Assembly (NCBI RefSeq): GCF_001427825.1
Contig: NZ_LMGT01000001.1
Location: 186,001-250,000 of the forward strand
DNA: 64,000 nucleotides
Source: Brevundimonas sp. Root608
Lineage (GTDB): Bacteria > Pseudomonadota > Alphaproteobacteria > Caulobacterales > Caulobacteraceae
Direction of reading: 5' to 3'
The notes under the pieces were generated by a model. The model saw nothing but the letters and a program-made list of their open reading frames with translations, ran no database searches and had not been told where the DNA came from. Each line of letters begins with the position of its first letter. Positions within the stretch are counted from its first letter, which is position 1. Made by a program: the position numbers and the translations under genes. Below are positions 1 to 64,000 of the stretch, piece after piece.

Positions 1-1
1 C

Positions 2-1966
2 ATGGTGGTCTTCTTCGCGGTCTTCGCTCGCGACCTGCCCGACACCTCGACCCTGTACAATGTCGATCGCCAGCCCTCGATCACCTATCTGGACCGCAAC
101 GGCGCCCTGATCGCCACGCGCGGGACCCAGCAGGCCCCGCCGGCCGATCTCGACGCCCTGCCGGACTATGTCCCGGCCGCCTTCATCGCTATCGAGGACC
201 GGCGCTTCTATCACCACCCCGGCTTCGATCCCGTCGGCATGACCCGCGCCATGGCGGCGAACATGCGCGCCGGGCGGGTGGTCCAGGGCGGGTCGACCCT
301 GACCCAGCAGCTGGCCAAGAACCTGTTCCTGTCTCCTGACCAGAACATGAAGCGCAAGGTCCAGGAGCTGATGCTGGCCGTCTGGCTGGAGATGAAATTC
401 TCCAAGGACGAGATCCTCGCCCTCTATCTGAATCGCGTCTATTTCGGCGCCGGCGCCTATGGCATCGAGGCCGCGTCGCAGCGCTATTTCGACAAGAGCG
501 CCAGACAGCTGACCGTCGGCGAAGCCGCCCTGCTGGCCGGCCTGCTGAAGGCCCCGTCGCGGTATTCGCCGGTGTCCGAGAGCGAGCGGGCCGGAACCCG
601 CGCCACCGTGGTCCTGAACGAAATGGTCGACGCCGGGGTCATCACCCCGGAACAACGCGCCGAGGCCGCCGCCTCGCCCGTGCGCGTGTCGCGCACCCTG
701 TCGAGCCAGCATGCCCAGTATTTCATTGACTGGCTGGACAAGCAGATCCGTGAGCTGGTCGGCGAACCGACCGAGGACATGGTCGTCGAGACCACCATGG
801 ATCTGACGCTGCAGACCCAGGCCGAGCGGTCCGTGAACCGCATCCTGCGCCGCGACCGGTCCAAGGGCGTGCAGCAGGCGGCCCTGGTCGCGCTGGACGG
901 CGAGGGCCGGGTCCGGGCCATGATCGGCGGCGCCTCCTACGCCGACAGCCAGTTCAACCGCGCCGTCGACGCCCGCCGTCAGGCCGGCTCGGCCTTCAAG
1001 CCCTTCGTCTATCTGACCGCGCTGGAAAGCGGCTACACGCCGGAGACGCGGGTCAATGACGCCCCGATCCGCATCGGCAACTGGTCGCCGCGCAACTATT
1101 CGGGGGCCTATGCCGGCGAGATGAGCCTGGCCAACGCCGTGGCCCAGTCGACCAACACCGTCGCCGCCGGTCTCGCCGACCAGATCGGCCGCGACAACGT
1201 CGCCCGCACCGCCCGCCGCCTCGGCATCACCAGCCGCATCGGGCTCGAGCCCGCCATGGCCCTGGGCGCCGTCGAGGTCTCGCCGCTCGAAATGGCCCAG
1301 GCCTTCGACGCCTTCGCCAACGGCGGCAAGCGCGTCCGCGCCTATGGCATCAGCCGCATCCGCACGCCGCAGGGGCGCGTGATCTACCAGCGCTCGGCCC
1401 GGGCCGACGGCGCGGTGCAGGCCATCTCCAACCCCTTCCTCTATTACCAGAACCAGATGCTGCGCGGCGTGATGACCTCGGGCACGGGCCGCTCGGCGGC
1501 GATCGCGGGCCGCGACGTGGCGGGCAAGACGGGCACCACCTCGGACTACAAGGACGCCTGGTTCGTCGGCTACACCGGCGGCTTCGTCACCGCCGTCTGG
1601 GTCGGCAAGGACGACAACACCGCCATGCGCGGGGTCACGGGCGGCTCGTCCCCGGCGGCGATCTGGCGGGGCTTCATGGAGGCGGCTCTGCCGCGCCTCA
1701 ACGCCCCGGCCATCCCCAACGGCCCGGCCATGCCCGAGGGCTGGCAGCCCCCCGCCAGTCCCGTCGAAAATCTTCTGGGCGAGATCGGCGACCTGTTCGG
1801 CGACAGTCCTCCGGCCGACGAAGCCGTCCCGCCCGAGGACCAGCCGACGCTCGAGCCGCGTCGTCCGGAACCGGGCCCGCCCGTCGTCCGCCCCACCGCG
1901 CCCCAGCCCCAGCGGGAGCCCGAACCGACCCAGCCGGAGAAAAAGGCCGACCCGCTGTTCTTCTGA
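2..1966 (+). CDS. Class A penicillin-binding protein (PBP1-type), 5'-truncated by the window edge
   Basis: Bifunctional peptidoglycan synthase acting in the periplasm, anchored by an N-terminal helix. The frame is open to the window edge and the first residues read like the end of a membrane segment, so the true start lies upstream. The glycosyltransferase domain has the catalytic Glu in IEDRRFY (about residue 65 of the visible part) and the GGSTLTQQLAKN motif. The transpeptidase domain has SAFK (nucleophile Ser about 330), STN and KTGTT (about 509). The last 60 residues are a Pro/Glu-rich tail, common in this family. It converges on the protease-like gene to its right across a palindrome. 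Confidence 0.93.
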   Translation: MVVFFAVFARDLPDTSTLYNVDRQPSITYLDRNGALIATRGTQQAPPADLDALPDYVPAAFIAIEDRRFYHHPGFDPVGMTRAMAANMRAGRVVQGGSTLTQQLAKNLFLSPDQNMKRKVQELMLAVWLEMKFSKDEILALYLNRVYFGAGAYGIEAASQRYFDKSARQLTVGEAALLAGLLKAPSRYSPVSESERAGTRATVVLNEMVDAGVITPEQRAEAAASPVRVSRTLSSQHAQYFIDWLDKQIRELVGEPTEDMVVETTMDLTLQTQAERSVNRILRRDRSKGVQQAALVALDGEGRVRAMIGGASYADSQFNRAVDARRQAGSAFKPFVYLTALESGYTPETRVNDAPIRIGNWSPRNYSGAYAGEMSLANAVAQSTNTVAAGLADQIGRDNVARTARRLGITSRIGLEPAMALGAVEVSPLEMAQAFDAFANGGKRVRAYGISRIRTPQGRVIYQRSARADGAVQAISNPFLYYQNQMLRGVMTSGTGRSAAIAGRDVAGKTGTTSDYKDAWFVGYTGGFVTAVWVGKDDNTAMRGVTGGSSPAAIWRGFMEAALPRLNAPAIPNGPAMPEGWQPPASPVENLLGEIGDLFGDSPPADEAVPPEDQPTLEPRRPEPGPPVVRPTAPQPQREPEPTQPEKKADPLFF

Positions 1967-2081
1967 GTGGTTTTCCGACCGGGACAATCCGGGCTGGATA
2001 ACCGGGACATCGCGGCCCGCGACACGGGTGACAAGCGACACATGCTGGACAGGGGCCGACTGCTGTTCCTCTGGCGTATGG

Positions 2082-2118
2082 GTCTCCTCCCCACTCGCTC
2101 CGCTCATGGGGAGGAGAC
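2082..2118. repeat. TCCTCCCC-type intergenic palindrome (short form)
   Basis: Perfect 11-bp inverted repeat GTCTCCTCCCC (2082-2092) / GGGGAGGAGAC (2108-2118) with a 15-nt loop, between two convergent genes. The same ends recur at 7092-7258, 40137-40254 and, in variant form, 4176-4286 and 59939-60053. It lacks a T-run, so it is better read as a dispersed repeat than a standard terminator. Confidence 0.75.
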
Positions 2119-2119
2119 G

Positions 2120-2845
2120 TCAGCGCCCCACCGCGTGCAGCGCCGGTCCGTTGTCGCGCAGCCACTTCCTGAACGGCCGGTGGTCCCCGACCAGCCGCTG
2201 CACCACCGACCAGTAGGCCGGGCTGTGGTCGGCGTGGACCAGATGCGCCACCTCATGGGCGGCCAGATAGTCGATCACCGCTGGCGGGGCCATGACCACC
2301 CGCCAGCTGTAGCGGATGCTGCGGTTGTGCGGGCTGCACGAGCCCCAGCGCGATTTCGGATCGGCGATCGACATCCTGACCGGGCGCTGGCCGAGGGTCC
2401 GCAGATGCACGTCGGTGCGGGTCTGCAGCGTGTCCCGCGCCACCCGTTTGAACAGATTCTCGACCCGCCGGGCGAAGGCCTCGCCCTCGCCGCCCGAGGC
2501 GATCAGCGGGCCGTCCCCGTCCTCGGTGAGCCGCGCCGCGCCGGCGCCGCCCGTGGCGACCAGCCGGACCGGCTGGCCGAACAGGTCGATGACCGCCCCC
2601 GGCTCCAGCGGCGTCCCGTGAACCCGCTCGGCCAGACGCTCGCGCATCCACGACGCCTTGGTGCGGGCGAAGGCGACGACGTCGGCCAGCTTGCGTTCGG
2701 ACGGGGCGATCAGCACCGCCTCGCCCGCGCGCGCGTCGATGCGGATCGACAGGCGCCGGGCGCGCGGATTGACCGACAGCCGCGCGGCGACGCCGAGCCG
2801 CTCAGGGCTCTCAGGCGGCAGCCGCTGGCCGTTCCGGTACTGCAC
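2120..2845 (-). CDS. YgjP/SprT-like zinc metallopeptidase-fold protein (DUF45)
   Basis: Cytoplasmic protein of 241 residues. The C-terminal half carries the family signature: RWGSCS, then HEVAH at residues 197-201 as the zinc-binding HExxH, and a further His in HADHSPAYW. Known relatives (E. coli YgjP, DUF45) are predicted metallopeptidases without a firm substrate. The start at 2845 lies inside the 3' end of phaZ (35-bp overlap), so the two are probably co-transcribed. The N-terminal 30 residues are weakly constrained, so a slightly later start is possible. Confidence 0.85.
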   Translation of the reverse strand: MQYRNGQRLPPESPERLGVAARLSVNPRARRLSIRIDARAGEAVLIAPSERKLADVVAFARTKASWMRERLAERVHGTPLEPGAVIDLFGQPVRLVATGGAGAARLTEDGDGPLIASGGEGEAFARRVENLFKRVARDTLQTRTDVHLRTLGQRPVRMSIADPKSRWGSCSPHNRSIRYSWRVVMAPPAVIDYLAAHEVAHLVHADHSPAYWSVVQRLVGDHRPFRKWLRDNGPALHAVGR

Positions 2846-4091
2846 TGATGGCCTCGTGTCTGGCGATGAAGTCGCGCACCGCCGGATAGATGTCGTCGCG
2901 GAACCGGCGGCCGTTGAACACGCCGTAGTGGCCGACCTCGGGATGGACGTACAGCTTGCGCATGTCGTCCGGCAGGCGGGTGCAGATCGTATGCGCCGCC
3001 TGGGTCTGGCCCACGCCCGAGATGTCGTCCCGGGCGCCCTCGACCGTCATCAGGCCGATGTCCGTGATCTTCGTCAGATCGACCTTGCGCCCGCGATGCT
3101 CCAGCAGGCCGCGCGGCAGCAGATGCTGCTGGAAGACGATGTCGATGGTCTGGAGATAGAACTCCTCGGTCAGGTCCAGCACCGACAGGTATTCGTTGTA
3201 GAATTCCTCGTGCTTCTCGACCCCGTCCCCGTCGCCGTTGACGAGGTGCTGGAAATACTCGTGGTGGGCGTCGCGGTGGCGGTCCTCGTTCATCGACATG
3301 AAGCTGTAGAGCTGGACAAAGCCCGGATAGACCCGCCGTCCGAACCCCGGATAGGGCCAGGGCGTCGTGTGGATCATGTTCGATTTGAACCAGGCGAAGG
3401 GCTTTTCCTCGGCCAGTTCGTTGGTCACCGTCGGCGACAGGCGCGCATCGATCGGCGAGCCCATGAAGGTCATGGAGGCCGGACGATTGGGGTCCTCGTC
3501 CTCGGCCATCAGGGCGCAGGCGGCCAGCACCGGCGGGCCCGGCTGGCAGACGCCGACGACGTGGGCGCGCGGGCCGATCACGCCCAGCATGGTCCGGACG
3601 TGGTCGATATAGTCGAAGAAGTCGAACCGCCCCTCCAGCATCGGCACCTGACGGGCGTTGACCCAGTCGGTGACATAGACGTCGTGGTCCTGCAGGAAGC
3701 CCTCGACCGTGCCGCGCAACAGGGTGGCGTAGTGGCCCGACAGCGGCGCCACGATCAGCACCGCCGGCGCCGTGGCCGGCTTGCCGGCCCGCTTCACATC
3801 GCCGATGTGCCGCGCGAACCGCACCAGTCTGCACCACGGCGAGGACCAGACGACCTGTTCGGTGGTCCGCACGTCCTTGCCCGCGACCGTGATGGTCTCC
3901 AGACCCCAGGCGGGCTTGCCGTAGCGGCGCGTCACGCTCTCGAACAGCTCGGCCGAGGCGAAGGCCGTGCGGCCCAGCGCGGTGTCCGCGGCCGGATTGA
4001 ACGGAGAACTCCAGAACTGGCGGGCCATCTGGGCCCCGAACCGGAACGGCGTCGCCGAGTGATAGGCGAGCTCGTGAAGCGAATAGAGCAT
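2811..4091 (-). CDS. phaZ: Intracellular polyhydroxyalkanoate (PHB) depolymerase
   Basis: Predicted to hydrolyse stored polyhydroxybutyrate granules in the cytoplasm. The 426-residue product begins MLYSLHELAYHS, the usual start of this family; an upstream extension to 4148 is in frame but unlikely. The nucleophile motif is GVCQPG, with Cys in place of Ser as in the Ralstonia PhaZa1 type, and a PEVGHYGVFNGRRF motif near the C-terminus supplies the catalytic His region. It indicates a carbon-storage polymer cycle; no synthase is in the window. The 3' end overlaps the YgjP-like gene. Confidence 0.92.
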   Translation of the reverse strand: MLYSLHELAYHSATPFRFGAQMARQFWSSPFNPAADTALGRTAFASAELFESVTRRYGKPAWGLETITVAGKDVRTTEQVVWSSPWCRLVRFARHIGDVKRAGKPATAPAVLIVAPLSGHYATLLRGTVEGFLQDHDVYVTDWVNARQVPMLEGRFDFFDYIDHVRTMLGVIGPRAHVVGVCQPGPPVLAACALMAEDEDPNRPASMTFMGSPIDARLSPTVTNELAEEKPFAWFKSNMIHTTPWPYPGFGRRVYPGFVQLYSFMSMNEDRHRDAHHEYFQHLVNGDGDGVEKHEEFYNEYLSVLDLTEEFYLQTIDIVFQQHLLPRGLLEHRGRKVDLTKITDIGLMTVEGARDDISGVGQTQAAHTICTRLPDDMRKLYVHPEVGHYGVFNGRRFRDDIYPAVRDFIARHEAISAVPERPAAAA

Positions 4092-4175
4092 GGAATCCTT
4101 GAAGCGGCCCCCGCCGTACGTGGCAGAGCACCATAGAACGCACCGCACTGCAAAAAGATTATAGGCGAATACAGT

Positions 4176-4286
4176 TCTCCCTCCCCTTCATGGGGAGGGT
4201 GGCCGCGGAGCGGCCGGGTGGGGAACTCCAGCCACACCCCACCCTGTCGTCGCTTCGCGCCGACATCCCCATGAAGGGGAGGGAGA
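4176..4286. repeat. Cloverleaf palindromic intergenic element, copy A
   Basis: 111-bp element closed by a perfect 20-bp inverted repeat (4176-4195 with 4267-4286). Inside are three further stem-loops: GGCCGC-GGA-GCGGCC (4201-4215), GGGTGGGG/CCCCACCC (4216-4223 with 4237-4244) and an 8-bp stem with one mismatch around TTC (4246-4264). A homologous copy lies at 59939-60053 with the same layout. It sits upstream of phaZ and downstream of the SCO1 gene, both minus strand. Confidence 0.85.
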
Positions 4287-4292
4287 CGTGTC

Positions 4293-4916
4293 CTACCCGC
4301 GCGCCATGGCCCGTTCGATCACCTGCGCGGAGCGCTGCGGTCCCAGGTCGTGGGCGAGGGCGCTGCGGAACCTTCCGTCCGGCCCCATCAGATAGACGGT
4401 CAGCGAGTGGTTCATGGTGTAGCCCTCGCCCTCTCCGACCTTCTGATAATAGGCGCGATAGACGTCCGCGGCCGCCTTCACCTGGTCCGGCGTGCCCGTC
4501 AGGCCGATGACCCCCTGCGGGAAGCCGTCGGAGGACAGATAGTCCTTCAGGGCCTGCGGGGTGTCGCGTTCGGGATCGACGGTGATGAAGACGATCTGCA
4601 CGTCCTTCGCCCTGTCGCCCAGCTGCCGCTTCGTCGCCTCCAGCGCCGTCAGGGTCGTCGGGCAGAAATCGGGGCAATAGGTAAAGCCGAAGAAGACCAG
4701 CGACCATTTCCCGTCCAGCATCGTCTGGTCGACCGTCCGCCCGTCCTGGTCGACCAGCTGGAACGGCCCGCCGACCGACGGCTGGCCGGTCGAGGTCTCC
4801 ATGGACGGGACCGCCCCGTCGCGCCGGTTGACCACCACGATCGTCGTCACGGCCAGGGCGACGGCGATGGCGATGCAGGCGCCGGCGAACAGAAGGATGG
4901 AACGGCGTGGCATCAT
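4293..4916 (-). CDS. senC: SCO1/SenC family copper-binding protein
   Basis: Membrane-anchored periplasmic thioredoxin-fold protein of 207 residues, expected to help copper insertion into cytochrome c oxidase or to act in redox sensing. An N-terminal transmembrane helix (about residues 6-27) precedes the Sco fold. The copper ligands are visible: CPDFC in GFTYCPDFCP and the distal His in TMNHSLTVYL. Two adjacent ATG codons (4916 and 4913) are possible starts. The gene is divergent from regB with about 50 bp between starts, an association seen in Rhodobacter and other alphaproteobacteria. Confidence 0.93.
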   Translation of the reverse strand: MMPRRSILLFAGACIAIAVALAVTTIVVVNRRDGAVPSMETSTGQPSVGGPFQLVDQDGRTVDQTMLDGKWSLVFFGFTYCPDFCPTTLTALEATKRQLGDRAKDVQIVFITVDPERDTPQALKDYLSSDGFPQGVIGLTGTPDQVKAAADVYRAYYQKVGEGEGYTMNHSLTVYLMGPDGRFRSALAHDLGPQRSAQVIERAMARG

Positions 4917-4955
4917 GGCCCTCTCGAAAACGCGCACGCCCGCGCGCGACCGGTC

Positions 4956-4961
4956 TATAGA
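4956..4961 (+). promoter_or_regulatory. Possible -10 element (TATAGA) just upstream of regB
   Basis: TATAGA ends 6 nt before the GTG start of regB at 4968. If used, transcription would start at or next to the start codon and give a leaderless message. No -35 match is evident and only a weak AGAAG stands in for a Shine-Dalgarno sequence, so this is tentative. Confidence 0.3.
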
Positions 4962-4967
4962 AGACGC

Positions 4968-6464
4968 GTGAGCCTCTCCCAAGACCCTCCCTTGCCGCAG
5001 TCCGCGCCGCGGGCCCCGTCGCGGTTCGCGACGGACGAGCCGGACCGTTTCCCGGGCTGGCGCAACCTGCCGCGCCGCAGCCGCGGCCTGTCCCTGCGCA
5101 CCCTGGTCATCCTGCGCTGGATGGCCATCGCCGGCCAGACCGCGACCGTCGCCATCGCCACCCTGTATTTCCATTTCGACCTGCCGCTGTGGGGCTGTCT
5201 GGCCGTGATCGCCGCCAGCGTGGCGATGAATCTGAACGCCACAGCCCGGCTCAAGCGCACCGACGGCTCCCTGCCCGACGGGCGGATGACCGCGGCGCAC
5301 CTGGGTTTCGACATCCTGCAGCTGTCCGTCCTTCTGGCCCTGACCGGGGGGCTGCAGAACCCCTTCTGCCTGCTGCTGGTCGCGCCGGTGACCGTCGCCG
5401 CCGCCTCCCTGCCCGGGCGTCAGGCGGCCTTCATGGGCCTGCTGGTGCTGGTCGCGACCACCACCCTGTTCTTCTTCTCCATGCCCCTGCCGTGGCAGGC
5501 GGGCACCGAGTTGAACCTGCCGCCCCTCTATCGCTTCGGCATCGGCCTGGCCCTGTTCACCGGCGTCATCTTCACCTCGGCCTATGCGTGGCGCGTCGCC
5601 GCCGACGCCGAGAAGCTGGAGCTGGCCCTCGCCACCACCCAGGACGTGCTGCAGCGCGAGCAACGTCTCGCGGCGCTGGGCGGGTTGGCCGCCGCGGCGG
5701 CGCATGAGCTGGGCACGCCGCTGGCCACCATCCAGGTCGTGGCCCGCGAACTGTTGCGCGCCTCGGCCAAGGGCGGCTCCGCCGCCGAGGACGCCGCCCT
5801 GATCCTGCAACAGGCCGAACGCTGCCGCGACATCCTGAAACGCCTGTCCCAGCAGCCCGAAGACGGCGACTCCGCCTTCGCCGAGGTGGGCCTGAAGGCC
5901 CTGCTGGAAGAGGTGATCGAGCCCCACCGCGGCTTCGATCTGGATTTCCAGGTCGATGTCCGCACCGCCTCGGGCGAGCCCGCGCCGCGCGTGCGCCGCC
6001 TGCCCGAGGTGATCCACGGCCTGTCGACCCTGGTCGAGAACGCCGCCGACTTCGCGGGCTCACGGGTCCGGGTCCGCGCCATCGTCGACGCCGGCTTCAT
6101 CGAGATCGAGGTGGTCGACGACGGCCCCGGCTTCCCCGCCGACATCCTGCCGCGTCTGGGCGAGCCCTATGTGACCAGCCGGCCCCAGGGCAAGGCGCGC
6201 CGGGCCCTGGCGGCCCAGATCGCCGCCTCGGTCGCCGCCGCCACCCCGGGCCGCAAGGCGAGGAAGGGCGCGGCCGCTCCCGAGCCCGAGGCCATCGCTC
6301 CCAGCCAGGGCGGCATGGGCCTGGGCTTCTTCATCGCCCGCACCCTGCTGGAGCGCACCGGGGGCAAGGTGTTCGTCGGGGCGGGCGACGGCGGCAAGGG
6401 CCAGCCCAGGGGCGCCCGCGTGGCTGTCCGCTGGCCGCGTCCGGCGCTCGAGATCCCGTCGTGA
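4968..6464 (+). CDS. regB: Redox-sensing histidine kinase RegB/PrrB/ActS
   Basis: Membrane sensor kinase of 498 residues with several N-terminal transmembrane helices, an H-box and an ATPase domain. The quinone-binding heptapeptide GGLQNPF is at residues 127-133. The phospho-acceptor is His246 in AAAHELGTPLATI. A Cys at 286 (QQAERCRDIL) lies exactly 40 residues after it, the spacing of the redox-active Cys265 from His225 in Rhodobacter RegB. The N-box (NAADFAG) and G-boxes follow; a low-complexity insert (about 412-440) sits before GGMGLGFF. The GTG start is chosen because the protein then opens before the family's first helix. It is followed by regA. Confidence 0.95.
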   Translation: MSLSQDPPLPQSAPRAPSRFATDEPDRFPGWRNLPRRSRGLSLRTLVILRWMAIAGQTATVAIATLYFHFDLPLWGCLAVIAASVAMNLNATARLKRTDGSLPDGRMTAAHLGFDILQLSVLLALTGGLQNPFCLLLVAPVTVAAASLPGRQAAFMGLLVLVATTTLFFFSMPLPWQAGTELNLPPLYRFGIGLALFTGVIFTSAYAWRVAADAEKLELALATTQDVLQREQRLAALGGLAAAAAHELGTPLATIQVVARELLRASAKGGSAAEDAALILQQAERCRDILKRLSQQPEDGDSAFAEVGLKALLEEVIEPHRGFDLDFQVDVRTASGEPAPRVRRLPEVIHGLSTLVENAADFAGSRVRVRAIVDAGFIEIEVVDDGPGFPADILPRLGEPYVTSRPQGKARRALAAQIAASVAAATPGRKARKGAAAPEPEAIAPSQGGMGLGFFIARTLLERTGGKVFVGAGDGGKGQPRGARVAVRWPRPALEIPS

Positions 6465-6534
6465 TGTCGCACCCCCGCAGATGAACCTTGACCGCAACCG
6501 TACTGTTAATGACCTGAGCCACCGGAGACCCCAG

Positions 6535-7089
6535 ATGCCCGACGCCGAAGACCGGATCGCCGCCCTCGCCGACAAGACCCTGCTGGTGCTGGACGACGAC
6601 AACGCCCTGCGCACCCGGCTGGGCCGCGCGCTGGAAAGCCGCGGCTTCGTCGTCACCCTCGCCGCCTCGCTGGCCGAGGCCAATGAAGCCCTGAAGACCT
6701 CGGTCCCGGCCTTCGCCGTGCTGGACATGCGGCTCGAGGACGGCAACGGCCTCAAGATCGTCGAGGCCATCCGCGACCGGCGCGAGGACGCCCGCATCGT
6801 CATGCTGACCGGCTACGGCGCCATCGCCACCGCCGTGGCGGCGGTCAAGGCCGGGGCGGTCGACTATCTGCAGAAACCCGCCGACGCCGACGACGTGGTC
6901 AAGGCCCTGCTCTCCACCGGCGAGGCCCCGGAGCCGCCCGACAACCCCATGAGCGCTGACCGTGTGCGCTGGGAGCATATCCAGCGGGTCTACGAACTGT
7001 GCGACCACAACGTCTCGGAGACGGCGCGGCGTCTGGGCATGCACCGCCGCACGCTGCAACGCATCCTGGCCAAGCGGGCGCCGCGGTAA
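6535..7089 (+). CDS. regA: Redox response regulator RegA/PrrA/ActR
   Basis: Partner of RegB; a 184-residue receiver plus Fis-type DNA-binding domain that in other alphaproteobacteria controls respiration and energy genes. The acidic pocket LDDDN and the phospho-acceptor Asp64 (VLDMRLEDG) are present, and the C-terminal helix-turn-helix reads SETARRLGMHRRTLQRILAKRAPR, nearly invariant in the family. The ATG at 6535 has GGAG 7 nt upstream, so the longer reading from 6481 is rejected. It lies about 70 bp after regB, probably in one operon. Confidence 0.95.
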   Translation: MPDAEDRIAALADKTLLVLDDDNALRTRLGRALESRGFVVTLAASLAEANEALKTSVPAFAVLDMRLEDGNGLKIVEAIRDRREDARIVMLTGYGAIATAVAAVKAGAVDYLQKPADADDVVKALLSTGEAPEPPDNPMSADRVRWEHIQRVYELCDHNVSETARRLGMHRRTLQRILAKRAPR

Positions 7090-7091
7090 GG

Positions 7092-7258
7092 CTCTCCTCC
7101 CCACGCAGCGGGGAGGTGGCGCGGCGCGCCTTCGCGCCGTGACGGAGGGGGCGACGCCGGTGTTAACCAGTCGTCTGCCAATCCTTCATCACCGAGCCAC
7201 CCCCTCCGTCTCGCCGGCTTCGCCGACGATCCACCTCCCCATTTCATGGGGAGGAGAG
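7092..7258. repeat. TCCTCCCC-type composite intergenic palindrome
   Basis: 167-bp element between two convergent genes. Outer perfect repeat CTCTCCTCCCC (7092-7102) / GGGGAGGAGAG (7248-7258); inner perfect repeat GACGGAGGGGG (7141-7151) / CCCCCTCCGTC (7200-7210); smaller hairpins with CTTCG-type loops lie between the arms. It shares its ends with the elements at 2082 and 40137 but has a different core from the 4176/59939 pair. Confidence 0.7.
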
Positions 7259-7263
7259 GTGGC

Positions 7264-8763
7264 TCAGATCTCTTGGTTGTACGCCCCGACCTCGGCGTAT
7301 TTGGCCAGCCTCGGCTTCACCTCTTCGTGGAACAGGGCCCGCATGTCGTCGGCCGAGCGCATGCTCTCGACCACCACCACCAGCTCGGGCTTGTTCGACG
7401 AGGCGCGGACCAGCACCCATGAGCCGTCCTCGAGGTGCACCCGCACGCCGTTGACGGTGATGGCCTCGACGATCCTGCGGCCCAGGATAGACCCGCCAGC
7501 ATCGGCCAGGGCCTGATACTCGGCCACGATCCGCTCCAGCACCTCGTACTTCAGCTCGTCGTCGCAATGCGGGCTCATCGTCAGCGACGTCCAGGCGTCG
7601 GGAAGGGCGGCCTTCAGCTCGCTGAGCTTCTTGCCCGGATTGCGGTCCAGCATGGCCAGAACCGCGCCCGCCGCGACGATGCCGTCGTCATAGCCGTGGC
7701 CCAGCGGCGCGTTGAAGAAGAAATGCCCCGACTTCTCGAACCCGGCCAGGGCGCCCAGTTCGGCCGTCTTGCGCTTGATGTAGCTGTGGCCGGTCTTCCA
7801 GTAGACGGTGGTCGCCCCATTGGCCTTCAGCACCTCGTCGGTCTTGTACAGGCCGGTCGATTTCACATCGACGACGAAGGTGGCGTCGGGGTGCAGGGCC
7901 GACAGGTCGCGGCCCAGCATCAGGCCGATCTTGTCGGCGTAGATCTCCTCGCCCGTGTCGTCGACCACGCCGCAGCGGTCGCCGTCGCCGTCGAAGCCGA
8001 GGGCCAGGTCCGCCCCCGTCTCGCGCACCCTGGCCGCCATCTGCATCAGCATGGCGTGGTCTTCGGGGTTCGGATTGTATCTGGGGAAGGTGTAGTCCAG
8101 CTCGGTGTCCATCTCGATCACCTCGGCGCCCATGCGGCGCAGGGCCTCGGGCGCGAAGGCTCCGGCCGTGCCGTTGCCGCAGGCGGCCACGACCTTGATC
8201 GGACGCGTCAGCTTCACCTTGGAGACGATGTCGGCCAGATAGGCCTCGCGGAAGCCCTCGATCCGGGTCAGCGACCCGCCCGGCCGGCCCACGCCCTCGC
8301 CGTTCAGGACGATGTCCTTGAGCCGGCCGATCTCGTCGGGGCCGAAAGTCAGCGGCGGCTGGGCCCCCATCTTGACCCCGGTCCAGCCGTTCTCGTTGTG
8401 GCTGGCCGTGACCATGGCGACGCAGGGGGCGTCGAGCTCGAACTGGGCGAAATAGGCGGTCGGCGACAGGGCCAGGCCGATGTCCAGCACCTCCATCCCG
8501 CCTTCCAGCAGGCCCAGGATCAGCGCCTGTTTCACCGAAAGGGAATAGGAGCGGTAGTCGTGGCCCACCACGATGCGCGGCGTCTGGCCGATCTCGTGGA
8601 CATAGGTGGCCAGGCCGAGGCCCAGGGCCTGGATGCCCAGGAGGTTGATCTCCTTCTCCAGGATCCAGCGGGCGTCGTACTCGCGGAAGCCCGTCGGCTT
8701 CACCAGCGGCACGGTCTCGTATTCGGCCGTGTTGGGGCGAAGGTCCTGGCGGGGCTTGATCAT
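7264..8763 (-). CDS. Phosphomannomutase/phosphoglucomutase
   Basis: Alpha-D-phosphohexomutase of 499 residues, interconverting hexose 1- and 6-phosphates for sugar nucleotide and envelope polysaccharide synthesis. The active-site phosphoserine loop is TASHNENGW, the metal loop GFDGDGDRCG, the sugar-binding loop GFEKSGHFFF, and a C-terminal phosphate-binding segment (RASSNKPEL) is present. The start MIKPRQDLRPN at 8763 is preferred over an upstream in-frame ATG. The bifunctional PMM/PGM (AlgC-type) reading is likely but specificity cannot be fixed from sequence alone. Confidence 0.93.
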   Translation of the reverse strand: MIKPRQDLRPNTAEYETVPLVKPTGFREYDARWILEKEINLLGIQALGLGLATYVHEIGQTPRIVVGHDYRSYSLSVKQALILGLLEGGMEVLDIGLALSPTAYFAQFELDAPCVAMVTASHNENGWTGVKMGAQPPLTFGPDEIGRLKDIVLNGEGVGRPGGSLTRIEGFREAYLADIVSKVKLTRPIKVVAACGNGTAGAFAPEALRRMGAEVIEMDTELDYTFPRYNPNPEDHAMLMQMAARVRETGADLALGFDGDGDRCGVVDDTGEEIYADKIGLMLGRDLSALHPDATFVVDVKSTGLYKTDEVLKANGATTVYWKTGHSYIKRKTAELGALAGFEKSGHFFFNAPLGHGYDDGIVAAGAVLAMLDRNPGKKLSELKAALPDAWTSLTMSPHCDDELKYEVLERIVAEYQALADAGGSILGRRIVEAITVNGVRVHLEDGSWVLVRASSNKPELVVVVESMRSADDMRALFHEEVKPRLAKYAEVGAYNQEI

Positions 8764-9019
8764 GGTCGGGTCCTGTCCGGAAGCGGCGCCCGGTATAGCA
8801 GTCGGCCCCCACGTCACAACAACGGGGCCACAACAACGCGGGCCCGGGTCCTTGGCTGCAAGGGCGCTGGCGGCGCGGATGGCCGTTTACGAAATGCCGG
8901 TCATGCAGGCCCCGTATCGGCGGTCTTTGCCGGACGCCCCCTGCGGTCATGGCGCTGTCACATCGGCTTGACCCACGCCGCCGCCGGTCCTACCCCCGAA
9001 GGACTGTTCGGAGACGTGA

Positions 9020-9736
9020 ATGCCCCGCCTGATCCTGCTGCGCCATGGCCAGAGCCAGTGGAACCTCGAAAACCGCTTCACCGGCTGGGTCGACGTCGAC
9101 CTGACCGCCGAGGGCGAGGCCCAGGCCCGGCGCGGCGGAGAGCTGATCCGGGACGCCGGCTTCCATCCCGCCGTCATCTTCACCTCGGTGTTGACCCGCG
9201 CCAAACGCACCGGGGCCCTGGCGATGGAGTCCGCCGGGCTCAAGGACATTCCCGTGGTCGAGGACTGGCGCCTGAACGAGCGCCACTACGGCGGCCTGAC
9301 GGGCCTCGACAAGGCCGAGACCGCCGCCCTGCACGGCGACGCCCAGGTGAAGATCTGGCGCCGCAGCTACGACATTCCGCCTCCGCCGCTGGCTCCGGGC
9401 GGCGAATGGGATTTCAGCGCCGACCCCCGCTACGCCGGCCAGACCATTCCCGATACGGAAAGCCTGAAGACGACGCTCGACCGCGTCCTGCCCTATTGGG
9501 ACGCCGCCATCGCCCCGCGCCTGAGGGCCGGCGACGACGTGCTGATCGCCGCCCACGGCAATTCGCTGCGGGCGATCGTCAAACACCTGTTCGCCGTGCC
9601 GGACGACCGGATCGTCGGCGTCGAGATCCCGACCGGCAATCCGCTCGAGATCGACCTCGACGCCGACCTGAAGCCGGTCGCCGCCCGCTATCTCGACGCG
9701 GAACGGGCGACGGACCTGCCGGGACTCCCCGCATGA
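9020..9736 (+). CDS. gpmA: 2,3-bisphosphoglycerate-dependent phosphoglycerate mutase
   Basis: Glycolytic and gluconeogenic enzyme interconverting 3- and 2-phosphoglycerate. The 238-residue protein opens with the phosphohistidine motif LLRHGQSQWN (E. coli has RHGES), followed by NRFTGWVDVDL, ERHYGGLTG and the second catalytic His in AAHGNSLRAIVKHL, all diagnostic of the dPGM branch. Its stop codon overlaps the next start as ATGA, so it is translationally coupled to the RibD-like deaminase. The preceding 256-bp gap holds no visible gene. Confidence 0.95.
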   Translation: MPRLILLRHGQSQWNLENRFTGWVDVDLTAEGEAQARRGGELIRDAGFHPAVIFTSVLTRAKRTGALAMESAGLKDIPVVEDWRLNERHYGGLTGLDKAETAALHGDAQVKIWRRSYDIPPPPLAPGGEWDFSADPRYAGQTIPDTESLKTTLDRVLPYWDAAIAPRLRAGDDVLIAAHGNSLRAIVKHLFAVPDDRIVGVEIPTGNPLEIDLDADLKPVAARYLDAERATDLPGLPA

Positions 9737-10371
9737 CCTCCGCCCGGCAGGCCTCGGACGACATCCGCTTCATGGGCCGGGCCATCGAGCTGGCCAAGGC
9801 GCGCATGGGTCAGACCTGGCCCAACCCGGCCGTCGGCTGCGTCATCGTCAGGGACGGCGAGGTGGTCTCCGAGGCTGCCACCGCGCCCGGCGGCCGTCCT
9901 CACGCCGAGGAGCAGGCCGCGCCCGCCGCCGCCGACAAGGCGCGTGGCGCCACCGCCTACGTCACCATGGAGCCGTGCGGCGCCCGCTCGTCGGGCCGCA
10001 AATCCTGTTCCCACTTCCTGATGGACGCCGGCGTCAGCCGCGTCGTCGTGGCCGCCGTCGACCCTTCGCCCTTCGCCGCGGGCCGGGGCGTCGAACGGCT
10101 GAAGAAGGCGGGGCTCGAGGTCGAGACGGGGCTGCTGGCCCAGGAGGCGGCGGTTCTCTACGAGGGCTATCTGCACCGGGTCGAGACCGGACGGCCCATG
10201 GTCCGGATCAGCGAGGACGGCGCGGGTTTCGACGCCCGCTTCGCCGCCTCGGCCAAGGCCGATCTGACCACCGAACTTCAGCGCCTCGGCGAGGCCGGCT
10301 ACACCCGGATCTGGGTCGGGCCGGGCGAACTGGCCGAGGCGCTTCAGACCCAGGGACTGCTGACGGCCTGA
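9733..10371 (+). CDS. RibD-like pyrimidine deaminase domain protein lacking a full reductase domain
   Basis: Zinc-dependent CMP/dCMP deaminase-fold protein of 212 residues. The zinc/catalytic motif HAEEQAA and the second motif PCGARSSGRKSC resemble the deaminase half of RibD, which converts diaminohydroxyphosphoribosylaminopyrimidine in riboflavin synthesis. RibD is normally about 360-370 residues with a C-terminal reductase; here only about 60 residues follow the deaminase fold (PMVRISEDGAGF... to the end). It may be a RibD remnant or a stand-alone deaminase. Start by ATGA overlap with gpmA. Confidence 0.8.
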   Translation: MTSARQASDDIRFMGRAIELAKARMGQTWPNPAVGCVIVRDGEVVSEAATAPGGRPHAEEQAAPAAADKARGATAYVTMEPCGARSSGRKSCSHFLMDAGVSRVVVAAVDPSPFAAGRGVERLKKAGLEVETGLLAQEAAVLYEGYLHRVETGRPMVRISEDGAGFDARFAASAKADLTTELQRLGEAGYTRIWVGPGELAEALQTQGLLTA

Positions 10372-10469
10372 TCGCCGCCGGGGCCTGGAGTTTCGCGTAA
10401 GGCGGGCCCGAGGGTCCGCCGGTAACCATTTCAGCCTTCCTTAAGCGCCGACGTGCCAGAACGGGACTT

Positions 10470-11753
10470 ATGTCGCCCGCCCCCACCGCCTCCTCCAGCG
10501 CCAGAAGGCGCCTCGACCAGACCGAACTGGACGCCATCTGCGCCCGGCACGACCGCCTGTGGCAGGCCAAGCCCGGCGGTGCCCGCGCCGTCTTCGCCTG
10601 GCTGGACCTGTCCGGCCTCAGCCTCGCCGGACGCAATCTGGCCGACGCCGATTTCGCGGCCGCCTCGCTGCACGGGACCGACCTGACGGGGGCCAAGCTC
10701 GACAACGCCACCTTCTTCGGCGCCGACATGCAGGATTGCATCCTGATCGACGCGAGCATGCGTCGGGCCGATCTGCGCGGCGCCTGCCTGCGCGGCGCCG
10801 ACCTCAGCGGCGCCGATCTGTTCGAGGCCGATCTGCGCGAGGGCACCATCGCCGCGGCCGACTCCAAGCTGGGCTTCCGCGTCGTCGAGGCCAAGTCGCG
10901 CCAGGACACCCAGGCCCAGGGCGCCTGCCTGGCCGGCGCCAATCTGGAACGCTCCAAGCTGACGGGGATCGTCGCGGTCGCGGCCGACTTCTCCGACGCC
11001 ATCATGAAGGACTGCAAGATGGTCCGCGCGAACCTGAAGCAGGCCAGCTTCCGGGGCGCGGATCTGGCGGGCGCGGACCTGTCGGGCGCCGACCTCTCGG
11101 GCGCGGACATGCGCGACGCCGTGCTGGTGGGCTGCAAGATGGCCATGTGGCGGACCGACGGGGCCAATATGACGGGCTGCCTGACCGACGACCGCCCCGC
11201 CGGGGCCCCTGTCGGCAAGATGCCCGCCGCCGATATGCTGGCCGAACACGCCCAGTGGTGCGAGACCGGCGGCGTTCAGGGCCGGCCCTCGGTCTTCGAC
11301 GGCGTCGACCTGCGGGCCCTGCGCTCCATCCACGGCTACAATCTGACCGCCCTGTCCGCCAAGGGCGCGGTCTTCTACGGCCTCGACATGGAGGGGGTGC
11401 AGCTTCAGGGCGCGCACCTGGAGGACGCTGACCTGCGCTCGGTCAATCTGAAGGGCGCCGATCTGCGCGGCGCGCGGCTCGCGCGGGTGCGGCTGAACGG
11501 CTCGGATCTGCGCGGCGCCAAGCTGGGTCCGCTGCTGATCGCCGCCGACCGGCTGCTGCCCGCCGACCTGACGGGCGCCTGCCTGCGCGGCGCGGACCTG
11601 TCGGGGGCCGACCTGAACCGAGCGGTGCTGGCGGGCGCCGATCTCACCCGGGCCATGCTGCACGGCGCCACCATGCACCAGACGGACCTGACCGACGCCA
11701 CGGTCAACGGCGTGCGCGGCATGCCGGAGCCGACGCCCGCTCCCCAGCCCTGA
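10470..11753 (+). CDS. Pentapeptide-repeat protein
   Basis: 427-residue cytoplasmic protein made largely of A(D/N)LxG-type pentapeptide repeats in two blocks (about residues 45-240 and 285-410), separated by a non-repeat stretch containing AEHAQWCETGG. Such repeats fold as a right-handed quadrilateral beta-helix. Some relatives (Qnr, MfpA) mimic DNA and protect gyrase, but most have no known function and nothing here specifies one. An N-terminal segment with LDQTELDAICARHDRLW precedes the repeats. Monocistronic by position. Confidence 0.88.
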   Translation: MSPAPTASSSARRRLDQTELDAICARHDRLWQAKPGGARAVFAWLDLSGLSLAGRNLADADFAAASLHGTDLTGAKLDNATFFGADMQDCILIDASMRRADLRGACLRGADLSGADLFEADLREGTIAAADSKLGFRVVEAKSRQDTQAQGACLAGANLERSKLTGIVAVAADFSDAIMKDCKMVRANLKQASFRGADLAGADLSGADLSGADMRDAVLVGCKMAMWRTDGANMTGCLTDDRPAGAPVGKMPAADMLAEHAQWCETGGVQGRPSVFDGVDLRALRSIHGYNLTALSAKGAVFYGLDMEGVQLQGAHLEDADLRSVNLKGADLRGARLARVRLNGSDLRGAKLGPLLIAADRLLPADLTGACLRGADLSGADLNRAVLAGADLTRAMLHGATMHQTDLTDATVNGVRGMPEPTPAPQP

Positions 11754-11759
11754 CGCACG

Positions 11760-11785
11760 AAAAAAGGGCGGCGCGAACGCCGCCC
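11760..11785 (-). terminator. Rho-independent terminator of the Hsp20 gene
   Basis: On the minus strand GGGCGGCG-TTCG-CGCCGCCC is followed by six T. It sits 40 bp past the hsp20 stop; on the plus strand there is no T-run, so it serves the minus strand. Confidence 0.85.
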
Positions 11786-11824
11786 TCTCCAGTCTTCCTG
11801 CCGCGCTTCGCGCTTCCTGAGGCG

Positions 11825-12289
11825 TCAGGCGGCTTTGGACTTCTTGCCCTCGATCAGGCGCTGGCCGGTGTTGATCTCGATCTGGCGGGGCTTGAGGGCC
11901 TCCGGCAGCTCGCGGGCCAGTTCGATCGACAGCAGGCCGTCGGCCAGGTCGGCGCCCTTCACCACCACATAGTCGGCCAGCTGGAACCGGCGCTCGAAGT
12001 CGCGCTCGGCCAGGCCGCGATGCAGATAGGTCCGTCCGGCCGCGTCGTCATTGGCCGTCTTGCGGCCGGTGACGGTCAGCAGGTTCTCCTTGACCTCGAG
12101 GGTCAGCTCGTCGGGCTTGAACCCGGCCACCGCCAGCTCGATGCGATAGGCGTTCTCGCCCGTCGTCTCGATGTTGTAGGGCGGCCAGCCGTTTTCCTGG
12201 CTGGTGCGCGCGGCGCTTTCCAGCAGGCCGGCCAGACGGTCGAAGCCGACGGCGGAACGGTACAGCGGGGTGAAATCATAGGTACGCAT
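11825..12289 (-). CDS. Small heat-shock protein, Hsp20/alpha-crystallin family
   Basis: ATP-independent chaperone of 154 residues that holds unfolding proteins. The N-terminus MRTYDFTPLYRSAVGFDRL is typical of the proteobacterial class A (IbpA-like) group; the alpha-crystallin domain (about residues 35-130) includes YRIELAVAGFKPDELTLEVKE and the RTYLHRGLAERDFERRF segment, ending with LARELPEALKPR. The SD AGGAGGA lies 6 nt before the start and is partly sequestered in a hairpin (see the leader entry), which suggests thermosensitive translation. Confidence 0.95.
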   Translation of the reverse strand: MRTYDFTPLYRSAVGFDRLAGLLESAARTSQENGWPPYNIETTGENAYRIELAVAGFKPDELTLEVKENLLTVTGRKTANDDAAGRTYLHRGLAERDFERRFQLADYVVVKGADLADGLLSIELARELPEALKPRQIEINTGQRLIEGKKSKAA

Positions 12290-12325
12290 GGGTCATCCTC
12301 CTGAGGATCAGCAAGGTTGAACCGC
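12290..12325 (-). promoter_or_regulatory. Candidate ROSE-like RNA thermometer in the hsp20 leader
   Basis: In the minus-strand leader, UUGCU (12314-12310) lies just upstream of an AUCCU-CAGG-AGGAU hairpin (12308-12295) that includes part of the Shine-Dalgarno AGGAGGA (12302-12296). ROSE elements of alphaproteobacterial hsp20 genes carry a conserved UYGCU opposite the SD. The match is suggestive; the full multi-hairpin ROSE fold was not demonstrated. Confidence 0.45.
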
Positions 12326-12543
12326 CCCAGCGATTTGGCCCGGGACGGCGGTGGGAGTTCAGCCCCGGCGGTCCGGATATCGGCCCCGCCCGGTCTGGAG
12401 GCCCCGGAACCGGCGGCCTCGATTGCGATGTGGGAAGCGTTCGTCCGGCGTCAAGACCGCGCCAATCTGTCGCCGTCCGTTCGCGAGGCTTGCTCCCGTC
12501 CGCAGACGCCGTAGGGTTCGCCCGCACATTTCTGGAGCCACCC

Positions 12544-13371
12544 ATGCGCCTGCTCGCCCTCGCCGTGACCACCGCCCTCGTCCTGCCGTCGATCGCCGCG
12601 GCCCAGGCCCTGCCGGCGCTTCCGGCCCTGAATGAGACGGGGGCCCAGCGCACCGTTCGTCGCGCCGCCATGACGCCTCCGGTCCTTCAGGAAGACGCCG
12701 CCCTCCAGGCCGCCGTGGGCTCCGACGCCCGTCCCGCCGCCGACGTCGCCCGCGACCCCTTCCGCCATCCGTTCGAGACCCTGACCTTCTGGGGCCTGAC
12801 GCCCGGATCGACCGTGGTCGAGATCGAGCCGGGTCGCGCCGGCTGGTGGCGCAACATCCTGGAGCCTTACGCCCAGGCCACCGGCGGGACCTATGTCGCC
12901 GTCAACCGTCCGCTCGAAAGCATGGGCGTGCCGGACGGGACGGCGGATCTGGTCGTGGTCGCCCGGGCCCTGCACAACTGGCACCGCGCCGGCCGCACCG
13001 CCCCCTATATGGCCGCCTTCTTCAAGGCGCTGAAGCCGGGCGGCGTCCTGGCCGTCGAACAGCACCGCGGCGCCGAGGGTCTGAACGCCGACGCGACGGC
13101 CCCCTTCGGCTATGTCTCCGAGAGCTATGTCATCCACGCCGCCCAGGCCGCCGGCTTCGTGCTCGACGCCCGCAGCGAGCTGAACGCCAATCCGAAGGAC
13201 GACCACGACCACCCCTATGGCGTCTGGACCCTGCCGCCCGTCCGCACCAGTGCGCCGCGCGAGGGCAACGCCAACGACCGTTCCACCCCCCTGACCGAGG
13301 CCGAGCGGGCCGAGTACGACGCCATCGGCGAAAGCGACCGCATGACGCTGCGGTTCCGCAAGCCGGCCTGA
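12544..13371 (+). CDS. Exported class I methyltransferase-like protein (COG4798-type)
   Basis: 275 residues with a clear signal peptide ending near AAAQA (about residue 21), so predicted periplasmic. The body is a Rossmann-like methyltransferase fold: motif I is degenerate (TVVEIEPGRAGW rather than DxGxGxG), then ALHNWHRAG and LKPGGVLAVEQHRG. The C-terminus YDAIGESDRMTLRFRKP is shared with the next gene, marking tandem paralogues. The family is annotated as predicted methyltransferase, but an exported SAM-dependent enzyme would lack cofactor, so the activity is doubtful. The ATG at 12544 fits the signal peptide; the longer frame is rejected. Confidence 0.85.
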   Translation: MRLLALAVTTALVLPSIAAAQALPALPALNETGAQRTVRRAAMTPPVLQEDAALQAAVGSDARPAADVARDPFRHPFETLTFWGLTPGSTVVEIEPGRAGWWRNILEPYAQATGGTYVAVNRPLESMGVPDGTADLVVVARALHNWHRAGRTAPYMAAFFKALKPGGVLAVEQHRGAEGLNADATAPFGYVSESYVIHAAQAAGFVLDARSELNANPKDDHDHPYGVWTLPPVRTSAPREGNANDRSTPLTEAERAEYDAIGESDRMTLRFRKPA

Positions 13372-13475
13372 CGGCGTCATGCCGGGAACCCTTTTGACGG
13401 GCTCGGGGAACGCGGTTAAGGCCTGCGTGCCGGGGCGGCGCCTGATCAGACGGGGCCGCGCCGCAGGGAGCGTGC

Positions 13476-14387
13476 ATGGCTGAATCCACCGAACGCCGTC
13501 ACGGGCCGCTGTCGCGCCGCAGCCTGCTGTCCGGCGTCGCGGTGGTCGCCGTCGCCGGTCTGGCCGCCTGCGGCCGCGAGGAAAAGACCGCCGAGCCGCC
13601 GCCGACGCCCGACGGCCCGCCCAAGGGCTCGCTCGAGTGGGCCGTGGCCGGTCCCTGGCGCGCCCAGGACAAGGCGCGCGACGCCGCCCGCCATCCGATG
13701 GAGACCCTGCGCTTCTTCGGCCTGCAGCCGCGCATGACGGTGGTCGAATTCTGGCCCGGCAGCGGCTGGTACACCGAGATTCTGGCCCCATATCTGGCCG
13801 AGGGCGCCGGAAAATACGTCGCCGCCGGCTTCCAGACCGGCCCCGGCGCCGACCCGTCCCAGGTCCAGCTGGCCGCCGCCTTCCAGCAGCGATTCACCAC
13901 CGACAAGCGCCTCTACGGCGAGATCGAGCTCAGCGCCTTCGGCCCCACCTCGGGCCCGGTGACCGCCGCCGGCACGGTCGACATGGTGCTGTTCATGCGC
14001 AACATCCACGCCTGGATGGCCGCCGGCATCGCCGAGAAGGCCTTCGCCGACGCCTGGGCCGCCCTGCGTCCGGGCGGGATCCTGGGGGTCGAACAGCACC
14101 GCCTCGGCCCCGAGGAAGATCAGGACCCCGCGGCCGCGAACGGATACGTCCAGGAGGCGTTCGTCAAACAGCTGGCGGCGGAAGCGGGCTTCGCCTTCGT
14201 CGCCGCGTCGGAAATCAACGCGAATGAAAGGGATACCAAGGATCATCCGTTCGGGGTCGAGACCCTGCCGCCGATGTCGCTGACCGCCCCGCGCGGTTCG
14301 CCGCCGAACCCGGCCTTCGACCGGTCGAAGTACGACCGCATCGGAGAGAGTGACCGCATGACCTTGAGATTCAGGAAGCCAGAGTGA
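13476..14387 (+). CDS. Tat-exported lipoprotein, methyltransferase-like paralogue
   Basis: 303 residues. The N-terminus has a twin-arginine motif (SRRSLLSG) followed by a lipobox (LAAC, Cys about 32), so it is probably folded before export and then lipid-anchored. The domain repeats that of the preceding gene: TVVEFWPGSGWYTEILAPYL, NIHAWMAAG, LRPGGILGVEQHRLG and the C-terminal YDRIGESDRMTLRFRKPE. A weak promoter-like TTGACG/GTTAAG pair lies at 13394-13420. The stop overlaps the GTG start of the hydrolase, implying one transcript. Confidence 0.87.
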   Translation: MAESTERRHGPLSRRSLLSGVAVVAVAGLAACGREEKTAEPPPTPDGPPKGSLEWAVAGPWRAQDKARDAARHPMETLRFFGLQPRMTVVEFWPGSGWYTEILAPYLAEGAGKYVAAGFQTGPGADPSQVQLAAAFQQRFTTDKRLYGEIELSAFGPTSGPVTAAGTVDMVLFMRNIHAWMAAGIAEKAFADAWAALRPGGILGVEQHRLGPEEDQDPAAANGYVQEAFVKQLAAEAGFAFVAASEINANERDTKDHPFGVETLPPMSLTAPRGSPPNPAFDRSKYDRIGESDRMTLRFRKPE

Positions 14388-15412
14388 ACCGAGCCGTCGC
14401 CTACGCCGCCAATGCGCCCCTGATGGGCGTTCCGGGCGCCTCCGCGCCTCCGGGGGGCGAGGGCGAATGGTTCCGCGGCGCCGGCGGCCTGCGCCTGCGG
14501 GCCGCCTTCTGGACGCCGTCGGCCCTCATCGCCAGGAAGCCGCGCGGCACCGTCGTCGTCAGCCCCGGCCGGACCGAGCCGATCGAGAAATACTACGAGG
14601 TCATCGGCAATTTCCTCGCCCGCGGCTGGTGCGTCCTGGCCCATGACTGGCGCGGTCAGGGCCTTTCGGCCCGCCTGTTGCCGGACCGGCTCAAGGGCCA
14701 CGCCCGGGCGGTGGAGGAATTCCTCGACGACTACGCCCGCCTGCTGGACGCCTGGGAAGGCCGCGCGCCCAAGCCCTGGATCATGGTCGGCCATTCGATG
14801 GGCGGCGTCCTGAACCTGATGAGCCTGGAGGGCGGCGAGAGCCGTTTTTCCGGCGCCCTGCTGACCAGCCCCATGCTGCGCATCAGGACCGGCAAGCGGT
14901 CGATGTGGTCGGTCAAGCTGGCGGTGCGCTGGAACCTGCGCCACGGCAAGGCCGGCGACTATGTGCTGGACGACGCCGACGACCCGTTCGACCACACCTT
15001 CGAAAAGGACGCCCTGACGACCGACGAGAGCCGCTACGAACAGTGGCGGCAACAGCTGTACGCCTGCCCGCATCTGGCCGTCGGCGGCCCGACCTGGGGC
15101 TGGCTGGCCGTGGGCCTCGACGCCGGCGAACGCGCGCTCAAGCCCAGGGCCCTGAAGGCGGTGTCCGTCCCGGTCGCCATCGTCCAGGCCGCCGAGGACG
15201 ACCGCGTCTGGAAACAGACCAACAAATGGGCCGCCAAACGGCTGGGCCGCGGCCGCTACGTCGAGATTCCGGGGGCGAAGCACGAGGTCATCATGGAGAC
15301 CGACGACAAGCGCGCGGTCTTCCTCGACGAGTTCGACGCCATGGCCGCCTATGTCTCGCCGGTCGAGGACCTGTCGCCGCTGCCGGCGAAGGAGCCGATC
15401 GAAGCGGCCTGA
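14384..15412 (+). CDS. Alpha/beta hydrolase (monoglyceride lipase/lysophospholipase type)
   Basis: 342-residue serine hydrolase. The nucleophile elbow is GHSMGG and the acid and His are probably supplied by AAEDDRVW and PGAKHEVIMETD near the C-terminus; WRGQGLS resembles the HDWRGQG motif of lysophospholipase L2-like enzymes. No signal peptide is evident. It begins with GTG overlapping the stop of the methyltransferase-like lipoprotein (GTGA), suggesting coupling. Substrate unknown. Confidence 0.88.
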   Translation: MNRAVAYAANAPLMGVPGASAPPGGEGEWFRGAGGLRLRAAFWTPSALIARKPRGTVVVSPGRTEPIEKYYEVIGNFLARGWCVLAHDWRGQGLSARLLPDRLKGHARAVEEFLDDYARLLDAWEGRAPKPWIMVGHSMGGVLNLMSLEGGESRFSGALLTSPMLRIRTGKRSMWSVKLAVRWNLRHGKAGDYVLDDADDPFDHTFEKDALTTDESRYEQWRQQLYACPHLAVGGPTWGWLAVGLDAGERALKPRALKAVSVPVAIVQAAEDDRVWKQTNKWAAKRLGRGRYVEIPGAKHEVIMETDDKRAVFLDEFDAMAAYVSPVEDLSPLPAKEPIEAA

Positions 15413-15418
15413 GGCTCC

Positions 15419-15445
15419 AAATCCTCCCCGTTCGGGGGAGGATTT
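15419..15445. terminator. Bidirectional hairpin between convergent genes
   Basis: AAATCCTCCCC (15419-15429) / GGGGAGGATTT (15435-15445), an 11-bp perfect stem with a 5-nt loop, ending in TTT on either strand. It lies between the hydrolase and hisN and shares the TCCTCCCC core of the dispersed palindromes. Confidence 0.65.
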
Positions 15446-15451
15446 AACGGC

Positions 15452-16237
15452 CTATACCGCCGCCCTTCGCAGCGTCACCAGCGCCTGCTCGCGGATGCCC
15501 ACGTCCCCGACCGCGAGGATCTGCCCGGACCCGTCCGGCGCCTCGCCGCGCCAGTTGCTGACCGCGCCGCCGGCCGCCTCGATGACCGGGACCAGCGCCG
15601 ACCAGTCCCAGACCTTCAGCGCGCTTTCGGCCACCAGATCGATCCGGCCCGCCGCCAGCATGGCGTAGGCGTAGGCGTCGCAGCCCAGCCGGGCCAGACG
15701 CGCGGCGGCCCGGACCTGGGTCCAGGCCCCCAGCTCCGCGCCGGTGAACAGGTCGGGATCGGTGGTGGCGATCAGGGCGTCGTTCAGCCGCGGGCAGGGC
15801 CGGACGGCCAGCGCCGTCTCCGTATCGCCCCGCAATAGGCGCGCGCCGGAGGGGCCGCCGAGGAAGATCTCGTCCAGATAGGGCTGGGCGATCACGCCGA
15901 CGGCGGGCCGCCCCCCGGCCCGAAGGGCGATCAGATTGGTCCACAGTGGCAGGCCGGCGATGAAGGCGCGGGTGCCGTCGATGGGGTCGAGAATCCACAC
16001 ATGGTCGGCGTCCGGCCGGTCCTCGCCATACTCTTCCCCGATCACGCCGTGGTCGGGATAGCGGGCGGCGATCAGCCGGCGCAGCGCGGCCTCGGCCTCC
16101 TGGTCGGCCTCGGTGACCGGATCGAAGGCGCCCGCTCCGCCCTTGTCGGACTGCGCATAGTCGCCCCGGAAATACGGCAGGGAGACGCGCGCGGCCTCGC
16201 GGGCCAGCTCGACGGCGAACAGTTCGTACTCGGTCAT
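15452..16237 (-). CDS. hisN: Histidinol-phosphatase, inositol monophosphatase family
   Basis: 261-residue Mg-dependent phosphatase. IMPase motifs are intact: GEEYG (metal Glu), WILDPIDGTRAFI (metal Asp pair) and WDWSALVPVIEAAGG (metal Asp). The wording TRAFIAGLPLWTNLIAL is typical of the HisN branch, which dephosphorylates L-histidinol phosphate, rather than SuhB, but a broader inositol-phosphatase role cannot be excluded. The upstream XRE gene is separated by a heptad-repeat hairpin. Confidence 0.88.
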   Translation of the reverse strand: MTEYELFAVELAREAARVSLPYFRGDYAQSDKGGAGAFDPVTEADQEAEAALRRLIAARYPDHGVIGEEYGEDRPDADHVWILDPIDGTRAFIAGLPLWTNLIALRAGGRPAVGVIAQPYLDEIFLGGPSGARLLRGDTETALAVRPCPRLNDALIATTDPDLFTGAELGAWTQVRAAARLARLGCDAYAYAMLAAGRIDLVAESALKVWDWSALVPVIEAAGGAVSNWRGEAPDGSGQILAVGDVGIREQALVTLRRAAV

Positions 16238-16246
16238 GGGGAGGGG

Positions 16247-16337
16247 TTAGGTGTCAGGGGCTAGGTGTTAGTCAAGCCACTCAACGCAAATACTGCTCCT
16301 CGCCCGCTAATCCCTAATCCCAGGTCCCTGACCCCTA
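16247..16337. repeat. Inverted heptanucleotide-repeat element
   Basis: Two arms of degenerate 7-bp units in opposite orientation. Left arm 16247-16271: TTAGGTG, TCAGGGG, CTAGGTG, TTAG. Right arm 16307-16337 (reverse complement): TAGGGG, TCAGGGA, CCTGGGA, TTAGGGA, TTAG. The phase is strictly 7 bp in both arms, and both end toward the 35-nt centre with a partial unit TTAG. The right arm includes the stop codon of the XRE gene. Same architecture as 56502-56621 with different unit sequence. Confidence 0.8.
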
Positions 16338-16712
16338 TGCGGCGTCGGCCTCGACGTGCAGGGACTTGGCCAGGTCCAGCAGGCGCCGGCGCGGCTTCTC
16401 GTCCAGCTGATAGTAGGCCTGGATCAGGTCGAGCGTTTCCTTGCGGGAAAACATCTCGCCGCCCTGGTTGGCGACCTCGCGGCGTTCGATGGCCTCTTCC
16501 AGACCGTCGTAGAAATAGCTGACCGGCGATTCCAGCGCCTCGGACAGCTGCCACAGGCGGGCGGCCGAGATGCGGTTGGCGCCGCATTCGTATTTCTGGA
16601 TCTGCTGGAAGCGGATGCCGACCTGGTTGGCCAGCTGTTGTTGCGTCAGGCCCAGCAGGCGCCGGCGGCGGCGCAGGCGGCGTCCCAAGTGCAGGTCGAT
16701 GTCGGTGGCCAT
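16335..16712 (-). CDS. XRE-family helix-turn-helix transcriptional regulator
   Basis: 125 residues. The N-terminal HTH_3 domain reads GRRLRRRRRLLGLTQQQLANQVGIRFQQIQKYECGANRISAARLWQLSEALESPVSYFYDG in overlapping form, that is LTQQQLA then IQKYECG and ISAARL; the C-terminal helical half ends in LLDLAKSL. It resembles small regulators widespread in Caulobacterales and Rhizobiales. The target is unknown. It lies upstream of hisN on the same strand, but the repeat element between them may separate their expression. Confidence 0.93.
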   Translation of the reverse strand: MATDIDLHLGRRLRRRRRLLGLTQQQLANQVGIRFQQIQKYECGANRISAARLWQLSEALESPVSYFYDGLEEAIERREVANQGGEMFSRKETLDLIQAYYQLDEKPRRRLLDLAKSLHVEADAA

Positions 16713-16897
16713 GGCCCTATTCCCCGTATTGGCAGGCTGTCCCGAAGCGGGACGGCTCGCCCTTCACGCGGCAAGCACCGTGCCGCGCTCGCCTGACGGG
16801 AGAGAGTCGGTGAGCAATGTTCTGTGTGGGGTTCCGCAACCGTTACGCTTCACGCGCATTACGGCGACAGAGCATTGGGCTTCAAGGGAGAGACAAC

Positions 16898-17152
16898 ATG
16901 GGCTTGGGTATCATTGGCTGGATCGTCATCGGCATCGTCGCCGGCTGGCTCGCTGAAAAAGTTATGGGCCGCAGCCACGGCCTGGTGACCAACCTGATCG
17001 TCGGCGTCGTCGGCGCCCTGCTGGGCGGTTTCATCGCCGGCAATCTGCTGGGTATTCCGGTCGGCGGCTTCAATCTGATCACGCTGCTGGTCGCCTTCCT
17101 CGGCGCCTGCCTGCTGTTGTTCCTCGTCGGCCTGGTCAAGCGTCGCACCTAG
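16898..17152 (+). CDS. GlsB/YeaQ/YmgE-family small membrane protein
   Basis: 84-residue inner-membrane protein with three hydrophobic helices and Gly-rich packing (GWIVIGIVAGWLAEKVMGR, GVVGALLGGFIAGNLLG, VAFLGACLLLFLVGLVKRR). The family (also called transglycosylase-associated) is linked to stress responses but has no proven activity. The ATG at 16898 has AGGGAGAGA upstream and fits the family start; an in-frame extension to 16817 is rejected. Terminated by a strong hairpin at 17178. Confidence 0.92.
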   Translation: MGLGIIGWIVIGIVAGWLAEKVMGRSHGLVTNLIVGVVGALLGGFIAGNLLGIPVGGFNLITLLVAFLGACLLLFLVGLVKRRT

Positions 17153-17177
17153 GCGCTTCGCCGGTCTGAAATGACGA

Positions 17178-17207
17178 AGGGCGGCTCCCTCCGGAGCCGC
17201 CCTTTTT
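17178..17207 (+). terminator. Rho-independent terminator after the GlsB-like gene
   Basis: GGGCGGCTCC-CTCC-GGAGCCGCCC followed by TTTTT. The stem and left flank (ACGAAGGGCGGCTCC) recur in the terminator at 17818. Confidence 0.93.
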
Positions 17208-17368
17208 CCATGGCGAGACGGCGGGAGACGCCGTCGGTCCTGCGTCGACTCGACCCTTTCGGCGATCACGGTGCGGGTGAGGAGGAATCTCCGGCGCGCT
17301 CAAGCGATGTCGACTTAGCGTCTTGAACGTTAACCCCTTTTTTGCTCGCTTCGCTTCAGTCTCAGCCC

Positions 17369-17743
17369 ATGTCTATTCAGGTCAAATTGGACGAGGGCCT
17401 TTGCCGGGCCTGGGTCACCGTTCTCCCGGAGCCCCAGACCAGTACGGTCGCCGAGACGGTGCTGCAGCTGACCGACCAGCGTCCCGTCCTCGGCAGTTGG
17501 GACTGGATCATCGACATACGCAATCCGCACGCACAGGCGACGCCGGAAGAGATCGAAAGCATCTCGGCCGCGTTTAACGCCGTGACGAGCCAGCAGAGCT
17601 ACACGATCTTCATCAGCCACGACCCTGCGACCTACGACCGGTGCGCCCTCATGGCCCGCACCTTCCTTCGACGCCGACACCTGGTGGCGCGCAGCGTGGC
17701 CGAGGCCAAGGCTCTTCTTCCCATGAGCGTGCACAGGATTTGA
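17369..17743 (+). CDS. Conserved-looking hypothetical protein
   Basis: 124 residues, no signal peptide or membrane segment. The pattern of alternating strands and helices (IQVKLDEGLCRAWVTVL, WDWIIDIRNPHAQAT, YTIFISHDPATYDRCALMARTFLRRRHLVARSVAEA) is reminiscent of STAS/SpoIIAA-like single-domain proteins seen in Caulobacterales, but no motif proves it. The ATG at 17369 is chosen over upstream non-ATG codons; there is no strong SD. It is bounded by two terminators with nearly identical stems, so it is a single-gene unit. Confidence 0.7.
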   Translation: MSIQVKLDEGLCRAWVTVLPEPQTSTVAETVLQLTDQRPVLGSWDWIIDIRNPHAQATPEEIESISAAFNAVTSQQSYTIFISHDPATYDRCALMARTFLRRRHLVARSVAEAKALLPMSVHRI

Positions 17744-17817
17744 TCTGGAAACCGCGCAGGGCGACGCCCAACAGGAGTTTGGCTTTCGCCCGCCTCTGAC
17801 CCATCCGAAACGACGAA

Positions 17818-17847
17818 GGGCGGCTCCGTGCGGAGCCGCCCTTTTTT
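17818..17847 (+). terminator. Rho-independent terminator, near-copy of the one at 17178
   Basis: GGGCGGCTCC-GTGC-GGAGCCGCCC then six T. It has the same 10-bp stem and the same left flank as the terminator 640 bp upstream. Confidence 0.93.
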
Positions 17848-17865
17848 CTTGCCTCGATCCCGGGA

Positions 17866-18456
17866 TCAGGCGCCGGGCTTGTTCGGCTTCTGGCCTTCGC
17901 CGGGGGCCGGCGTGGCGCCGTGGTGACCCGAATGATCCGGGCTGGCCGGCGTCGCGGGGGTGGCCGGAGTGGCCGGCGTGGCGGGCGTCACGCCCGGGTT
18001 CGCCGGCGTCGCCGGGGTAGCGGGGGTCGCCGGCGTCGCCGGCTCGGATGCAGCCTCTTCAGTCGGTTCGGCGGCCGGTTCGTCGACCGGCGTCGCCGCA
18101 TCCTCGATCGCGGCGGCGGCGGCGAACTGGGCGCTGGTCCAGCCCACGGCGACGCCGGCGCCGTCCTGGCGCACGCCGCCGGACACCGGAACGCCGCGCA
18201 GCTCGCCATCGGCGCCGCGCACGGTCAGCTCCTGGCCGGATTCCGTATTGCGGGCGCCTTCAAGCTTGCCCAGCAGCGCGCCGTCGGAACCCTTGACGTC
18301 GGATCCGGGCTGAAGGGTCAGGTTCTGCGTCGGCGCGGGGGCGGCCTGTTCGGCGGCCGGGGCCGGGGTTTGCGGGGCCGTGCTGTCCTGGGCGAACGCG
18401 GGAGCGGTCATGAGGAACAGGCCGGCGACGCCAGTGAGGAGCGCGGTCTTTCGCAT
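17866..18456 (-). CDS. Exported Ala/Thr/Pro-repeat protein
   Basis: 196 residues with a signal peptide cleaved near APAFA (about residue 22). A compact middle segment (LQPGSDVKGSDGALLGKLEGARN...) resembles a PRC-barrel-like strand set. The C-terminal third is an unstructured repeat of ATP triplets (ATPATPATPATPANPGVTPATPATPA) and ends in a His-containing tail (DHSGHHG). It is probably periplasmic or cell-wall spanning. Function unknown. The start at 18456 fits the signal peptide; the ATG at 18474 adds six polar residues. Confidence 0.8.
   Translation of the reverse strand: MRKTALLTGVAGLFLMTAPAFAQDSTAPQTPAPAAEQAAPAPTQNLTLQPGSDVKGSDGALLGKLEGARNTESGQELTVRGADGELRGVPVSGGVRQDGAGVAVGWTSAQFAAAAAIEDAATPVDEPAAEPTEEAASEPATPATPATPATPANPGVTPATPATPATPATPASPDHSGHHGATPAPGEGQKPNKPGA
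17942..18044. repeat. Coding tandem repeat (9-bp Ala-Thr-Pro units)
   Basis: Imperfect 9-bp direct repeats of the GCCGGCGTC/GCGGGGGTG type, interrupted once at about 17992-18002, inside the exported-protein gene. Likely variable in copy number between strains. Confidence 0.8.
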
Positions 18457-18606
18457 GATGTCTGCCTTGGTCAAAGCGAGCGGGGAGGGGCTCGCACCGA
18501 CTGGCTAACACAGCGGATGACGCCTTGTTTCGTCCGCCCCGAAATGACCTTGGCCCTGCCCGGATTGGCCGATTCCGGCTTCCGGAGCGCCACATGGCGT
18601 ACCGGG

Positions 18607-20787
18607 TCACTCTTCGGCGTGCGTCAGGGCCTCGACGACCACCCCCTCGGTCAACAGCTGCGGCAGGATGCGCGGCTCGGCCGATCCGGGCGAATACAGC
18701 AGATACAGGGGCACGCCGGAGCGGCCGTGACGCTGCAGTTCGGCGGTGATGGCGTCGTCCCGTCGCGTCCAGTCGCCCACCAGATAGACGGCCCTGGTCC
18801 GCGCCATGGCCGCGGCGACGCCGGGCGAGGTCAGCGACGTTCGTTCGTTGATCTTGCAGGTCACGCACCAGTCGGCGGTGAAATTGACCAGCACCGGCCG
18901 GCCCTCGGCCAGGGCGGCCTTGACGGCGGAGGGCGACCAAGGCGCGGCCCGGGGCCCGGCCAGGCCTTCGCCGGGTTCGGCGACCGGACTCTCCGCGGGC
19001 AGGACGGCCGCCAGCCACCCGGTTCCGGCGGCCAGCAATAGGGCTGTCGCGCCAGCCGTCAGTTGCAGCACGCCGCGGCGCCCGGCCATCCGCTCGGCCT
19101 GCGCCCCGCCGATCAGCCAGAGGCCCAGCGCCAGCAGCACGCCGGCCGCGAACAGCAGGCCCAGGGCGTCCGCTCCCGCCTGGCGGCCGAACACCCAGGC
19201 CAGCCACAGGGCCGTCGCATACAGGGGGAAGGCCAGCAGGCCCTTCAGCCGCTCCATCCAAGGTCCGGGCCGCGGCAGGCGGGCCAGCAGACCGGGGCTC
19301 AGGCTGACGGCCACATAGGGCAGGGCCAGTCCCAGCCCGAGCCCGAGAAACACCATCAGCGCCATCGGCCACGGCATCAGCAGCGCCGCCCCAAGGGCGA
19401 AGGCCATGAAGGGGGCGGTGCAGGGGGCCGCCACCACCACGGCCAGCGCCCCGGTGAAGAAGGCGCCAACCCCGCCCGGCAGACGCGCCAGCGGGCCCGA
19501 GCCGGCGCCCTGCAGTCCGGCGCCGACGTGGAAGACGCTGGACAGGTTGAGGGCCACGGCGAGCATCAGCAGGGCCAGCCCCGCCGTCACCGGCGGCGAC
19601 TGCAGCTGGAAGCCCCAGCCCACGGCCTCGCCCGCGGCCCGCAGCGCCAGCAGCACGCCCGCCAGCAGCAGGAAGGTCGTCAGCACCCCGGCCAGGAAGG
19701 CCAGTCCGTCGCGCCGCGCGTGCCGCGGGTCATGCGCCGAGGCCGCCAGCGCCGCCGCCTTCATCGCCAGAATGGGGAAGACGCAGGGCATCAGGTTCAG
19801 GATCAGCCCGCCCAGAAGCGCGAACAGCACGGCCCGGGCGAAGACCGTCGGGCCGGTCCCTTCAGCGGCCGCCGCCGCCGCGCCGCCATCCGGCGCCGCG
19901 GCCAGATCGCCCGATCCGTCGCTGCCGGGCAGCGCCGCCCCGGGCACGGCGGCGATCTCGAACGCCCCGTGGGCCGTGGCCAGCACGCCCGCCACCGGCC
20001 CCGCCAGGCCGTCCGACCGCGTCGCCCCGCCCGGCTGCAGCCGCAGCGTCAGTCCCTGCGGCCCCCAGCCGCCGGTCTGGGCGGCCGGATGGCCGATGAC
20101 GCCGCCCTCGAAGGGGAAGAAATAGCTCGGGCCCGGATCGCGGCCCGCCAACGGTCCGCCGACCGCGCTCAGCACCAGGACGCCGTCCTCAAGGGCGATG
20201 CGGGCCTCGATCCCGGCCGGCCGGGGCGCGGTCTCCAGCACGCGGGTGATCGCCGCTCCGTGGCGCGGGTCCAGCGGCGCGGCGCCCTCGCGCACCGGCA
20301 GGTCGAGGTTCAGGATCAGTTCTTCCGGGACGCACATCTCGGCGCTGCAGACGAAGAACAGCGCCTTGACCGTCAGCGGCACAGGGGTCCCCGCCCGCGC
20401 CGTGGCGGGGACATCGACCGGAACGGGCAGATAGACCTCGCCGGAATAGCCATAGTTCATCAGGCCCGACAGCCGCTGGCGCTCGGGCAGGGGCCAGACG
20501 ATCTCACCCGCCTTCACGCCCTGCGGCGTCGTCCACGTCAGGGTCGTCGCCCCGCCGGAATCGCCGGGATTTCGCCAGTAGGTGTGCCAGCCGGGCTTGA
20601 TGATCTGTCTGACGGCCACCACGGCGGTCGAGCCGGGCGCGGCCCAGGCCGACATCGGGACCAGTTCGGCCTCGATCCGTTCGGTGCGCTGCGGCCCCGG
20701 CGCGGAGGTGCGTGCGGGCTGGGCGACGGCGGCGCCGGCGGCCAGCCACAGCAGGGCGGCGGTCAGGATTCGGGTGAGCAGGGACAC
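18607..20787 (-). CDS. ScsB/DsbD-family thiol:disulfide interchange protein
   Basis: 726-residue inner-membrane reductase moving electrons from cytoplasmic thioredoxin to periplasmic thiols. Order: signal peptide (to about residue 22); periplasmic N-terminal domain with a Cys pair in FFVCSAEMCVPEE; a CcdA-like core of about eight helices with PCVFP and APCTAPFM Cys motifs; and a C-terminal thioredoxin domain with WCVTC. The layout fits ScsB more than E. coli DsbD (565 residues). No scsC or scsD is adjacent. The stop lies only 150 bp from the divergent exported-protein gene region. Confidence 0.93.
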   Translation of the reverse strand: MSLLTRILTAALLWLAAGAAVAQPARTSAPGPQRTERIEAELVPMSAWAAPGSTAVVAVRQIIKPGWHTYWRNPGDSGGATTLTWTTPQGVKAGEIVWPLPERQRLSGLMNYGYSGEVYLPVPVDVPATARAGTPVPLTVKALFFVCSAEMCVPEELILNLDLPVREGAAPLDPRHGAAITRVLETAPRPAGIEARIALEDGVLVLSAVGGPLAGRDPGPSYFFPFEGGVIGHPAAQTGGWGPQGLTLRLQPGGATRSDGLAGPVAGVLATAHGAFEIAAVPGAALPGSDGSGDLAAAPDGGAAAAAAEGTGPTVFARAVLFALLGGLILNLMPCVFPILAMKAAALAASAHDPRHARRDGLAFLAGVLTTFLLLAGVLLALRAAGEAVGWGFQLQSPPVTAGLALLMLAVALNLSSVFHVGAGLQGAGSGPLARLPGGVGAFFTGALAVVVAAPCTAPFMAFALGAALLMPWPMALMVFLGLGLGLALPYVAVSLSPGLLARLPRPGPWMERLKGLLAFPLYATALWLAWVFGRQAGADALGLLFAAGVLLALGLWLIGGAQAERMAGRRGVLQLTAGATALLLAAGTGWLAAVLPAESPVAEPGEGLAGPRAAPWSPSAVKAALAEGRPVLVNFTADWCVTCKINERTSLTSPGVAAAMARTRAVYLVGDWTRRDDAITAELQRHGRSGVPLYLLYSPGSAEPRILPQLLTEGVVVEALTHAEE

Positions 20788-20866
20788 ACGGGCTCCACGA
20801 GGCGTCGGCGCGACCTTAGCCGTCCCGACCCCGCCGCGTCACCGTCCGTCGCAGCGGCGCGTCGCC

Positions 20867-21313
20867 TCAGCTGCGCGGGACGGCCTCGATCAGCACCTCG
20901 GTGCGCCGCCGCATGGGCTCGCGCACGCCGGTCTCGGCCACGGCGCCCGTGTCGCCGACCGCCTCGACATCGAACGCCGGCGCCGGCCAGCCGGCCGCCG
21001 TCAGGGCCTCGGCCACCGCAATGGCGCGGCGCTCCGACAGGCTCTGGTTGGCCGCCCCGCCGCCGCGGGCGTCGGACAGGCCAAGGACCTGCACCTTGCG
21101 AATCTCGCAGCTCTGCAACTGGGCCGCCGTCATGCCGATGGCCTGCCGCGCCGGCTCCGTCAGCCGCGCCTCGCCATCGGCGAAATACACCTCGAACCGT
21201 TTGGTCGCGCAGGCCGAAGGCTCCGCGACCAGGTCGCTTCGGTGCCTGAATCCGCCCACGGCGCAGCCGGAGACGGCCACCGCCAGGCCCAGCAGCACAA
21301 TCGATCGCTTCAT
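20867..21313 (-). CDS. OmpA-domain lipoprotein
   Basis: 148 residues. Lipobox AVSGC (Cys about 17) marks an outer-membrane lipoprotein; the OmpA-C-like peptidoglycan-binding fold covers FEVYFADGEARLTEPARQAI through SLSERRAIAVAEAL to RRRTEVLIE. It is shorter and more divergent than Pal. The ATG at 21313 is set by the signal peptide. It lies downstream of the glycine-zipper gene, possibly separated by a weak hairpin. Confidence 0.85.
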   Translation of the reverse strand: MKRSIVLLGLAVAVSGCAVGGFRHRSDLVAEPSACATKRFEVYFADGEARLTEPARQAIGMTAAQLQSCEIRKVQVLGLSDARGGGAANQSLSERRAIAVAEALTAAGWPAPAFDVEAVGDTGAVAETGVREPMRRRTEVLIEAVPRS

Positions 21314-21340
21314 ATCCAGCCCTCCACCGACCCGTGAAAA

Positions 21341-21368
21341 GGGCGGCCCGCCAGCCGACGAACCGCCC
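21341..21368 (-). terminator. Possible terminator after the glycine-zipper lipoprotein gene
   Basis: On the minus strand GGGCGG ... CCGCCC (16-nt loop that can pair further) is followed by TTTT. Shorter stem and larger loop than the other terminators here. Confidence 0.4.
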
Positions 21369-21393
21369 CGATGTTCAAGCGAAAAGCCGACGC

Positions 21394-21735
21394 CTAGTAG
21401 CGGCGCTGGCCGTTCTCCCAGTAGCATTCGTCCTGACGGCCGTCGTAGCAGTAGTAGTACCGGTTCGAGCTGTCCCGATAACGCTGCTGATTGGCGCGGT
21501 CCTGCTGCGAACCGCGGATGGCGCCCGCCGCGCCGCCGACGACGGCGCCGATGGCCGCGCCGGTCCCGGCGTTGCCGCTGCCGACGTTGTTGCCGATGAT
21601 GGCGCCGGCGACCGCGCCGAGGCCCGCGCCGATCGCGCCCTGACGGGTCGTCTCATTGACGCCGCCGTAGCCGTCGCTTGCGCAGGCGCTGGCCAGCAGG
21701 CCCGAAGCCGCGATCGCGATGATTGCCTTGTTCAT
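21394..21735 (-). CDS. Glycine-zipper lipoprotein (YMGG/17-kDa antigen type)
   Basis: 113 residues: signal peptide with lipobox LLASAC (Cys about 18), then a glycine-zipper segment GAIGAGLGAVAGAIIGNNVG ... GAAIGAVVGGAAGAI, and a charged Tyr-rich tail (RYYYCYDGRQDECYW). These are outer-membrane or periplasmic proteins of unclear function, often stress-induced. An exact GGAAC-N16-CGTT motif at 21776-21800 points at this gene, so EcfG/SigT control is likely. Start 21735 chosen over 21750 because the signal peptide begins there. Confidence 0.88.
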   Translation of the reverse strand: MNKAIIAIAASGLLASACASDGYGGVNETTRQGAIGAGLGAVAGAIIGNNVGSGNAGTGAAIGAVVGGAAGAIRGSQQDRANQQRYRDSSNRYYYCYDGRQDECYWENGQRRY

Positions 21736-21775
21736 GGGTATGTCCTTCATCCCTTGGGTTCGCCCCTGCGGTGAG

Positions 21776-21800
21776 AACGCTGGATAAGCGTGGCGGTTCC
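21776..21800 (-). promoter_or_regulatory. EcfG/SigT-type promoter for the glycine-zipper lipoprotein
   Basis: On the minus strand GGAAC (21800-21796), 16-nt spacer, CGTT (21779-21776). This is the alphaproteobacterial general-stress sigma consensus. It lies about 40 nt before the start codon. Confidence 0.75.
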
Positions 21801-21894
21801 CCCGCTATGATGGGGGACGGGCCTGTGTCAGGTTCGGGCGGCGCCGCGCCAGACGCGGCGGCCGATGCTTCATGGGTAGAGACGGGGGTCTTGT

Positions 21895-22236
21895 ATGCGT
21901 TTTTCTGAACCGGTCCGCATGGCGGACGATGGCGAGCACAGTCCGGTGTGGGCGCGCTCGAAACGCCGCTCCGGCAATCCGCTTATCGGACTGATCGTGA
22001 CGCTGCTGGCGTTGTTCGGGGTGCTGACGGCGGTGCTCGGCGTCAAGGAGCGTTCGCTGGCCGAGGGCGGAGCCGTCATGGACGGCTGGATCGCCCAGGG
22101 CGTCGCCACGGTGAAGGGCAAGGCGCCCGAGGCCGCCGACCAGGCCGCCGACGCCACCGTAGCGGCCGCCGAAAAGGCGGGCGACGCCGCCCAGGCCGGC
22201 GCGGCGGCCGCTTCTGACGAGCTGAAGAAGCAATAG
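21895..22236 (+). CDS. Small single-span membrane protein with Ala/Lys/Glu-rich tail
   Basis: 113 residues: a polar N-terminus, one transmembrane helix (NPLIGLIVTLLALFGVLTAVLG, about 28-49), then a helical Ala-rich region (AADQAADATVAAAEKAGDAAQAGAAAASDELKK) likely to be periplasmic or coiled coil. No recognised family. Start by ATG at 21895 behind GGGGG; an alternative ATG at 21919 would shorten it by eight residues. It lies directly before the lipid-kinase operon, whose promoter starts 22 bp after its stop. Confidence 0.7.
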   Translation: MRFSEPVRMADDGEHSPVWARSKRRSGNPLIGLIVTLLALFGVLTAVLGVKERSLAEGGAVMDGWIAQGVATVKGKAPEAADQAADATVAAAEKAGDAAQAGAAAASDELKKQ

Positions 22237-22258
22237 CTTCACCGGGGGCGAAGGCGCC

Positions 22259-22283
22259 GGAACATCGCCCTCACCGGGGCGTT
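22259..22283 (+). promoter_or_regulatory. EcfG/SigT-type promoter for the lipid kinase operon
   Basis: GGAAC (22259-22263), 16-nt spacer, CGTT (22280-22283). The start codon at 22292 is only 9 nt after the -10 element, so the transcript would be leaderless or nearly so; no SD is visible. Confidence 0.75.
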
Positions 22284-22291
22284 CGGGCGGC

Positions 22292-23263
22292 ATGACTGAA
22301 AGCCTGACCCCGACCGTTGATCCGACGGCCGCGCCTGAAGACGCGGCCGTCGAACCACGCGTGCTGACACCCCACACAGTGCTGGGGCGGGTCATCATGC
22401 TGGTCAATCCCGCCGCGGGCGGCGTCGGCTCCGGCGCGGTCGGGGAGGCGGAAGCCATTCTGGCCGACTACGCCTGCGACGCGTCTGTCGTCTCCCTGGA
22501 GTCCGGCGCGTTCGACTCCCAGGTCCAGGCGGCGCTGGACGCGCGGCCGGACGTGCTGTTCGTCCTGGCGGGAGACGGCACCGCCGGGACCATCGCCTCG
22601 CGCGCGGGGCCGGACGGCCCCCTGATCGCGCCCTTGCCGGGCGGGACGATGAACATGCTGCCCAAGGCGCTGTACGGGACCGCTGACTGGAAGGCGGCCC
22701 TCCGGCTGGCGCTCGAGGAAGGCGCGCCGCAGTGCGTCGCCGGCGGCGAGGTTTCCGACGGCCGGACGACCCAGGCCTTCTATTGCGCCGCCATTCTCGG
22801 ATCGCCGGCCCTGTGGGCTCCGGCGCGCGAGGCCGTCCGCGACGGCCAGATGCGTCTGGCGTGGATGTACGCCCGCCGCGCGCTGCGCCGCGCCTTCTCG
22901 GGCCGGCTTCGCTACTCTCTCGACGGCAAGGTCGCCCGGCGGGCCGAAGCCCTGGTCCTGATCAGTCCGATGATCTCCCGGGCGATGGACGAGAACACCG
23001 GTCTCGAAGCCGCGGCGATGAATCCGTCGGACGCCGCCCAGGCCTTTCGCCTGGCCGCCCACGCCGTGTTCAGCGACTGGCGTCAGGACCCGGCGGTGAC
23101 CACCCGGGCGATCCAGCGCGCCACCGTCCGCGCGCGTTCGCGCATTCCCGCCGTGATCGACGGCGAACCCATCCTGCTGTCCCACGAGGCCAGGGTGAAA
23201 TTCATCCGCAAGGCGTTTCAGGCGCTGGCTCCCAATCCCCCCGCGGCCGAGGATAGCGTCTAG
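22292..23263 (+). CDS. Diacylglycerol kinase-family lipid kinase
   Basis: 323 residues. The DAGK catalytic fold is shown by VIMLVNPAAGG, LAGDGTAGTIAS (nucleotide-binding GDGT) and PLPGGTMNMLPKAL. Enzymes of this type phosphorylate lipids such as diacylglycerol or sphingoid bases at the inner membrane face; the exact substrate is not readable. GDGTAG lacks the common N of GGDGT(I/V)NE. The stop shares one base with the GTG start of the phosphoesterase, so the two are co-expressed, probably from the stress promoter just upstream. Confidence 0.85.
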   Translation: MTESLTPTVDPTAAPEDAAVEPRVLTPHTVLGRVIMLVNPAAGGVGSGAVGEAEAILADYACDASVVSLESGAFDSQVQAALDARPDVLFVLAGDGTAGTIASRAGPDGPLIAPLPGGTMNMLPKALYGTADWKAALRLALEEGAPQCVAGGEVSDGRTTQAFYCAAILGSPALWAPAREAVRDGQMRLAWMYARRALRRAFSGRLRYSLDGKVARRAEALVLISPMISRAMDENTGLEAAAMNPSDAAQAFRLAAHAVFSDWRQDPAVTTRAIQRATVRARSRIPAVIDGEPILLSHEARVKFIRKAFQALAPNPPAAEDSV

Positions 23264-24114
23264 TGGGGCGGATTCTCCAGTTCTCGGACATCCATTTCGG
23301 CGTGGAGCACAAGCATGCCTGCGCCGCCGCGCTGGAATATGCGCACGCCAATTCCCCCGACCTGGTCCTGATCACCGGCGACATCACCCAGCAGGGTTTC
23401 CCCGACGAGTTCGAGGCCGCGGGCCGCTGGATCAATCAGATGCCAGACCCGCAGTTCGTAATCGTCGGCAACCACGACGTCCCCTACTGGAGCCTTTTCG
23501 CCCGCCTGTTCTACCCGTGGAAGGCGTTCGAGAAGGCCACGGGCCATCCGGCCCACGACCACCAGTTCCTCAGTCCCACGGTGATGGTGCGGGGCGTGGT
23601 GACCGCGCGCGGCTGGCAGGCCCGGACCAACTGGTCCAAGGGGGTGATCGACCTGATGCAGACGCGCAAGGCGGCCGAGGCCCTGCGTCAGGCGCCGGTG
23701 GGCGCACTGCGCGTCCTCGCCTGCCACCACCCCCTCGTCGAAATGATCGGCACGCCGATGACCGGCGACGTCAAACGCGGCGACCGCGCCGCCCAGATCT
23801 TCGCCGAGGCCGGGGTCGACATCATCGCCACCGGCCACGTTCATGTGCCCTTCGCCCTGCCGATCAGTCTGGGCGACCACTGCTCCTACGCTGTCGGCTG
23901 CGGGACGCTGTCACATCGCGAGCGGGGCGCGCCGCCCAGCTTCAACCAGATCGAATGGGACGCGGACCACATCACGGTGACCGCTGTCGGCTGGGACGGC
24001 CAGCGGTTCGAACCGAGCCAGACCTGGAAGCTTCCGCGCCGTCAGGACACCCTCAGGACGGCCACGGCGCCCAACCCGAACGTCGCGGGCGCAAAGGAAA
24101 AGGCCGCGGTCTGA
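23263..24114 (+). CDS. Calcineurin-like metallophosphoesterase
   Basis: 283 residues with the di-metal phosphoesterase motifs in order: DIHFG, GDITQQG, GNHD, ACHHP and TGHVHVP. Resembles the Icc/CpdA group (cyclic nucleotide or lipid phosphate hydrolases). Starts with GTG overlapping the kinase stop (TAGTG), giving tight coupling with a lipid kinase, which makes a lipid-phosphate substrate plausible but unproven. The last codons lie inside a terminator hairpin of the opposite strand. Confidence 0.9.
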   Translation: MGRILQFSDIHFGVEHKHACAAALEYAHANSPDLVLITGDITQQGFPDEFEAAGRWINQMPDPQFVIVGNHDVPYWSLFARLFYPWKAFEKATGHPAHDHQFLSPTVMVRGVVTARGWQARTNWSKGVIDLMQTRKAAEALRQAPVGALRVLACHHPLVEMIGTPMTGDVKRGDRAAQIFAEAGVDIIATGHVHVPFALPISLGDHCSYAVGCGTLSHRERGAPPSFNQIEWDADHITVTAVGWDGQRFEPSQTWKLPRRQDTLRTATAPNPNVAGAKEKAAV

Positions 24115-24126
24115 GCGACCGCGGCC
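24098..24126 (-). terminator. Terminator of the DUF1328 gene overlapping the phosphoesterase stop
   Basis: On the minus strand GGCCGCGGTC-GCTCA-GACCGCGGCC is followed by TTTTCCTTT. The plus-strand stop codon of the phosphoesterase (24112-24114) lies in the loop. Confidence 0.8.
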
Positions 24127-24155
24127 TCGTCCGTCTGTCCGGGGTTTGAGCCGGT

Positions 24156-24320
24156 CTAGATCCGGCGTCCCCTGCCCGTGACGAAATGCACGATCAGCAG
24201 GATGATGAAGACGACGAACAGCACATAGGCGATGTTCATCGACAGACCGGCCACGCCCCCGGCGCCGAGGGCGCCGGCGACCAGCGCCAGAACGAGAAAG
24301 ATGAGAGCCCAACGAAGCAT
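24156..24320 (-). CDS. DUF1328-family small membrane protein (YtjA-like)
   Basis: 54 residues, two transmembrane helices ([22 protein letters not shown] and [24 protein letters not shown]). The start MLRWA and the end FVTGRG are the family's hallmark. Function unknown, but often part of stress regulons. It has its own exact GGAAC-N16-CGTT promoter at 24379-24403 and a strong terminator at 24098-24126. Confidence 0.92.
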
Positions 24321-24378
24321 CAGCGGTTCCTCCAGAGCGGTTGATCCAAGGAGCGACAACCGCCGCGCCTGACGGACC

Positions 24379-24403
24379 AACGTTCCGGAACCGGCGCCGT
24401 TCC
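24379..24403 (-). promoter_or_regulatory. EcfG/SigT-type promoter for the DUF1328 gene
   Basis: Minus strand GGAAC (24403-24399), 16-nt spacer, CGTT (24382-24379), in the gap between the holin-like gene and DUF1328. The leader would be about 50 nt. Confidence 0.78.
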
Positions 24404-24406
24404 GAT

Positions 24407-24811
24407 TCAGCGCCGACGTGACCGGTGCGGCTTTTCGGTGAAGGCGGCCGCGACCATGGTGGCGAGGGCCGGATTCCTGAGGAAGATCCATCCGCCGGCC
24501 AGGGCCGCCACCGTGCCCAGGATGGGGCGTTGGCGGAACAGGCTGTAGGCGCGGGCGCCCAGACCGGAGGGTTCGTCTTCAAAGTCCTCCTCGGTCTCTG
24601 ACCGGTTCACCAGGACCAGGGCGACGACGATGGCGACGATCGCGAACAGAAGGAAGGTGGTCGCCGCGGCGGCCAGCGGCACGAGCACCAGCAGCAGGGC
24701 GAAGAAGATCGTCGCCCCCAGCGCCATGACCGCCACCAGGGCGGCCCCCGCCACGACCGAAGCCGCGACGGCTTTCTTGACCAGACCCCTGGCCAGCCCC
24801 CCGCCGAACAT
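24407..24811 (-). CDS. Holin-superfamily-like membrane protein (hypothetical)
   Basis: 134 residues: two strong membrane helices (about 15-37 and 40-68) and a third hydrophobic stretch ([26 protein letters not shown]), with an acidic linker [13 protein letters not shown]. The layout resembles 'phage holin family' proteins that accompany DUF883 genes in alphaproteobacteria; there is no sign of a phage. Its start shares one base with the stop of the DUF883 gene, so they form an operon, presumably under the promoter at 25245-25269. Confidence 0.8.
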
Positions 24812-25191
24812 CAGCGGCGACGACCGGCGAGCAGCAGGCCGAGCACGACGCCGACGCCGAGCGCGATGGCGGTCGACTGCACGGGGCGCTCCTGGACCCG
24901 CTCGGTGATGTAGCGCTGGGCTTCGTCCAGACGCTCCTGCGCCTCGTCATAGTATTCCTGGCCGCGCACGCGGGCGGTGTCGTAATAGCCGCGGGCCCGC
25001 TCGCGCATGACCTCGGACTGTTCACGCAGGCGGGCTTCGGCCTCGGCGGCCTTGGCGCGCACGCGCGTTTCCGCGGTCGCCGCCTTCTCGCGCAGACGCG
25101 CCTTTTCCTCGGCGCCGAGGACCTTCAGGTCGTCCTTCAGGGTGTTGAGGTCGTTCTTTACGGCAGCTCGTGCCGCCTTGGTCGTGGCCAT
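24811..25191 (-). CDS. DUF883-family (ElaB/YqjD-like) membrane-anchored protein
   Basis: 126 residues. A long charged helix rich in Ala/Arg/Glu (about 10-95, probably coiled coil) is followed by PVQSTAIALGVGVVLGLLLAGRRR, the C-terminal anchor typical of the family. E. coli YqjD and ElaB are inner-membrane, ribosome-binding, stationary-phase proteins, but ribosome binding here is only an analogy. The ATG at 25191 is chosen over 25212. Exact stress promoter 55 nt upstream. Confidence 0.9.
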   Translation of the reverse strand: MATTKAARAAVKNDLNTLKDDLKVLGAEEKARLREKAATAETRVRAKAAEAEARLREQSEVMRERARGYYDTARVRGQEYYDEAQERLDEAQRYITERVQERPVQSTAIALGVGVVLGLLLAGRRR

Positions 25192-25244
25192 GATGCGCGC
25201 TCCGGTGTTCAAGCTTGGCTGTTAAATAGAGAATTCAGAGCGGA

Positions 25245-25269
25245 AACGCCACCGCGCGGCGCCGGTTCC
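25245..25269 (-). promoter_or_regulatory. EcfG/SigT-type promoter for the DUF883-holin operon
   Basis: Minus strand GGAAC (25269-25265), 16-nt spacer, CGTT (25248-25245). Confidence 0.78.
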
Positions 25270-25327
25270 GCATCGCACCATTTCCGACGGGTGGCGAAGC
25301 GCCGCATCCCGGCATAGACAGGCGCTC

Positions 25328-25981
25328 ATGACCGACTGGCTGTTTGACCCCGCTCCGACCCCGTCCCTGCCGATCCTCGGGAGCGCGCAGCGCTTCCCCG
25401 TGCGGCGCATCCTCTGCGTGGGCCAGAACTACGCGGCCCATGCCCGGGAAATGGGCCATGATCGCGCCGAGCCCTTCTTCTTCACCAAGCCGGCCGACGC
25501 CGTGGTCGCCGACGGCGGCGACCCGGTGTTTCCGATGGCGACGGCCAACCTGCACCACGAGGTCGAACTGGTCTGCGCGGTCGGCGCGGACGGGGCGATC
25601 GCCGGCTGGGCCGTCGGCTGCGACCTGACCCGCCGCGACCTCCAGGCCGCCGCCAAGGAGAAGGGGCGTCCCTGGGACGCCGCCAAGGGCTTCGACCAGT
25701 CCGCCCCCTGCGGCCCGATCAGCCTCGGCGCCCTGCCGGACCCCGCCGCCGTTATCGCCCTGTCCGTCAATGGCGAGGTCCGCCAGTCGGGCGCGCTGGA
25801 CGACATGGTCTGGAATCCCGATGAAATCCTCGCCAAGGCGCGCACCCTCTGGGATATCCGGCCCGGCGACCTGATCTTCACCGGCACGCCCGAGGGCGTC
25901 GGACCGCTTCAGCCCGGCGACCGGGTCGAGGCCTCGATCGGCGGCCTCCAGCCCCTCGTCTTCACCCTGAGGCCGCGATGA
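25328..25981 (+). CDS. Fumarylacetoacetate hydrolase-family protein (fumarylpyruvate hydrolase-like)
   Basis: 217 residues; C-C bond hydrolase or decarboxylase of the FAH fold. The metal-binding region reads LHHEVELV, preceded by ILCVGQNYAAHAREMG and followed by GCDLTRRDLQ, KGFDQSAPCGPI and TGTPEGVGPLQPGD, all typical of short FAH proteins acting late in aromatic catabolism (gentisate or homogentisate routes). It overlaps the zeta-class GST by ATGA, a pairing expected for an isomerase-hydrolase couple. Confidence 0.9.
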   Translation: MTDWLFDPAPTPSLPILGSAQRFPVRRILCVGQNYAAHAREMGHDRAEPFFFTKPADAVVADGGDPVFPMATANLHHEVELVCAVGADGAIAGWAVGCDLTRRDLQAAAKEKGRPWDAAKGFDQSAPCGPISLGALPDPAAVIALSVNGEVRQSGALDDMVWNPDEILAKARTLWDIRPGDLIFTGTPEGVGPLQPGDRVEASIGGLQPLVFTLRPR

Positions 25982-26610
25982 TCCTGCACGGATACTGGCG
26001 CTCGGGCGCGGCGTATCGCGCCCGCATCGCCCTGAATCTCAAGGGCCTGAGCTATGATCAGCAGGGCGTGGACCTGCGCACCGGCGCTCACAGGTCCGAC
26101 GCCTTCGTCACTCTCAACCCGCAGGGCATGGTCCCCGCGCTGGAGGTGGACGGCGCCGTCCTGACCCAGAGCCCCGCCATTCTCGAATGGCTGGAGGAAA
26201 CCCATCCGCGGCCGCCGCTGCTGCCCATGGGCCCTGTCGACCGCGCTCACGTTCGCGCCATGGCCGCCCTGATCGGCTGCGACATTCATCCGCTCAACAA
26301 TCTGCGGGTCGGCAAGGCCCTGCGCGAGACCTTCGGCGCCGATCAGGCCGCCGTCGACGCCTGGGCCGCGCGCTGGATCGTCCCCGGCTTCACGGCGCTG
26401 GAGGCGCTCGTCGGACGGCATGGCGGGGGCTGGTGTTTCGCCGACGCCCCGACCCTGGCCGACTGCTACCTCATCCCGCAGATCTATTCGGCCCGGCGCT
26501 TCAACGTCCCCCTCGACGCCTTCCCGAGGCTGCTGGCTATCGACGAAACGGCGAAACGCCACCCCGCCTTCGCCGCCGCCCACCCGGACGTCCAGCCCGA
26601 CGCAGATTAG
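25978..26610 (+). CDS. maiA: Zeta-class glutathione S-transferase, maleylacetoacetate/maleylpyruvate isomerase
   Basis: 210 residues. The N-terminal thioredoxin-like domain has YWRSGAAYRARIAL at the catalytic position (usually SSxxxRVRIAL; the second Ser is Gly here) and NPQGMVPAL; the C-terminal domain has DIHPLNNLRV, the hallmark of MAAI. Predicted to isomerise maleylacetoacetate or maleylpyruvate with glutathione, feeding the hydrolase encoded just upstream. The 3' end overlaps the convergent hydrolase by 4 bp. Confidence 0.88.
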   Translation: MILHGYWRSGAAYRARIALNLKGLSYDQQGVDLRTGAHRSDAFVTLNPQGMVPALEVDGAVLTQSPAILEWLEETHPRPPLLPMGPVDRAHVRAMAALIGCDIHPLNNLRVGKALRETFGADQAAVDAWAARWIVPGFTALEALVGRHGGGWCFADAPTLADCYLIPQIYSARRFNVPLDAFPRLLAIDETAKRHPAFAAAHPDVQPDAD

Positions 26611-27497
26611 GCCAGGAACCGCTCCACCGCCGCCAGGAACCGCCGCGGCTGGTCGATCATCACCATATGCTCGGCCCCTTCGATCCGTTCGAAGGTGGCG
26701 GGCCGGCGCAGGCGCGCATAGGCGCCGCGGAACAGACTGTCGGCGCGGGCGCGCGGCGAGTTCTGGTCGGCGCTCCAGCCGTAGACCACCGTCACCGGCG
26801 CCGTGATGTCGGGCAGGCGGCGGCGCAGGTCGACGGTCATGACCTCGTACAGGGACTGGGCCAGCACCCGGCGATCGCCGCCCTGCCAGCCCATTGATCC
26901 GAACACCGCGTCGGCGGCTCCGCCCAGCTCCAGGCCCATGGACCGGCCCCGCGTCCTCAGCGCCTCGTCGCCGAGGAACTGGATCGCCTGAAAGGCCAGC
27001 TGGGCGATCGGCTCGACGTCGCCGACCGTCGCTCCCGGACTGATCAGGGCGGCGAAGAAGGGCGATGAGTCCACCGCCATCACCCGGCCGACGCGGCCGG
27101 CGGAGTCGGCGGCGACCCGGATGCCGACCTGACCGCCCATCGAATGGCCGATGATCGCGGGCCGGTCCAGCCGCTGTTCAGCCATGTAGCGGCGCACCTC
27201 ATTGGCCACGCCCGGCATGACCGATCCGTCGGCGTTGGCCTGGGCCGCGAGATCGCCGAAGCCGCGCACCGAGACCAGATGCAGCCGCCGTCGGCCCTCC
27301 AGCTGGCTCGCCAGACCGCGCCACACGTCTGCGGTCGAGGCCAGGCCGGGAATCAGGATCACATCGGGGCCTCGCCCGCGCGTCGTCACGGTGATGCGCG
27401 ACGACCGGAACGCGGTCTGCGCCCAGGCGCCGGGGCCGGCGCCCAGCGCCACGGTTCCCGCCGCCAACCCGATCAATATGTTTCGTCTTTGTTCCAT
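26607..27497 (-). CDS. Exported alpha/beta hydrolase
   Basis: 296 residues. The N-terminus (MEQRRNILIGLAAGTVALGAG...AWAQ) looks like a signal peptide with a weak RR motif. Hydrolase features: VILIPGLASTADVW (oxyanion), GHSMGGQVG (nucleophile Ser), VYGWSADQNSP (acid) and IEGAEHMVMIDQP (His). The substrate is unknown. The ATG at 27497 fits the signal peptide. Convergent with maiA and divergent from the second GST gene. Confidence 0.87.
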   Translation of the reverse strand: MEQRRNILIGLAAGTVALGAGPGAWAQTAFRSSRITVTTRGRGPDVILIPGLASTADVWRGLASQLEGRRRLHLVSVRGFGDLAAQANADGSVMPGVANEVRRYMAEQRLDRPAIIGHSMGGQVGIRVAADSAGRVGRVMAVDSSPFFAALISPGATVGDVEPIAQLAFQAIQFLGDEALRTRGRSMGLELGGAADAVFGSMGWQGGDRRVLAQSLYEVMTVDLRRRLPDITAPVTVVYGWSADQNSPRARADSLFRGAYARLRRPATFERIEGAEHMVMIDQPRRFLAAVERFLA

Positions 27498-27544
27498 GCC
27501 GTCTTTGAGTCTAGCCTGCCGTGAGAAACGCAAGGGAGGTCACA

Positions 27545-28195
27545 ATGAGCCAGCCGTCCGACGAAATCGTCTTCTACACCAACCCCATGTCGCGCGGCCG
27601 TATCGCGCGCTGGATGCTGGAGGAGGTCGGCCGCCCCTACCGCACCGTGGTTCTGGATTACGGCACGACGATGAAGGCCCCCGAGTATCTGGCCATCAAC
27701 CCGATGGGCAAGGTTCCGGCCATCACCCATCGCGGGGTCACGGTGACCGAATGCGCCGCCGTCTGCACCTACCTCGCCGACGCCTTTCCCGAAGCCGGCC
27801 TGGCTCCGGCACTCGACGACCCGGCGCGGGGGACCTATCTGCGCTGGATGTTCTTCGGCGCCGGCCCCCTCGAGGCGGCTGTGACCGCCAGGGCGCTGAA
27901 CCTGTTGGCCCCGGCCGACAAGGCCGCCATGGCCGGCTACGGCAGTTTCGAACAGGTCGTCGATGCGCTCGAATCCGCGGTGACCGGCAGCGGCGGACCC
28001 TGGCTCCTGGGCGACCGGTTCAGCGCGCTGGACGTCTATCTGGGCAGCCAGATCGGCTGGGGCCTGCAGTTCAAATCCCTGCCCGAGCGCGACGCCTTCA
28101 AGGCCTATGCGGGCCGGCTGTCCGGGCGCGAGGCGGCGGTGCGGGCGCGCGAGATCGACGACGCCCTGATCGCGGCGGCGAATGCGAAGGGCTGA
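27545..28195 (+). CDS. Glutathione S-transferase family protein
   Basis: 216 residues. The thioredoxin-like N-terminus has FYTNPMSRGRIARWMLEE with the active-site Ser position in NPMSRGR and the glutathione-binding NPMGKVPAI and TECAAVCTYLAD; an all-helical C-terminal domain follows with GDRFSALDVYLGS. It is related to plasmid-borne and beta-like GSTs of detoxification, substrate unknown. The ATG at 27545 is preceded by AGGGAGG. Confidence 0.92.
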   Translation: MSQPSDEIVFYTNPMSRGRIARWMLEEVGRPYRTVVLDYGTTMKAPEYLAINPMGKVPAITHRGVTVTECAAVCTYLADAFPEAGLAPALDDPARGTYLRWMFFGAGPLEAAVTARALNLLAPADKAAMAGYGSFEQVVDALESAVTGSGGPWLLGDRFSALDVYLGSQIGWGLQFKSLPERDAFKAYAGRLSGREAAVRAREIDDALIAAANAKG

Positions 28196-28204
28196 GGAAG
28201 CGGC

Positions 28205-29581
28205 CTAGCCCTGGGCGGGACGCAGGCCCGTCGGCGCGGCGACGGCCGGAGCCGCGGCGGCGCGCTGGACCTGCGGACGGCGTTCGCCGCCGGCCGCGCG
28301 GATGCGGTCGATGCGGGCCTTTTCAGCCCTGAACGCGGCCAGATCGGCCCCGGCCAGGATGGTGCCCTCGGTGGTGCGCACGCCGGCCGGATTGATCCTC
28401 TGGCCGTTGCGCCACAGTTCGTAGTGCAGGTGCGGACCGGTCGAGGCGCCGGTCGAACCGACGAAGGCGACGACCTGTCCCTGGCGGACGCGTTGGCCGG
28501 CGCGGACGCCCGAGGCGTAGCGCGACAGGTGGCCGTAGCCGCTTTCCAGACCGTTCGGATGACGGATGCGCAGCCAGTTGCCATAGCCGCCCCAGCGGCG
28601 GGCCTCGACCACGACGCCGTCGGCGGGCGCCACCACCGGCGTGCCCATGCCCGCGGCGAAGTCGATGCCCTGGTGCATCTTGCGATAGCCGGCGATCGGG
28701 TGGCGGCGGAAGCCGAACGAGGACGAGACGCGGAAGCCCCGCTCCAGCGGCGTGCGCATGAAGGCCGAACGCGTGTTCTTGCCTGTGCCGTCGAAATACT
28801 GCGGCTCCTTCGCTCCGGCGGGCTGGAAGCGATAGAAGACCACGCCCTTGAGCTCGGCGTACAACAGGCCGTCGGTGCCGATGGTGCGGCCGTTCTCGGT
28901 CACGGTGCGGCCGAACACATAGGTGAATTCGTCGTTCGCATGGATGTCCCGGTCCATGTCGAACTTGTGCGAGAACAGCCGGCCGGCGGCGCGGGCGACG
29001 TCGGCGGGGGCCCCTTCGCGGCGCGCCGTGCGCGACAGCGAACCCTCGACCTTGCCGGTCAGGACCACCGTCTCGTGCGTGACCTTTTCCTCAAGGGCGC
29101 GCAGGCGCAGGGCGCCGTCGAAGCTGCGCGACACGGTCAACTGGGTCGCGGGCCCCGTGCGCATGGTCAGGCCGATCAGGCGGGCGTCGCCCCGGCCGCC
29201 GCGCGGCCTGGAGATGGCGGTTTCGAACCGCTGGCCGACCCGCATCGCGGTGACGTCCATGGCGTTCGACAGGGTGGCGGCGACGGCCGAGGCTTCTTCC
29301 GGCGCGATGCCGGTGCGGCGCACGGCCTGCTCGAAGGTCTCGCCGCGGCGAATCTGGACGGGGATGGCTTCCGGCGTGGTCAGGCCGGCCGGAGTGCCGG
29401 CGGCGGCGAACGCCTGGTCCGCCAGGGCGGAAATCTGAATTTGGGTGAGAGGCGGAGCCTCTTCCGCCTTCGCGGGTTGGTATACGCGTCCGGCAAGCAG
29501 AGCCACCGAGATCGCCGCCACCGCCGTCAGGGCGTGAGGCGCGATGCGCATCGGTTGGCGACGTGGATCGAACTGAGCCAT
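28205..29581 (-). CDS. M23-family (LytM) peptidoglycan metallopeptidase
   Basis: 458 residues: membrane anchor or signal helix (ALTAVAAISVALLAG, about 17-33), a LysM/OapA-like N-terminal region with IRRGETFEQAVRRTGI, then the M23 domain. The zinc ligands are visible in HQGIDFAAG (HxxxD) and HLHYEL (HxH), with GYGHLSRY and VGSTGASTGPHLHYE. It is expected to cleave peptide crosslinks in the periplasm, or regulate amidases if inactive, though the ligands look intact. The start is 29581; an upstream extension is rejected. Confidence 0.92.
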   Translation of the reverse strand: MAQFDPRRQPMRIAPHALTAVAAISVALLAGRVYQPAKAEEAPPLTQIQISALADQAFAAAGTPAGLTTPEAIPVQIRRGETFEQAVRRTGIAPEEASAVAATLSNAMDVTAMRVGQRFETAISRPRGGRGDARLIGLTMRTGPATQLTVSRSFDGALRLRALEEKVTHETVVLTGKVEGSLSRTARREGAPADVARAAGRLFSHKFDMDRDIHANDEFTYVFGRTVTENGRTIGTDGLLYAELKGVVFYRFQPAGAKEPQYFDGTGKNTRSAFMRTPLERGFRVSSSFGFRRHPIAGYRKMHQGIDFAAGMGTPVVAPADGVVVEARRWGGYGNWLRIRHPNGLESGYGHLSRYASGVRAGQRVRQGQVVAFVGSTGASTGPHLHYELWRNGQRINPAGVRTTEGTILAGADLAAFRAEKARIDRIRAAGGERRPQVQRAAAAPAVAAPTGLRPAQG

Positions 29582-29974
29582 CGGTCCCCGAAAAACGACG
29601 ACGCCGTCCGGCGCCAAAGCCACTAGAAGCATGGATCGCGCCGAAGAGCCCCCCGTCGCGAGACAGGCCCTATAGCCCGTCCATCCCATCATGGGAAGAC
29701 GGTTCGTTACAACCCGTTAACCGGGGCAGGCGCCGCTGGTAAAGCTTGCGTGAACCAGGAGAATACCTTGCGAGTTGATCAGTGTATTCGCAACCGTGCG
29801 AACAGGAGTCGGCCGCGACGTGTGTGATCCATCTCGCCCCGACTCTGGATGCATTCAAAGTGGCCGATGCGCCACTCAACTGTGCTTAAATGGACACGGC
29901 TATAGTGTTCGGCCGGCGGGCTCCTTTGCTCAGCGGGCTTTTCGCGGCCTCATCGCTCCGGCCATGAGCGCGCC
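29582..29974. other. Intergenic region between divergent M23 peptidase and ydbH genes
   Basis: 393 bp, lower in GC than its neighbours, without a convincing ORF. It must hold both divergent promoters. GGCTATAGT at 29898-29906 is a fair -10 for ydbH and CTATAG near 29671 (minus orientation) for the peptidase; neither has a clear -35. Two GANTC sites lie at 29806-29810 and 29841-29845, and TTAACC at 29718 resembles a CtrA half-site. Confidence 0.4.
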
Positions 29975-32900
29975 ATGAGCGTCGACGCGTCCTCCGCTCC
30001 CGACCGCCGCCGTCCCCGCGGTCGCCGTCTGCTGATCGTCGTCGGCGCCGTGCTGGGCGTGGTGCTGGTGCTGGTCGCCCTGGCGTGGCTCAACCGCCGC
30101 GCCGCCACGCGTCAGGTGCTGGTCGGCTGGCTGGAGCAACAGGGCGTCGACGCCGACATGCAGATCGAGCGGCTCGAGATGGACGGTCTGGTCGCCCGCG
30201 TCCGCATCGGCGATCCCGCCCATCCCGACGTCATGATCGAACGGGTCGAGGTCGACTATGGCATCGGCGCGCCCTGGTCGAAGGGCGGCCTCGGCGTCAC
30301 CCCGACCCGCATCCGCCTGGTCCGCCCCGTGGTGCGCGCCAGCGTGCGCGGCGGCAAGCTGACCTTCGGCTCGCTGGACCCCCTGGTGGAACGCTTCATG
30401 GGCCGACCGCCCCGCCCCGACAGCCGCTCTCCCCTGGTCATCGTCGAGGGCGCCCGCGTGCGGCTCGACACCGACTATGGCCCGACCAACATCCTCGGCG
30501 ACGCACGCATCGACAACGGCAAGCTGATGCGGCTCAACGCCCGGATGCCCGCCACCGCCTTCAAGAGCGGGGAGATCGAGGCGAAGGGCCTGCAGGCCGT
30601 CGTCGACCTGACCACCACCGGCGACCGCATCGCCGTCCGCCTCGACGCCGCCGCCGAAAGCGCCGACCTGCCGGGCGTCGCGGGCCAGGCCCCACGGCTC
30701 GTCGTCGCCGGAAACCTGCCCTATCCCGACCTCAAGGGCCGCAGGGGCGACGGCCGGGCCGCCCTCAACGCCGCCTTCACAGCGGCCCGCCTTTCGTCCG
30801 GCGGAACGGTCGCCCGGACCGCCGACGCGCGCCTGGCCTTCGACGGCCAGACCGCCGGCTGGCTCGAAACCTTCCGCATCGCGGGCGCCGGCGACCTCGA
30901 CGTGCGCGCCGCCCGTATCGACGGACCGGGAACCGCCGTCTCCGGCGCCCGCCTGCGTCTCGACCGGGCCCGGACGGTCTTCACCCGCGACGCGCGCGGC
31001 TTCGGCTGGCGGCTGGAAGGCCCCGCGGCCGTCTCCGCCGCGCGCGCCTCGGGCGCCGGGCTGGACGGAAGCGGCCTGACCCTGACCTCCTCCCGCCTCG
31101 TCCTCGGCGGGCGAAACGCGGCGCTGGAGGCCGGCGGGCCGATGACCGTGTCCGCCGCGCGTCTGGTCCGGGACGACCTGGCCCTGAACGGCGTGCGCGG
31201 CGGCGGCCGTCTGGACCTCGTCGTCGACGGGGGTCTGCGCGTCTCGGCGACGAGCTCGCTCTCCGCCGCGCGCGGCAGCTGGCCCCTGTTCGGCCCCGTC
31301 GGTCGCGACGACCCGCCTGAACTGGCCGGGATGAAACAGGCGTTGTCCGCCTTCGCCGTCGACGTCCCCGCCTTCAGCGTGACCGCCGGGCCTGCGGGAA
31401 CGCGCGTCGTCCTGACCCGTCCCGCCACCCTGCGCCCGGCCAACGGGGGCGTCCTGACCTTGCGGCCCGCCGCCACGCCGGTCTTCGCCGCCGCGCGCGG
31501 CCAGGCCGGGGGCGGCGCGCTCAGCCTGACCGCGACCCGGGGGCGGGGCATGCCCGAGGCCGTCTTCGCCATCCCGGCATGGCGCCTGACACCGACCGGC
31601 TTCACGGCCGCCCTGGACGGCCGCGCCGCCCTCGACTTCGGCCTCGCGAGGGGGATCGCCGTCCAGACCCGGGGCCGGCTGACCTCGTCCAACGGCCGCG
31701 TGACCTATGTCGCCGCCGGCTGCGCGCCCGTCACGGTCGAAGGGCTGGAGCTGGGCGAGAGCGACGTCACCGACCTGGCTGGCCGGCTCTGCCCGGCGGC
31801 CCGCCCGCTGGCCAGTGTCGCCGACGGCGGCTGGCGCTCGGACGGGACGGTGCAGGGGCTCTCGGCCGACGCCCCCTTCCTCGCCCTGCGTTTCAGCGAC
31901 GTTCAGGGCGGCTTCACCGCCATCGGCGGCCGGGCCGGTATCAATCTCGACGCCCGCGTCGCCGGCGCCACGGTTTCCGACGCCACCAGCCCCCTGCGCT
32001 TCAATCCGCTTGGCGCCTCCGGCTCGGCCCGCATGACCGGCGAGGACTGGACCGGCGCCTTCGACCTGACCCGCAACGGCGCGGCCCTCGGCCGCCTGAC
32101 CCTGGCCCACGACGGCGGCGCCGGCGCGGGCGGCGTCGTCATCGACGCCCCGTCCATCGTCTTCGCCGAGGGCGGCCTGCAGCCCGGCGACCTCAGCCCC
32201 CTGGCCGGCGACTTCGTTGGTTCGCCCGCGACCGGCTCGGTCGGCTTCGCCGGCCGCGTCGACTGGCGCGCCGACGCGGAAGGAACCAGCTCGGGCCGCC
32301 TGACTATCCCGGGGCTCGACTTTGTCAGCCCCGCCGGTCCGGTGAAGGGGCTTCGCGGAACGGTCGACTTCATCAATCTGGCGCCCCTGACCGCCGCCCC
32401 CGGCCAGCGCCTGACCGCGGACAGCCTCGAGTCGGTCACGCCCCTGACCGACATCGAACTGACCTTCGGCCTCGACAAGGCGGCGGTGACCCTCCAGGCC
32501 GGCGACCTCGCCGTCGCCGGGGGGCGCGTCAGCATCGAGCCCTTCGCCGTGCCGCTGGACCCGACCCAGCCGATCACCGGCGTCATCGTTCTCGACAAGG
32601 TGCAGCTCGGCGAGGTCATCGCCGGTTCCGGCTTCGGCGACAAGGTGAGGCTGGACGCCGTCGTCTCGGGCCGCCTGCCCTTCACTTCGACGCGCGAGGC
32701 GGGCGTCCGCATCACCGGCGGAACCCTGGCCGCCGTCCAGCCCGGACGCCTGTCCATCGCCCGCGAGGCTCTCAGCGGCCTGGAAGCCGGCGGCGGCGGC
32801 GAGGCCGTGCCTCCCAACACCATTCAGGACCTCGCCTATCAGGCGATGGAGAACCTGTCCTTCGACCTGCTCTCGGCCGAGGTGAACAGCCTCGACGAAG

Positions 32901-33157
32901 GCCGGATCGGCGTCCTGTTCCGCATCCGCGGCCGCCACGATCCGCCCGTACGACAAGAGCTCCGCATCTCGATCGCCGACTTCATCAGCCGTGAGTTCCT
33001 GAACCGCGAACTGCCGCTGCCGTCGGGCACCGGCATCGACCTGACGCTGGACACCACCCTCAATCTCAACCAGCTTGTCGGCGACCTGCTGGAGCTCAAC
33101 CGCGCCCGCAACGGCCAGGCCTCGCCGGTCCCGCCGCCGCCGCCCACGACGCCGTGA
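29975..33157 (+). CDS. ydbH: YdbH-like AsmA-superfamily inter-membrane bridge protein
   Basis: 1060 residues: a cytoplasmic Arg-rich start, one transmembrane helix (LLIVVGAVLGVVLVLVALAWL, about 20-40) and a very long periplasmic region of repeating beta strands. E. coli YdbH (879 residues) forms, with YnbE, a periplasm-spanning bridge for phospholipid transport. Identification rests on the C-terminal segment with LDEGRIGVLFRIRGRHDPPVRQ and on the downstream ynbE and ydbL homologues, which are diagnostic. Longer than the E. coli protein. The C-terminus ends in a Pro run. Confidence 0.85.
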   Translation: MSVDASSAPDRRRPRGRRLLIVVGAVLGVVLVLVALAWLNRRAATRQVLVGWLEQQGVDADMQIERLEMDGLVARVRIGDPAHPDVMIERVEVDYGIGAPWSKGGLGVTPTRIRLVRPVVRASVRGGKLTFGSLDPLVERFMGRPPRPDSRSPLVIVEGARVRLDTDYGPTNILGDARIDNGKLMRLNARMPATAFKSGEIEAKGLQAVVDLTTTGDRIAVRLDAAAESADLPGVAGQAPRLVVAGNLPYPDLKGRRGDGRAALNAAFTAARLSSGGTVARTADARLAFDGQTAGWLETFRIAGAGDLDVRAARIDGPGTAVSGARLRLDRARTVFTRDARGFGWRLEGPAAVSAARASGAGLDGSGLTLTSSRLVLGGRNAALEAGGPMTVSAARLVRDDLALNGVRGGGRLDLVVDGGLRVSATSSLSAARGSWPLFGPVGRDDPPELAGMKQALSAFAVDVPAFSVTAGPAGTRVVLTRPATLRPANGGVLTLRPAATPVFAAARGQAGGGALSLTATRGRGMPEAVFAIPAWRLTPTGFTAALDGRAALDFGLARGIAVQTRGRLTSSNGRVTYVAAGCAPVTVEGLELGESDVTDLAGRLCPAARPLASVADGGWRSDGTVQGLSADAPFLALRFSDVQGGFTAIGGRAGINLDARVAGATVSDATSPLRFNPLGASGSARMTGEDWTGAFDLTRNGAALGRLTLAHDGGAGAGGVVIDAPSIVFAEGGLQPGDLSPLAGDFVGSPATGSVGFAGRVDWRADAEGTSSGRLTIPGLDFVSPAGPVKGLRGTVDFINLAPLTAAPGQRLTADSLESVTPLTDIELTFGLDKAAVTLQAGDLAVAGGRVSIEPFAVPLDPTQPITGVIVLDKVQLGEVIAGSGFGDKVRLDAVVSGRLPFTSTREAGVRITGGTLAAVQPGRLSIAREALSGLEAGGGGEAVPPNTIQDLAYQAMENLSFDLLSAEVNSLDEGRIGVLFRIRGRHDPPVRQELRISIADFISREFLNRELPLPSGTGIDLTLDTTLNLNQLVGDLLELNRARNGQASPVPPPPPTTP

Positions 33158-33239
33158 TCCTGCCCCCTTCGCCGTTCAGAACCCGTTCACCCGCCCGGGC
33201 GTTAGATCGCCGCGGATTGAAGACCGGAGACCACAGACC

Positions 33240-33428
33240 ATGAACCGGACCCGCACACGCCTCGCCATCCTCGGCCTCGTCGCCGCGCTCGGAGCGAGCG
33301 CCTGCACGCCCACGGTCCGGCTGCAGGTCGATCCGATCCAGATCTACGCGAAACTCGACGCCGACGTCCGCGTGCGTCTCGACAAGGAGCTTCAGGACCT
33401 CCTCGTCGCGAACCCCAACCTGTTCTGA
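33240..33428 (+). CDS. ynbE: YnbE-family outer-membrane lipoprotein
   Basis: 62 residues: signal peptide with lipobox GASAC (Cys about 21), then the short conserved mature part VRLQVDPIQIYAKLDADVRVRLDKELQDLL. YnbE partners YdbH in E. coli, stacking on its C-terminus at the outer membrane. It sits 80 bp after ydbH and 17 bp before ydbL, the same order as in E. coli. Confidence 0.92.
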   Translation: MNRTRTRLAILGLVAALGASACTPTVRLQVDPIQIYAKLDADVRVRLDKELQDLLVANPNLF

Positions 33429-33445
33429 CGCGAAAGTTGACCCAG

Positions 33446-33808
33446 ATGTCTTTCCGCAAGTTCTTCGTCGTCGCCGCGGCCGTCGCGGCTCTCGGCGTCG
33501 CCGCGGGCGCGGCCTTCGCCCAGACCTCCGCCCAGAAGTCGATGATCGACGCCGCCAAGGCGCAAGGGACCGTGGGCGAACAGGCCGACGGCTATCTCGG
33601 CTTCCGCGTTCCGGCGTCCGACCCCGCCCTGACCCAGGCCGTCCAGGTGACCAACAGCGCCCGCCGCGCGGCCTACGCCCGCAGCGCCCAGGCCGCCGGC
33701 ACCACGCCCGACGTCGCCGGCGCCCGGATGTTCGAAGGCCAGTTGCTGCCGCGCATCAGCTCGGGCCAGTGGTACCGCAACGCCCAGGGCCAGTGGGTCC
33801 AGCGCTAA
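33446..33808 (+). CDS. ydbL: YdbL-family periplasmic protein (DUF1318)
   Basis: 120 residues with a signal peptide (to AFA, about residue 25). The mature protein has QKSMIDAAKAQGTVGEQADGYLGFR and a C-terminal GQWYRNAQGQWVQR, typical of DUF1318. E. coli YdbL modulates the YdbH-YnbE complex, possibly as a chaperone. Start ATG at 33446, 17 nt after ynbE; TTG at 33437 is less likely. Confidence 0.9.
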   Translation: MSFRKFFVVAAAVAALGVAAGAAFAQTSAQKSMIDAAKAQGTVGEQADGYLGFRVPASDPALTQAVQVTNSARRAAYARSAQAAGTTPDVAGARMFEGQLLPRISSGQWYRNAQGQWVQR

Positions 33809-33884
33809 GCGTCGCCGTACGGACCCTTCGGAGTCCGCGGGGGTTCCCTGTGCAGCCGGTTGATCCGGCCTGACGGGAAACACG

Positions 33885-34052
33885 ATGCGAACCGCCTCGG
33901 AATGCAGGGCCATGGCCGCCTGGATGGACGGCCTCGCCGCGCGCGATTCCTCGCTCCGGCTACGCGCCGAGTGGGTCGGCATGGCCGCCTATTGGCGGGA
34001 TCTGGCGCATCAGGCCGACTGGCAGGATCGTTATACGGCGCGACATCCCTAG
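33885..34052 (+). CDS. Small hypothetical protein (55 aa)
   Basis: A short frame reading MRTASECRAMAAWMDGLAAR ... MAAYWRDLAHQADWQDRYTARHP. The Cys-Arg-x-Met start and the Trp/Ala-rich amphipathic helices are reminiscent of small alphaproteobacterial 'ECR..A..' proteins of unknown function. The SD (GACGGGAAA) is weak. A longer overlapping reading in another frame (33860-34231) looks like a shadow because it runs into the start of the kinase gene. Confidence 0.5.
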   Translation: MRTASECRAMAAWMDGLAARDSSLRLRAEWVGMAAYWRDLAHQADWQDRYTARHP

Positions 34053-34152
34053 GTCAGCCTCGCGACCCCCTTTGCCACGCCCCGGCTTTTGCGCGTAAGG
34101 CTGTGGCGCAGGCCGCCTCTTTCCGCGCGCTCGCTCTGGACGCCCGCTCCGC

Positions 34153-35196
34153 ATGCCGACGACGATCCCCGGGGTTGAGGATGCCCAGACGCTCGCTCAG
34201 GCGATCGTCGACACCATCCATGAGCCGCTGATCGTCCTCGATGGCGGCCTGACGGTGCTCGCCGCCAGCCGCGCCTTCTATGAAATCTTCAAGGTCGATC
34301 CCGACCGCACCATGGGACGGCTGCTCTATGACCTCGGCGACGGCCAGTGGAACATCCCGGCCCTGCGGCTGCTGCTCGAGACGATCATCCCCGAAAAGAC
34401 CGCCATGGACGGGTTCGAGGTCGACCACGACTTCCCCGGCGTCGGCCGCCGCACCATGCTGCTGAACGCGCGCAAGGTGATCTACGAAACCAGCGAGAAC
34501 AGCACCATCCTGCTGGCCTTCACCGACATCACCGCCCGCCGCGCCGTCGAACGCCAGCTGGCCGACCTGCTGGAACACACCGAGGAGCTGCTGCGCCAGA
34601 AGCAGATCCTCCTGCAGGAGATGCAGCACCGCGTCGCCAACAGCCTGCAGATCATCGCCAGCATCCTGCTGATCAAGGCCCGCGCCGTGACCTCCGACGA
34701 GACCCGCCTGCACCTCAAGGACGCGCATCAGCGCGTGCTCTCGGTGGCGGAGGTCCAGTCCCATCTCCATGCCTCGGGCGATCTCGATCAGATCGAGGTC
34801 GGCCCCTATCTGACCAAGCTGTGCGCCAGCCTCGCGGCCTCCATGGTCGGCGAGACCCAGCCCATCGCCATCCTCGTCGAGGCCGACCATGGCTTCATCG
34901 GTTCGGACAAGGCCGTCAGCATGGGGCTGATCGTCACCGAACTGGTCATCAACGCCATCAAATACGCCTTCCCCACCGACCGGGCGGACGCCCTCGTCCT
35001 GGTGACCTATGCGAGCGCGGGAGACGGCTGGACCCTGGTCGTCCACGACAACGGCGTCGGGGCCGTGGACGCGGTCCCTTCCGCCCACGGCGGCCTGGGA
35101 ACGGCCATCGTCGAGGCCCTGGTCAAGCAGCTGGATGCGCGCATGACGACGGCGCCCAGCCCGGGCATGACGGTGTCGGTGCGCCACGGGGGCTGA
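34153..35196 (+). CDS. PAS-domain sensor histidine kinase, HisKA_2/HWE type
   Basis: 347-residue soluble kinase. A PAS domain (about 15-130; IVDTIHEPLIVLDGG, FAFTDITARR-like end) precedes a coiled linker and the HisKA_2 dimerisation domain with the phospho-acceptor His in LLQEMQHRVANSLQIIASIL; the ATPase domain has TELVINAIKYAF (N-box) and HGGLGTAIVEAL. There is no response regulator next to it. Such orphan kinases in Caulobacterales can feed PhyR and the general stress response, but that link is only an inference here. Confidence 0.93.
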   Translation: MPTTIPGVEDAQTLAQAIVDTIHEPLIVLDGGLTVLAASRAFYEIFKVDPDRTMGRLLYDLGDGQWNIPALRLLLETIIPEKTAMDGFEVDHDFPGVGRRTMLLNARKVIYETSENSTILLAFTDITARRAVERQLADLLEHTEELLRQKQILLQEMQHRVANSLQIIASILLIKARAVTSDETRLHLKDAHQRVLSVAEVQSHLHASGDLDQIEVGPYLTKLCASLAASMVGETQPIAILVEADHGFIGSDKAVSMGLIVTELVINAIKYAFPTDRADALVLVTYASAGDGWTLVVHDNGVGAVDAVPSAHGGLGTAIVEALVKQLDARMTTAPSPGMTVSVRHGG

Positions 35197-35240
35197 GCCC
35201 CGGCTCGCCTCCGCCGCGCCTCGCGTCTACATCTGTCCAC

Positions 35241-35516
35241 ATGGTGCTTCGCGTCCTCCGCAATCTCTTCATCGCCGCCGGGGTCTCGGCCGTGGCCACC
35301 GGCCTGATCAGCCTGGTCTGGAAGCTGATCGGGGGCGGCGACCTGCCGCTGCACGGCTGGATCGCCCTGTCGCTCGGCGTGCTGGGCACGGTCGTCCTCG
35401 CATGGGTCCTGATGGGGCTGGCCTTCAAATCCAGCCGCGAGGGCTGGGACGACCGGGTCGACAACACCCTGGATCCGGGCCGCCCCGAAACCGACCACGA
35501 CGCCGACCGCCCTTGA
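35241..35516 (+). CDS. Small two-helix membrane protein (hypothetical)
   Basis: 91 residues: two transmembrane helices (LRNLFIAAGVSAVATGLISLVWKL and WIALSLGVLGTVVLAWVLMGLAF), then an acidic soluble tail (EGWDDRVDNTLDPGRPETDHDADRP). No recognised family. ATG at 35241, 45 nt after the kinase gene and 32 nt before kynA, so it may be read through from either side. Confidence 0.75.
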   Translation: MVLRVLRNLFIAAGVSAVATGLISLVWKLIGGGDLPLHGWIALSLGVLGTVVLAWVLMGLAFKSSREGWDDRVDNTLDPGRPETDHDADRP

Positions 35517-35547
35517 GCCGATGCGCCGCCCGCGCGATAGGTCGCGG

Positions 35548-36357
35548 ATGACCGACGCCCCCGCCCATCCTTCCGACATGACCTACGCCGGCTATCTGGC
35601 GCTGGACGATCTGCTGGCCGCCCAGCATCCGATCTCGGACGAACACGACGAGATGCTGTTCGTCGTCATCCACCAGACCAAGGAGCTGTGGCTCAAGCAG
35701 ATCCTGCACGAGGTCACCCTGGCCCAGACGCTGGTCCGCGCCGGCGATCTGGTTCCCGCCTACAAGATCCTGGCCCGCGTCAGCCGCATCCAGGCCGTCA
35801 TGACGATGAGCTGGGACATCCTGGCCACCATGACTCCCGCCGACTATCTTCGCTTCCGCGGCGTGCTCGGTTCGTCCTCGGGCTTCCAGAGCGACCAGTT
35901 CCGCCGTTTCGAATACATGCTGGGGCTCAAGGACGACCGCTTCCTGCGCTTCCACGAGGAACGCCCCGCCGCCCACGCCGCCCTGCGCGCCGCCCTGGCC
36001 GCGCCCAGCCTCTATGACGACGCCCTGCATCAGCTGGCCGCCGCCGGCCTGCCGGTTCCGGCCGAGGCGCTGAACCGCGACGTCAGCCAGCCGTGGGAGC
36101 CGTCGGAAGGCGTCGAGGCCGCCTGGCTGGAGGTTTATCGCGACACCGCCCGCTGGTGGCCCTTCTACCAGCTGGCGGAAAAGCTGGTGGACCTGGACGA
36201 CGCCCTGCTGACCTGGCGGCACAAGCACGTCGTCACCGTCGAGCGCATCATCGGTCGCCGCCGCGGCACCGGCGGCACCGAGGGCGTCGCCTATCTGACC
36301 GAGACCCTGCAACGGCGCTGTTTCCCCGAGCTCTGGTCGCTGCGCACGAAATTGTAG
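35548..36357 (+). CDS. kynA: Tryptophan 2,3-dioxygenase
   Basis: Heme enzyme opening the indole ring of L-tryptophan to N-formylkynurenine. The 269-residue protein has the family motifs: MTYAGYLALDDLL, DEMLFVVIHQTKELWLKQIL (distal His), SSGFQSDQFRRFEYMLG (substrate Arg), and the axial His in WRHKHVVTVERIIG followed by GTGGTEGVAYL. ATG at 35548 is preferred to 35521. No kynurenine formamidase or kynureninase is nearby, so the rest of the pathway must lie elsewhere. Confidence 0.95.
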   Translation: MTDAPAHPSDMTYAGYLALDDLLAAQHPISDEHDEMLFVVIHQTKELWLKQILHEVTLAQTLVRAGDLVPAYKILARVSRIQAVMTMSWDILATMTPADYLRFRGVLGSSSGFQSDQFRRFEYMLGLKDDRFLRFHEERPAAHAALRAALAAPSLYDDALHQLAAAGLPVPAEALNRDVSQPWEPSEGVEAAWLEVYRDTARWWPFYQLAEKLVDLDDALLTWRHKHVVTVERIIGRRRGTGGTEGVAYLTETLQRRCFPELWSLRTKL

Positions 36358-36431
36358 AACGGCGAAGCTGAAACCTTTTCAACCCGGTCGGCGCTTTGTG
36401 GGCTCCTCCCCACAACAGAAGGCCGATCATC

Positions 36432-36917
36432 ATGAGCAGCCCCAATCACCACGACATCCACGTCCTGAACAGCCTGATCGAGACCACCATCGACAGCGCC
36501 GACGGCTATCGCGAAGCCGCGAAGGAAACCGACAAGCCCACCTTCAAGGCCCTGTTCGAAGCCCGCAGCTTCGAGCGCCAGCAGGTCGTCACCGACCTCC
36601 AGGGCGCGGTCCGCACCCTCGGCGGCGAGCCCGAGGATGACGGCTCCATCCTGGCCAAGGCCCACCGCGCCTTCCTCGACGTCAAACACGCCCTGCTGCG
36701 CGACGAACAGGCGGTGGTGAATTCGGTCGAGAACGGCGAGGACTTCATCAAGGGCAAGTTCGAAACCGCCCTCGAGGATTCCAGCGTCTCGGCCACCACC
36801 CGCGAAACCATCCGCCGCGCCTGGGCCACGGTGAAGGACGGCCACGATCAGATGCGCGACCTCAAGCACAGCCTGGAAGGCCAGAAGGACGCCGGCGGAC
36901 GCCTGTATCCGAACTGA
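36432..36917 (+). CDS. DUF2383/PA2169-family four-helix-bundle protein
   Basis: 161 residues, soluble, predicted ferritin-like four-helix bundle: LNSLIETTIDSADGYREAAK, ALFEARSFERQQVVTDLQGAVRTLGG, HRAFLDVKHALL and NGEDFIKGKFETAL. The family is widespread and often stress-associated with no proven function. Start ATG at 36432; the SD is poor. It ends before a terminator that mainly serves rplS on the opposite strand. Confidence 0.9.
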   Translation: MSSPNHHDIHVLNSLIETTIDSADGYREAAKETDKPTFKALFEARSFERQQVVTDLQGAVRTLGGEPEDDGSILAKAHRAFLDVKHALLRDEQAVVNSVENGEDFIKGKFETALEDSSVSATTRETIRRAWATVKDGHDQMRDLKHSLEGQKDAGGRLYPN

Positions 36918-36938
36918 CCGTCGTCTCCGGCGACAATG

Positions 36939-36967
36939 AAAAAGGCCCCGGCGTTTCCGCCGGGGCC
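36939..36967 (-). terminator. Rho-independent terminator of the trmD-rplS unit
   Basis: Minus strand GGCCCCGGCG-GAAA-CGCCGGGGCC followed by TTTTT. On the plus strand the stem is followed by TTCGTC, so it may also weakly stop the DUF2383 gene. Confidence 0.92.
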
Positions 36968-36995
36968 TTCGTCATTCTGGCTGCCGTTGAGCGGC

Positions 36996-37424
36996 TCAGG
37001 CTTCGGTGTCGGCGGCCGTTTCGGCCTTGCCGGTTTCCGGCACGACGACGCCCTTGACCGGACGCACGGTCTGCTTCTCGGCGATCCGGGCCGACTTGCC
37101 GCGACGATCACGCAGGTAATAGAGCTTGGCGCGCCGCACGACGCCCCGGCGCTTGACCTCGATGGCGTCGATGTTCGGCGACAGGATCGGGAAGACCCGC
37201 TCCACGCCTTCGCCGAAGGAGATCTTCCGCACGGTGAAATTCTCGTTCACGCCGCCGCCGGCGCGGGCGATGCAGACGCCCTCGAAGGCCTGGATGCGTT
37301 CGCGCTCGCCTTCCTTGATCTTGACCATGACACGCAGGGTGTCGCCGGGCTGGAAGTCCGGGATCTTGCGGGTTTCGATCAGGCGGGCCTTCTCTTCGGC
37401 CTCGATGGTCTGAAGGATGTTCAT
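36996..37424 (-). CDS. rplS: 50S ribosomal protein L19
   Basis: 142 residues; L19 sits at the 30S-50S interface. Recognised by [31 protein letters not shown] in parts, [22 protein letters not shown] and [18 protein letters not shown]. The C-terminal extension (about 25 residues after the core, ending ETAADTEA) is common in alphaproteobacteria. It follows trmD by 1 bp, as usual for trmD-rplS. Confidence 0.97.
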
Positions 37425-37425
37425 T

Positions 37426-38193
37426 CTATTCTCCTCGAGCTTTTGCGCTCTTTACCTGTGATTTGGCGGGCTCATGGCCCGCATGGGTCTTGTCCAGATG
37501 CGCCGTCCAGAGGTCTGGCCGCCGCTCCCGGGTCGTCTCTCGCCGCTGCTCTTCGCGCCATTGTGCGACCTTCTTGTGGTCGCCCGACAGAAGCACCTCG
37601 GGTATCTCCAGCCCCTCGAACGTCCGCGGTCGCGTGTACTGCGGATGCTCCAGAAGGCCGTCCTCGAAACTCTCGCTACTGAGACTGTCCGCCTGGCCGA
37701 GGACGCCGGGCAGCAACCTTACGCACGCCTCGATCACCACCATCGCCGCCGCCTCGCCGCCGGCGAGAACCGCGTCTCCGACGGAGACCTCCTCGAACCC
37801 GCGCGCGTCCAGCACGCGCTGATCCACCCCCTCGAAACGGCCGCAGAGGACGACTATGCCGTCCGCCTTCGCCCATTCCTTGACGCGCGCCTGGGTCAGG
37901 GGCCGACCCCGGGCGCTCATGTACAAAAGCGGCCGCGCCAAAGACGCGTCAGAGGGTCCGGATACGCTGTCGAGCGCCCTCGCCACCACGTCCGCCTTGA
38001 GCACGGCTCCCGGGCCGCCACCCGCGGGGGTGTCGTCCAGGAAGCCGCGCGTATCTGTGGAAAAGGCCCGAATGTCAACCGTTTCAAGGCTCCAGAGCCC
38101 GCGCTCACGCCACGCCGTGCCGATCAGCGAGACGCCGAGCGGGCCCGGAAACGCCTCGGGGAACATGGTCAGGACGGTGGCGGTAAAGGGCAT
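37426..38193 (-). CDS. trmD: tRNA (guanine37-N1)-methyltransferase
   Basis: 255-residue SPOUT methyltransferase forming m1G37 and so preventing +1 frameshifting. Trefoil-knot motifs: [32 protein letters not shown] and the substrate loop [21 protein letters not shown]. The catalytic Asp region and RPDLWTAHL tail are present. Usually preceded by rpsP and rimM; here a YhiN-type flavoprotein gene is immediately upstream (10-bp gap). Confidence 0.97.
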
Positions 38194-38203
38194 GGCGGCT
38201 CTC

Positions 38204-39385
38204 CTAGCACACCTGCCCGGCGGCCCAACCCGACGACCAGGCCCACTGGAAGTTATAGCCGCCCAGCCAGCCCGTGACGTCGGCGGCCTCGCCGATGACG
38301 TACAGGCCCGGGACCGCCTTCGCCGCCATGGTCTGCTGGTCCAGCTGGTCCGTCGCGATCCCGCCCAGGGTCACCTCGGCGGTGCGATAGCCCTCGGACC
38401 CCACCGGCTTGACCGTCCAGCCGTTCACCGCCGCGTCCAGCCGGCGCAGGGTCTTGTCCCCGACCTCGGCCAGCTTGCCCTTCACCCCCTCGCGCTCGCA
38501 GATGCTCTCGGCCAGCCGTCGCGGCACGATGTGCCCCAGCGCTGTGTGCACCATCTGTTTCCCGTTCTCCTCCTTGGCCGCCTTCAGCCGGGCCCAGACG
38601 TCCTCGCCGGGCGCCATGGCCACGGTGATCGCCTCGCCCTCGCGCCAGTAGGAGCTGATCTGCAGGATCGCCGGCCCGCTCAGCCCCCGGTGCGTAAACA
38701 ACATCGCCTCCGCAAAGCTCGTCCCCCCGCCCTTCACCACCGCATCCACCGCCACCCCGGCCAGCGGCGTCAGCTGTTCCAGCAGCCCCGCCTCGAACGT
38801 CAGCGGAACCAGCGCCGGCCGCGTCTCCGTGACCCTCAGCCCGAACCCCCGCGCGGCGTCATAGGCCCAGCCCGTCGCCCCCATCTTGGGGATCGACTTG
38901 CCCCCGGTCGCCAGCACCAGCGACCGCGCCCGCACCACCGACCCGTCCGACAGCGCCGCCTCATACCCGTCGCCGCCGCGCTCGACACGCTCCACCGAGG
39001 TCCCCAGCGACAGCACCACGCCCGCCGCCCGCATGTCGTCGGTCAGCATGCGGATGATCTGTTTCGCCGAGTCGTCGCAGAACAGCTGGCCCAGGGTCTT
39101 CTCGTGCCAGGCGATCCCCGCCTGATCGACCCTTTTCACAAAATCATGCTGGGTGAACCGCTTCAGCGCCGAGGTCGCGAACCGCGGGTTCTCGCCGAGG
39201 AAGTTGCCGGGCCCGGTCCCCAGGTTGGTGAAGTTGCACCGCCCCCCGCCCGAGATGCGGATCTTCTCGCCCGGCGCCCGCGCATGGTCGAGGATGCGCA
39301 CGCTGCGCCCGCGCCGCCCCGCCTCTATGGCGCACATCATCCCGGCCGCGCCGGCGCCGACGATCAGGACATCCACAGTCTGCAT
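38204..39385 (-). CDS. FAD-dependent oxidoreductase, HI0933/YhiN family
   Basis: 393 residues. The N-terminal dinucleotide-binding motif [22 protein letters not shown] is followed by [14 protein letters not shown], a signature of the HI0933 family, and by [21 protein letters not shown]; the C-terminus [25 protein letters not shown] binds FAD. The physiological substrate is unknown. It lies between an unknown helix-turn-helix-like gene and trmD with 9-10 bp gaps, so likely one operon. Confidence 0.94.
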
Positions 39386-39394
39386 CGCCGGCCT

Positions 39395-40018
39395 CTACCA
39401 CACCCCCCGCCCGGGCGGCGAGCGGCCCCGCGCGCGGTCGGTGGCGTCGATCCGCTGCTTCACCACGAACATCTCCTCCACCATCTTCCACCGCCGGAAC
39501 AGGGTGTCGACGTCGTCATGGCGCCCGTCGTCGATGGCCCGCCCGATCGTCTCCGCCAGCGACAGGAAGGTCCTGACCGGCTTGTCCAGGTCCACATCGA
39601 ACATCATCTCCGGTCGCGGCGCCGCCCTGGCAAGATGCGGCGGCGGCAGGCCCCGCGCCTTGGCCTGCTGCCAGATGGTGTTCGGCTTCACCCCGAACAC
39701 CTCGGCCAGCAGGGGGGCCTTCACACCGCCCGCCCTCAGCGCCATGACCCTCAGCCAGTCCCGCTCGTCCAGACTGCCTTTCGGATGCCGGAACTCGCCC
39801 GTCCGCTCTTCATAGGCCGGCACGCGCCGCCGTCGCGGATCGTCCTCGGGCAGATCCTTGATCCGCATCTTCAGCCGCCGGGCGTTGTACCGCCAGGTGT
39901 CCATCGCCACCCCGGCCCCGGCCCTCAGCGACCGCGACGTCTCCCCCGCATGCCAGCGCCGGAACAGCGCCCGCCACGTCTTGTCGTCATACCGGGCGTT
40001 GAAATGCTTCTCTTCCAT
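39395..40018 (-). CDS. Unknown protein with two helix-turn-helix-like segments
   Basis: 207 residues, basic. Two segments look like helix-turn-helix units: WRALFRRWHAGETSRSLRAGAG (about 15-36) and WLRVMALRAGGVKAPLLAEVFGVKPNTIW (about 90-118), the second resembling the HTH_29/resolvase style. A helical C-terminal region (TFLSLAETIGRAIDDG..., TLFRRWKMVEEMF) follows. No catalytic motif is visible. It could be a DNA-binding protein. ATG at 40018 is chosen because upstream codons run into the palindromic repeat. Confidence 0.65.
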   Translation of the reverse strand: MEEKHFNARYDDKTWRALFRRWHAGETSRSLRAGAGVAMDTWRYNARRLKMRIKDLPEDDPRRRRVPAYEERTGEFRHPKGSLDERDWLRVMALRAGGVKAPLLAEVFGVKPNTIWQQAKARGLPPPHLARAAPRPEMMFDVDLDKPVRTFLSLAETIGRAIDDGRHDDVDTLFRRWKMVEEMFVVKQRIDATDRARGRSPPGRGVW

Positions 40019-40136
40019 CTGGCGGAGTATGACCCCGCCCCTTCCTGCGGCGCGCAAACGCCCCGACGCGCCGCGCAAACCCCAACGCCGACAGGAATCC
40101 CGGCGCCAGCAAAAAAGTTCTGGCGCGCACGTTCCT

Positions 40137-40254
40137 GTCTCCTCCCTGTTCGCGCAGCGAATGGGGAGGGGGACCCCGAAGGGGTGGAGGGGTAGCAACC
40201 GCACGGACCCTCTCCCTCCCCCTCGGGGGAGGGTCGTCGGCGCCCCGCGCCGAC
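40137..40254. repeat. TCCTCCCC-type composite intergenic palindrome
   Basis: Four hairpins in a row: GTCTCCTCCC/GGGAGGGGGAC (40137-40146 with 40064-type ends at 40064+100), ACCCC-GAA-GGGGT (about 40173-40185), CCCTCCCCC-TC-GGGGGAGGG (40214-40233) and GTCGGCG-CCCCG-CGCCGAC (40236-40254). The gap 40019-40388 around it holds no gene that I can support. Confidence 0.65.
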
Positions 40255-40388
40255 GGGGCGGGGACGGCCGCGCACCCTCCACACAAAAAAGAACAAACCA
40301 GCAACATTCCCGTTGCGAGTCTCCTTCCGGAATGCTTTCCATCTCCCCGGGTCGGTCTTCACATCCAGCCAGTCAGAGAGAGCCAGCC

Positions 40389-40559
40389 ATGACGCCCGAA
40401 GACCCGACCACCCGCCTCCTCGCCGTCCTCCAGGGCCTCGACCTGACCAGCGCCGACGGCCGCGCCGGCATCGGCAGCCTGCTCTCCGAGATCGAGCGCC
40501 TCGCCCCCGGCGCAGTCCTCCAACAGGCGGCCCGGATCGAGCTGCGGGCGCTGGGGTGA
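40389..40559 (+). CDS. Small hypothetical protein (56 aa)
   Basis: Reads MTPEDPTTRLLAVLQGLDLT, then a helical SLLSEIERLAPGAVLQQAARIELRALG. No signal peptide or known motif. The reading is supported by an AGAGAGAGCCAGCC leader upstream with purine-rich GAGAG and by good helical character; it is still short enough to be doubtful. Confidence 0.45.
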   Translation: MTPEDPTTRLLAVLQGLDLTSADGRAGIGSLLSEIERLAPGAVLQQAARIELRALG

Positions 40560-40662
40560 CGGGGTCGCGCGGAGGCGAGGCGCCACACGCCGGGCGTTAG
40601 CTGGCTCCATCCCGCGCTCAGGCAGCGAGGCCCCGCGGGCCAAGCGATAGCGCCCAACAAAG

Positions 40663-40938
40663 ATGACCCGGCGTAATCCGGACCGCTACACGGCCCAGGA
40701 CTGGAAGTTCGCCGGCCCCACGGTCGGCGCGATCATCGCCAACCGCTGGCTGGTCTATACCGAGTGCGACCTGTGCGAGCTGCGCATCCGCGCCGACCTG
40801 AAACGCATCGCCCGCGAGCGCGGCTCCAGCTTCGTCCTGTGGGGCCGCGCCACGACCTGCCGCAGGATGGGCTGCCCGGGGCGGGTCACCTTCTGGGTGC
40901 GGCCGCATGGGGCGAGCGGGGATGTGGCGATGACGTGA
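40663..40938 (+). CDS. Small zinc-ribbon-like hypothetical protein
   Basis: 91 residues. Two Cys pairs, C35-x2-C38 (ECDLC) and C66-x4-C71 (TCRRMGC), could bind one zinc; the region between them is helical and basic. Similar small Cys-containing proteins occur in Caulobacterales and sphingomonads without known function. ATG at 40663. It lies at the edge of the AT-richer island but has the host-like GC. Confidence 0.65.
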   Translation: MTRRNPDRYTAQDWKFAGPTVGAIIANRWLVYTECDLCELRIRADLKRIARERGSSFVLWGRATTCRRMGCPGRVTFWVRPHGASGDVAMT

Positions 40939-41026
40939 GGGGAATGTGGCGAGCGACGGAAGGTAGCAAGTAGGTTTCACGCAACCGTCCGATGTGCTAT
41001 CTGAGACGACTGCTCGGGGGAGCTAT

Positions 41027-41446
41027 ATGACCGCCAGTAATGACGTCAAAACGCAGGACCGAGGCTCGTTGGTTCTCGGGACGATTCTGTCCGTTCCGCT
41101 CTTCTTGGTCAGCTTCCTTGTCGTCGCCGTCGTCTACTACGTCGTTCACACGTTTATGGCGGGCTCCGTCACGGATGGTGTGCCTCGCTTTGTCGAGTTG
41201 ACCGCCACCGTAATCTCATCCGTCTTAGGGGTGTGGGCGGGCCGATGGGTCTGCGACAAAGCCTTCAAGGCGTGGTCGGGCTGGCCGGTGTTCGTTTTGT
41301 TAGTCGTGCTTGGGCTACTGAATACCGTGGCGATTTTCCAAGGCTATCATGATGGGGTGTGGCAGGCGGTGCTCGCCACCGTGCAACTGGTCGTGGCGTG
41401 CGTTGCTGCGTGGTTCATGGCAGTCAAGAAGGTCGATATTCACTAG
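41027..41446 (+). CDS. Three-to-four-helix membrane protein (hypothetical, island gene)
   Basis: 139 residues with hydrophobic helices at about 20-42 (LGTILSVPLFLVSFLVVAVV), 58-75, 83-102 (WPVFVLLVVLGLLNTVAIF) and 107-130. No family recognised. The SD GGGGGAG lies 5 nt before the ATG at 41027. Base composition and codon use (many A/T-ending codons such as GTT, CGT, TTG) differ from the flanking chromosome, indicating recent acquisition. Confidence 0.75.
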   Translation: MTASNDVKTQDRGSLVLGTILSVPLFLVSFLVVAVVYYVVHTFMAGSVTDGVPRFVELTATVISSVLGVWAGRWVCDKAFKAWSGWPVFVLLVVLGLLNTVAIFQGYHDGVWQAVLATVQLVVACVAAWFMAVKKVDIH

Positions 41447-41482
41447 CGGGGCGGGCATCCCGATAGCTTTGGCGGGTTCGTC

Positions 41483-42010
41483 ATGACCGAACAGACCTGC
41501 AAGGATTGCGGTGAGCGCCTACCGCTTACTCGCGAGTTTTTTGGCCAGTATAAAAACGTGCGCAACGGCGGCGTGACGATCGGATTTCGATCAAGTTGCC
41601 GGAAGTGCATGGCCGCCCGATCCGCTCGCCATTCCATGGCAAATCCAGAGCAGAAGGCGGAGCGCGGGCGTCGTCGCGCCGAACGAGCAGGACCCGCCCG
41701 TCCGCAGGAAATGGCGGCGCACGCTGTTCGCCTTCGCGGGCCTCTTGGCGATGCCTGCCGCTACTGTGGAGCACCCCTCGGAAAGGGCGGTGAGGTGGAC
41801 CATCTCACTCCGGTGGCCCGGGGAGGAACAAGTGGGATCAGCAACCTCACGCTCGCCTGCACGCCCTGCAATCGCGCCAAGCTAGCGAAAACTCTCGATG
41901 AGTTCCTTGAATGGAGAGCCGAGCGTGGCCTCGCCGTAAGGGAAGTCGACGTTCCAGGTGAGCTTCCCGACACGCCCACGTCCGATCGTCAGCGTCGGTC
42001 TTATGACTGA
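41483..42010 (+). CDS. HNH endonuclease
   Basis: 175 residues. An N-terminal Cys4 cluster (CKDC about 6-9, CRKC about 39-42) precedes the HNH nuclease domain: CRYCG, VDHLTPVARGG (catalytic His), ISNLTLACTPCNRAK (Asn and second Cys pair), KTLDEFLEW. It may be a McrA/homing-type nuclease. Its composition is lower in GC than the flanks. No restriction methylase is nearby. Gap of 36 bp after the membrane protein suggests one transcript. Confidence 0.9.
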   Translation: MTEQTCKDCGERLPLTREFFGQYKNVRNGGVTIGFRSSCRKCMAARSARHSMANPEQKAERGRRRAERAGPARPQEMAAHAVRLRGPLGDACRYCGAPLGKGGEVDHLTPVARGGTSGISNLTLACTPCNRAKLAKTLDEFLEWRAERGLAVREVDVPGELPDTPTSDRQRRSYD

Positions 42011-42032
42011 CAATGACACTTCCCGGTTGCGG

Positions 42033-43100
42033 TTAGACCGTCTTTGTCCCGTCCGAAAGAAGCTTCAGGCTAAGGCGTTGGCCTTGGTATTCGTGGATCG
42101 CTTCTCGCGCTTCAAGTAGCGCGGCCTTAAGCTTGATATTCGCAACGTCGTCGCCCTCTTCTTCTTCCTCTTCCTCTTCGTTTTCTTCAGGGGCGACAAA
42201 GTCGACACTTCCACCCTTCTCGCTGAAGGTCAGTAGTTTTTCTATAGATTTGACGAGGGCGGTATTAATTTCCCCGTCCTTACCCTTCAGTTGCTCAGCA
42301 AGCACACCTTCAATAGTGGTTACCGCAGAGTCGCGTTTGGATTTTTCTATGTCTCTGAATTCTTTTTCCATCGTCTTCGTCAGAATACCTTTTTGACGAA
42401 GGTCTTCCATGGCGGAGCGCACACCAAGTACGTCCATGGCCACGCTAGTGATGTTCTTTGAAATTCTCGCCAGAAGGGTCGTGAAAACAACAGTGCCAGC
42501 CAGAATTAGTATGATGGAGCCTGTTGCGGTGCCGACAACTTTGACATCTTCGGGCTTTTCATCGCATGCCATGGCTAGGCCGCGAATGATTTCGTACCAT
42601 TCCTTCCCGGCATCTTTCCAGTCGGTGACGTTGTCGATGGACACGTCATTCTGAAAACCGATCCGGATGATTATGCGATCTTCGTCGTCTTCGATGTCGC
42701 GAACTTCGAACCCAAGGTTCTTCACTGCTTCTGCATAGGCAGTGAAAGACGCACGAGCCTTGCTAAGAGTTTGCATTGCTTCGGTGATCTTTTGAGCCGC
42801 GGTCGCTGGATCGAAGTTTGAAGTGCGAACTACATCGTTCACGAATTCCGCGCCGGCGGGGCCCATGTAGGCGTCAGCGCCCAGCGCCGTCAGCATTTTC
42901 AGTTGCTGAATAGACAGCTCATCAAACCGCTGATCGTTGAGGAAATTGATCAGCGCTTGAAGATGTTCTTCCAAGGGCCGTTTGTCGGCTTGGCTCGCGT
43001 TATGATTTAGGGGCTCAAGAAGCGCGGCGTAAAGCTTGTTCGTGTCGCGAAATTGGCCGTTGAACCAAATTGCTAGCCTATGAAGTTCGTCGATATTCAT
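42033..43100 (-). CDS. Unknown single-span membrane protein (island gene)
   Basis: 355 residues. A helical N-terminal domain (1-180; including LKMLTALGADAYMGPAGAEF) is followed by one transmembrane helix (189-211, GTATGSIILILAGTVVFTTLL), a long charged helical C-terminal region (KEFRDIEKSKRDSAVTTIEGVLAEQL), an acidic run of Glu/Asp near 305-320 and a basic tail. I do not recognise the family and there is no catalytic motif. It is the most AT-rich gene of the window and converges on the HNH gene with a 22-bp gap. A defence or membrane-effector role is only a guess. Confidence 0.8.
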   Translation of the reverse strand: MNIDELHRLAIWFNGQFRDTNKLYAALLEPLNHNASQADKRPLEEHLQALINFLNDQRFDELSIQQLKMLTALGADAYMGPAGAEFVNDVVRTSNFDPATAAQKITEAMQTLSKARASFTAYAEAVKNLGFEVRDIEDDEDRIIIRIGFQNDVSIDNVTDWKDAGKEWYEIIRGLAMACDEKPEDVKVVGTATGSIILILAGTVVFTTLLARISKNITSVAMDVLGVRSAMEDLRQKGILTKTMEKEFRDIEKSKRDSAVTTIEGVLAEQLKGKDGEINTALVKSIEKLLTFSEKGGSVDFVAPEENEEEEEEEEGDDVANIKLKAALLEAREAIHEYQGQRLSLKLLSDGTKTV

Positions 43101-43240
43101 GCAAATGGCCGCCCGCGTTACCGCCCCATAAGCGGGTGATGCAACTTATCAGCTAGTCGAACTATGGCAACGGCTCAGCTTCGTCTGCCGCTGCGAGGAT
43201 GGCGCTCCGATCAGAGATGGACCGCCCCGAGGCTGCCCCC

Positions 43241-46144
43241 TCAGTGCGCCTCGTCCCAGTTCCCCGCTGCCCGCGCCTCCACCACCAGCGGCACCGTCAG
43301 CGCCACGGCCGGTTCCGCCGCCCCCTGCATGGTCCGCTTGATCACCACGATCGCCCGCTCCGCCTCGGCTTCCGGGGCCTCGAAGACCAGTTCGTCGTGG
43401 ACCTGCAGCAGCATGCGCGTCGATAGCCCGGCCTCGGCCAGCGCCCCGGGCATGCGGATCATGGCGCGGCGGATGATGTCGGCGGCGGCGCCCTGGATGG
43501 GGGCGTTGATGGCGGCGCGCTCGCCGAACTGTCGCTCGGCCCCCGACTTTGAGTGGATGGCGGGAATGTGGATGCGGCGGCCGAAGACGGTCTCGACCCG
43601 GCCCGTCTCGCGCACCTGGGCCTTCATCGCGTCCATATAGGCGCGGATGCCGGGGAAGCGCTCGAAATAGGTCTTGATGTAGGCCCCGGCCTCGCCCTGG
43701 TCGATGTTCAGCTGGTTGGCCAGGCCGAAGGCCGAGATGCCGTAGACGATGCCGAAATTGATCGCCTTGGCGCGGCGGCGCGTCTCGGGGTCCATCTGGT
43801 CGACGGGGACGCCGAACATCTCGCTGGCCGTGGCGGTGTGGATGTCGATGCCGGCGGCGAAGGCGCGTTTGAGTTCCGGGATGTCGCCGATGTGGGCCAG
43901 CAGGCGCAGCTCGATCTGGCTGTAGTCGGCGCTGATCAGGACATGGCCGGGGGCGGCGATGAAGGCCTGGCGGATCTGGCGGCCGGTCTCGGTGCGGATC
44001 GGGATGTTCTGGAGGTTGGGATCGCTGCTGGCCAGGCGGCCGGTGGTGGCGGCGGCCAGCTGGTAGCTGGTGTGGACGCGGTCGGTGGTCTTGTCGGCGG
44101 CCTCGATCAGGGCGTCGGTATAGGTGCCCTTGAGCTTGGACAGCTGGCGCCAGTCCAGCAGGACGCGCGGCAGGTCGTGGGTCAGGGCCAGTTCTTCCAG
44201 CACGCTGGCGTCGGTGCCCCACTGGCCGCTGGCGGTCTTCTTGCCGCCGGTCAGGTTCATCTCGCCGAACAGGATGTCGCCGATCTGTCTGGGCGAGCCG
44301 ATGTTGAAGGGACGGCCGGCGATCTGGTGGGCCTGGGCCTCCAGCTCGGCCATGCGCATGCCGAACTCGGACGACAGGCGTTTGAGCCGGTCGGGATCGA
44401 CGCGGACGCCGGCCCGCTCCATGTCGGCGAGAACGGCGGGCATGCCGCGCTCCAGCGTCTCATAGACGGTGGTCAGGTGTTCCTCGGCCAGCCGCGGCTT
44501 GAGCCGGCGCCACAGGCGCAGGGTCACGTCGGCGTCCTCGGCGGCGTAGCAGGTGGCCGGTTTCAGCTCGACATGTTTGAACGACTTCTGTGACTTGCCC
44601 GTCCCCGCCACCTGTTTGAACGGGATCGGGTCGTGGCCGAGATGCAGCCGCGCCAGCTCGTCCATGCCGTGCCCGTGCAGCCCGCCCTCGAGGACGTATG
44701 AGATCAGCATGGTGTCGTCGATCGGCGCGACGCGGACGCCCCGCTGGGCCATGACGGCCATGTCGTACTTGCCGTTCTGCATCACCTTGAGCACGGCGGG
44801 GTTCTCCAGCAGGCCCTTCAGCCTTTGCAGCGCCTCGGCCTTGTCGACCTGGGTGATGGCCTCGCGCGTCTCCGTCTGCTCGCCGAAATCCAGCCCCCCC
44901 GCGTTCGCCGCCGGCTCATGCGCATGCGTCAGCGGCACATAGCAGGCGTCGTTCGGCCCGATCGCCAGCGACACCCCGCACAGCCCCGCATGCGTCGCCG
45001 ACAGCGCGTCCGTCTCGGTGTCGAACCCGACCACCCCCGCCTCCGTCGCCCGGGCGATCCAGGCGTCCAGCTCCTCCAGGGTCTGGATGCAGCGATAGGC
45101 CTCGACGTCGAAGGCCTGGGCCTCGGCCGGGCCGGTCGCGACCTGGCCGTAGCGGGGCGCAGCCACCGGGGCGGAAGGGATTTTCGGCCGGGCGACGAAG
45201 GCCGTGCCGTTGGTCGCCGGGGCCTTGCCGTCGCCGACCCGGCTGCGCAGGGAGCGGAACTCCATCCGGTCGAGGAAGGCCGCGAGCGCTTCGGGGTCGG
45301 GGTCGCGGACGATGAAGTCGTCGATCGGTTCGGGGGCGGGGGCGCTGCAGTCGAGGCGGCAGAGCTCGCGCGAGAGGCGGATCTGGTCGGCGAATTCGAT
45401 CAGGGTCTCGCGCCGCTTGGGCTGTTTGATCTCGCCGGCGCGGGCCAGCAGCGTGTCGAGGTCGCCGTATTCGAGGATCAGCTGGGCCGCCGTCTTGGGG
45501 CCGATGCCGGGGGCGCCGGGGACGTTGTCGACGCTGTCGCCGATCAGGGCCTGGACCTCGACCACCTTGTCGGGGGTGACGCCGAATTTCTCGAACACGG
45601 CCTCCTCGGCGAGGCGGCGCTCCTTCATCGGGTCCCACATGACCACCGAGGGGCCGATCAGCTGCATCAGGTCCTTGTCGGAGGAGACGATCACCGCCTC
45701 GCCGCCGGCGTCGCGGGCCTTGCAGGCATAGGTGGCGATCAGGTCGTCGGCCTCGTAGCCGGGCAGTTCGACGCAGGGGACGCCGAAGGCCGCCGTGGCC
45801 TCGCGGACCAGCGGGAACTGGGGAATCAGGTCCTCGGGCGGGGCCGAGCGGTTGGCCTTGTACTGGTCGTACATGGCGTTGCGGAAGGTCTTCTCCGAAT
45901 GGTCGAAGACGGCGACCAGATGGGTCGGGCCGTCGTCGCCCTTCATGTCGCGGATCAGCTTCCACAGCATGTTGCAGTAGCCCTGAACGGCGCCGACGGG
46001 CAGGCCGTCGGACTTGCGCGTCAGGGGCGGCAGGGCGTGGTAGGCGCGGAAGATGTAGGCCGAGGCGTCGATCATCCACAGCCGCACGGCGGGGCCGTCC
46101 TGGGTGAGGGGGCGGTCGGCGGAGTCGGCGGCGGTGTCGGTCAT
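43241..46144 (-). CDS. polA: DNA polymerase I
   Basis: 967-residue repair and Okazaki-fragment polymerase. Three domains: 5' nuclease (MIDASAYIFRAYHALPPL, YEADDLIATYA, GIGPKTAAQL), 3'-5' exonuclease with VGFDTETDAL intact, and the family A polymerase with ADYSQIELRLLAH (motif A), RRRAKAINFGIVYGISAFGL (O helix) and LQVHDELVFEA (motif C). Slightly longer than E. coli Pol I (928) through its linker. Begins 46144; the island lies directly downstream of its stop. Confidence 0.97.
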   Translation of the reverse strand: MTDTAADSADRPLTQDGPAVRLWMIDASAYIFRAYHALPPLTRKSDGLPVGAVQGYCNMLWKLIRDMKGDDGPTHLVAVFDHSEKTFRNAMYDQYKANRSAPPEDLIPQFPLVREATAAFGVPCVELPGYEADDLIATYACKARDAGGEAVIVSSDKDLMQLIGPSVVMWDPMKERRLAEEAVFEKFGVTPDKVVEVQALIGDSVDNVPGAPGIGPKTAAQLILEYGDLDTLLARAGEIKQPKRRETLIEFADQIRLSRELCRLDCSAPAPEPIDDFIVRDPDPEALAAFLDRMEFRSLRSRVGDGKAPATNGTAFVARPKIPSAPVAAPRYGQVATGPAEAQAFDVEAYRCIQTLEELDAWIARATEAGVVGFDTETDALSATHAGLCGVSLAIGPNDACYVPLTHAHEPAANAGGLDFGEQTETREAITQVDKAEALQRLKGLLENPAVLKVMQNGKYDMAVMAQRGVRVAPIDDTMLISYVLEGGLHGHGMDELARLHLGHDPIPFKQVAGTGKSQKSFKHVELKPATCYAAEDADVTLRLWRRLKPRLAEEHLTTVYETLERGMPAVLADMERAGVRVDPDRLKRLSSEFGMRMAELEAQAHQIAGRPFNIGSPRQIGDILFGEMNLTGGKKTASGQWGTDASVLEELALTHDLPRVLLDWRQLSKLKGTYTDALIEAADKTTDRVHTSYQLAAATTGRLASSDPNLQNIPIRTETGRQIRQAFIAAPGHVLISADYSQIELRLLAHIGDIPELKRAFAAGIDIHTATASEMFGVPVDQMDPETRRRAKAINFGIVYGISAFGLANQLNIDQGEAGAYIKTYFERFPGIRAYMDAMKAQVRETGRVETVFGRRIHIPAIHSKSGAERQFGERAAINAPIQGAAADIIRRAMIRMPGALAEAGLSTRMLLQVHDELVFEAPEAEAERAIVVIKRTMQGAAEPAVALTVPLVVEARAAGNWDEAH

Positions 46145-46189
46145 CGGCGGAACATAGGCGGGCGCGGCCCCGCCGTCACCGGCTGAGCG

Positions 46190-46630
46190 TCAGGAGACCC
46201 AGGTCCTGCGGCATTCGCCGACGGTCCAGCCGTTGAAGCCGGAATGAACCCGGCATTCGTAGCCCATGCCGGCGAGGGGGCCGTGCATGATGCCGGTCGC
46301 CACCAGGGCGCCGCGTCCGTCGTAGACCGGCCGGGCGAAGCTGACCCAGCGCACCCGCCGGCGTGGATCGCCGGTCGCGTTGGGATCCCAGGCTTCGAAG
46401 GCCAGACCGTAGCGGCTCCAGTCGCAGCGCGGCGCGTAATCGCCCTCGAAGCGGAGCGGCGGCGGCCGGTTGTCGGTGGTGTTGAAGCGATAGTGATCCT
46501 TCGCCACGGCGGCGATCACGGCGCAGTCCTCGCCGATAACGACCTCAGGCGGTCCCTGGGGCGGCGGCGCGGCGGGGGTGGCGCAGGCCGCCAGCAGGGC
46601 GGCGGCGGTCAGGGCGAGGGCAGGGCGCAT
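46190..46630 (-). CDS. Hypothetical lipoprotein
   Basis: 146 residues with signal peptide and lipobox LLAAC (Cys about 15). The mature part has Cys residues (EDCAVI, PRCDWS, YECRVH, GECRRTW) that probably form disulfides in the periplasm. No known family is recognised. It sits between polA and the TPP enzyme on the same strand; ATG at 46630, 11 nt after the TPP enzyme stop. Confidence 0.78.
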   Translation of the reverse strand: MRPALALTAAALLAACATPAAPPPQGPPEVVIGEDCAVIAAVAKDHYRFNTTDNRPPPLRFEGDYAPRCDWSRYGLAFEAWDPNATGDPRRRVRWVSFARPVYDGRGALVATGIMHGPLAGMGYECRVHSGFNGWTVGECRRTWVS

Positions 46631-46641
46631 GACGGCTCCTG

Positions 46642-48300
46642 TTACGAGCGCAGGCCGGTGATCGTGCGGTTGGGCGCGATATCCTCGGCCGAGGTGATCA
46701 GGTGAACGAGGGCGGGGCGGCCGGCGTTCCGCGCCGCGGCCAGGGCGGCGGGGAAGTCTTCGGTCCGCTCGCAGCGGACGCCGAAGGCGCCGAAGGCCTC
46801 GGCGTATTTGACGAAATCGGGGTTCCTCAGATCGGTGGCAATGACCCGGTCGGGGCCCGGATAGTGGCCTTCCTGGTGCATGCGGATAGTGCCGTAGGTG
46901 CCGTTGTCGACGACCACGACCACGACGTTGATGCCGTACTGGACCGCCGTGGCGATCTCCTGGCCGGTCATCAGGTAGTCGCCGTCGCCGGCGATGCAGA
47001 CGACGTCGCGGTCGGGATGCACGCTCTTGGCCGCGATGGCGGCGGGATAGCCGTAGCCCATGGCGCCGGATGTCGGGGCCAGCTGGGTGCGGCAGGCGCG
47101 GTGGCGATAGAAGCGGTGCAGCCAGGCGGCGAAATTGCCCGCGCCGTTGGTGACGATGGCGGTCGGCGGCAGGCTCTCGCCGAGATGGGCCATGCATTCG
47201 CTCATGTTCACCGCCCCGGTCACGGGCACGGGCGTCGAGAAGGCCTGATAGTCGGCGTGCGCGGCGGCGGCCTCGTCATGCCAGGTCCGGCCCGGATCGA
47301 TGGCCGAGAGCGCTAGGGCGGCCAGGGAATTGTCGGCGGTGGCGCTCATCAGCGGGGTCCAGACCCGGCCCAGCTCCTCCGCGCCGGGATGGATGTGAAC
47401 CAGGGTCTCGGCCGTCCGGGCGCGGTCGAACAGGGTGTAGCCCTGCGTCGGATTCTCGCCCAGCCGGGCGCCGATGGCGACGACGAGGTCGGCGGCCTTC
47501 GCCCGGGCCGTCAGCTTCGGATTGCAGCCGAGGCCCAGGTCGCCGGCGTAGTTGGGCCGGTCGTTGGACAGGATGTCCTTGCGCCGGAAGGACAGGCTGA
47601 CGGGGAGGCCCAGCCGTTCGGCCCAGTCGCCGATGGCGGCGGCGGCTTCCTCGCTCCAGCCCGAGCCGCCCAGCACCAGCAGCGGGCGTTCCGCCTTGGC
47701 CAGACGGGCGCGGACCTGTTCGACGAAGGCCGGATCCAGCGCCGCCTGCGCGGGCGTGACCGGCCGGATCGGCGCCGGCCCCCCGTCGGCGTGCAGGATG
47801 TCTTCGGGCAGGGCGATGACCACCGGCCCCATCCGCCCCTGAAGCGCGGTGGCGAAAGCGCGCTCGACCACCTCGACGGTGCGTTCCGGGCTCTCGATCT
47901 CGGTCGCCCATTTGGCCAGGCCGCCGAACACCTCGCGGTAGTCGACCTCCTGGAAGGCGCCGCGGCCCCGGTCGGTGAGGGCGATCTGGCCGACGAACAG
48001 GAGCATCGGCGTGGAGTCCTGGTGCGCCGTGTGCACCCCGATCGAGGCGTGGGTGGCGCCGGGCCCCCGCGTGACCATGCAGACGCCGGGCCTGCCGGTC
48101 AGTTTGCCCCAGGCCTCGGCCATGTTGGCGGCCCCCGCCTCATGCCGGCAGGCGATCACCTGGATCCTGTCCCGCACGTCCGCCAGCGCGTCCAGCACGG
48201 CCAGATAGCTCTCGCCCGGGACGCAGAAGACGCGGTCGATCCCGTTCATGACGAGGGTTTCGACAAGGCGGCGGGCGGCGGTGTTCGCGGGCTGGGTCAT
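46642..48300 (-). CDS. Thiamine pyrophosphate-dependent enzyme (acetolactate synthase-like)
   Basis: 552 residues with the three-domain TPP-enzyme layout: an N-terminal Pyr domain with the catalytic Glu in CRHEAGAANMAEAW, a central Rossmann domain, and a C-terminal PP domain with GDGDYLMTGQEIATAVQYGINVVVVVVDNGTYGT. It resembles orphan acetolactate synthase large-subunit homologues; no regulatory subunit or other ilv gene is adjacent, so the reaction could be a different carboligation or decarboxylation. The ATG at 48300 fits the family; the longer frame overlaps a lipoprotein gene. Confidence 0.9.
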   Translation of the reverse strand: MTQPANTAARRLVETLVMNGIDRVFCVPGESYLAVLDALADVRDRIQVIACRHEAGAANMAEAWGKLTGRPGVCMVTRGPGATHASIGVHTAHQDSTPMLLFVGQIALTDRGRGAFQEVDYREVFGGLAKWATEIESPERTVEVVERAFATALQGRMGPVVIALPEDILHADGGPAPIRPVTPAQAALDPAFVEQVRARLAKAERPLLVLGGSGWSEEAAAAIGDWAERLGLPVSLSFRRKDILSNDRPNYAGDLGLGCNPKLTARAKAADLVVAIGARLGENPTQGYTLFDRARTAETLVHIHPGAEELGRVWTPLMSATADNSLAALALSAIDPGRTWHDEAAAAHADYQAFSTPVPVTGAVNMSECMAHLGESLPPTAIVTNGAGNFAAWLHRFYRHRACRTQLAPTSGAMGYGYPAAIAAKSVHPDRDVVCIAGDGDYLMTGQEIATAVQYGINVVVVVVDNGTYGTIRMHQEGHYPGPDRVIATDLRNPDFVKYAEAFGAFGVRCERTEDFPAALAAARNAGRPALVHLITSAEDIAPNRTITGLRS

Positions 48301-48400
48301 AGGGGGCGGGTTAGCAGATCGACCCCCGGCTTGGCCATGCAACCCCGCCGCCACGCTTGCGTTTAACGGTGAAGGTTCAACTCCCCCAAAGGAAACTCCC

Positions 48401-48538
48401 ATGAAGAAGATCATCGCCCTGACCCTCGTCGCCGCCGCCCTGGCTGTCTCGGCCTGCAACACCGTCGCCGGCGCCGGACGCGACGTCTCGGCCGTCGGCA
48501 ACGCCGTCGCCACGACGGCTGAAGACGCCAAGAACTAG
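48401..48538 (+). CDS. Entericidin-like small lipoprotein
   Basis: 45 residues: MKKIIALTLVAAALAVSAC lipobox (Cys19), then NTVAGAGRDVSAVGNAVATTAEDAKN, the typical EcnA/B mature part. Entericidins are small envelope lipoproteins, some linked to a stationary-phase lysis toxin-antidote pair; only one gene is found here. AAAGGA SD 8 nt upstream of ATG at 48401. Confidence 0.9.
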   Translation: MKKIIALTLVAAALAVSACNTVAGAGRDVSAVGNAVATTAEDAKN

Positions 48539-48594
48539 GTTGTCATCCCGGACGCCGCGGCGCGGCGCTCCGGGACGCCGCAGAGCGAACGAGG

Positions 48595-48621
48595 GGCCCG
48601 CCGACGTCCGGCGGGCCTTTT
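48595..48621 (+). terminator. Rho-independent terminator after the entericidin gene
   Basis: GGCCCGCCG ... CGGCGGGCC hairpin ending in TTTT (48618-48621), just before the end of the convergent truA gene. Confidence 0.75.
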
Positions 48622-48625
48622 CACA

Positions 48626-49363
48626 TCAGTAGTCCACGCACGTCAGATACAGCCCGTCGGACGGCGCCACGGGCCCGCAGGCCGCGCGGTCGCGCGCCGC
48701 CAGCGCCGCCGCGACATCCTTGACCGCCCAGCGGCCCTGACCCACCTCGGCCAGGGTGCCAGTCATGGAGCGCACCTGCCGGTGCAGGAAGCTGCGCGCC
48801 TCGAACTGCAGATAGATCTCGTCCCCGTTGCGGAAGACGCGGGCGACGTCCAGCGTCTTCTCCGGCGATTTCGACTGGCAGTTCACATCGCGGAAGGTGG
48901 TGAAGTCATGCAGACCCACGAGGGCCTGCGCCGCTTCATGCATGGCCTCTTCGTCCATCCGCTTGCGGACGTGCCAGACCTTGCCCTTGTCCAGCGCCGG
49001 CGGACCGCGACGGTTGAGGATGCGATACAGATAGCGCCGCCCTGTCGCCGAGAAACGGGCGTGGAATTCGTCGTCCACCGCGGCGCAGTCCAGCACCGAC
49101 ACCGCCTCGCCGACCAGATGGGCGTTCAGGGCGTTCATCACCGTCCGCTCGGGCCAGGCCTTGTCGAGGTCGAAGCTGATCACCTGACCGGTGGCGTGAA
49201 CCCCGGTGTCCGTCCGCCCCGCGGCGGCGATGCGCACGGTCTGACCGCTGAAGGCGGTGATGGCCGTCTCGACGGCGCCCTGCACCGTCGGCTGGTCGGG
49301 CTGGGCCTGAAAGCCGTTATAGTCCGAGCCGTCGTATTCCAGGGTCAGCCGGTAGCGGGCCAT
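48626..49363 (-). CDS. truA: tRNA pseudouridine(38-40) synthase
   Basis: 245 residues. Catalytic Asp in [15 protein letters not shown] (motif II), [12 protein letters not shown] at the start and [21 protein letters not shown] near the end are all diagnostic. Modifies the anticodon arm of many tRNAs. The start shares a base with the fmt stop, completing a def-(75 aa)-fmt-truA order typical of alphaproteobacteria. Confidence 0.96.
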
Positions 49364-50289
49364 CAGACCAGCCGCGTTCCGGCGGGCAGGGGGAAGCCGC
49401 GCAGCATTTCATCCGGCGTCTGGACCGCCTTGCCGGCGCGCTGCACCCGCAACAGCCGAACCGCGCCATCGCCCGTGGCGATGCGCAGCTCGCCGTCCAG
49501 CACCTCGCCCGGCGCGCCTGATCCGCGCAGCGACAGACGCGACATCAGGGCCTTGATCCGCACCGGACCCTCCGGGCCCGGCGCCTCGAACCATGCGCCG
49601 GGGAAGGGCGACAGGCCCCGGATATGGGCGTCGACCTCGGTCGCCGGGCGGGTCCAGTCGATGCGCGCCTCGGCCGGTGTGATCTTTTTCGCATAGGTCG
49701 GTTCTCCGGCCTGTCCGGTCCCCTCCACCCCGCCGCGCTCGATCGCGGCCAGGGCGCGCGGCCACAGGCTGGCCCCCGTGTGCGACATGCGCTCCGACAG
49801 GGTCGCCGCGGTGTCGTCAGGCCGGATATCCATCACCTCCGAAAGCAGGATCGGCCCCTCGTCCAGACCCTCGGACATGCGCATGATCTGCACCCCGGTC
49901 TGGCGGTCGCCGGCCATGATGGCGCGCTGTATCGGGGCGGCCCCGCGCCAGCGCGGCAGCAAGGAGCCGTGCAGGTTGAAACATCCCAGACGCGGCGCGT
50001 CCAGCACCTCACGCTTGAGGATCTGGCCGTAGGCGACCACGCAGGCCGCGTCGACATCCAGGCTCCGGAAGGTGGCGATGGCTTCGGGGGATTTCATCGA
50101 CTCCGGCGTGAACACCGGCAGGCCCATGGTTTCGGCGAAGGCGTGGACCGGCGACGGCGTCAGCTTCTGGCCCCGGCCCTTCGGTCGGGGCGGCTGGGAA
50201 TAGACGGCCACGATCTCATGGCCCGAGGCGATGAGCTCGGCCAGCGACGGCACGGCGAAATCGGGGGTACCCATGAAGGCGAGGCGCAT
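49363..50289 (-). CDS. fmt: Methionyl-tRNA formyltransferase
   Basis: 308 residues; adds formyl to initiator Met-t[18 protein letters not shown] at the start, [23 protein letters not shown] (formyl-THF site with HGSLLP), and the C-terminal domain with [26 protein letters not shown]. Partner of def, which removes the same formyl group after initiation. Confidence 0.97.
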
Positions 50290-50316
50290 GGGAGGGCCTT
50301 TAGAGGTTGGCGCCGC

Positions 50317-50544
50317 TTACTGCCAGCGGGTCGAGACGCCGCCGCCCTCATCCCATTCGCCGCCCGCGTCCAGCGCGTCGTCGAAATCGAGCAGCCGGTC
50401 CAGGATGACCCCGGCGATGACGCCCAGGGCGGCGACGCCGATCAGGGTCGCGACGCTGGCGACGCCGACCTTCTCGTTGCGGGTCAGGCGGCGGCGGCCG
50501 GCCGGGTCGATGATGCGGTCGCGTGCGCGCTTGAGACGGGCCAT
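50317..50544 (-). CDS. Small membrane protein between def and fmt (hypothetical)
   Basis: 75 residues: basic N-terminus (ARLKRARDRIIDPAGRRRL), one transmembrane helix (VGVASVATLIGVAALGVIAGVIL) and an acidic C-terminal tail (DFDDALDAGGEWDEGGG). No known family. Its start overlaps the def stop by one base, and fmt starts 27 bp after its stop, so it is translationally embedded in the deformylase-transformylase unit. Confidence 0.75.
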   Translation of the reverse strand: MARLKRARDRIIDPAGRRRLTRNEKVGVASVATLIGVAALGVIAGVILDRLLDFDDALDAGGEWDEGGGVSTRWQ

Positions 50545-51134
50545 CAGGCGGCCAGCCTTGCGTTCTTCTTCACCCTGGCCACGGCGCGGTCGCGCTTCAG
50601 CCGCGACAGGTGGTCGATGAACAGCACGCCCTCGAGGTGGTCCATCTCGTGCTGGATACAGACCGCATAAAGCCCTGCGGCCTCTTCCTCGACGGTATGA
50701 CCGTCGTAGTTCAGGTATTTCAGGCGCACGCGCGCGGGGCGTTCGACCGAGTCGAAATACTCGGGCACCGACAGGCAGCCTTCCTCATAGGTGAACATCT
50801 CGTCGGAGGCCCAGACGATCTCGGGATTGACGAGGAAGCGCGGGTTGCGGCGTTCGGCGTCCCACTTCGCGCGGTCCTCATCGCTCATTTCGGCGGGGTC
50901 GAGGTCGTCGGCGGCGCCCCCCCTGTCGCCCAGGTCCATGACGATGACGCGGCGCGTGTCGCCGATCTGGACGGCGGCCAAGCCGATGCCGGGCGCGTCG
51001 TACATCGTCTCCAGCATGTCGTCCATCAGACGGCGCAGGTCGTCGGTCACCGGCCCTTCGACGGGGGTGGAGACCTGCTTCAGCACGGCCAGGTCGGCGG
51101 CGTTGTCGATGGTGAGGATGCGGCGAATGGACAT
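50544..51134 (-). CDS. def: Peptide deformylase
   Basis: 196-residue metalloenzyme removing N-formyl from nascent proteins. Motif 1 [10 protein letters not shown], motif 2 EGCLSVPE (metal Cys) and motif 3 [16 protein letters not shown] (metal His pair) are intact. An insert of about 20 acidic residues ([18 protein letters not shown]) between motifs 1 and 2 enlarges the protein compared with E. coli Def (169). The start [11 protein letters not shown] at 51134 is chosen; an upstream extension overlaps the thioesterase gene. Confidence 0.97.
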
Positions 51135-51193
51135 GCCCGCGAGATAGGCGGAGCGGGCCGAAAGATCAAGATTTCCCAGTGTCGCGCTGGGTT

Positions 51194-51598
51194 TTATGCC
51201 GACAGATGCGGCAGGGGCCGCGGCTTGCGGTCCTGATCGATGGCCACATAGGTGAAGACGCCCTCGGTCACGCGCACCGAGGCGGCCGAGCCCTTGTCGC
51301 GGGGCCGTTTCCAGCATTCGACATGGACGCGGACAGAGGTCCGGCCGACCTTGATCACCTGGGCGTACAGCGACACCTCGTCGCCCACCGAGACGGGCTG
51401 GTGGAAGACCATGCCGTCCAGGGCGATGGTCACGCAGCGGCCCTGGGCCAGTTCGAAAGCCGGCGTCGCGCCCGCCAGATCCATGTGCGCCAGCAGCCAG
51501 CCGCCGAAGATGTCGCCCTCGGGATTGGTGTCCGCCGGCATGGCGATGACCCGCCCGACGGGCTGGCCGGTCGGCTGGGTCGGCAGGGCGTCGGTCAC
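51194..51598 (-). CDS. Acyl-CoA thioesterase, YciA-like hotdog family
   Basis: 134 residues of one hotdog domain. [24 protein letters not shown] contains the catalytic Asp of the YciA/BACH group; [22 protein letters not shown] and [12 protein letters not shown] are its strands. Predicted to hydrolyse medium- or long-chain acyl-CoA. It is 60 bp upstream of def, same strand. Confidence 0.92.
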
Positions 51599-51630
51599 GG
51601 GGAGCTCCGGGCCGGAGGGCAGGAGAAGAA

Positions 51631-51707
51631 TGGCGCACCCGAGAGGATTCGAACCTCTGACCCCTGCCTTCGGAGGGCAGTACTCTATCCAGCTGAGCTA
51701 CGGGTGC
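51631..51707 (-). tRNA. tRNA-Arg (anticodon CCG)
   Basis: 77 nt with CCA encoded. The acceptor stem GCACCCG pairs with CGGGTGC, the D-arm has AGCTCAGCTGGATAGAG, the anticodon arm is CTGCC-CTCCGAA-GGCAG (anticodon CCG, reading CGG Arg codons), and the T-arm has GGTTCGAATCC. CGG is a frequent Arg codon in this GC-rich window. Confidence 0.97.
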
Positions 51708-51870
51708 GTCGGCGGCGAAAGCGCCGGACGAAGGGCCTTACAGCAGGACCGCGCCGCCCTCAATCCCGAATGCGCGCCCCTCGAACCAAAGCCGCCCGGG
51801 ACGATTTACACGGTTCCGGCCCGGCGCATCGTGATCTAGCGTGCGCCCGCTTCGCCGATGGAGGTCCCCG

Positions 51871-53160
51871 ATGCGCGCCTTTCTGCTTGGACTGCTGATG
51901 CTGGTGGGCGCCTGCGCCACCGCGCCGACGCCGGCGCCCGATCCGTCCGGGGACAATCTGGACGCCATCGCCCGCGACTATGTCGCCCTGATCCTCGAGA
52001 TCGGCGAACGCGAGCCCGGCTATGTCGACGCCTATTACGGCCCCGCCGAATGGCAGGAGGCCGCGAAGGCGAACCCGCGCACCGTCCCGCAGCTGATCCA
52101 GGGCGCCGCATCCCTGACCGAACGGCTGAACGCTGTCGCGACCCGCGGGGTCGAGCCCGTCGTCGCCCAGCGCCGTAAATATCTGCTGGCCCACGTCTCC
52201 GCCGCCTCGGCGCGACTGCGCATGCTGTCGGGCGAGAAGATGGGCTTCGCTGACGAGGCCGAGGCCCTGTTCGGCATCCGCCCCGACCTCCTGCCGCTGT
52301 CGACCTATGACCCCATCCTGGCCGAGATCGACGCCCTGATCCCGGGTCCCGGCTCGCTGACCGACCGGGTCACGGCCTTCAAGGCCCACTATGTCATTCC
52401 GAAGGATCGGCTGCAGCCGGTGATGGAGGCCGCCATCGCCGAGTGCCGCCGCCGCACCGTCCGGCACATCGACCTGCCGGCCAATGAGCGGTTCACCCTC
52501 AGCTTCGTCGGCGACAAGCCGTGGTCGGGGTACAACTACTACCTCGGCGACGCGGCCAGCCGGATCGAGATCAACGCCGACTTCCCCATCTATACCGAGC
52601 GGGCGATCGACCTCGGCTGCCACGAGGGCTACCCCGGCCACCACGTCTACAACGCCCTGCTGGAAAAGACCTTCGTGCGCGACCGCAACTGGGTCGAGAT
52701 GAGCGTCTATCCGCTGTTCAGCCCCATGTCCTTCGTGGCCGAGGGCAGCGCCAACTACGGCATCGACCTGGCCTTCCCCGGCGACGAGGCCACCGCGTTC
52801 GAGCGCGACGTCCTGTTTCCTCTCGCCGGTCTCGACCCGTCGATGGCGGAGAAGAAGGCGCAACTCGGCGCGCTGCAGCGCCGTCTGGCGCGGGCTGAAT
52901 ACACCATCGCCGACGATTATCTGGCCGGGCGGGTCGGACGCGACGAGACCATCGCCCGGCTGTCGAAATACAGCCTCGCCGACCCGGCCAAGGCCGCCCA
53001 GCGCCTGCGTTTCATCGACACCTACCGCAGCTACGTCATCAACTACGGCCTCGGTCGCGACGTGGTCCAGGCCTGGGTCGAACGGCAGGGGCCGAACCGC
53101 TGGGACGGCATGGAGACCCTGCTGGCCAGCCAGATTCTGCCCGCGGACCTGCTGCCGTAG
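51871..53160 (+). CDS. DUF885-family lipoprotein (putative metallopeptidase)
   Basis: 429 residues: signal peptide with lipobox LVGAC (Cys about 14). The HEGYPGHH motif (residues about 250-257) matches the zinc-binding HExxH-like signature of DUF885 proteins, some of which act as peptidases. The N-terminal YYGPAEWQ and the C-terminal FIDTYRSYVINYGLG are also typical. ATG at 51871 has GGAGG 7 nt upstream. It precedes mutM by 3 bp. Confidence 0.9.
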   Translation: MRAFLLGLLMLVGACATAPTPAPDPSGDNLDAIARDYVALILEIGEREPGYVDAYYGPAEWQEAAKANPRTVPQLIQGAASLTERLNAVATRGVEPVVAQRRKYLLAHVSAASARLRMLSGEKMGFADEAEALFGIRPDLLPLSTYDPILAEIDALIPGPGSLTDRVTAFKAHYVIPKDRLQPVMEAAIAECRRRTVRHIDLPANERFTLSFVGDKPWSGYNYYLGDAASRIEINADFPIYTERAIDLGCHEGYPGHHVYNALLEKTFVRDRNWVEMSVYPLFSPMSFVAEGSANYGIDLAFPGDEATAFERDVLFPLAGLDPSMAEKKAQLGALQRRLARAEYTIADDYLAGRVGRDETIARLSKYSLADPAKAAQRLRFIDTYRSYVINYGLGRDVVQAWVERQGPNRWDGMETLLASQILPADLLP

Positions 53161-53163
53161 TCC

Positions 53164-54027
53164 ATGCCCGAACTCCCCGAGGTCGAAACCGTCCGCCGCG
53201 GCCTCGAGCCGGTCCTGACCGGGGCGCGGCTGACGCGCGTGCGCCAGAACCGGCCCGACCTGCGCTTCCCCTTCCCCGACCGGTTCGTCGACCGGCTGGA
53301 GGGGGCGACGGTCGAACGCATCGACCGCCGGGCCAAATATCTGCTGATGCCGCTGTCGACCGGCGAGACCTGGGTCACCCACCTCGGCATGACCGGCCGC
53401 TTCACCCTCGACGGCGAACAGCTGGGCGAGTTCGAGGAGCCGGCCCCCATCGCCGGCAAGCACGAGCACGTCAGCCTGTGCGCGGTGAAGGGCGGAGCGA
53501 CCACCCGCCTCGGCTTCGCCGACGCCCGCCGCTTCGGCTTCATGGGCCTGATCCCGACCGGCGAGGTCGAGGCCCATCCTTGGTTCGCCGGTCTTGGCCC
53601 CGAGCCGCTGGGCAACGGCTTCTCGGGCGCCCGGCTGGCCGAGGCCTTCACGGGCAAGAAGCAGACCATCAAGGTCAGCCTGCTGGACCAGCGCATCGTC
53701 GCCGGACTGGGCAACATCTATGTCTGCGAGGCCCTGTACCGCGCCCGCATCTCGCCCCTGACCCCGGCCGGCAAGGTGTCGAAACCGCGCCTCGAAACCC
53801 TGACCGCGGTGGTCCGCGATGTCCTCAACGACGCCATCGCCGCCGGCGGTTCGACGCTGAAGGATTTCGCCAACGCCGACGGCGGACAGGGCTATTTCCA
53901 GCACCGCTTCGACGTCTACGGCCGCGAAGGAAAGCCCTGCCCCGGAGACGGCTGCTCCGGCGTGGTCAAACGCATCGTCCAGGGTGGACGTTCGACCTTC
54001 TTCTGCCCGTCCTGCCAGAAGCGGTGA
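53164..54027 (+). CDS. mutM: Formamidopyrimidine-DNA glycosylase
   Basis: 287-residue base-excision repair enzyme for 8-oxoguanine, with AP lyase activity. The catalytic start MPELPEVETVRRGL (Pro2 nucleophile, Glu3), the H2TH region (LGNIYVCEALYRARISP), and the C-terminal zinc finger CPGDGCSGVV...FFCPSCQ are all present. It is 4 bp from the DUF1697 gene. Confidence 0.97.
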   Translation: MPELPEVETVRRGLEPVLTGARLTRVRQNRPDLRFPFPDRFVDRLEGATVERIDRRAKYLLMPLSTGETWVTHLGMTGRFTLDGEQLGEFEEPAPIAGKHEHVSLCAVKGGATTRLGFADARRFGFMGLIPTGEVEAHPWFAGLGPEPLGNGFSGARLAEAFTGKKQTIKVSLLDQRIVAGLGNIYVCEALYRARISPLTPAGKVSKPRLETLTAVVRDVLNDAIAAGGSTLKDFANADGGQGYFQHRFDVYGREGKPCPGDGCSGVVKRIVQGGRSTFFCPSCQKR

Positions 54028-54031
54028 CGCC

Positions 54032-54571
54032 ATGACCCACCGCATCATCCTGTTCCGGGGCATGAACACCGGCGGCGTCCGCGCGCCGGCCGGCGAGCAG
54101 CGGGCGATGGCCGAGGCCATGGGGCTGAAGAATCCGCGCACGCTTCAGGCCAGCGGCAATCTGGTCGTCGAAAGCGGCAAGGCGGCCGCCGCCCTTGAGG
54201 CCGATATCGAAGCCGCCATGGACAGGACCTTCGGCCTCAAGGTCGCCGCCATGGTCCGCACCCCGGAACAGTGGGCCAGGCTGATCGCCGCCAACCCCTT
54301 CCCCGCCGAAGCGAGGGCTCATCCGGCCAGGGTGCAGGCGATGGTCATGAAGGACGGGATCAGGGACGGCGCGCTGGAGGCCTGCCGGGCCCTGGCGGAG
54401 GACGGCGAGGCGGTCCAGGCCGTCGACGGCGTTCTCTATTTCTGGTTCCCCAAGGGACAGGGCGAGTCCGCGATCTTCAGGAAGGGGACGCCCCGCATGC
54501 TGGGCATGGGCACGGGCCGCAACTGGAACACGGTGCTCAAGCTGGCGGATATGGTAGAGCTGAAGGCCTGA
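54032..54571 (+). CDS. DUF1697 family protein
   Basis: 179 residues. MTHRIILFRGMNTGG and LQASGNLVVES match the family start; GRNWNTVLKLADM is its C-terminal hallmark. Function unknown. The ATG at 54032 follows the mutM stop by 4 bp. Confidence 0.9.
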   Translation: MTHRIILFRGMNTGGVRAPAGEQRAMAEAMGLKNPRTLQASGNLVVESGKAAAALEADIEAAMDRTFGLKVAAMVRTPEQWARLIAANPFPAEARAHPARVQAMVMKDGIRDGALEACRALAEDGEAVQAVDGVLYFWFPKGQGESAIFRKGTPRMLGMGTGRNWNTVLKLADMVELKA

Positions 54572-54631
54572 ACGCCGGCCACGGTCGAAAGGCGCACCGC
54601 GGCCCGGATCAATGACCCGGACAGGAAGCCC

Positions 54632-55180
54632 ATGCGCAAGATCTTGATGCCTGCAGTCGCCGCCCTGGCGCTGGCCGCCTGTTCTCCCGCTCCGGAGCCG
54701 TCGGGGGCGCCCGGAGCGTCCGCTACGGCGGCCCCGGCCCCCGCGACGCCCGAGGCCTTCGTGCGGTCCCTCTACGGGGAGGGCGACATGCCGGGCGGCC
54801 CCGCCGAACGCATTGAGGAGCGCACGATCTGGTCCGCGCGCACCCGGGCCCTGCTCGCCGAGAGCGACCGGCTGACGCACGAGGGCGACGTCGGCTTCTT
54901 CGAGGCCCACCCGATCTGCGACTGTCAGGACGGCACGCCGGTGCTGCAGTCGGTCACCGCAACCTCGACCGGGCCGGACAGCGCGGACGTGGCCGTCGTC
55001 CAGGGGTTCGCCGAACCGGGCAATGCGGTCCACCGCAAGACCTACAACCTCGTCCTCGAGGACGGCCAGTGGCGCATCGACGACCAGCACTATGAATCGA
55101 TGGGCCAGTTCCCGTATGAGCCGATGGTCCGGCGCCTCACCGTCTGGATCAGCGAGGCGAAGGCGGACCCCGCGACCTGA
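54632..55180 (+). CDS. Hypothetical lipoprotein (DUF3828-like)
   Basis: 182 residues: signal peptide with lipobox LAAC (Cys about 16), a Pro/Ala-rich linker (residues 18-40), then a compact domain: FVRSLYGEG, WSARTRALLAES, DPICDCQDG-like CDCQ and TYNLVLEDGQWRIDDQ. The last motif is seen in DUF3828 and NTF2-like folds. No function known. Confidence 0.8.
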   Translation: MRKILMPAVAALALAACSPAPEPSGAPGASATAAPAPATPEAFVRSLYGEGDMPGGPAERIEERTIWSARTRALLAESDRLTHEGDVGFFEAHPICDCQDGTPVLQSVTATSTGPDSADVAVVQGFAEPGNAVHRKTYNLVLEDGQWRIDDQHYESMGQFPYEPMVRRLTVWISEAKADPAT

Positions 55181-55185
55181 CGGAC

Positions 55186-55210
55186 GGAACCGCGAGGCCG
55201 TGCAGCGGTT
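55186..55210 (+). promoter_or_regulatory. Near-match EcfG/SigT-type promoter
   Basis: GGAAC (55186-55190), 16-nt spacer, GGTT (55207-55210) instead of CGTT. It lies 33 nt before the membrane-protein gene at 55243. Confidence 0.5.
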
Positions 55211-55242
55211 GTGGCCCCAAGTCATTGCCTTGGAGGGACACC

Positions 55243-55929
55243 ATGACCGACGCCTATATCTCCGACCCCATTCGCCACCCGCTTCACACCCTGATCTCGT
55301 GGCCGGCCGTCATCGCCGGCGCCATCGTGGCCGTCGCCGTGGGCGCGATGCTGAACCTGCTCGGCGTGGCCCTCGGAGCCTCGGCCTTCAATCCCTATGA
55401 TTTCGACGGCGGCGACTCGTCCGGCTTCACTGCCGCGGCCGGCATGTGGATGGCCTTCGCCAACGCCATCGCCCTGTTCGTCGGCGGCGCGGTCGCGTCG
55501 CGCGCGGCCAAATACGCCGATCACCACAAGGGCGCCCTGCACGGCCTCGCCGTCTGGGCCCTTGCCTTCCTGCTGGCCATCACCATCGCCAGCGCGGCCG
55601 GCGCCGGCGGGGCCGCGGCCCTGGTCGGCGGCGACGCCCGGGACGGCGAGATCGGCGACACGGTGGTGACGGACGTTACCCCCGGCAGCCGCGTGATCGA
55701 GGGCGAGCTGGTCGCCCCGGCTCCGCTGCCGGCCCCGGTCGCCGCCGAGGAAGTCGCCGACACCACCGCCATGCTGGCCCTGTGGGGCTTCCTGACCATG
55801 CTGATCGGCGCCATCGCCGCGATCTTCGGCGGCCTCTACGGCGGCCGGAACCATCGCTGGATCGACCGGGCCGTGGACGGCCGCCACGACGACGTTCGCC
55901 GCGACGAGTCGCCCCGCAGCGTCCTCTAG
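55243..55929 (+). CDS. Multi-span membrane protein (hypothetical)
   Basis: 228 residues with four hydrophobic segments: LISWPAVIAGAIVAVAVGAML (about 18-40), GMWMAFANAIALFVGGAVAS, LAVWALAFLLAITIASAAG and MLALWGFLTMLIGAIAAIFGGLYG. A soluble segment with VVTDVTPGSRVIEGELVAPA lies between the last two. It resembles the TIGR04086/PhnA-like membrane proteins of alphaproteobacteria; function unknown. Near-match general-stress promoter upstream. Confidence 0.82.
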   Translation: MTDAYISDPIRHPLHTLISWPAVIAGAIVAVAVGAMLNLLGVALGASAFNPYDFDGGDSSGFTAAAGMWMAFANAIALFVGGAVASRAAKYADHHKGALHGLAVWALAFLLAITIASAAGAGGAAALVGGDARDGEIGDTVVTDVTPGSRVIEGELVAPAPLPAPVAAEEVADTTAMLALWGFLTMLIGAIAAIFGGLYGGRNHRWIDRAVDGRHDDVRRDESPRSVL

Positions 55930-56051
55930 TCGCCGAAACGGGGCGGTCTTGGCGGCCGCCCCGACTTCTGCAGGCGTGAGCCGGCGACGGCCAGGCCCGC
56001 CGACATCGGACTGAAGCGGACAGGGCCGGACTGAAGGGGTAAGGACCGCGC

Positions 56052-56501
56052 ATGACCCATCGCCGGACCCACCTCTGGATCAGTCTCGTCGTCGGCCTCG
56101 CCGTCTGGGGCGCCTATTTCGCGCACTTCCTGCAGCAGATGCGTCGCGGAGAGACGGGTGGCCTGGCCCTGTGGTTCCTCGGCGCCCTGGCGGTGATCGT
56201 TCTCGCCGAGACCGTGGCGACCAGCCTGATCGCCTGGCTGTTCCGCCGCCGCGCCCGCCCTCTCGACGAGGGTCCCACGCTGCAGGCGGCGCTCAAGGCC
56301 AGCCATGTCGCCCTGATGCTGCTGATCCTCCTGGCCCTGACCGCCGCCGCCGTCCTCGCCCTCGCCTCCCTGTTCGGCTGGACGCTGAATCTCTCGGGCC
56401 CGCGCGGCCAGGTCGTCGCCGCCAACGCCCTTCTGGCCATGGTGGTTGTCGCCGAACTGCTGCGCGCGGCCCTGACGCTGGCGCTGATCCCGCGCCGCTA
56501 G
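56052..56501 (+). CDS. Four-helix membrane protein (hypothetical)
   Basis: 149 residues: helices at about 8-24 (LWISLVVGLAVWGAYF), 38-60 (LWFLGALAVIVLAETVATSLIAWLF), 76-103 and 119-145, with a basic loop RRRARPLDEG. No known family. It ends with TAG immediately before an inverted heptad repeat. Confidence 0.78.
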   Translation: MTHRRTHLWISLVVGLAVWGAYFAHFLQQMRRGETGGLALWFLGALAVIVLAETVATSLIAWLFRRRARPLDEGPTLQAALKASHVALMLLILLALTAAAVLALASLFGWTLNLSGPRGQVVAANALLAMVVVAELLRAALTLALIPRR

Positions 56502-56621
56502 AGTGGCGAGTGGCCAGTGGCCCGTGTTCAGCGGGTCGCCGGCAGGCTCTGGCGGCGCCCAAATCTCCGCCAAATCTGGACGCACCGCTCACGAGCCACT
56601 AGCCACTAGCCACCAGCCACT
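56502..56621. repeat. Inverted heptanucleotide-repeat element
   Basis: Left arm 56502-56526: AGTGGCG, AGTGGCC, AGTGGCC, CGTG. Right arm 56590-56621 (reverse complement): AGTGGCT, GGTGGCT, AGTGGCT, AGTGGCT, CGTG. Both arms keep a strict 7-bp phase and end toward the 63-nt centre in the partial unit CGTG. The left arm begins at the base after the preceding stop codon; the right arm ends just before the SD of the next gene. Confidence 0.82.
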
Positions 56622-56634
56622 TCGGGAGCGCCCC

Positions 56635-57423
56635 ATGTCCGACAGCTATTCCACCCTGCTCATCGAACGCCACGCCGACGGCTATGCGGTGGTGACCCTG
56701 AACCGCCCCGAGGCGCTGAACGCGCTGAACTCGGCCCTCTTCAGGGACCTGTCGGACTTCCTCGACGCGGTGGAGCATGACGACACGGTGCGCTGCCTGA
56801 TCCTGACCGGCTCGGGCGACAAGGCCTTCGCCGCCGGCGCCGACATCAAGGAGATGTCGGACCAGTCCTATGCCGACATGTACAAGGCCAATTTCTTCGC
56901 CCTCGGCCACGACCGCATCACCCGCTTCCGCAAGCCGGTCATCGCCGCGGTCAACGGCTTCGCCCTCGGCGGCGGCTGCGAACTGGCCATGCTGTGCGAC
57001 TTCATCGTGGCGTCGGAGAAAGCCAAATTCGGCCAGCCCGAGATCAACCTCGGCGTCGCCCCCGGCATCGGCGGCTCCCAGCGCCTGACCCGTCTTGTCG
57101 GCAAGTCCAAGGCCATGGACATGGTCCTGACCGCCCGGATGATGGACGCCGCCGAGGCCGAGCGCGCGGGCCTCGCCAGCCGCGTCGTCCCGCACGAGAC
57201 CTTGCTGGACGAGGCGCGCAAGATCGCCGCGAAGATCGCCTCGCAGAGCCCCCTGGCCGTCATGGCCAACAAGGAGATGGTCAACGCCGCCCTCGAGACC
57301 ACCCTGACCCAGGGCGTTCAGTTCGAACGCCGCCTGTTCCACTCCCTGTTCGCCTTCGAGGACCAGAAGGAAGGGATGGCGGCCTTCGTGGAGAAGCGGA
57401 AGCCGAACTTCACGGGGCGCTGA
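56635..57423 (+). CDS. Enoyl-CoA hydratase (crotonase family)
   Basis: 262 residues. Crotonase-fold hallmarks: AFAAGADIKEM (oxyanion hole), NGFALGGGCELAMLCD (first catalytic Glu) and GQPEINLGVAPGIGGSQRL (second Glu), with FSEGMAAF-type end (KEGMAAFVEKRKPNF). Predicted to hydrate short-chain enoyl-CoA in fatty acid oxidation. ATG at 56635 is preceded by CGGGAG; the in-frame extension through the heptad repeat is rejected. In Caulobacterales this gene commonly precedes rpsT-dnaA. Confidence 0.95.
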   Translation: MSDSYSTLLIERHADGYAVVTLNRPEALNALNSALFRDLSDFLDAVEHDDTVRCLILTGSGDKAFAAGADIKEMSDQSYADMYKANFFALGHDRITRFRKPVIAAVNGFALGGGCELAMLCDFIVASEKAKFGQPEINLGVAPGIGGSQRLTRLVGKSKAMDMVLTARMMDAAEAERAGLASRVVPHETLLDEARKIAAKIASQSPLAVMANKEMVNAALETTLTQGVQFERRLFHSLFAFEDQKEGMAAFVEKRKPNFTGR

Positions 57424-57449
57424 GCGTTGGGCTGACAGGGAGATCTGTC

Positions 57450-57635
57450 ATGCTCAAGCTTCTCGGCGTCATTCTCGTTCTGGCCATCGGCTTCGGCGGC
57501 GGCTGGACCCTGCGCAGTTACCGCAACGCCGACGCCTGCCGTGAGGCAGGCGGGAGCATCGACACCAATCGCGGGATCTGCACAGGCGTGGGCGAGTCGA
57601 CAGGCGCGCCGCCGCTGACGGCTCCGCCGGCGTGA
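57450..57635 (+). CDS. Small single-span protein (hypothetical)
   Basis: 61 residues: MLKLLGVILVLAIGFGGGWTL is a transmembrane helix or uncleaved signal, followed by a Cys-containing soluble part (ACREAGGSIDTNRGICTG). AGGGAGA upstream supports the ATG at 57450. It lies between the hydratase and rpsT; no family recognised. Confidence 0.75.
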   Translation: MLKLLGVILVLAIGFGGGWTLRSYRNADACREAGGSIDTNRGICTGVGESTGAPPLTAPPA

Positions 57636-57659
57636 CCGAAACGTCCGGCCAGACTCGCG

Positions 57660-57688
57660 TTGACCCCCCAACCCCTTTCCGCTATAGC
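57660..57688 (+). promoter_or_regulatory. Housekeeping-type promoter of rpsT
   Basis: TTGACC (57660-57665), 17-nt spacer, TATAGC (57683-57688); the -10 also fits the Caulobacter GCTANAWC form (GCTATAGC). A GACTC methylation site lies at 57652-57656. The leader would be about 65 nt. Confidence 0.82.
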
Positions 57689-57757
57689 CGCGCGCTCTTC
57701 GAGATTTCCCCGCCGTGGACCGTGCTCCGCGGCGTTTCCGTTCGTAAGGTTTGACTG

Positions 57758-58027
57758 ATGGCCAACAATGCCGGCGCCAAGAAAGCGATCCGCAAGATCG
57801 CTGCCCGCACCGAAGTGAACAAGGCGCGCCGTACGCGTGTCCGCACCTTCCTGCGCAAGTTCCAGGAAGCCGTCACGGGCGGCGACGCCGGCGCGGCCAA
57901 GACGGCCTTCGTCGAGGCTCAGTCCGAGCTGATGCGCGCCGTCTCCAAGGGCGTGGTTCACAAGAACACGGGCTCGCGCAAGGTCGGACGCCTGGCCGCC
58001 CAGCTGAAGAAAATGTCGGCTGCCTGA
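57758..58027 (+). CDS. rpsT: 30S ribosomal protein S20
   Basis: 89 residues, primary 16S rRNA-binding protein. [34 protein letters not shown] and the C-terminal [23 protein letters not shown] are diagnostic. Followed by a hairpin and the dnaA regulatory region. Confidence 0.97.
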
Positions 58028-58084
58028 CACAGCGGGTTACGGACGGCCTTTCATCGGCCTGTCATAGTTAATACCAACGATTTC

Positions 58085-58117
58085 AACGGCGAGGGAGCAG
58101 ACGCTTCCTCGCCGTTT
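58085..58117 (+). terminator. Likely terminator after rpsT
   Basis: AACGGCGAGG (58085-58094) pairs with CCTCGCCGTT (58107-58116), with inner AGC/GCT pairing, followed by TT. The T-run is short. Confidence 0.6.
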
Positions 58118-58488
58118 GCACGCGTGCGGCTAACCTCCCTGGCTGGAATTGGCGCTCTCGTCTGTGGCGAAATACGGTTTTTCGTTGACTGTGTTTGGCT
58201 TTAGCGGAGTCAACAATTTTAAGTGCAAATCGAGTCGCGAATCAGCGTTGACGCCCCCCTCGCCGGGCGTAAGTTTGGGGCGCTGACGCACTTCCATCCC
58301 CACACGGATGAAGACGGCGCGGAACTGGTTTTCGTGTCGGCGTGAGACGTCTGTTCGAGAGTTCGACCCCACCTGCGCGGCGCCATCGCCACGCGGGACA
58401 GGAGAAGTCGTCCCCGTTTCAGGCGCGCTCGAAGGACGTCAGCGGTGATGGCTTGAGTGGGTGGCTGATGGTTACGGGGAGCGCGGGC
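58118..58488 (+). promoter_or_regulatory. dnaA upstream regulatory region and long leader
   Basis: 371 bp without a gene. Three GANTC (CcrM methylation) sites lie within 37 bp: GAGTC 58207-58211, GAGTC 58232-58236 and GAATC 58239-58243. Right after them is TTGACG (58248-58253) and, 16 nt on, TAAGTT (58270-58275) as the probable promoter. The predicted mRNA leader to 58489 is about 200 nt, recalling the long regulated dnaA leader of Caulobacter. I see no cluster of DnaA boxes, so this does not look like the replication origin. Confidence 0.65.
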
Positions 58489-59928
58489 ATGGCGGGGATG
58501 ACGGATCCGGATCGCATCTGGACCGAGGCGGCGGGCCGTCTTCGCTCGGAAATCGGCGAGGGGCCGTTCAGCTCCTATATCGCGCCGTCGGCCGTCCGCG
58601 CCGACGGTTCGGGCCAGCTGATCCTGGTCACCCCGACCGCCTATGCCCGCGACTGGGTGCGCAAGAACGCCCTGCGCCGCATGAATGAGCTGTGGCTGGG
58701 CCTCGACGGCCTGTCCCGCCGTCTCGACGTGCGCTGCCGCGCCGAGATGGGCTCGACCCCCTCGGCGTCCCAGGTCGCCGCCGGTCGCGCCGAGGGCGCC
58801 AACGTCATCCCGCTGGCCCAGCCCCGCCCCATGGCCATGCCCATGGCCACCGTGCCGCCGGTCGCCGACGGCGCCCGCGCCGTGCGCGCCGCCGGCCTGC
58901 AGGAGCGGCTGACCTTCGACAGCTTCGTGGAAGGCCAGGGCAACGCCTTCGCCCTGGCCATCGCCCGCCAGGCCGCGGCCTGGGCCGACGGCCATTTCAA
59001 CCCGATCTTCTTCTGCGGCCCCTATGGCTACGGCAAGACCCACCTGCTCAACGCCATCGCCTGGGAGGCCCAGCGGCTTCGACCGGATGCGAAGGTCGTC
59101 TATCTGACCGCCGAACGCTTCCTGTCGACCTTCGTGCGCGCCATGCAGGATCGCTCGACCGCGGCCTTCAAGGACAGCCTGCGCAGCGCCGACATGCTGC
59201 TGATCGACGACGTCCAGTTCGTCGGCGGCAAGACCTCGACCCAGGAGGAGCTGCTGTCGACGCTGACCGCCCTGATCGAGGACGGAAAGAAGATCGTCAT
59301 TTCGGCCGACCGTCCGCCCATGGCCCTGACCGAGGTCGAGCCGCGCCTGCGCAGCCACCTGGCTTCGGGCCTGACCTGCCCGGTCGAGCCCGCCGACCGC
59401 GCCCTGAAACTGGCCGTGGCCCGCAACCGCATGCAGACCCTGGCGGCGCTCGGCGTCGTCTCGGGCGAGGCCCAGGCCGAGGTGCTGGAGCATCTGGTCG
59501 ACCGCACGCCCGGCTCGATGCGCGAGCTGGAGGGCGCCGTGAACACCCTGGCCGCCGTCGCCGGCGCCCGCCTGTCCTCGCTCAGCATCGACGAGACCCA
59601 GGCCCTGCTCGGTTCGGCCCTGCGCGGCGGGCCCGAGCGCCGCATCACCGTCGACGAGATCCAGAAGACCGTCGCCGATCACTTCAGCCTCAAACAGGCC
59701 GACCTGCTCAGCGAGCGCCGCACCCGCGCGGTCGCGCGTCCGCGCCAGATCGCCATGTGGCTGTGCAAGCAGCACACGACCCGCTCCTATCCCGACATCG
59801 GCCGCCGCTTCGGCGGACGCGACCACACCACGGTCCTGCACGGCGTGCGCAAGATCGAGGAGCTGATGGGGCTCGACGACCAGATCGCCCGGGACGTCGA
59901 GACGCTGACGCGCAAGCTGCGGGGCTGA
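58489..59928 (+). CDS. dnaA: Chromosomal replication initiator DnaA
   Basis: 479 residues. Domain I (IWTEAAGRLRSEIGEGPFSSYIAPS), a variable linker with MAMPMATV, AAA+ domain III with an unusual Walker A CGPYGYGKTHLLNAIAWEA (commonly GGxGLGKTHL), Walker B MLLIDDVQFV and sensor DNA-contact residues, and domain IV with RPRQIAMWLCKQHTTRSYPDIGRRFGGRDHTTVLHGVRKI. The ATG at 58489 has GGGGAG 7 nt upstream; ATGs at 58468 and 58498 are alternatives. Confidence 0.95.
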   Translation: MAGMTDPDRIWTEAAGRLRSEIGEGPFSSYIAPSAVRADGSGQLILVTPTAYARDWVRKNALRRMNELWLGLDGLSRRLDVRCRAEMGSTPSASQVAAGRAEGANVIPLAQPRPMAMPMATVPPVADGARAVRAAGLQERLTFDSFVEGQGNAFALAIARQAAAWADGHFNPIFFCGPYGYGKTHLLNAIAWEAQRLRPDAKVVYLTAERFLSTFVRAMQDRSTAAFKDSLRSADMLLIDDVQFVGGKTSTQEELLSTLTALIEDGKKIVISADRPPMALTEVEPRLRSHLASGLTCPVEPADRALKLAVARNRMQTLAALGVVSGEAQAEVLEHLVDRTPGSMRELEGAVNTLAAVAGARLSSLSIDETQALLGSALRGGPERRITVDEIQKTVADHFSLKQADLLSERRTRAVARPRQIAMWLCKQHTTRSYPDIGRRFGGRDHTTVLHGVRKIEELMGLDDQIARDVETLTRKLRG

Positions 59929-59938
59929 CGCCGCACGG

Positions 59939-60053
59939 CTCTCCCCCCCCCGAAGTGGGAGGTGGTCGCGCAGCGACCGGGTGGGGAATTCCAGACGTAC
60001 CCCACCCTGTCGCCGCTTCGCGCCGACATCCCTCCCCATGAAGGGGAGGGAGA
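59939..60053. repeat. Cloverleaf palindromic intergenic element, copy B
   Basis: Homologue of 4176-4286. Internal hairpins: GGTCGC-GCA-GCGACC (same position as GGCCGC/GCGGCC in copy A, with a compensatory C-G to T-A pair), GGGTGGGG/CCCCACCC identical, and GTCGCCGC-TTC-GCGCCGAC. The outer stem is imperfect on the left side. It lies between dnaA and dnaN. Confidence 0.85.
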
Positions 60054-60162
60054 AGTCTGTGGACCGCGTTCCAGACCGTTGCCCCGCCCGGCCAATCCGC
60101 TAGTGTCGGTGGCCCTATCTCTTTGCGGCGGCTTGTGAGTCGTCGACGGCGGGCGAGACGAC

Positions 60163-61281
60163 ATGCAACTGACCATCGAACGATCCGCGCTCCTCAAGGC
60201 CCTCGGGCACGTGCAGAGCGTCGTCGAGCGCAGGAACACCATCCCCATCCTGTCCAACGTCCTGCTCAGCGCCGGACGCGACAAGCTGGCCTTCGCCGCC
60301 ACCGATCTGGACATGGAGATGGTCGACGAGGCCGAGGCCCAGGTGAATGTCGAGGGCCAGATCACCGCCCCGGCCCACACCCTGTACGAGATCGTGCGCA
60401 AGCTGCCCGACGGCGCCGAGGTCTCCCTGTCCTACAACGGCGACGACCCCCGCCTGGTGGTCCAGGCCGGCCGTTCGAAATTCAACCTGCCGGTCCTGCC
60501 GGCGGGCGATTTCCCGGTCATGTCGACCGACACCTCGGGCACGCGCTTCACCCTGCCCAAGGAAGACCTGGCCCGGCTGATCGACAAGACCCGCTTCGCC
60601 GTCTCGACGGAAGAGACCCGCTACTATCTGAACGGCCTCTACCTCCACACCGTGGCCGAGGCCGGCATCCCGCTGCTGCGCGCCGTCGCCACCGACGGCC
60701 ACCGCCTGGCCCTGGCCGAGACGCCCGCGCCCGAAGGCGCCGCCGGCGGCCCCGGCGTCATCGTCCCGCGCAAGACCATCGACCAGGTCCGCCGCCTGCT
60801 CGACGACGGCTCCGGCCCGGTCGAGGTCATGGTCAGCCCGCAGAAGATCCGCTTCGAATTCGGCCAGGCCAGCCTGACCTCCAAGGTCATCGACGGCGCC
60901 TTCCCCGACTACATGCGCGTCATTCCCAAGGGGAACGACAAACAGGCCGACATCGACAACGCCCTGTTCGCCCAGGCTGTCGACCGCGTCGCCACCATCT
61001 CCGCTGAAAAGAGCCGGTCGGTGAAACTGGCCTTCGACCTCGACCGCGTCACCCTGACGGTGCGCAACATGGAGGCCGGGCAGGGGGTGGAAGAGGTCGA
61101 GATCGGCTATTCCGAAGAGCCCTTCGAGATCGGCTTCAACGCCCGCTATCTGCTCGACGTCGCCGGCCAGATCACCGGCGAGACCGCCCACTTCAAATTC
61201 GCCGACCCGGCCTCGCCCACGCTCGTCCTCGATCCGGGCGATCCGGGCGTGCAGTATGTGCTGATGCCGCTGCGGGTGTGA
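60163..61281 (+). CDS. dnaN: DNA polymerase III sliding clamp (beta subunit)
   Basis: 372-residue ring clamp. QLTIERSALLKALGHVQSVVERRNTIPILSNVLL at the start, KPxx-type loops such as TRFAVSTEETRYYLNGLYL, and the C-terminal [10 protein letters not shown] fully match the family. It follows dnaA with an intervening palindrome; the 3' end overlaps the small membrane protein gene. Confidence 0.97.
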   Translation: MQLTIERSALLKALGHVQSVVERRNTIPILSNVLLSAGRDKLAFAATDLDMEMVDEAEAQVNVEGQITAPAHTLYEIVRKLPDGAEVSLSYNGDDPRLVVQAGRSKFNLPVLPAGDFPVMSTDTSGTRFTLPKEDLARLIDKTRFAVSTEETRYYLNGLYLHTVAEAGIPLLRAVATDGHRLALAETPAPEGAAGGPGVIVPRKTIDQVRRLLDDGSGPVEVMVSPQKIRFEFGQASLTSKVIDGAFPDYMRVIPKGNDKQADIDNALFAQAVDRVATISAEKSRSVKLAFDLDRVTLTVRNMEAGQGVEEVEIGYSEEPFEIGFNARYLLDVAGQITGETAHFKFADPASPTLVLDPGDPGVQYVLMPLRV

Positions 61282-61757
61282 CGCTACGGGATCCATGGCC
61301 GGAGCGTTTCATTCCGGGGTCAGGCCTGAAGCAAGCTGTCTTGACCGGGGCGGTGATGTTCATCCCGGTAGTGTTCGCCGCGACGTTTCTCCTGAGGGGA
61401 TCTGATGCTCTCGGTCGACCGTTGGCTCCGTTCCAAGCTCTCTTCTTGATATGTGTATTGGCGTTGTCGATCGGCTTGGTCGTTTGGCGCACCATGGTGC
61501 CGCCGTCCCTTCTTCTCACGGCTGATGGGCTCGCTGATCCCGGCCGAAGGAAAATCTTCCCTTGGCGCGAAATGAGCCCGGCACGTCTGGTCCGACCAGC
61601 CTGGTGGTTGTTCATGCCCATGATTCGATTTGAGCGACTCGAAGGCGGCAAGAATCGCGCGGTGTATGTGCCCGATATCTACGGGCCGGCATTGGCCGAG
61701 GTGATGCGCGATCTGGAGGCTTCGCGGATCAGAGGTGTGGCGCACGAGCGCCAATGA
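61278..61757 (+). CDS. Two-helix membrane protein inserted between dnaN and recF (hypothetical)
   Basis: 159 residues: two transmembrane helices ([19 protein letters not shown] and [17 protein letters not shown]), then a soluble region that looks PH-like ([22 protein letters not shown]...[19 protein letters not shown]). Starts with GTG overlapping the dnaN stop and ends ATGA-overlapping recF, so it is co-translated with both. Its base composition is visibly lower in GC than the flanks. No known family. Confidence 0.75.
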
Positions 61758-62902
61758 TCACCTCCCTCACCCTCACCGATTTCCGCTCCTACGCAGCGGC
61801 CACCCTGCCGATCGCGGCGGGGTCGGTGGTGCTCCACGGCCCCAACGGCGCCGGCAAGACCAATCTACTGGAGGCGCTCAGCCTGTTCACCCCCGGCAAG
61901 GGGCTGCGTGGGGCCACGGCGCCCGAGATGGGCCGGCGCGAACCCGGCGAGGCGACCGGCCGCGCCTGGGCCGTCGCCGCCGTCCTGACCGACGGCGAGG
62001 GCGAGACGAAGCTGGGCACCGGCGTCCAGTCCGCCGGCGCCGCCCGCCGCATCGTCCGCATCGACGGCGAGACGGCCCAGCCCGGCCGCCTGCTGGACCA
62101 TCTGCGCCCCGTCTGGGCCACGCCCGAACAGGACCGGCTGTTCTCTGACGCCCGCGCCGCGCGCCTGCGCTTCTTCGACCGGCTGGTCTTCGCCGCCGAC
62201 CCTGCCCACGCCGCCTCGGTCTCGGCCTATGAGAAGGCCCTGCGCGAGCGGCTGCGCCTGCTGACCGAGGGGGCCCCCAACGAAAGCGGGATGAACCGCG
62301 CCGCCGACCCGCTGTGGCTCGACGCGCTGGAAATCCGGCTGGGCGAGGCCGGGGCCGCCGCCGCCCACGCCCGCGCCGCCGCCCTGACCACCCTCCAGTC
62401 GGCCATCGACGCCCGCTCCGACCGGCCCTTCCCTCAGGCCGACCTGGGCCTGACTGGCGAGGCCGAGATGCAGGCGGCCGAAGGCGCCGACGAAGCCGCC
62501 ATCGCCGCCGTCATCCGCGACGGCATGGTCCGTTCCCGCGCCCGCGACGCCGCCGCCGGCCGCTCGCTGTACGGCCCGCACCGCTCCGACCTGACCGCCC
62601 TGCACCGCGAGAAGAACCGCCCCGCCGCCGAGGGCTCCTCGGGCGAGCAGAAGGCCCTGGTGCTGAACCTGATCCTCGCCCAGATCGCCCGTCTGGCGGA
62701 CCAGCCCGCGCCGCCTGTGCTGTTGCTCGACGAAGCGCCGGCCCACCTCGACACGGCCCGCCGCGCCGCCCTGTTCGACGAGATCGAGGCCTTGGGTCTG
62801 CAGGCCTTCATGACCGGCACCGAGGCCGAATTGTTCGCCCCGTTGCGCGGCCGGGCGCAGTTCGTGCGGGTGGCGGACGGCGGGTTCGCGGCGGAAGGCT
62901 GA
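61754..62902 (+). CDS. recF: DNA replication/repair protein RecF
   Basis: 382-residue SMC-like ATPase that loads RecA at gaps. Walker [18 protein letters not shown], signature [16 protein letters not shown] and Walker [14 protein letters not shown] are all present; [17 protein letters not shown] is the usual N-terminus. The ATG at 61754 overlaps the preceding stop. Confidence 0.97.
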
Positions 62903-63077
62903 AACCCTCCGCGCGCGGCCCTTTCCAGCGTCGCTTTTCCTCGCAATTCCGCCCGGATTTCCTATATGTTGCGGGCATCGGCGCGGATCGGATTCGCGTC
63001 CTGAAAACCGTCCGTTCAAGGCGGCCGAACCGCCGCCTTCCGAAGCCCTCCGCGAGGGCGTTTCACCGACCGAATAT

Positions 63078-64000
63078 ATGACCGACAACACCGAGACCGC
63101 GCGCAACGTCGACACCGCCGAAGAGGCCGCCTACGGCGCCGATTCCATCAAGGTCCTCAAGGGCCTGGACGCGGTGCGCAAACGCCCCGGCATGTATATC
63201 GGCGACACCGACGACGGCTCGGGCCTGCACCACATGGTCTATGAGGTGGTCGACAACGCCATCGACGAGGCCCTCGCCGGCCACGCCGACCTGGTCCAGG
63301 TCATCCTCAACGCCGACGGCTCGGTCACCGTGACCGACAACGGCCGCGGCATCCCCACCGACATCCACGGCGAGGAGGGCGTCTCGGCGGCGGAGGTCAT
63401 CATGACCCAGCTGCACGCGGGCGGGAAATTCGACCAGAATTCCTACAAGGTCTCGGGCGGCCTGCACGGCGTCGGCGTCTCGGTCGTCAACGCCCTCAGC
63501 GACTGGCTGAAGCTGGTCATCTACCGCAACGGCAAACGCCACGAGATGCGCTTCGAGCGCGGCGACACGGTCGAGAGCCTGCGTGTCACCGGCGACGCCC
63601 CGTTGCGCGACAACGGCAAGGTCCTGTCGGGCACAGAGGTCACCTTCTATCCGTCGGTGACGACCTTCGCCCACATCGACTTCGATCTGAAGACGCTGGA
63701 GCACCGCCTGCGCGAGCTGGCCTTCCTCAACTCGGGCGTGGTCATCAAGCTGCAGGACCATCGCGGGGCCGATCCGTTCGAGGAAATCCTGCACTACGAG
63801 GGCGGGGTCGAGGCCTTCGTGCGCCACCTGGACAAGTCCAAGTCGCCCATCCTCAAGGACGTCATCGTCATCCGCGGCAAGAAGGAAGGGATCGAGATCG
63901 ATCTCGCCCTGTGGTGGAACGACAGCTACCACGAGACCATGCTGTGCTTCACCAACAACATCCCCCAGCGGGATGGAGGCACCCACCTCTCGGCCTTCCG
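63078..64000 (+). CDS. gyrB: DNA gyrase subunit B, 3'-truncated by the window edge
   Basis: 307 residues visible. The GHKL ATPase: [35 protein letters not shown] (catalytic Glu and Asn), [28 protein letters not shown] (ATP lid), and [14 protein letters not shown] at the end. The start ATG at 63078 lacks a good SD. Completes the classic dnaA-dnaN-recF-gyrB order, and the frame stays open to the window end. Confidence 0.97.

Follow-up and report, generated by a model that had tools for sequence, protein, structure and literature searches.

Our analysis of Brevundimonas sp. Root608 identified a family of palindromic repeats in which two inner hairpins are retained as shapes while their letters change. 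The family numbers about 32 members in the 2.79-Mb, 11-contig genome, and two of these, copies A and B, lie in the 64,000-nt stretch of DNA that was analysed (the window). It is multi-copy, modular and patchy between species. Its copies sit 3-14 nt past stop codons, and at orthologous sites elements come and go while their interiors invert or get exchanged. Based on these observations, we consider it probable that the family is a non-autonomous, dispersed palindromic element of the REPIN/BIME kind that lacks a REP-associated tyrosine transposase (RAYT), spreads as folded DNA and is kept mostly behind stop codons as a 3′-UTR stem-loop. Short palindromic repeats are common, and this family offers clean handles on how those that have no RAYT may spread.

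Copies A and B and the layout of the family

Both starting copies were confirmed base by base (Table 1). As the preliminary description had stated, copy A is closed by a perfect stem and contains three hairpins; the stem measures 21 bp (4176-4196 with 4266-4286), and the hairpins are two small ones, H1 and H2, plus the GGGTGGGG/CCCCACCC stem. Copy B had been given the same layout. Its modules are indeed the same, but its outer stem is imperfect.

Table 1. Coordinates in the window of copies A and B, their parts and the neighbouring genes.
Feature	Position	Strand	Remarks
Copy A, whole	4176-4286		Position confirmed base by base
Copy A, left arm	4176..4199	+	TCTCCCTCCCC-TTCAT-GGGGAGGG; 8-bp hairpin by itself, pairs also with right arm
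Copy A, H1	4200..4215	+	TGGCCGCGGAGCGGCC, loop GGA; covariation family-wide
Copy A, GGGTGGGG block	4216..4223	+	
Copy A, variable middle	4224..4236	+	13 nt (other copies: 12-41 nt)
Copy A, CCCCACCC block	4237..4244	+	Complement of GGGTGGGG
Copy A, H2	4245..4265	+	TGTCGTCGCTTCGCGCCGACA; loop GAA on - strand
Copy A, right arm	4266..4286	+	4 nt short of usual CCCTCCCC
Copy B, whole	59940-60053		Position confirmed base by base
Copy B, left arm	59940..59962	+	Imperfect
Copy B, H1	59963..59978	+	TGGTCGCGCAGCGACC, loop GCA
Copy B, GGGTGGGG - middle - CCCCACCC	59979..60007	+	
Copy B, H2	60008..60028	+	
Copy B, right arm	60029..60053	+	TCCCTCCCC-ATGAA-GGGGAGGGAGA
SCO1/SenC gene	4293..4937	-	Stop codon 6 nt from copy A
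phaZ (PHB depolymerase C-terminus)	2811..4091	-	Downstream of copy A; start uncertain, open frame to 4148
dnaA	58489..59928	+	Stop codon 11 nt from copy B; start uncertain, open frame from 58342
dnaN	60163..61281	+	Downstream of copy B

Genome-wide counts rest on DNA and covariance-model searches of the genome. The DNA search returned 73 matching pieces, which on parsing resolved into about 30 full copies sharing the order TCTCCCTCCCC-loop-GGGGAGGG, H1, GGGTGGGG, variable middle (12-41 nt), CCCCACCC, H2 and CCCTCCCC-loop-GGGGAGGGAGA. A full element is one unit in an inverted pair, reading from a C/G-rich arm through a small hairpin, GGGTGGGG and the variable middle into the mirror image. A lone 27-nt arm palindrome with no interior (L038:1480-1506) is probably what was left after interior loss. 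Sister subfamilies show the same layout with other arm letters, namely CCTTCCCC/GGGGAAGG and GGAGGGGG/CCCCCTCC (L003:162-317, L095, L287 and L265).

Compared with dinucleotide shuffles, both copies fold much more strongly. On the plus strand, RNA folding gave z scores of -9.7 for copy A and -4.5 for copy B; DNA folding gave -8.8 and -4.7, respectively, and -9.1 and -5.8 on the minus strand. The cloverleaf that had been proposed as the fold is the predicted minimum for the minus strand of copy A, while the predicted minimum for its plus strand is a single long imperfect hairpin with no cloverleaf. Because pairing between H1 and H2 is possible as well, folding energy alone does not tell two local hairpins from a single long one; covariation does. 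The outline had also been called tRNA-like, without a tRNA signature. No Rfam covariance model, tRNA included, matched the element, and we regard the outline as incidental.

Inner hairpins keep their shape and arms keep their letters

Within the genome, the inner hairpins have many stem sequences and a C-GNA-G loop in 56 of 62 cases. A pattern scan of named genomes was performed with the G/C skeleton fixed and the hairpin stretch left unconstrained; the unconstrained stretches were nearly all hairpins, with differing stems. Twenty distinct 16-nt hairpins from many genera were then compared cell by cell. All 120 cells were paired (119 Watson-Crick and one G-U), against 60.5% in shuffles, and five of the six stem positions vary on both sides. 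Double changes occupied 41 cells, compared with 12.8 in shuffles, and the covariation score was 0.92, against 0.18 for shuffled sets and at most 0.14 when the partner was slid. Hairpin halves formed 5.95 Watson-Crick pairs of six with their own partners and 3.37 when halves were swapped. The GNA loop was present in all 20. Because these units, each counted with equal weight, come from different genera, the covariation does not rest on one lineage. A folded-structure constraint on the two inner hairpins is strongly supported. The exchange first noticed between the starting copies, GGCCGC/GCGGCC in A against GGTCGC/GCGACC in B with both sides changed and pairing kept, was confirmed base by base. 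In five loci (L016, L020, L021, L023 and L027), where stems are not fully Watson-Crick, GA commonly stands opposite GA; such tandem G-A pairs are known to be stable in both DNA and RNA.

The arms and the GGGTGGGG/CCCCACCC stem behave differently. Among 30 copies from this genome and 45 from the genus, 62 cells in these parts depart from the consensus and none is compensated; in every one the pair is broken or a wobble is left. Only seven of 30 copies have matching left and right arm loops; the long, unbroken outer stem therefore belongs to copy A and does not characterise the family. Copies were gathered by skeleton similarity, which biases the arms and middle stem towards conservation but not, where a cell has changed, towards lack of compensation. 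A pairing constraint on the outer stem or the GGGTGGGG/CCCCACCC middle stem is not supported, and covariation supports only the two inner hairpins. The early suggestion of selection on a folded structure is therefore borne out for the inner hairpins and is not supported for the outer and middle stems. The test set beforehand, which weighed stem-breaking against stem-keeping changes in additional copies, divides in the same way: the hairpins pass it and the outer stem does not. The family separates sharply the parts that are conserved as letters from those conserved as shape only.

Placement behind stop codons

Distances to stop codons rest on gene calls made from codon usage, with the window as training set. 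Twenty-four of 30 intergenic copies begin 3-14 nt past a stop codon, with 9 nt the commonest distance, whereas uniform intergenic insertion would put 6.3% within 14 nt of a stop (binomial P about 6e-24). Copies A and B had been said to lie in unrelated contexts; this proved wrong, as both share the position just past a stop (A 6 nt past SCO1 and B 11 nt past dnaA). Between convergent genes the element can occupy the whole gap, leaving fewer than 11 nt on each side, and the same placement behind stop codons was seen in relatives within the genus. Orientation relative to the gene is mixed, and the asymmetric hairpins are found in both directions.

Two copies lie in frame inside terminase large-subunit genes (L015:1502-1623 and L032:1464-1603). 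The two genes differ, yet the element stands at the same place in both, between the ATPase and nuclease domains; in a related genome, G385, the terminase site has no element. In E. coli, translation is reported to be reduced where a REP lies within 15 nt of a stop codon (PMC12306157, in a passage citing earlier work). By analogy with that report, a regulatory role at the mRNA 3′ end is plausible for our element, which is presumably transcribed and may affect the mRNA.

Turnover at orthologous sites

G385 is the closest available relative, about 90% identical, and its dnaA slot has near-identical flanks on both sides of a different interior in which the asymmetric hairpins are reversed. More distant species have other interiors in this slot, a sister subfamily (with GGAGGGG for GGGTGGGG), unrelated long inverted repeats or a short hairpin. 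At the SCO1 slot, G385 has the element with its interior inverted. This slot is empty in G012, G002, G363 and others, which indicates that the element is not required there; it holds an arm-only palindrome in G350 and G014 and a sister subfamily in G045. The arm-only palindromes L269 and L274, which stand at the SCO1 slot, look like scars of interior loss, since full elements occupy the slot in other genomes. When orthologous sites were compared between this genome and G385, about four had the same interior, about three an inverted one and about three another interior, and one further site had the sister subfamily in G385. With sites empty, arm-only, inverted or filled by other palindromes, the elements evidently turn over, as mobile or recombining repeats typically do. 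Between species, each site can be followed for gain, loss and inversion, and the position behind stops is narrow.

A MITE would have terminal inverted repeats flanked by a target-site duplication. The element has inverted arms, and exact duplications were sought at the orthologous sites; none was evident at these sites, where flanks have diverged or both species are occupied, and no strain-level empty site was found among the closest available relatives, which differ by about 10%. We propose that the element transposes.

Relation to known repeats and their transposases

The preliminary description had proposed a link to a REP-associated tyrosine transposase, and our searches contradict it. No RAYT gene (Y1_Tnp, PF01797) was found in this genome, although control searches of E. 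coli and Caulobacter vibrioides were positive. Y1_Tnp matches occurred in one of 41 genus genomes, and in five of 26 high-copy Caulobacteraceae genomes compared with one of 16 zero-copy genomes. A RAYT as a general requirement for the element was thus rejected, being missing here and in most high-copy relatives.

REPINs are inverted REP doublets, and RAYT transposases are the leading hypothesis for their mover (PMC3116915). Like them, our element consists of two inverted palindromic units and a spacer, is dispersed and extragenic, can fold as a single hairpin and is patchy between genomes. A feature of RAYT systems is a GT[AG]G tetranucleotide at the 5′ foot of the unit hairpin (PMC6006769). 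This is absent from our element, whose units start with TCTCCCTCCCC and have GTGG only inside GGGTGGGG, 3′ of the hairpin; it differs also in that its C/G-rich arms are fixed and its inner hairpins vary freely. The CGTC-tagged REPs (PMC3733652) are comparable as palindromic repeats without a dedicated transposase, but our arms read TCTCCCTCCCC/GGGGAGGGAGA and the two-unit pattern contains GGGTGGGG. The CIR elements of Caulobacter (Chen and Shapiro 2003, as summarized in the review PMC10969869) are likewise intergenic inverted repeats of more than 100 bp in the same family. They are described as associated with CcrM (GANTC) sites. Our 30 copies contain one GANTC in 3745 nt, against 1.19 per kb in the window, and membership of CIR by its CcrM site was rejected.

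The rhizobial RIME/ABC elements are palindromic mosaics of about 100 bp in Alphaproteobacteria, and by general description our element resembles them in size, form and host class. Palindromic elements of Rickettsia can lie in frame within protein genes; the two terminase copies recall them, although nearly all copies here are intergenic. Taken together, we class the family with the REP/REPIN kind: its layout and behaviour are REPIN-like, but two defining features of the RAYT system that were tested are absent. An earlier description outside open-licence papers is possible.

Distribution across genomes and phyla

A covariance model built from copies of this genome matched 60 of 61 genus genomes; in the wider family it matched 60 of 80 genomes, in 20 of 22 genera. 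Copies per genome ranged from 0 to more than 40, sometimes inside one genus, and the same element is present in named Brevundimonas records. A short pattern, GGGGAGGG-N12..26-GGGTGGGG, was multi-copy in all 15 genomes tested, while its reversed form gave zero matches in each of the 15. Counts were 206 in Nostoc favosum, 118 in Enterovirga, 80 in Phenylobacterium, 78 in Caulobacter, 44 in Bradyrhizobium and 24 in Westiellopsis. As the 15 genomes were picked for already holding one match, these figures demonstrate multiplicity and not prevalence. A longer exact pattern was found in four of 289 genomes in an even sample of the class.

The cyanobacterial repeats have the same G/C skeleton, with CCCCACCC mostly upstream of the arm, an arrangement in which a three-way junction is closed by GGGTGGGG (L120, L139, L160, L174, L177, L181, L195, L197, L290 and L306); in proteobacterial copies CCCCACCC is mostly downstream. 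Skeleton conservation outside the genus is in part imposed by the search pattern. The Nostoc heptamer repeats (PMC4692102) were considered as the same repeat and rejected, their sequence being different. One G-rich skeleton recurring across phyla calls for an explanation, either a recogniser or a structural reason shared among them. It is conceivable, if rather unlikely, that CCCTCCCC-loop-GGGGAGGG-[any GNA-type hairpin]-GGGTGGGG serves as one skeleton for dispersed families in at least two phyla (Alphaproteobacteria and cyanobacteria), moved without a RAYT by shared machinery that would read both shape (the hairpin) and letters (the G-runs, possibly as a quadruplex-duplex hybrid).

Proposed mechanism and alternative explanations

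In the reading we prefer, a RAYT-less mobile element, the repeat would spread as folded single-stranded or cruciform DNA, and a putative enzyme would recognise the hairpin shape together with the fixed G/C skeleton. Interiors would be reshuffled by gene conversion and by recombination through the arms, processes that can account for inverted and exchanged interiors but not for spread to new sites. Copies may survive mostly just behind stop codons because they do little harm there. They might even be useful there, with a strong stem-loop at the mRNA 3′ end, beside the terminating ribosome, that could protect this end, damp read-through or slow termination.

The order could be the reverse, with functional 3′ elements (terminators or stabilisers of the mRNA 3′ end) placed by selection and mobility only secondary. 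The very tight placement behind stops and between convergent genes speaks for this, as do the reported effect of stop-proximal REPs on E. coli translation, so far as PMC12306157 relays it, and the unrelated long inverted repeats that take the same slot past dnaA in other species. Read directly, however, the sequence has no T-run beyond either end of copy A or copy B on either strand, and they are therefore not textbook intrinsic terminators; together with the SCO1 slot that is empty in several relatives and the two in-frame copies, this makes selection-first placement rather unlikely. A small structured RNA, tRNA-like or regulatory, encoded at each site would account for the strong folding and covariation. 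Against it, no Rfam family matched, orientation to the gene is not fixed, the asymmetric hairpins occurring either way round, and covariation is confined to the two small hairpins; we think such an RNA highly improbable.

Two further explanations concern why the hairpins pair. Replication template switching (quasipalindrome correction) could copy one hairpin side onto the other, so that pairing would be neither selected nor recognised. Double changes in perfect palindromes can arise in this way, and the exchange and inversion of interiors between copies indicate that recombination is active. Such mending should reach the arms and middle stem too, yet none of their 62 changed cells is compensated, and correction leaves a GNA loop with a free middle base unexplained; we judge this account improbable. 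Alternatively, GGGG-A-GGG-[hairpin]-GGG-T-GGGG may fold into a G-quadruplex in which a single A and a single T each form a loop and the covarying hairpin forms the central one; the C-rich complements would then be just the other strand or a competing fold. Judged from its letters, the element has what a stem-loop G-quadruplex requires, with four G-runs of at least three and a duplex loop. A quadruplex would suit a skeleton fixed as letters around a hairpin fixed as shape alone, and a skeleton that is multi-copy in Alphaproteobacteria and cyanobacteria with no reversed-pattern matches in any genome tested. But each G-run has a C-run complement within the element, and CCCTCCCC lies upstream in 41 of 42 matches to a pattern not requiring it. 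Pairing explains why CCCCACCC stands downstream in most proteobacterial copies and upstream in most cyanobacterial ones, whereas a quadruplex needs no CCCCACCC at all. Sister variants carry GGGGAAGG or GGAGGGGG, and the part that the search pattern plays in skeleton conservation beyond the genus weighs here as well. We therefore regard a quadruplex as quite unlikely.

Other inverted repeats

In many relatives (e.g. L101, L102, L103, L105 and L117) the unrelated long inverted repeats of the dnaA-dnaN gap are built of heptamer-like units such as GGGCTTAGGG/CCCTAAGCCC, and several of these carry a DnaA-box-like TTATCCACA in the loop. Elsewhere in the window, two terminator-like copies of GGGCGGCTCC-loop-GGAGCCGCCCTTTTT lie 639 nt apart, at 17165-17242 and 17804-17881.

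Follow-up and report, generated by a model that had tools for sequence, protein, structure and literature searches.

Four closely spaced sites in the window (the whole 64,000-nt stretch of DNA analysed here) are, judging from their sequence and conservation, very probably promoters of EcfG (SigT), the alphaproteobacterial general stress sigma factor. The findings are real and add new predicted targets to a known regulon. This extension of a known stress response is mostly expected, the unexpected part being a conserved and probably leaderless operon coding for a putative lipid kinase and a phosphoesterase. With it, the predicted Caulobacteraceae general stress regulon gains a conserved lipid kinase-phosphoesterase pair. 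A preliminary description of the same DNA had proposed a local general-stress (EcfG/SigT) regulon. The fixed 8–9 nt geometry of the kinase promoter and the link of the locus to phyR-nepR-ecfG are additions to that description.

Putative EcfG promoters in the window

A GGAAC box and a CGTT box with a 16-nt spacer between them were counted as an EcfG/SigT promoter, a spacer of 17 nt being tolerated. The SigT/EcfG consensus in the literature is GGAAC-N16-CGTT (PMC4287350, PMC7083833, PMC3892343). The window contains four exact N16 matches, all of them inside positions 21776–25269, a span of 3.5 kb. Widening the spacing to 15–18 nt yields one extra match (46705–46730, N17). Dinucleotide-shuffled versions of the window contain 0.34 N16 matches on average and no more than 2 in any of 100 shuffles; four were never reached. 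This agrees with the earlier estimate of fewer than one chance match per window.

All four sites are intergenic and oriented toward their genes. The first (21776–21800, minus strand) precedes the gene of a glycine-zipper lipoprotein (21394–21735, minus strand; Pfam PF13441/PF13488), whose ATG at 21735 lies 40 nt beyond the CGTT box. The second (22259–22283, plus strand) is followed after 8 nt by the ATG (22292) of the lipid kinase gene (22292–23263, plus strand), assigned to DAGK_cat and the DgkB/YegS/sphingosine-kinase fold by profile and predicted structure. The second gene of this operon codes for a calcineurin-like phosphoesterase (23263–24114, plus strand; Metallophos profile). The third site (24379–24403, minus strand) lies 58 nt before the ATG (24320) of a gene for a DUF1328 small membrane protein (24156–24320, minus strand; PF07043). 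The fourth (25245–25269, minus strand) lies 53 nt before the ATG (25191) of a DUF883 gene with a C-terminal glycine zipper (24811–25191, minus strand; PF19029, DUF883_C). A 134-aa gene (24407–24811, minus strand) is located directly 3' of the DUF883 gene. Because this order is kept in orthologous loci and the 134-aa gene has no site of its own, the two are probably co-transcribed. The preliminary description had named the same four sites and strands, their intergenic position and orientation and the same gene families, all of which are confirmed here, the latter by Pfam (Gly-zipper, DAGK_cat, Metallophos, DUF1328 and DUF883_C). Its close spacing to start codons also stands, whereas the figures (9–55 nt) do not, as counting on the sequence gives 8, 40, 53 and 58 nt.

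The lipoprotein and kinase genes are separated by a 113-aa gene (21895–22236, plus strand) whose product has a single predicted membrane stretch and which is without an exact EcfG site in the window. We considered the lipoprotein site as a bidirectional promoter also driving this gene, but the idea is not supported. On the opposite strand the site reads AGAAC-N16-GGTT, with two mismatches, and in orthologues these persist, as CGTT is mostly followed by CT and GGAAC by C. In two orthologous loci, an exact EcfG site precedes the counterpart of the 113-aa gene, matched by position and layout (L108:3558–3582 and L109:3370–3395). For this reason, the 113-aa gene is probably a stress target as well.

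Conservation in orthologous loci

We collected 80 orthologous loci from Brevundimonas and relatives, the window being included in all counts. The nearest relatives of the kinase come from Brevundimonas (best 86% identity), followed by other Caulobacteraceae. Aside from the loss of single genes here and there, these loci largely retain the arrangement lipoprotein, (113-aa gene), kinase, phosphoesterase, DUF1328, 134-aa gene, DUF883. A site is present before the orthologous lipoprotein gene in 72 of 76 regions, before the kinase in 76 of 79, before DUF1328 in 39 of 41 and before DUF883 in all 54. The spacer is mostly 16 nt, and 17 nt in a few cases. In the same loci, the two boxes at 14 other spacings gave practically no matches and the reversed motif gave none. 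The OmpA, phosphoesterase and 134-aa genes, siteless in the window, have no own-strand site in the orthologues either. Relatedness among the loci means that the counts cannot be treated as independent; nonetheless, spacers and flanks vary widely. Per-column information content is circular for both boxes, the sites having been picked as exact matches, and was not counted as evidence. Loss of the motif upstream of orthologues had been named in the preliminary description as an outcome that would speak against it; at least 95% of the regions keep the site, for each gene. Since the sites are kept before the same genes in orthologous loci, the EcfG reading is strongly supported.

The same data bear on chance matches in G+C-rich DNA. 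A pattern search of the whole genome, as the preliminary description had suggested, found 32 exact GGAAC-N16-CGTT sites, including those before phyR and nepR-ecfG, versus 15 for the reversed control pattern. Because of these numbers a single match in the genome proves little, about 15 being expected by chance. Four matches within 3.5 kb are nevertheless extreme, the shuffled expectation being 0.34 per window, and the orthologous regions keep them before the same genes. A chance origin is rejected by this conservation test and can be virtually dismissed.

Regulators and further sites in the genome

NepR is encoded in the same genome (E 1.8e-14), on contig C7, which differs from the contig of the window. 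Side by side with it are the genes for PhyR, an ECF sigma factor and a HisKA_2/HWE-type histidine kinase. By its position beside NepR and its similarity to counterparts near phyR in other genera, the sigma factor is identified as EcfG. Both phyR and nepR-ecfG have an exact site in front of them, and one more, located where the histidine kinase gene ends, stands before an entericidin-like gene. Elsewhere in the genome, many further sites are situated roughly 25–80 nt before predicted lipoprotein, glycine-zipper and outer-membrane-type genes, these gene types having been assigned by eye from signal sequences. The SigT regulon of Caulobacter crescentus contains phyR, a homologue of entericidin and numerous small or envelope proteins (PMC3073932). 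Its consensus is the same as here and its makeup resembles that of the genes behind the sites in this genome. The core motif is also shared with the EcfG regulons of Sphingomonas melonis Fr1 and Sphingopyxis granuli TFA. The general-stress reading of the preliminary description is thus supported by the conserved sites, by the presence of PhyR, NepR and EcfG in the genome and by the motif before their own genes.

A different ECF sigma factor that recognizes a similar -35 box might act on the sites instead. Besides EcfG, the genome codes for at least four other ECF-like sigma factors (29–35% identical to EcfG), and the AAC of the -35 box is common to many ECF promoters (PMC7083833). However, both boxes and the 16-nt spacing equal the published EcfG consensus, the motif stands before phyR and nepR-ecfG, and in other genera the cluster adjoins these very regulators. 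All this makes recognition by a different sigma factor highly improbable.

At two positions (G000:C10:69887–69913 and L093:3925–3951) the N16 motif overlaps itself on both strands (GGAACG...CGTTCC). The result is two exact EcfG sites that face opposite ways and are shifted by 2 nt against each other, a possible bidirectional promoter.

Proximity of regulators and predicted targets in related genera

In the genome of the window, the target cluster and the regulators are on separate contigs. The cluster has phyR nearby, mostly together with nepR-ecfG, in Caulobacter, Phenylobacterium and some further relatives. The phyR gene lies within about 2–3 kb of the kinase gene in eight loci (L101, L104–L108, L110 and L141), and ecfG is also beside the kinase locus in L101, L104, L105, L107, L108 (partly) and L110. 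Exact sites precede both phyR and nepR in L101, L108 and L110, and nepR in L104. In the remaining Brevundimonas loci, no regulator gene was detected in 4 kb of flanking sequence. The simplest reading of this distribution is that regulators and targets would have formed one ancestral stress island, since split in most of Brevundimonas. Regulators beside targets in several genera would place membrane and envelope functions closest to the core of the response.

Kinase and phosphoesterase

The kinase is the sole DAGK_cat match in this genome, with the PF00781 profile matching above the cut-off. By sequence comparison, no relative of the kinase was detected among solved structures. The predicted structure (mean pLDDT 87) matches DgkB (2qvl/2qv7), SphK1 and YegS at about 12–20% sequence identity. 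Both profile and predicted fold are therefore those of the DgkB/YegS/sphingosine kinase family, but all 32 aligned proteins carry AGDGT at the glycine-rich motif, where the family has GGDGT. Another invariant stretch in these 32 proteins is GGTMNMLPK. From its family membership, the protein is predicted to be a lipid kinase that phosphorylates a lipid. A related bacterium, C. crescentus, has a lipid kinase with a glycine-rich ATP motif, the ceramide kinase CpgB (PMC10331486). Compared by its published description, CpgB differs from the present kinase in having GGDG and forming a clade of its own (PMC10331486). The phosphoesterase is of the calcineurin type, and its invariant residues (among them D9, H11, D40, N70, H71, H155, H192 and H194) fit the known metal site of the superfamily.

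The 27 genes of the C. crescentus SigT carbon-starvation list (PMC3073932) include no named lipid kinase or phosphoesterase, many entries being unannotated. The main texts of the S. melonis Fr1 and S. granuli TFA regulon papers do not mention diacylglycerol or lipid kinases. More generally, a search of the article texts available in open access found no link between EcfG/PhyR and a diacylglycerol or lipid kinase.

Geometry of the putative kinase promoter

Between the CGTT box and the start codon of the kinase the distance is nearly constant: 8 nt in 68 of 76 loci and 9 nt in a further 6 (74 of 76 together). The leaders of the other three genes range over 30–64 nt (lipoprotein), 31–76 nt (DUF1328) and 43–82 nt (DUF883). 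The 8-nt gap is represented by 32 distinct 8-mers across the loci, which means that its length is kept while its sequence varies. The N-terminus of the kinase differs in length among orthologues, and in L034, L037 and L038 there is no alternative in-frame start before the conserved LTPH stretch. The longest Shine-Dalgarno match at the kinase is 0–4 nt: it does not exceed 3 nt in 69 of 76 loci, and 34 loci have no match of at least 3 nt. For the other three genes the match is mostly 4–5 nt. One SigT motif of C. crescentus is reported to lie at -34 relative to a mapped start (PMC4287350). If the first base of the motif is taken as the reference point, the +1 position would fall within one base of the kinase AUG; read literally, the figure would put it one base inside the AUG. 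In addition, 375 leaderless mRNAs are known in C. crescentus (PMC4117421), and, according to a table in PMC6599016, some EcfG sites of S. melonis lie just 2–10 nt ahead of the annotated coding sequence. From the fixed gap, the unclear Shine-Dalgarno sequence, the expected +1 at the AUG and the commonness of leaderless mRNAs in C. crescentus, we infer that the kinase-phosphoesterase mRNA is likely to be leaderless.

A family-wide search added 50 kinase loci. Eleven of them have an exact site at 8 or 9 nt (genera g3, g7, g9, g10, g11, g13 and g17). Five more (L158, L162, L164, L166 and L168, from g19 and g21) have GCAAC for GGAAC, exactly 8 nt from the ATG. The leaderless kinase mRNA is thus probably kept in about ten genera. 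It is not required everywhere, because kinase sites in genus g22 have leaders of about 13–67 nt and in L110, from a Caulobacter relative, the leader is 59 nt instead of 8–9 nt. In genus g6 the nearest site is often about 380–475 nt upstream of the kinase. Four kinase loci have a GTG start at 8 nt, with a downstream ATG possible there.

The leadered sites of g22 and L110 also lend some weight to another view, in which the EcfG promoters are real, the kinase is made from a leadered transcript and the short gap reflects some other constraint, such as overlap between promoter and coding sequence. The leadered transcript might come from another promoter or by read-through from the 113-aa gene, which has the same orientation and stops 22 nt short of the site. 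However, many loci (for example L045, L046 and L048) have no match to the 113-aa gene upstream and still have the 8-nt gap. The gap is held at 8 or 9 nt despite the diversity of its sequence and the changing length of the N-terminus, and no clear Shine-Dalgarno sequence is available for a leadered transcript. We therefore regard this view as unlikely.

Proposed mechanism and further observations

Upon stress, phosphorylated PhyR binds NepR, and EcfG is freed; these steps belong to the established PhyR-NepR-EcfG system and would apply to this organism as well. RNA polymerase with EcfG would then transcribe four units: the lipoprotein gene, the kinase-phosphoesterase operon, the DUF1328 gene and the DUF883 gene with the gene downstream of it. 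The kinase transcript would start at the AUG or one or two bases off and be translated leaderless, and the other three transcripts would have ordinary leaders with a Shine-Dalgarno sequence. A broader proposal can be made only tentatively and is rather doubtful as a whole. According to it, the Caulobacteraceae stress response ancestrally controls the kinase-phosphoesterase pair through a leaderless mRNA in which the start codon is locked to the promoter. This branch would then use leaderless translation and its neighbours ordinary initiation. If true, reversible membrane-lipid phosphorylation would be tied to the stress switch, with separate translational control.

Three minor observations concern sites of this kind. 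The -10 box of the kinase promoter (window 22280–22285) is nearly always followed by CG (CGTTCG in 59 of 67 distinct sequences), a feature not shared by the sites of the other three genes. In L097 (3915–3960) the ATG 8 nt after the kinase site is out of frame with the kinase, a possible frameshift or assembly error. Finally, in L021 (G000:C7:29710–29734) another site of this genome lies 9 nt before the ATG of a 414-aa frame, which is possibly a second leaderless stress mRNA or a chance arrangement.
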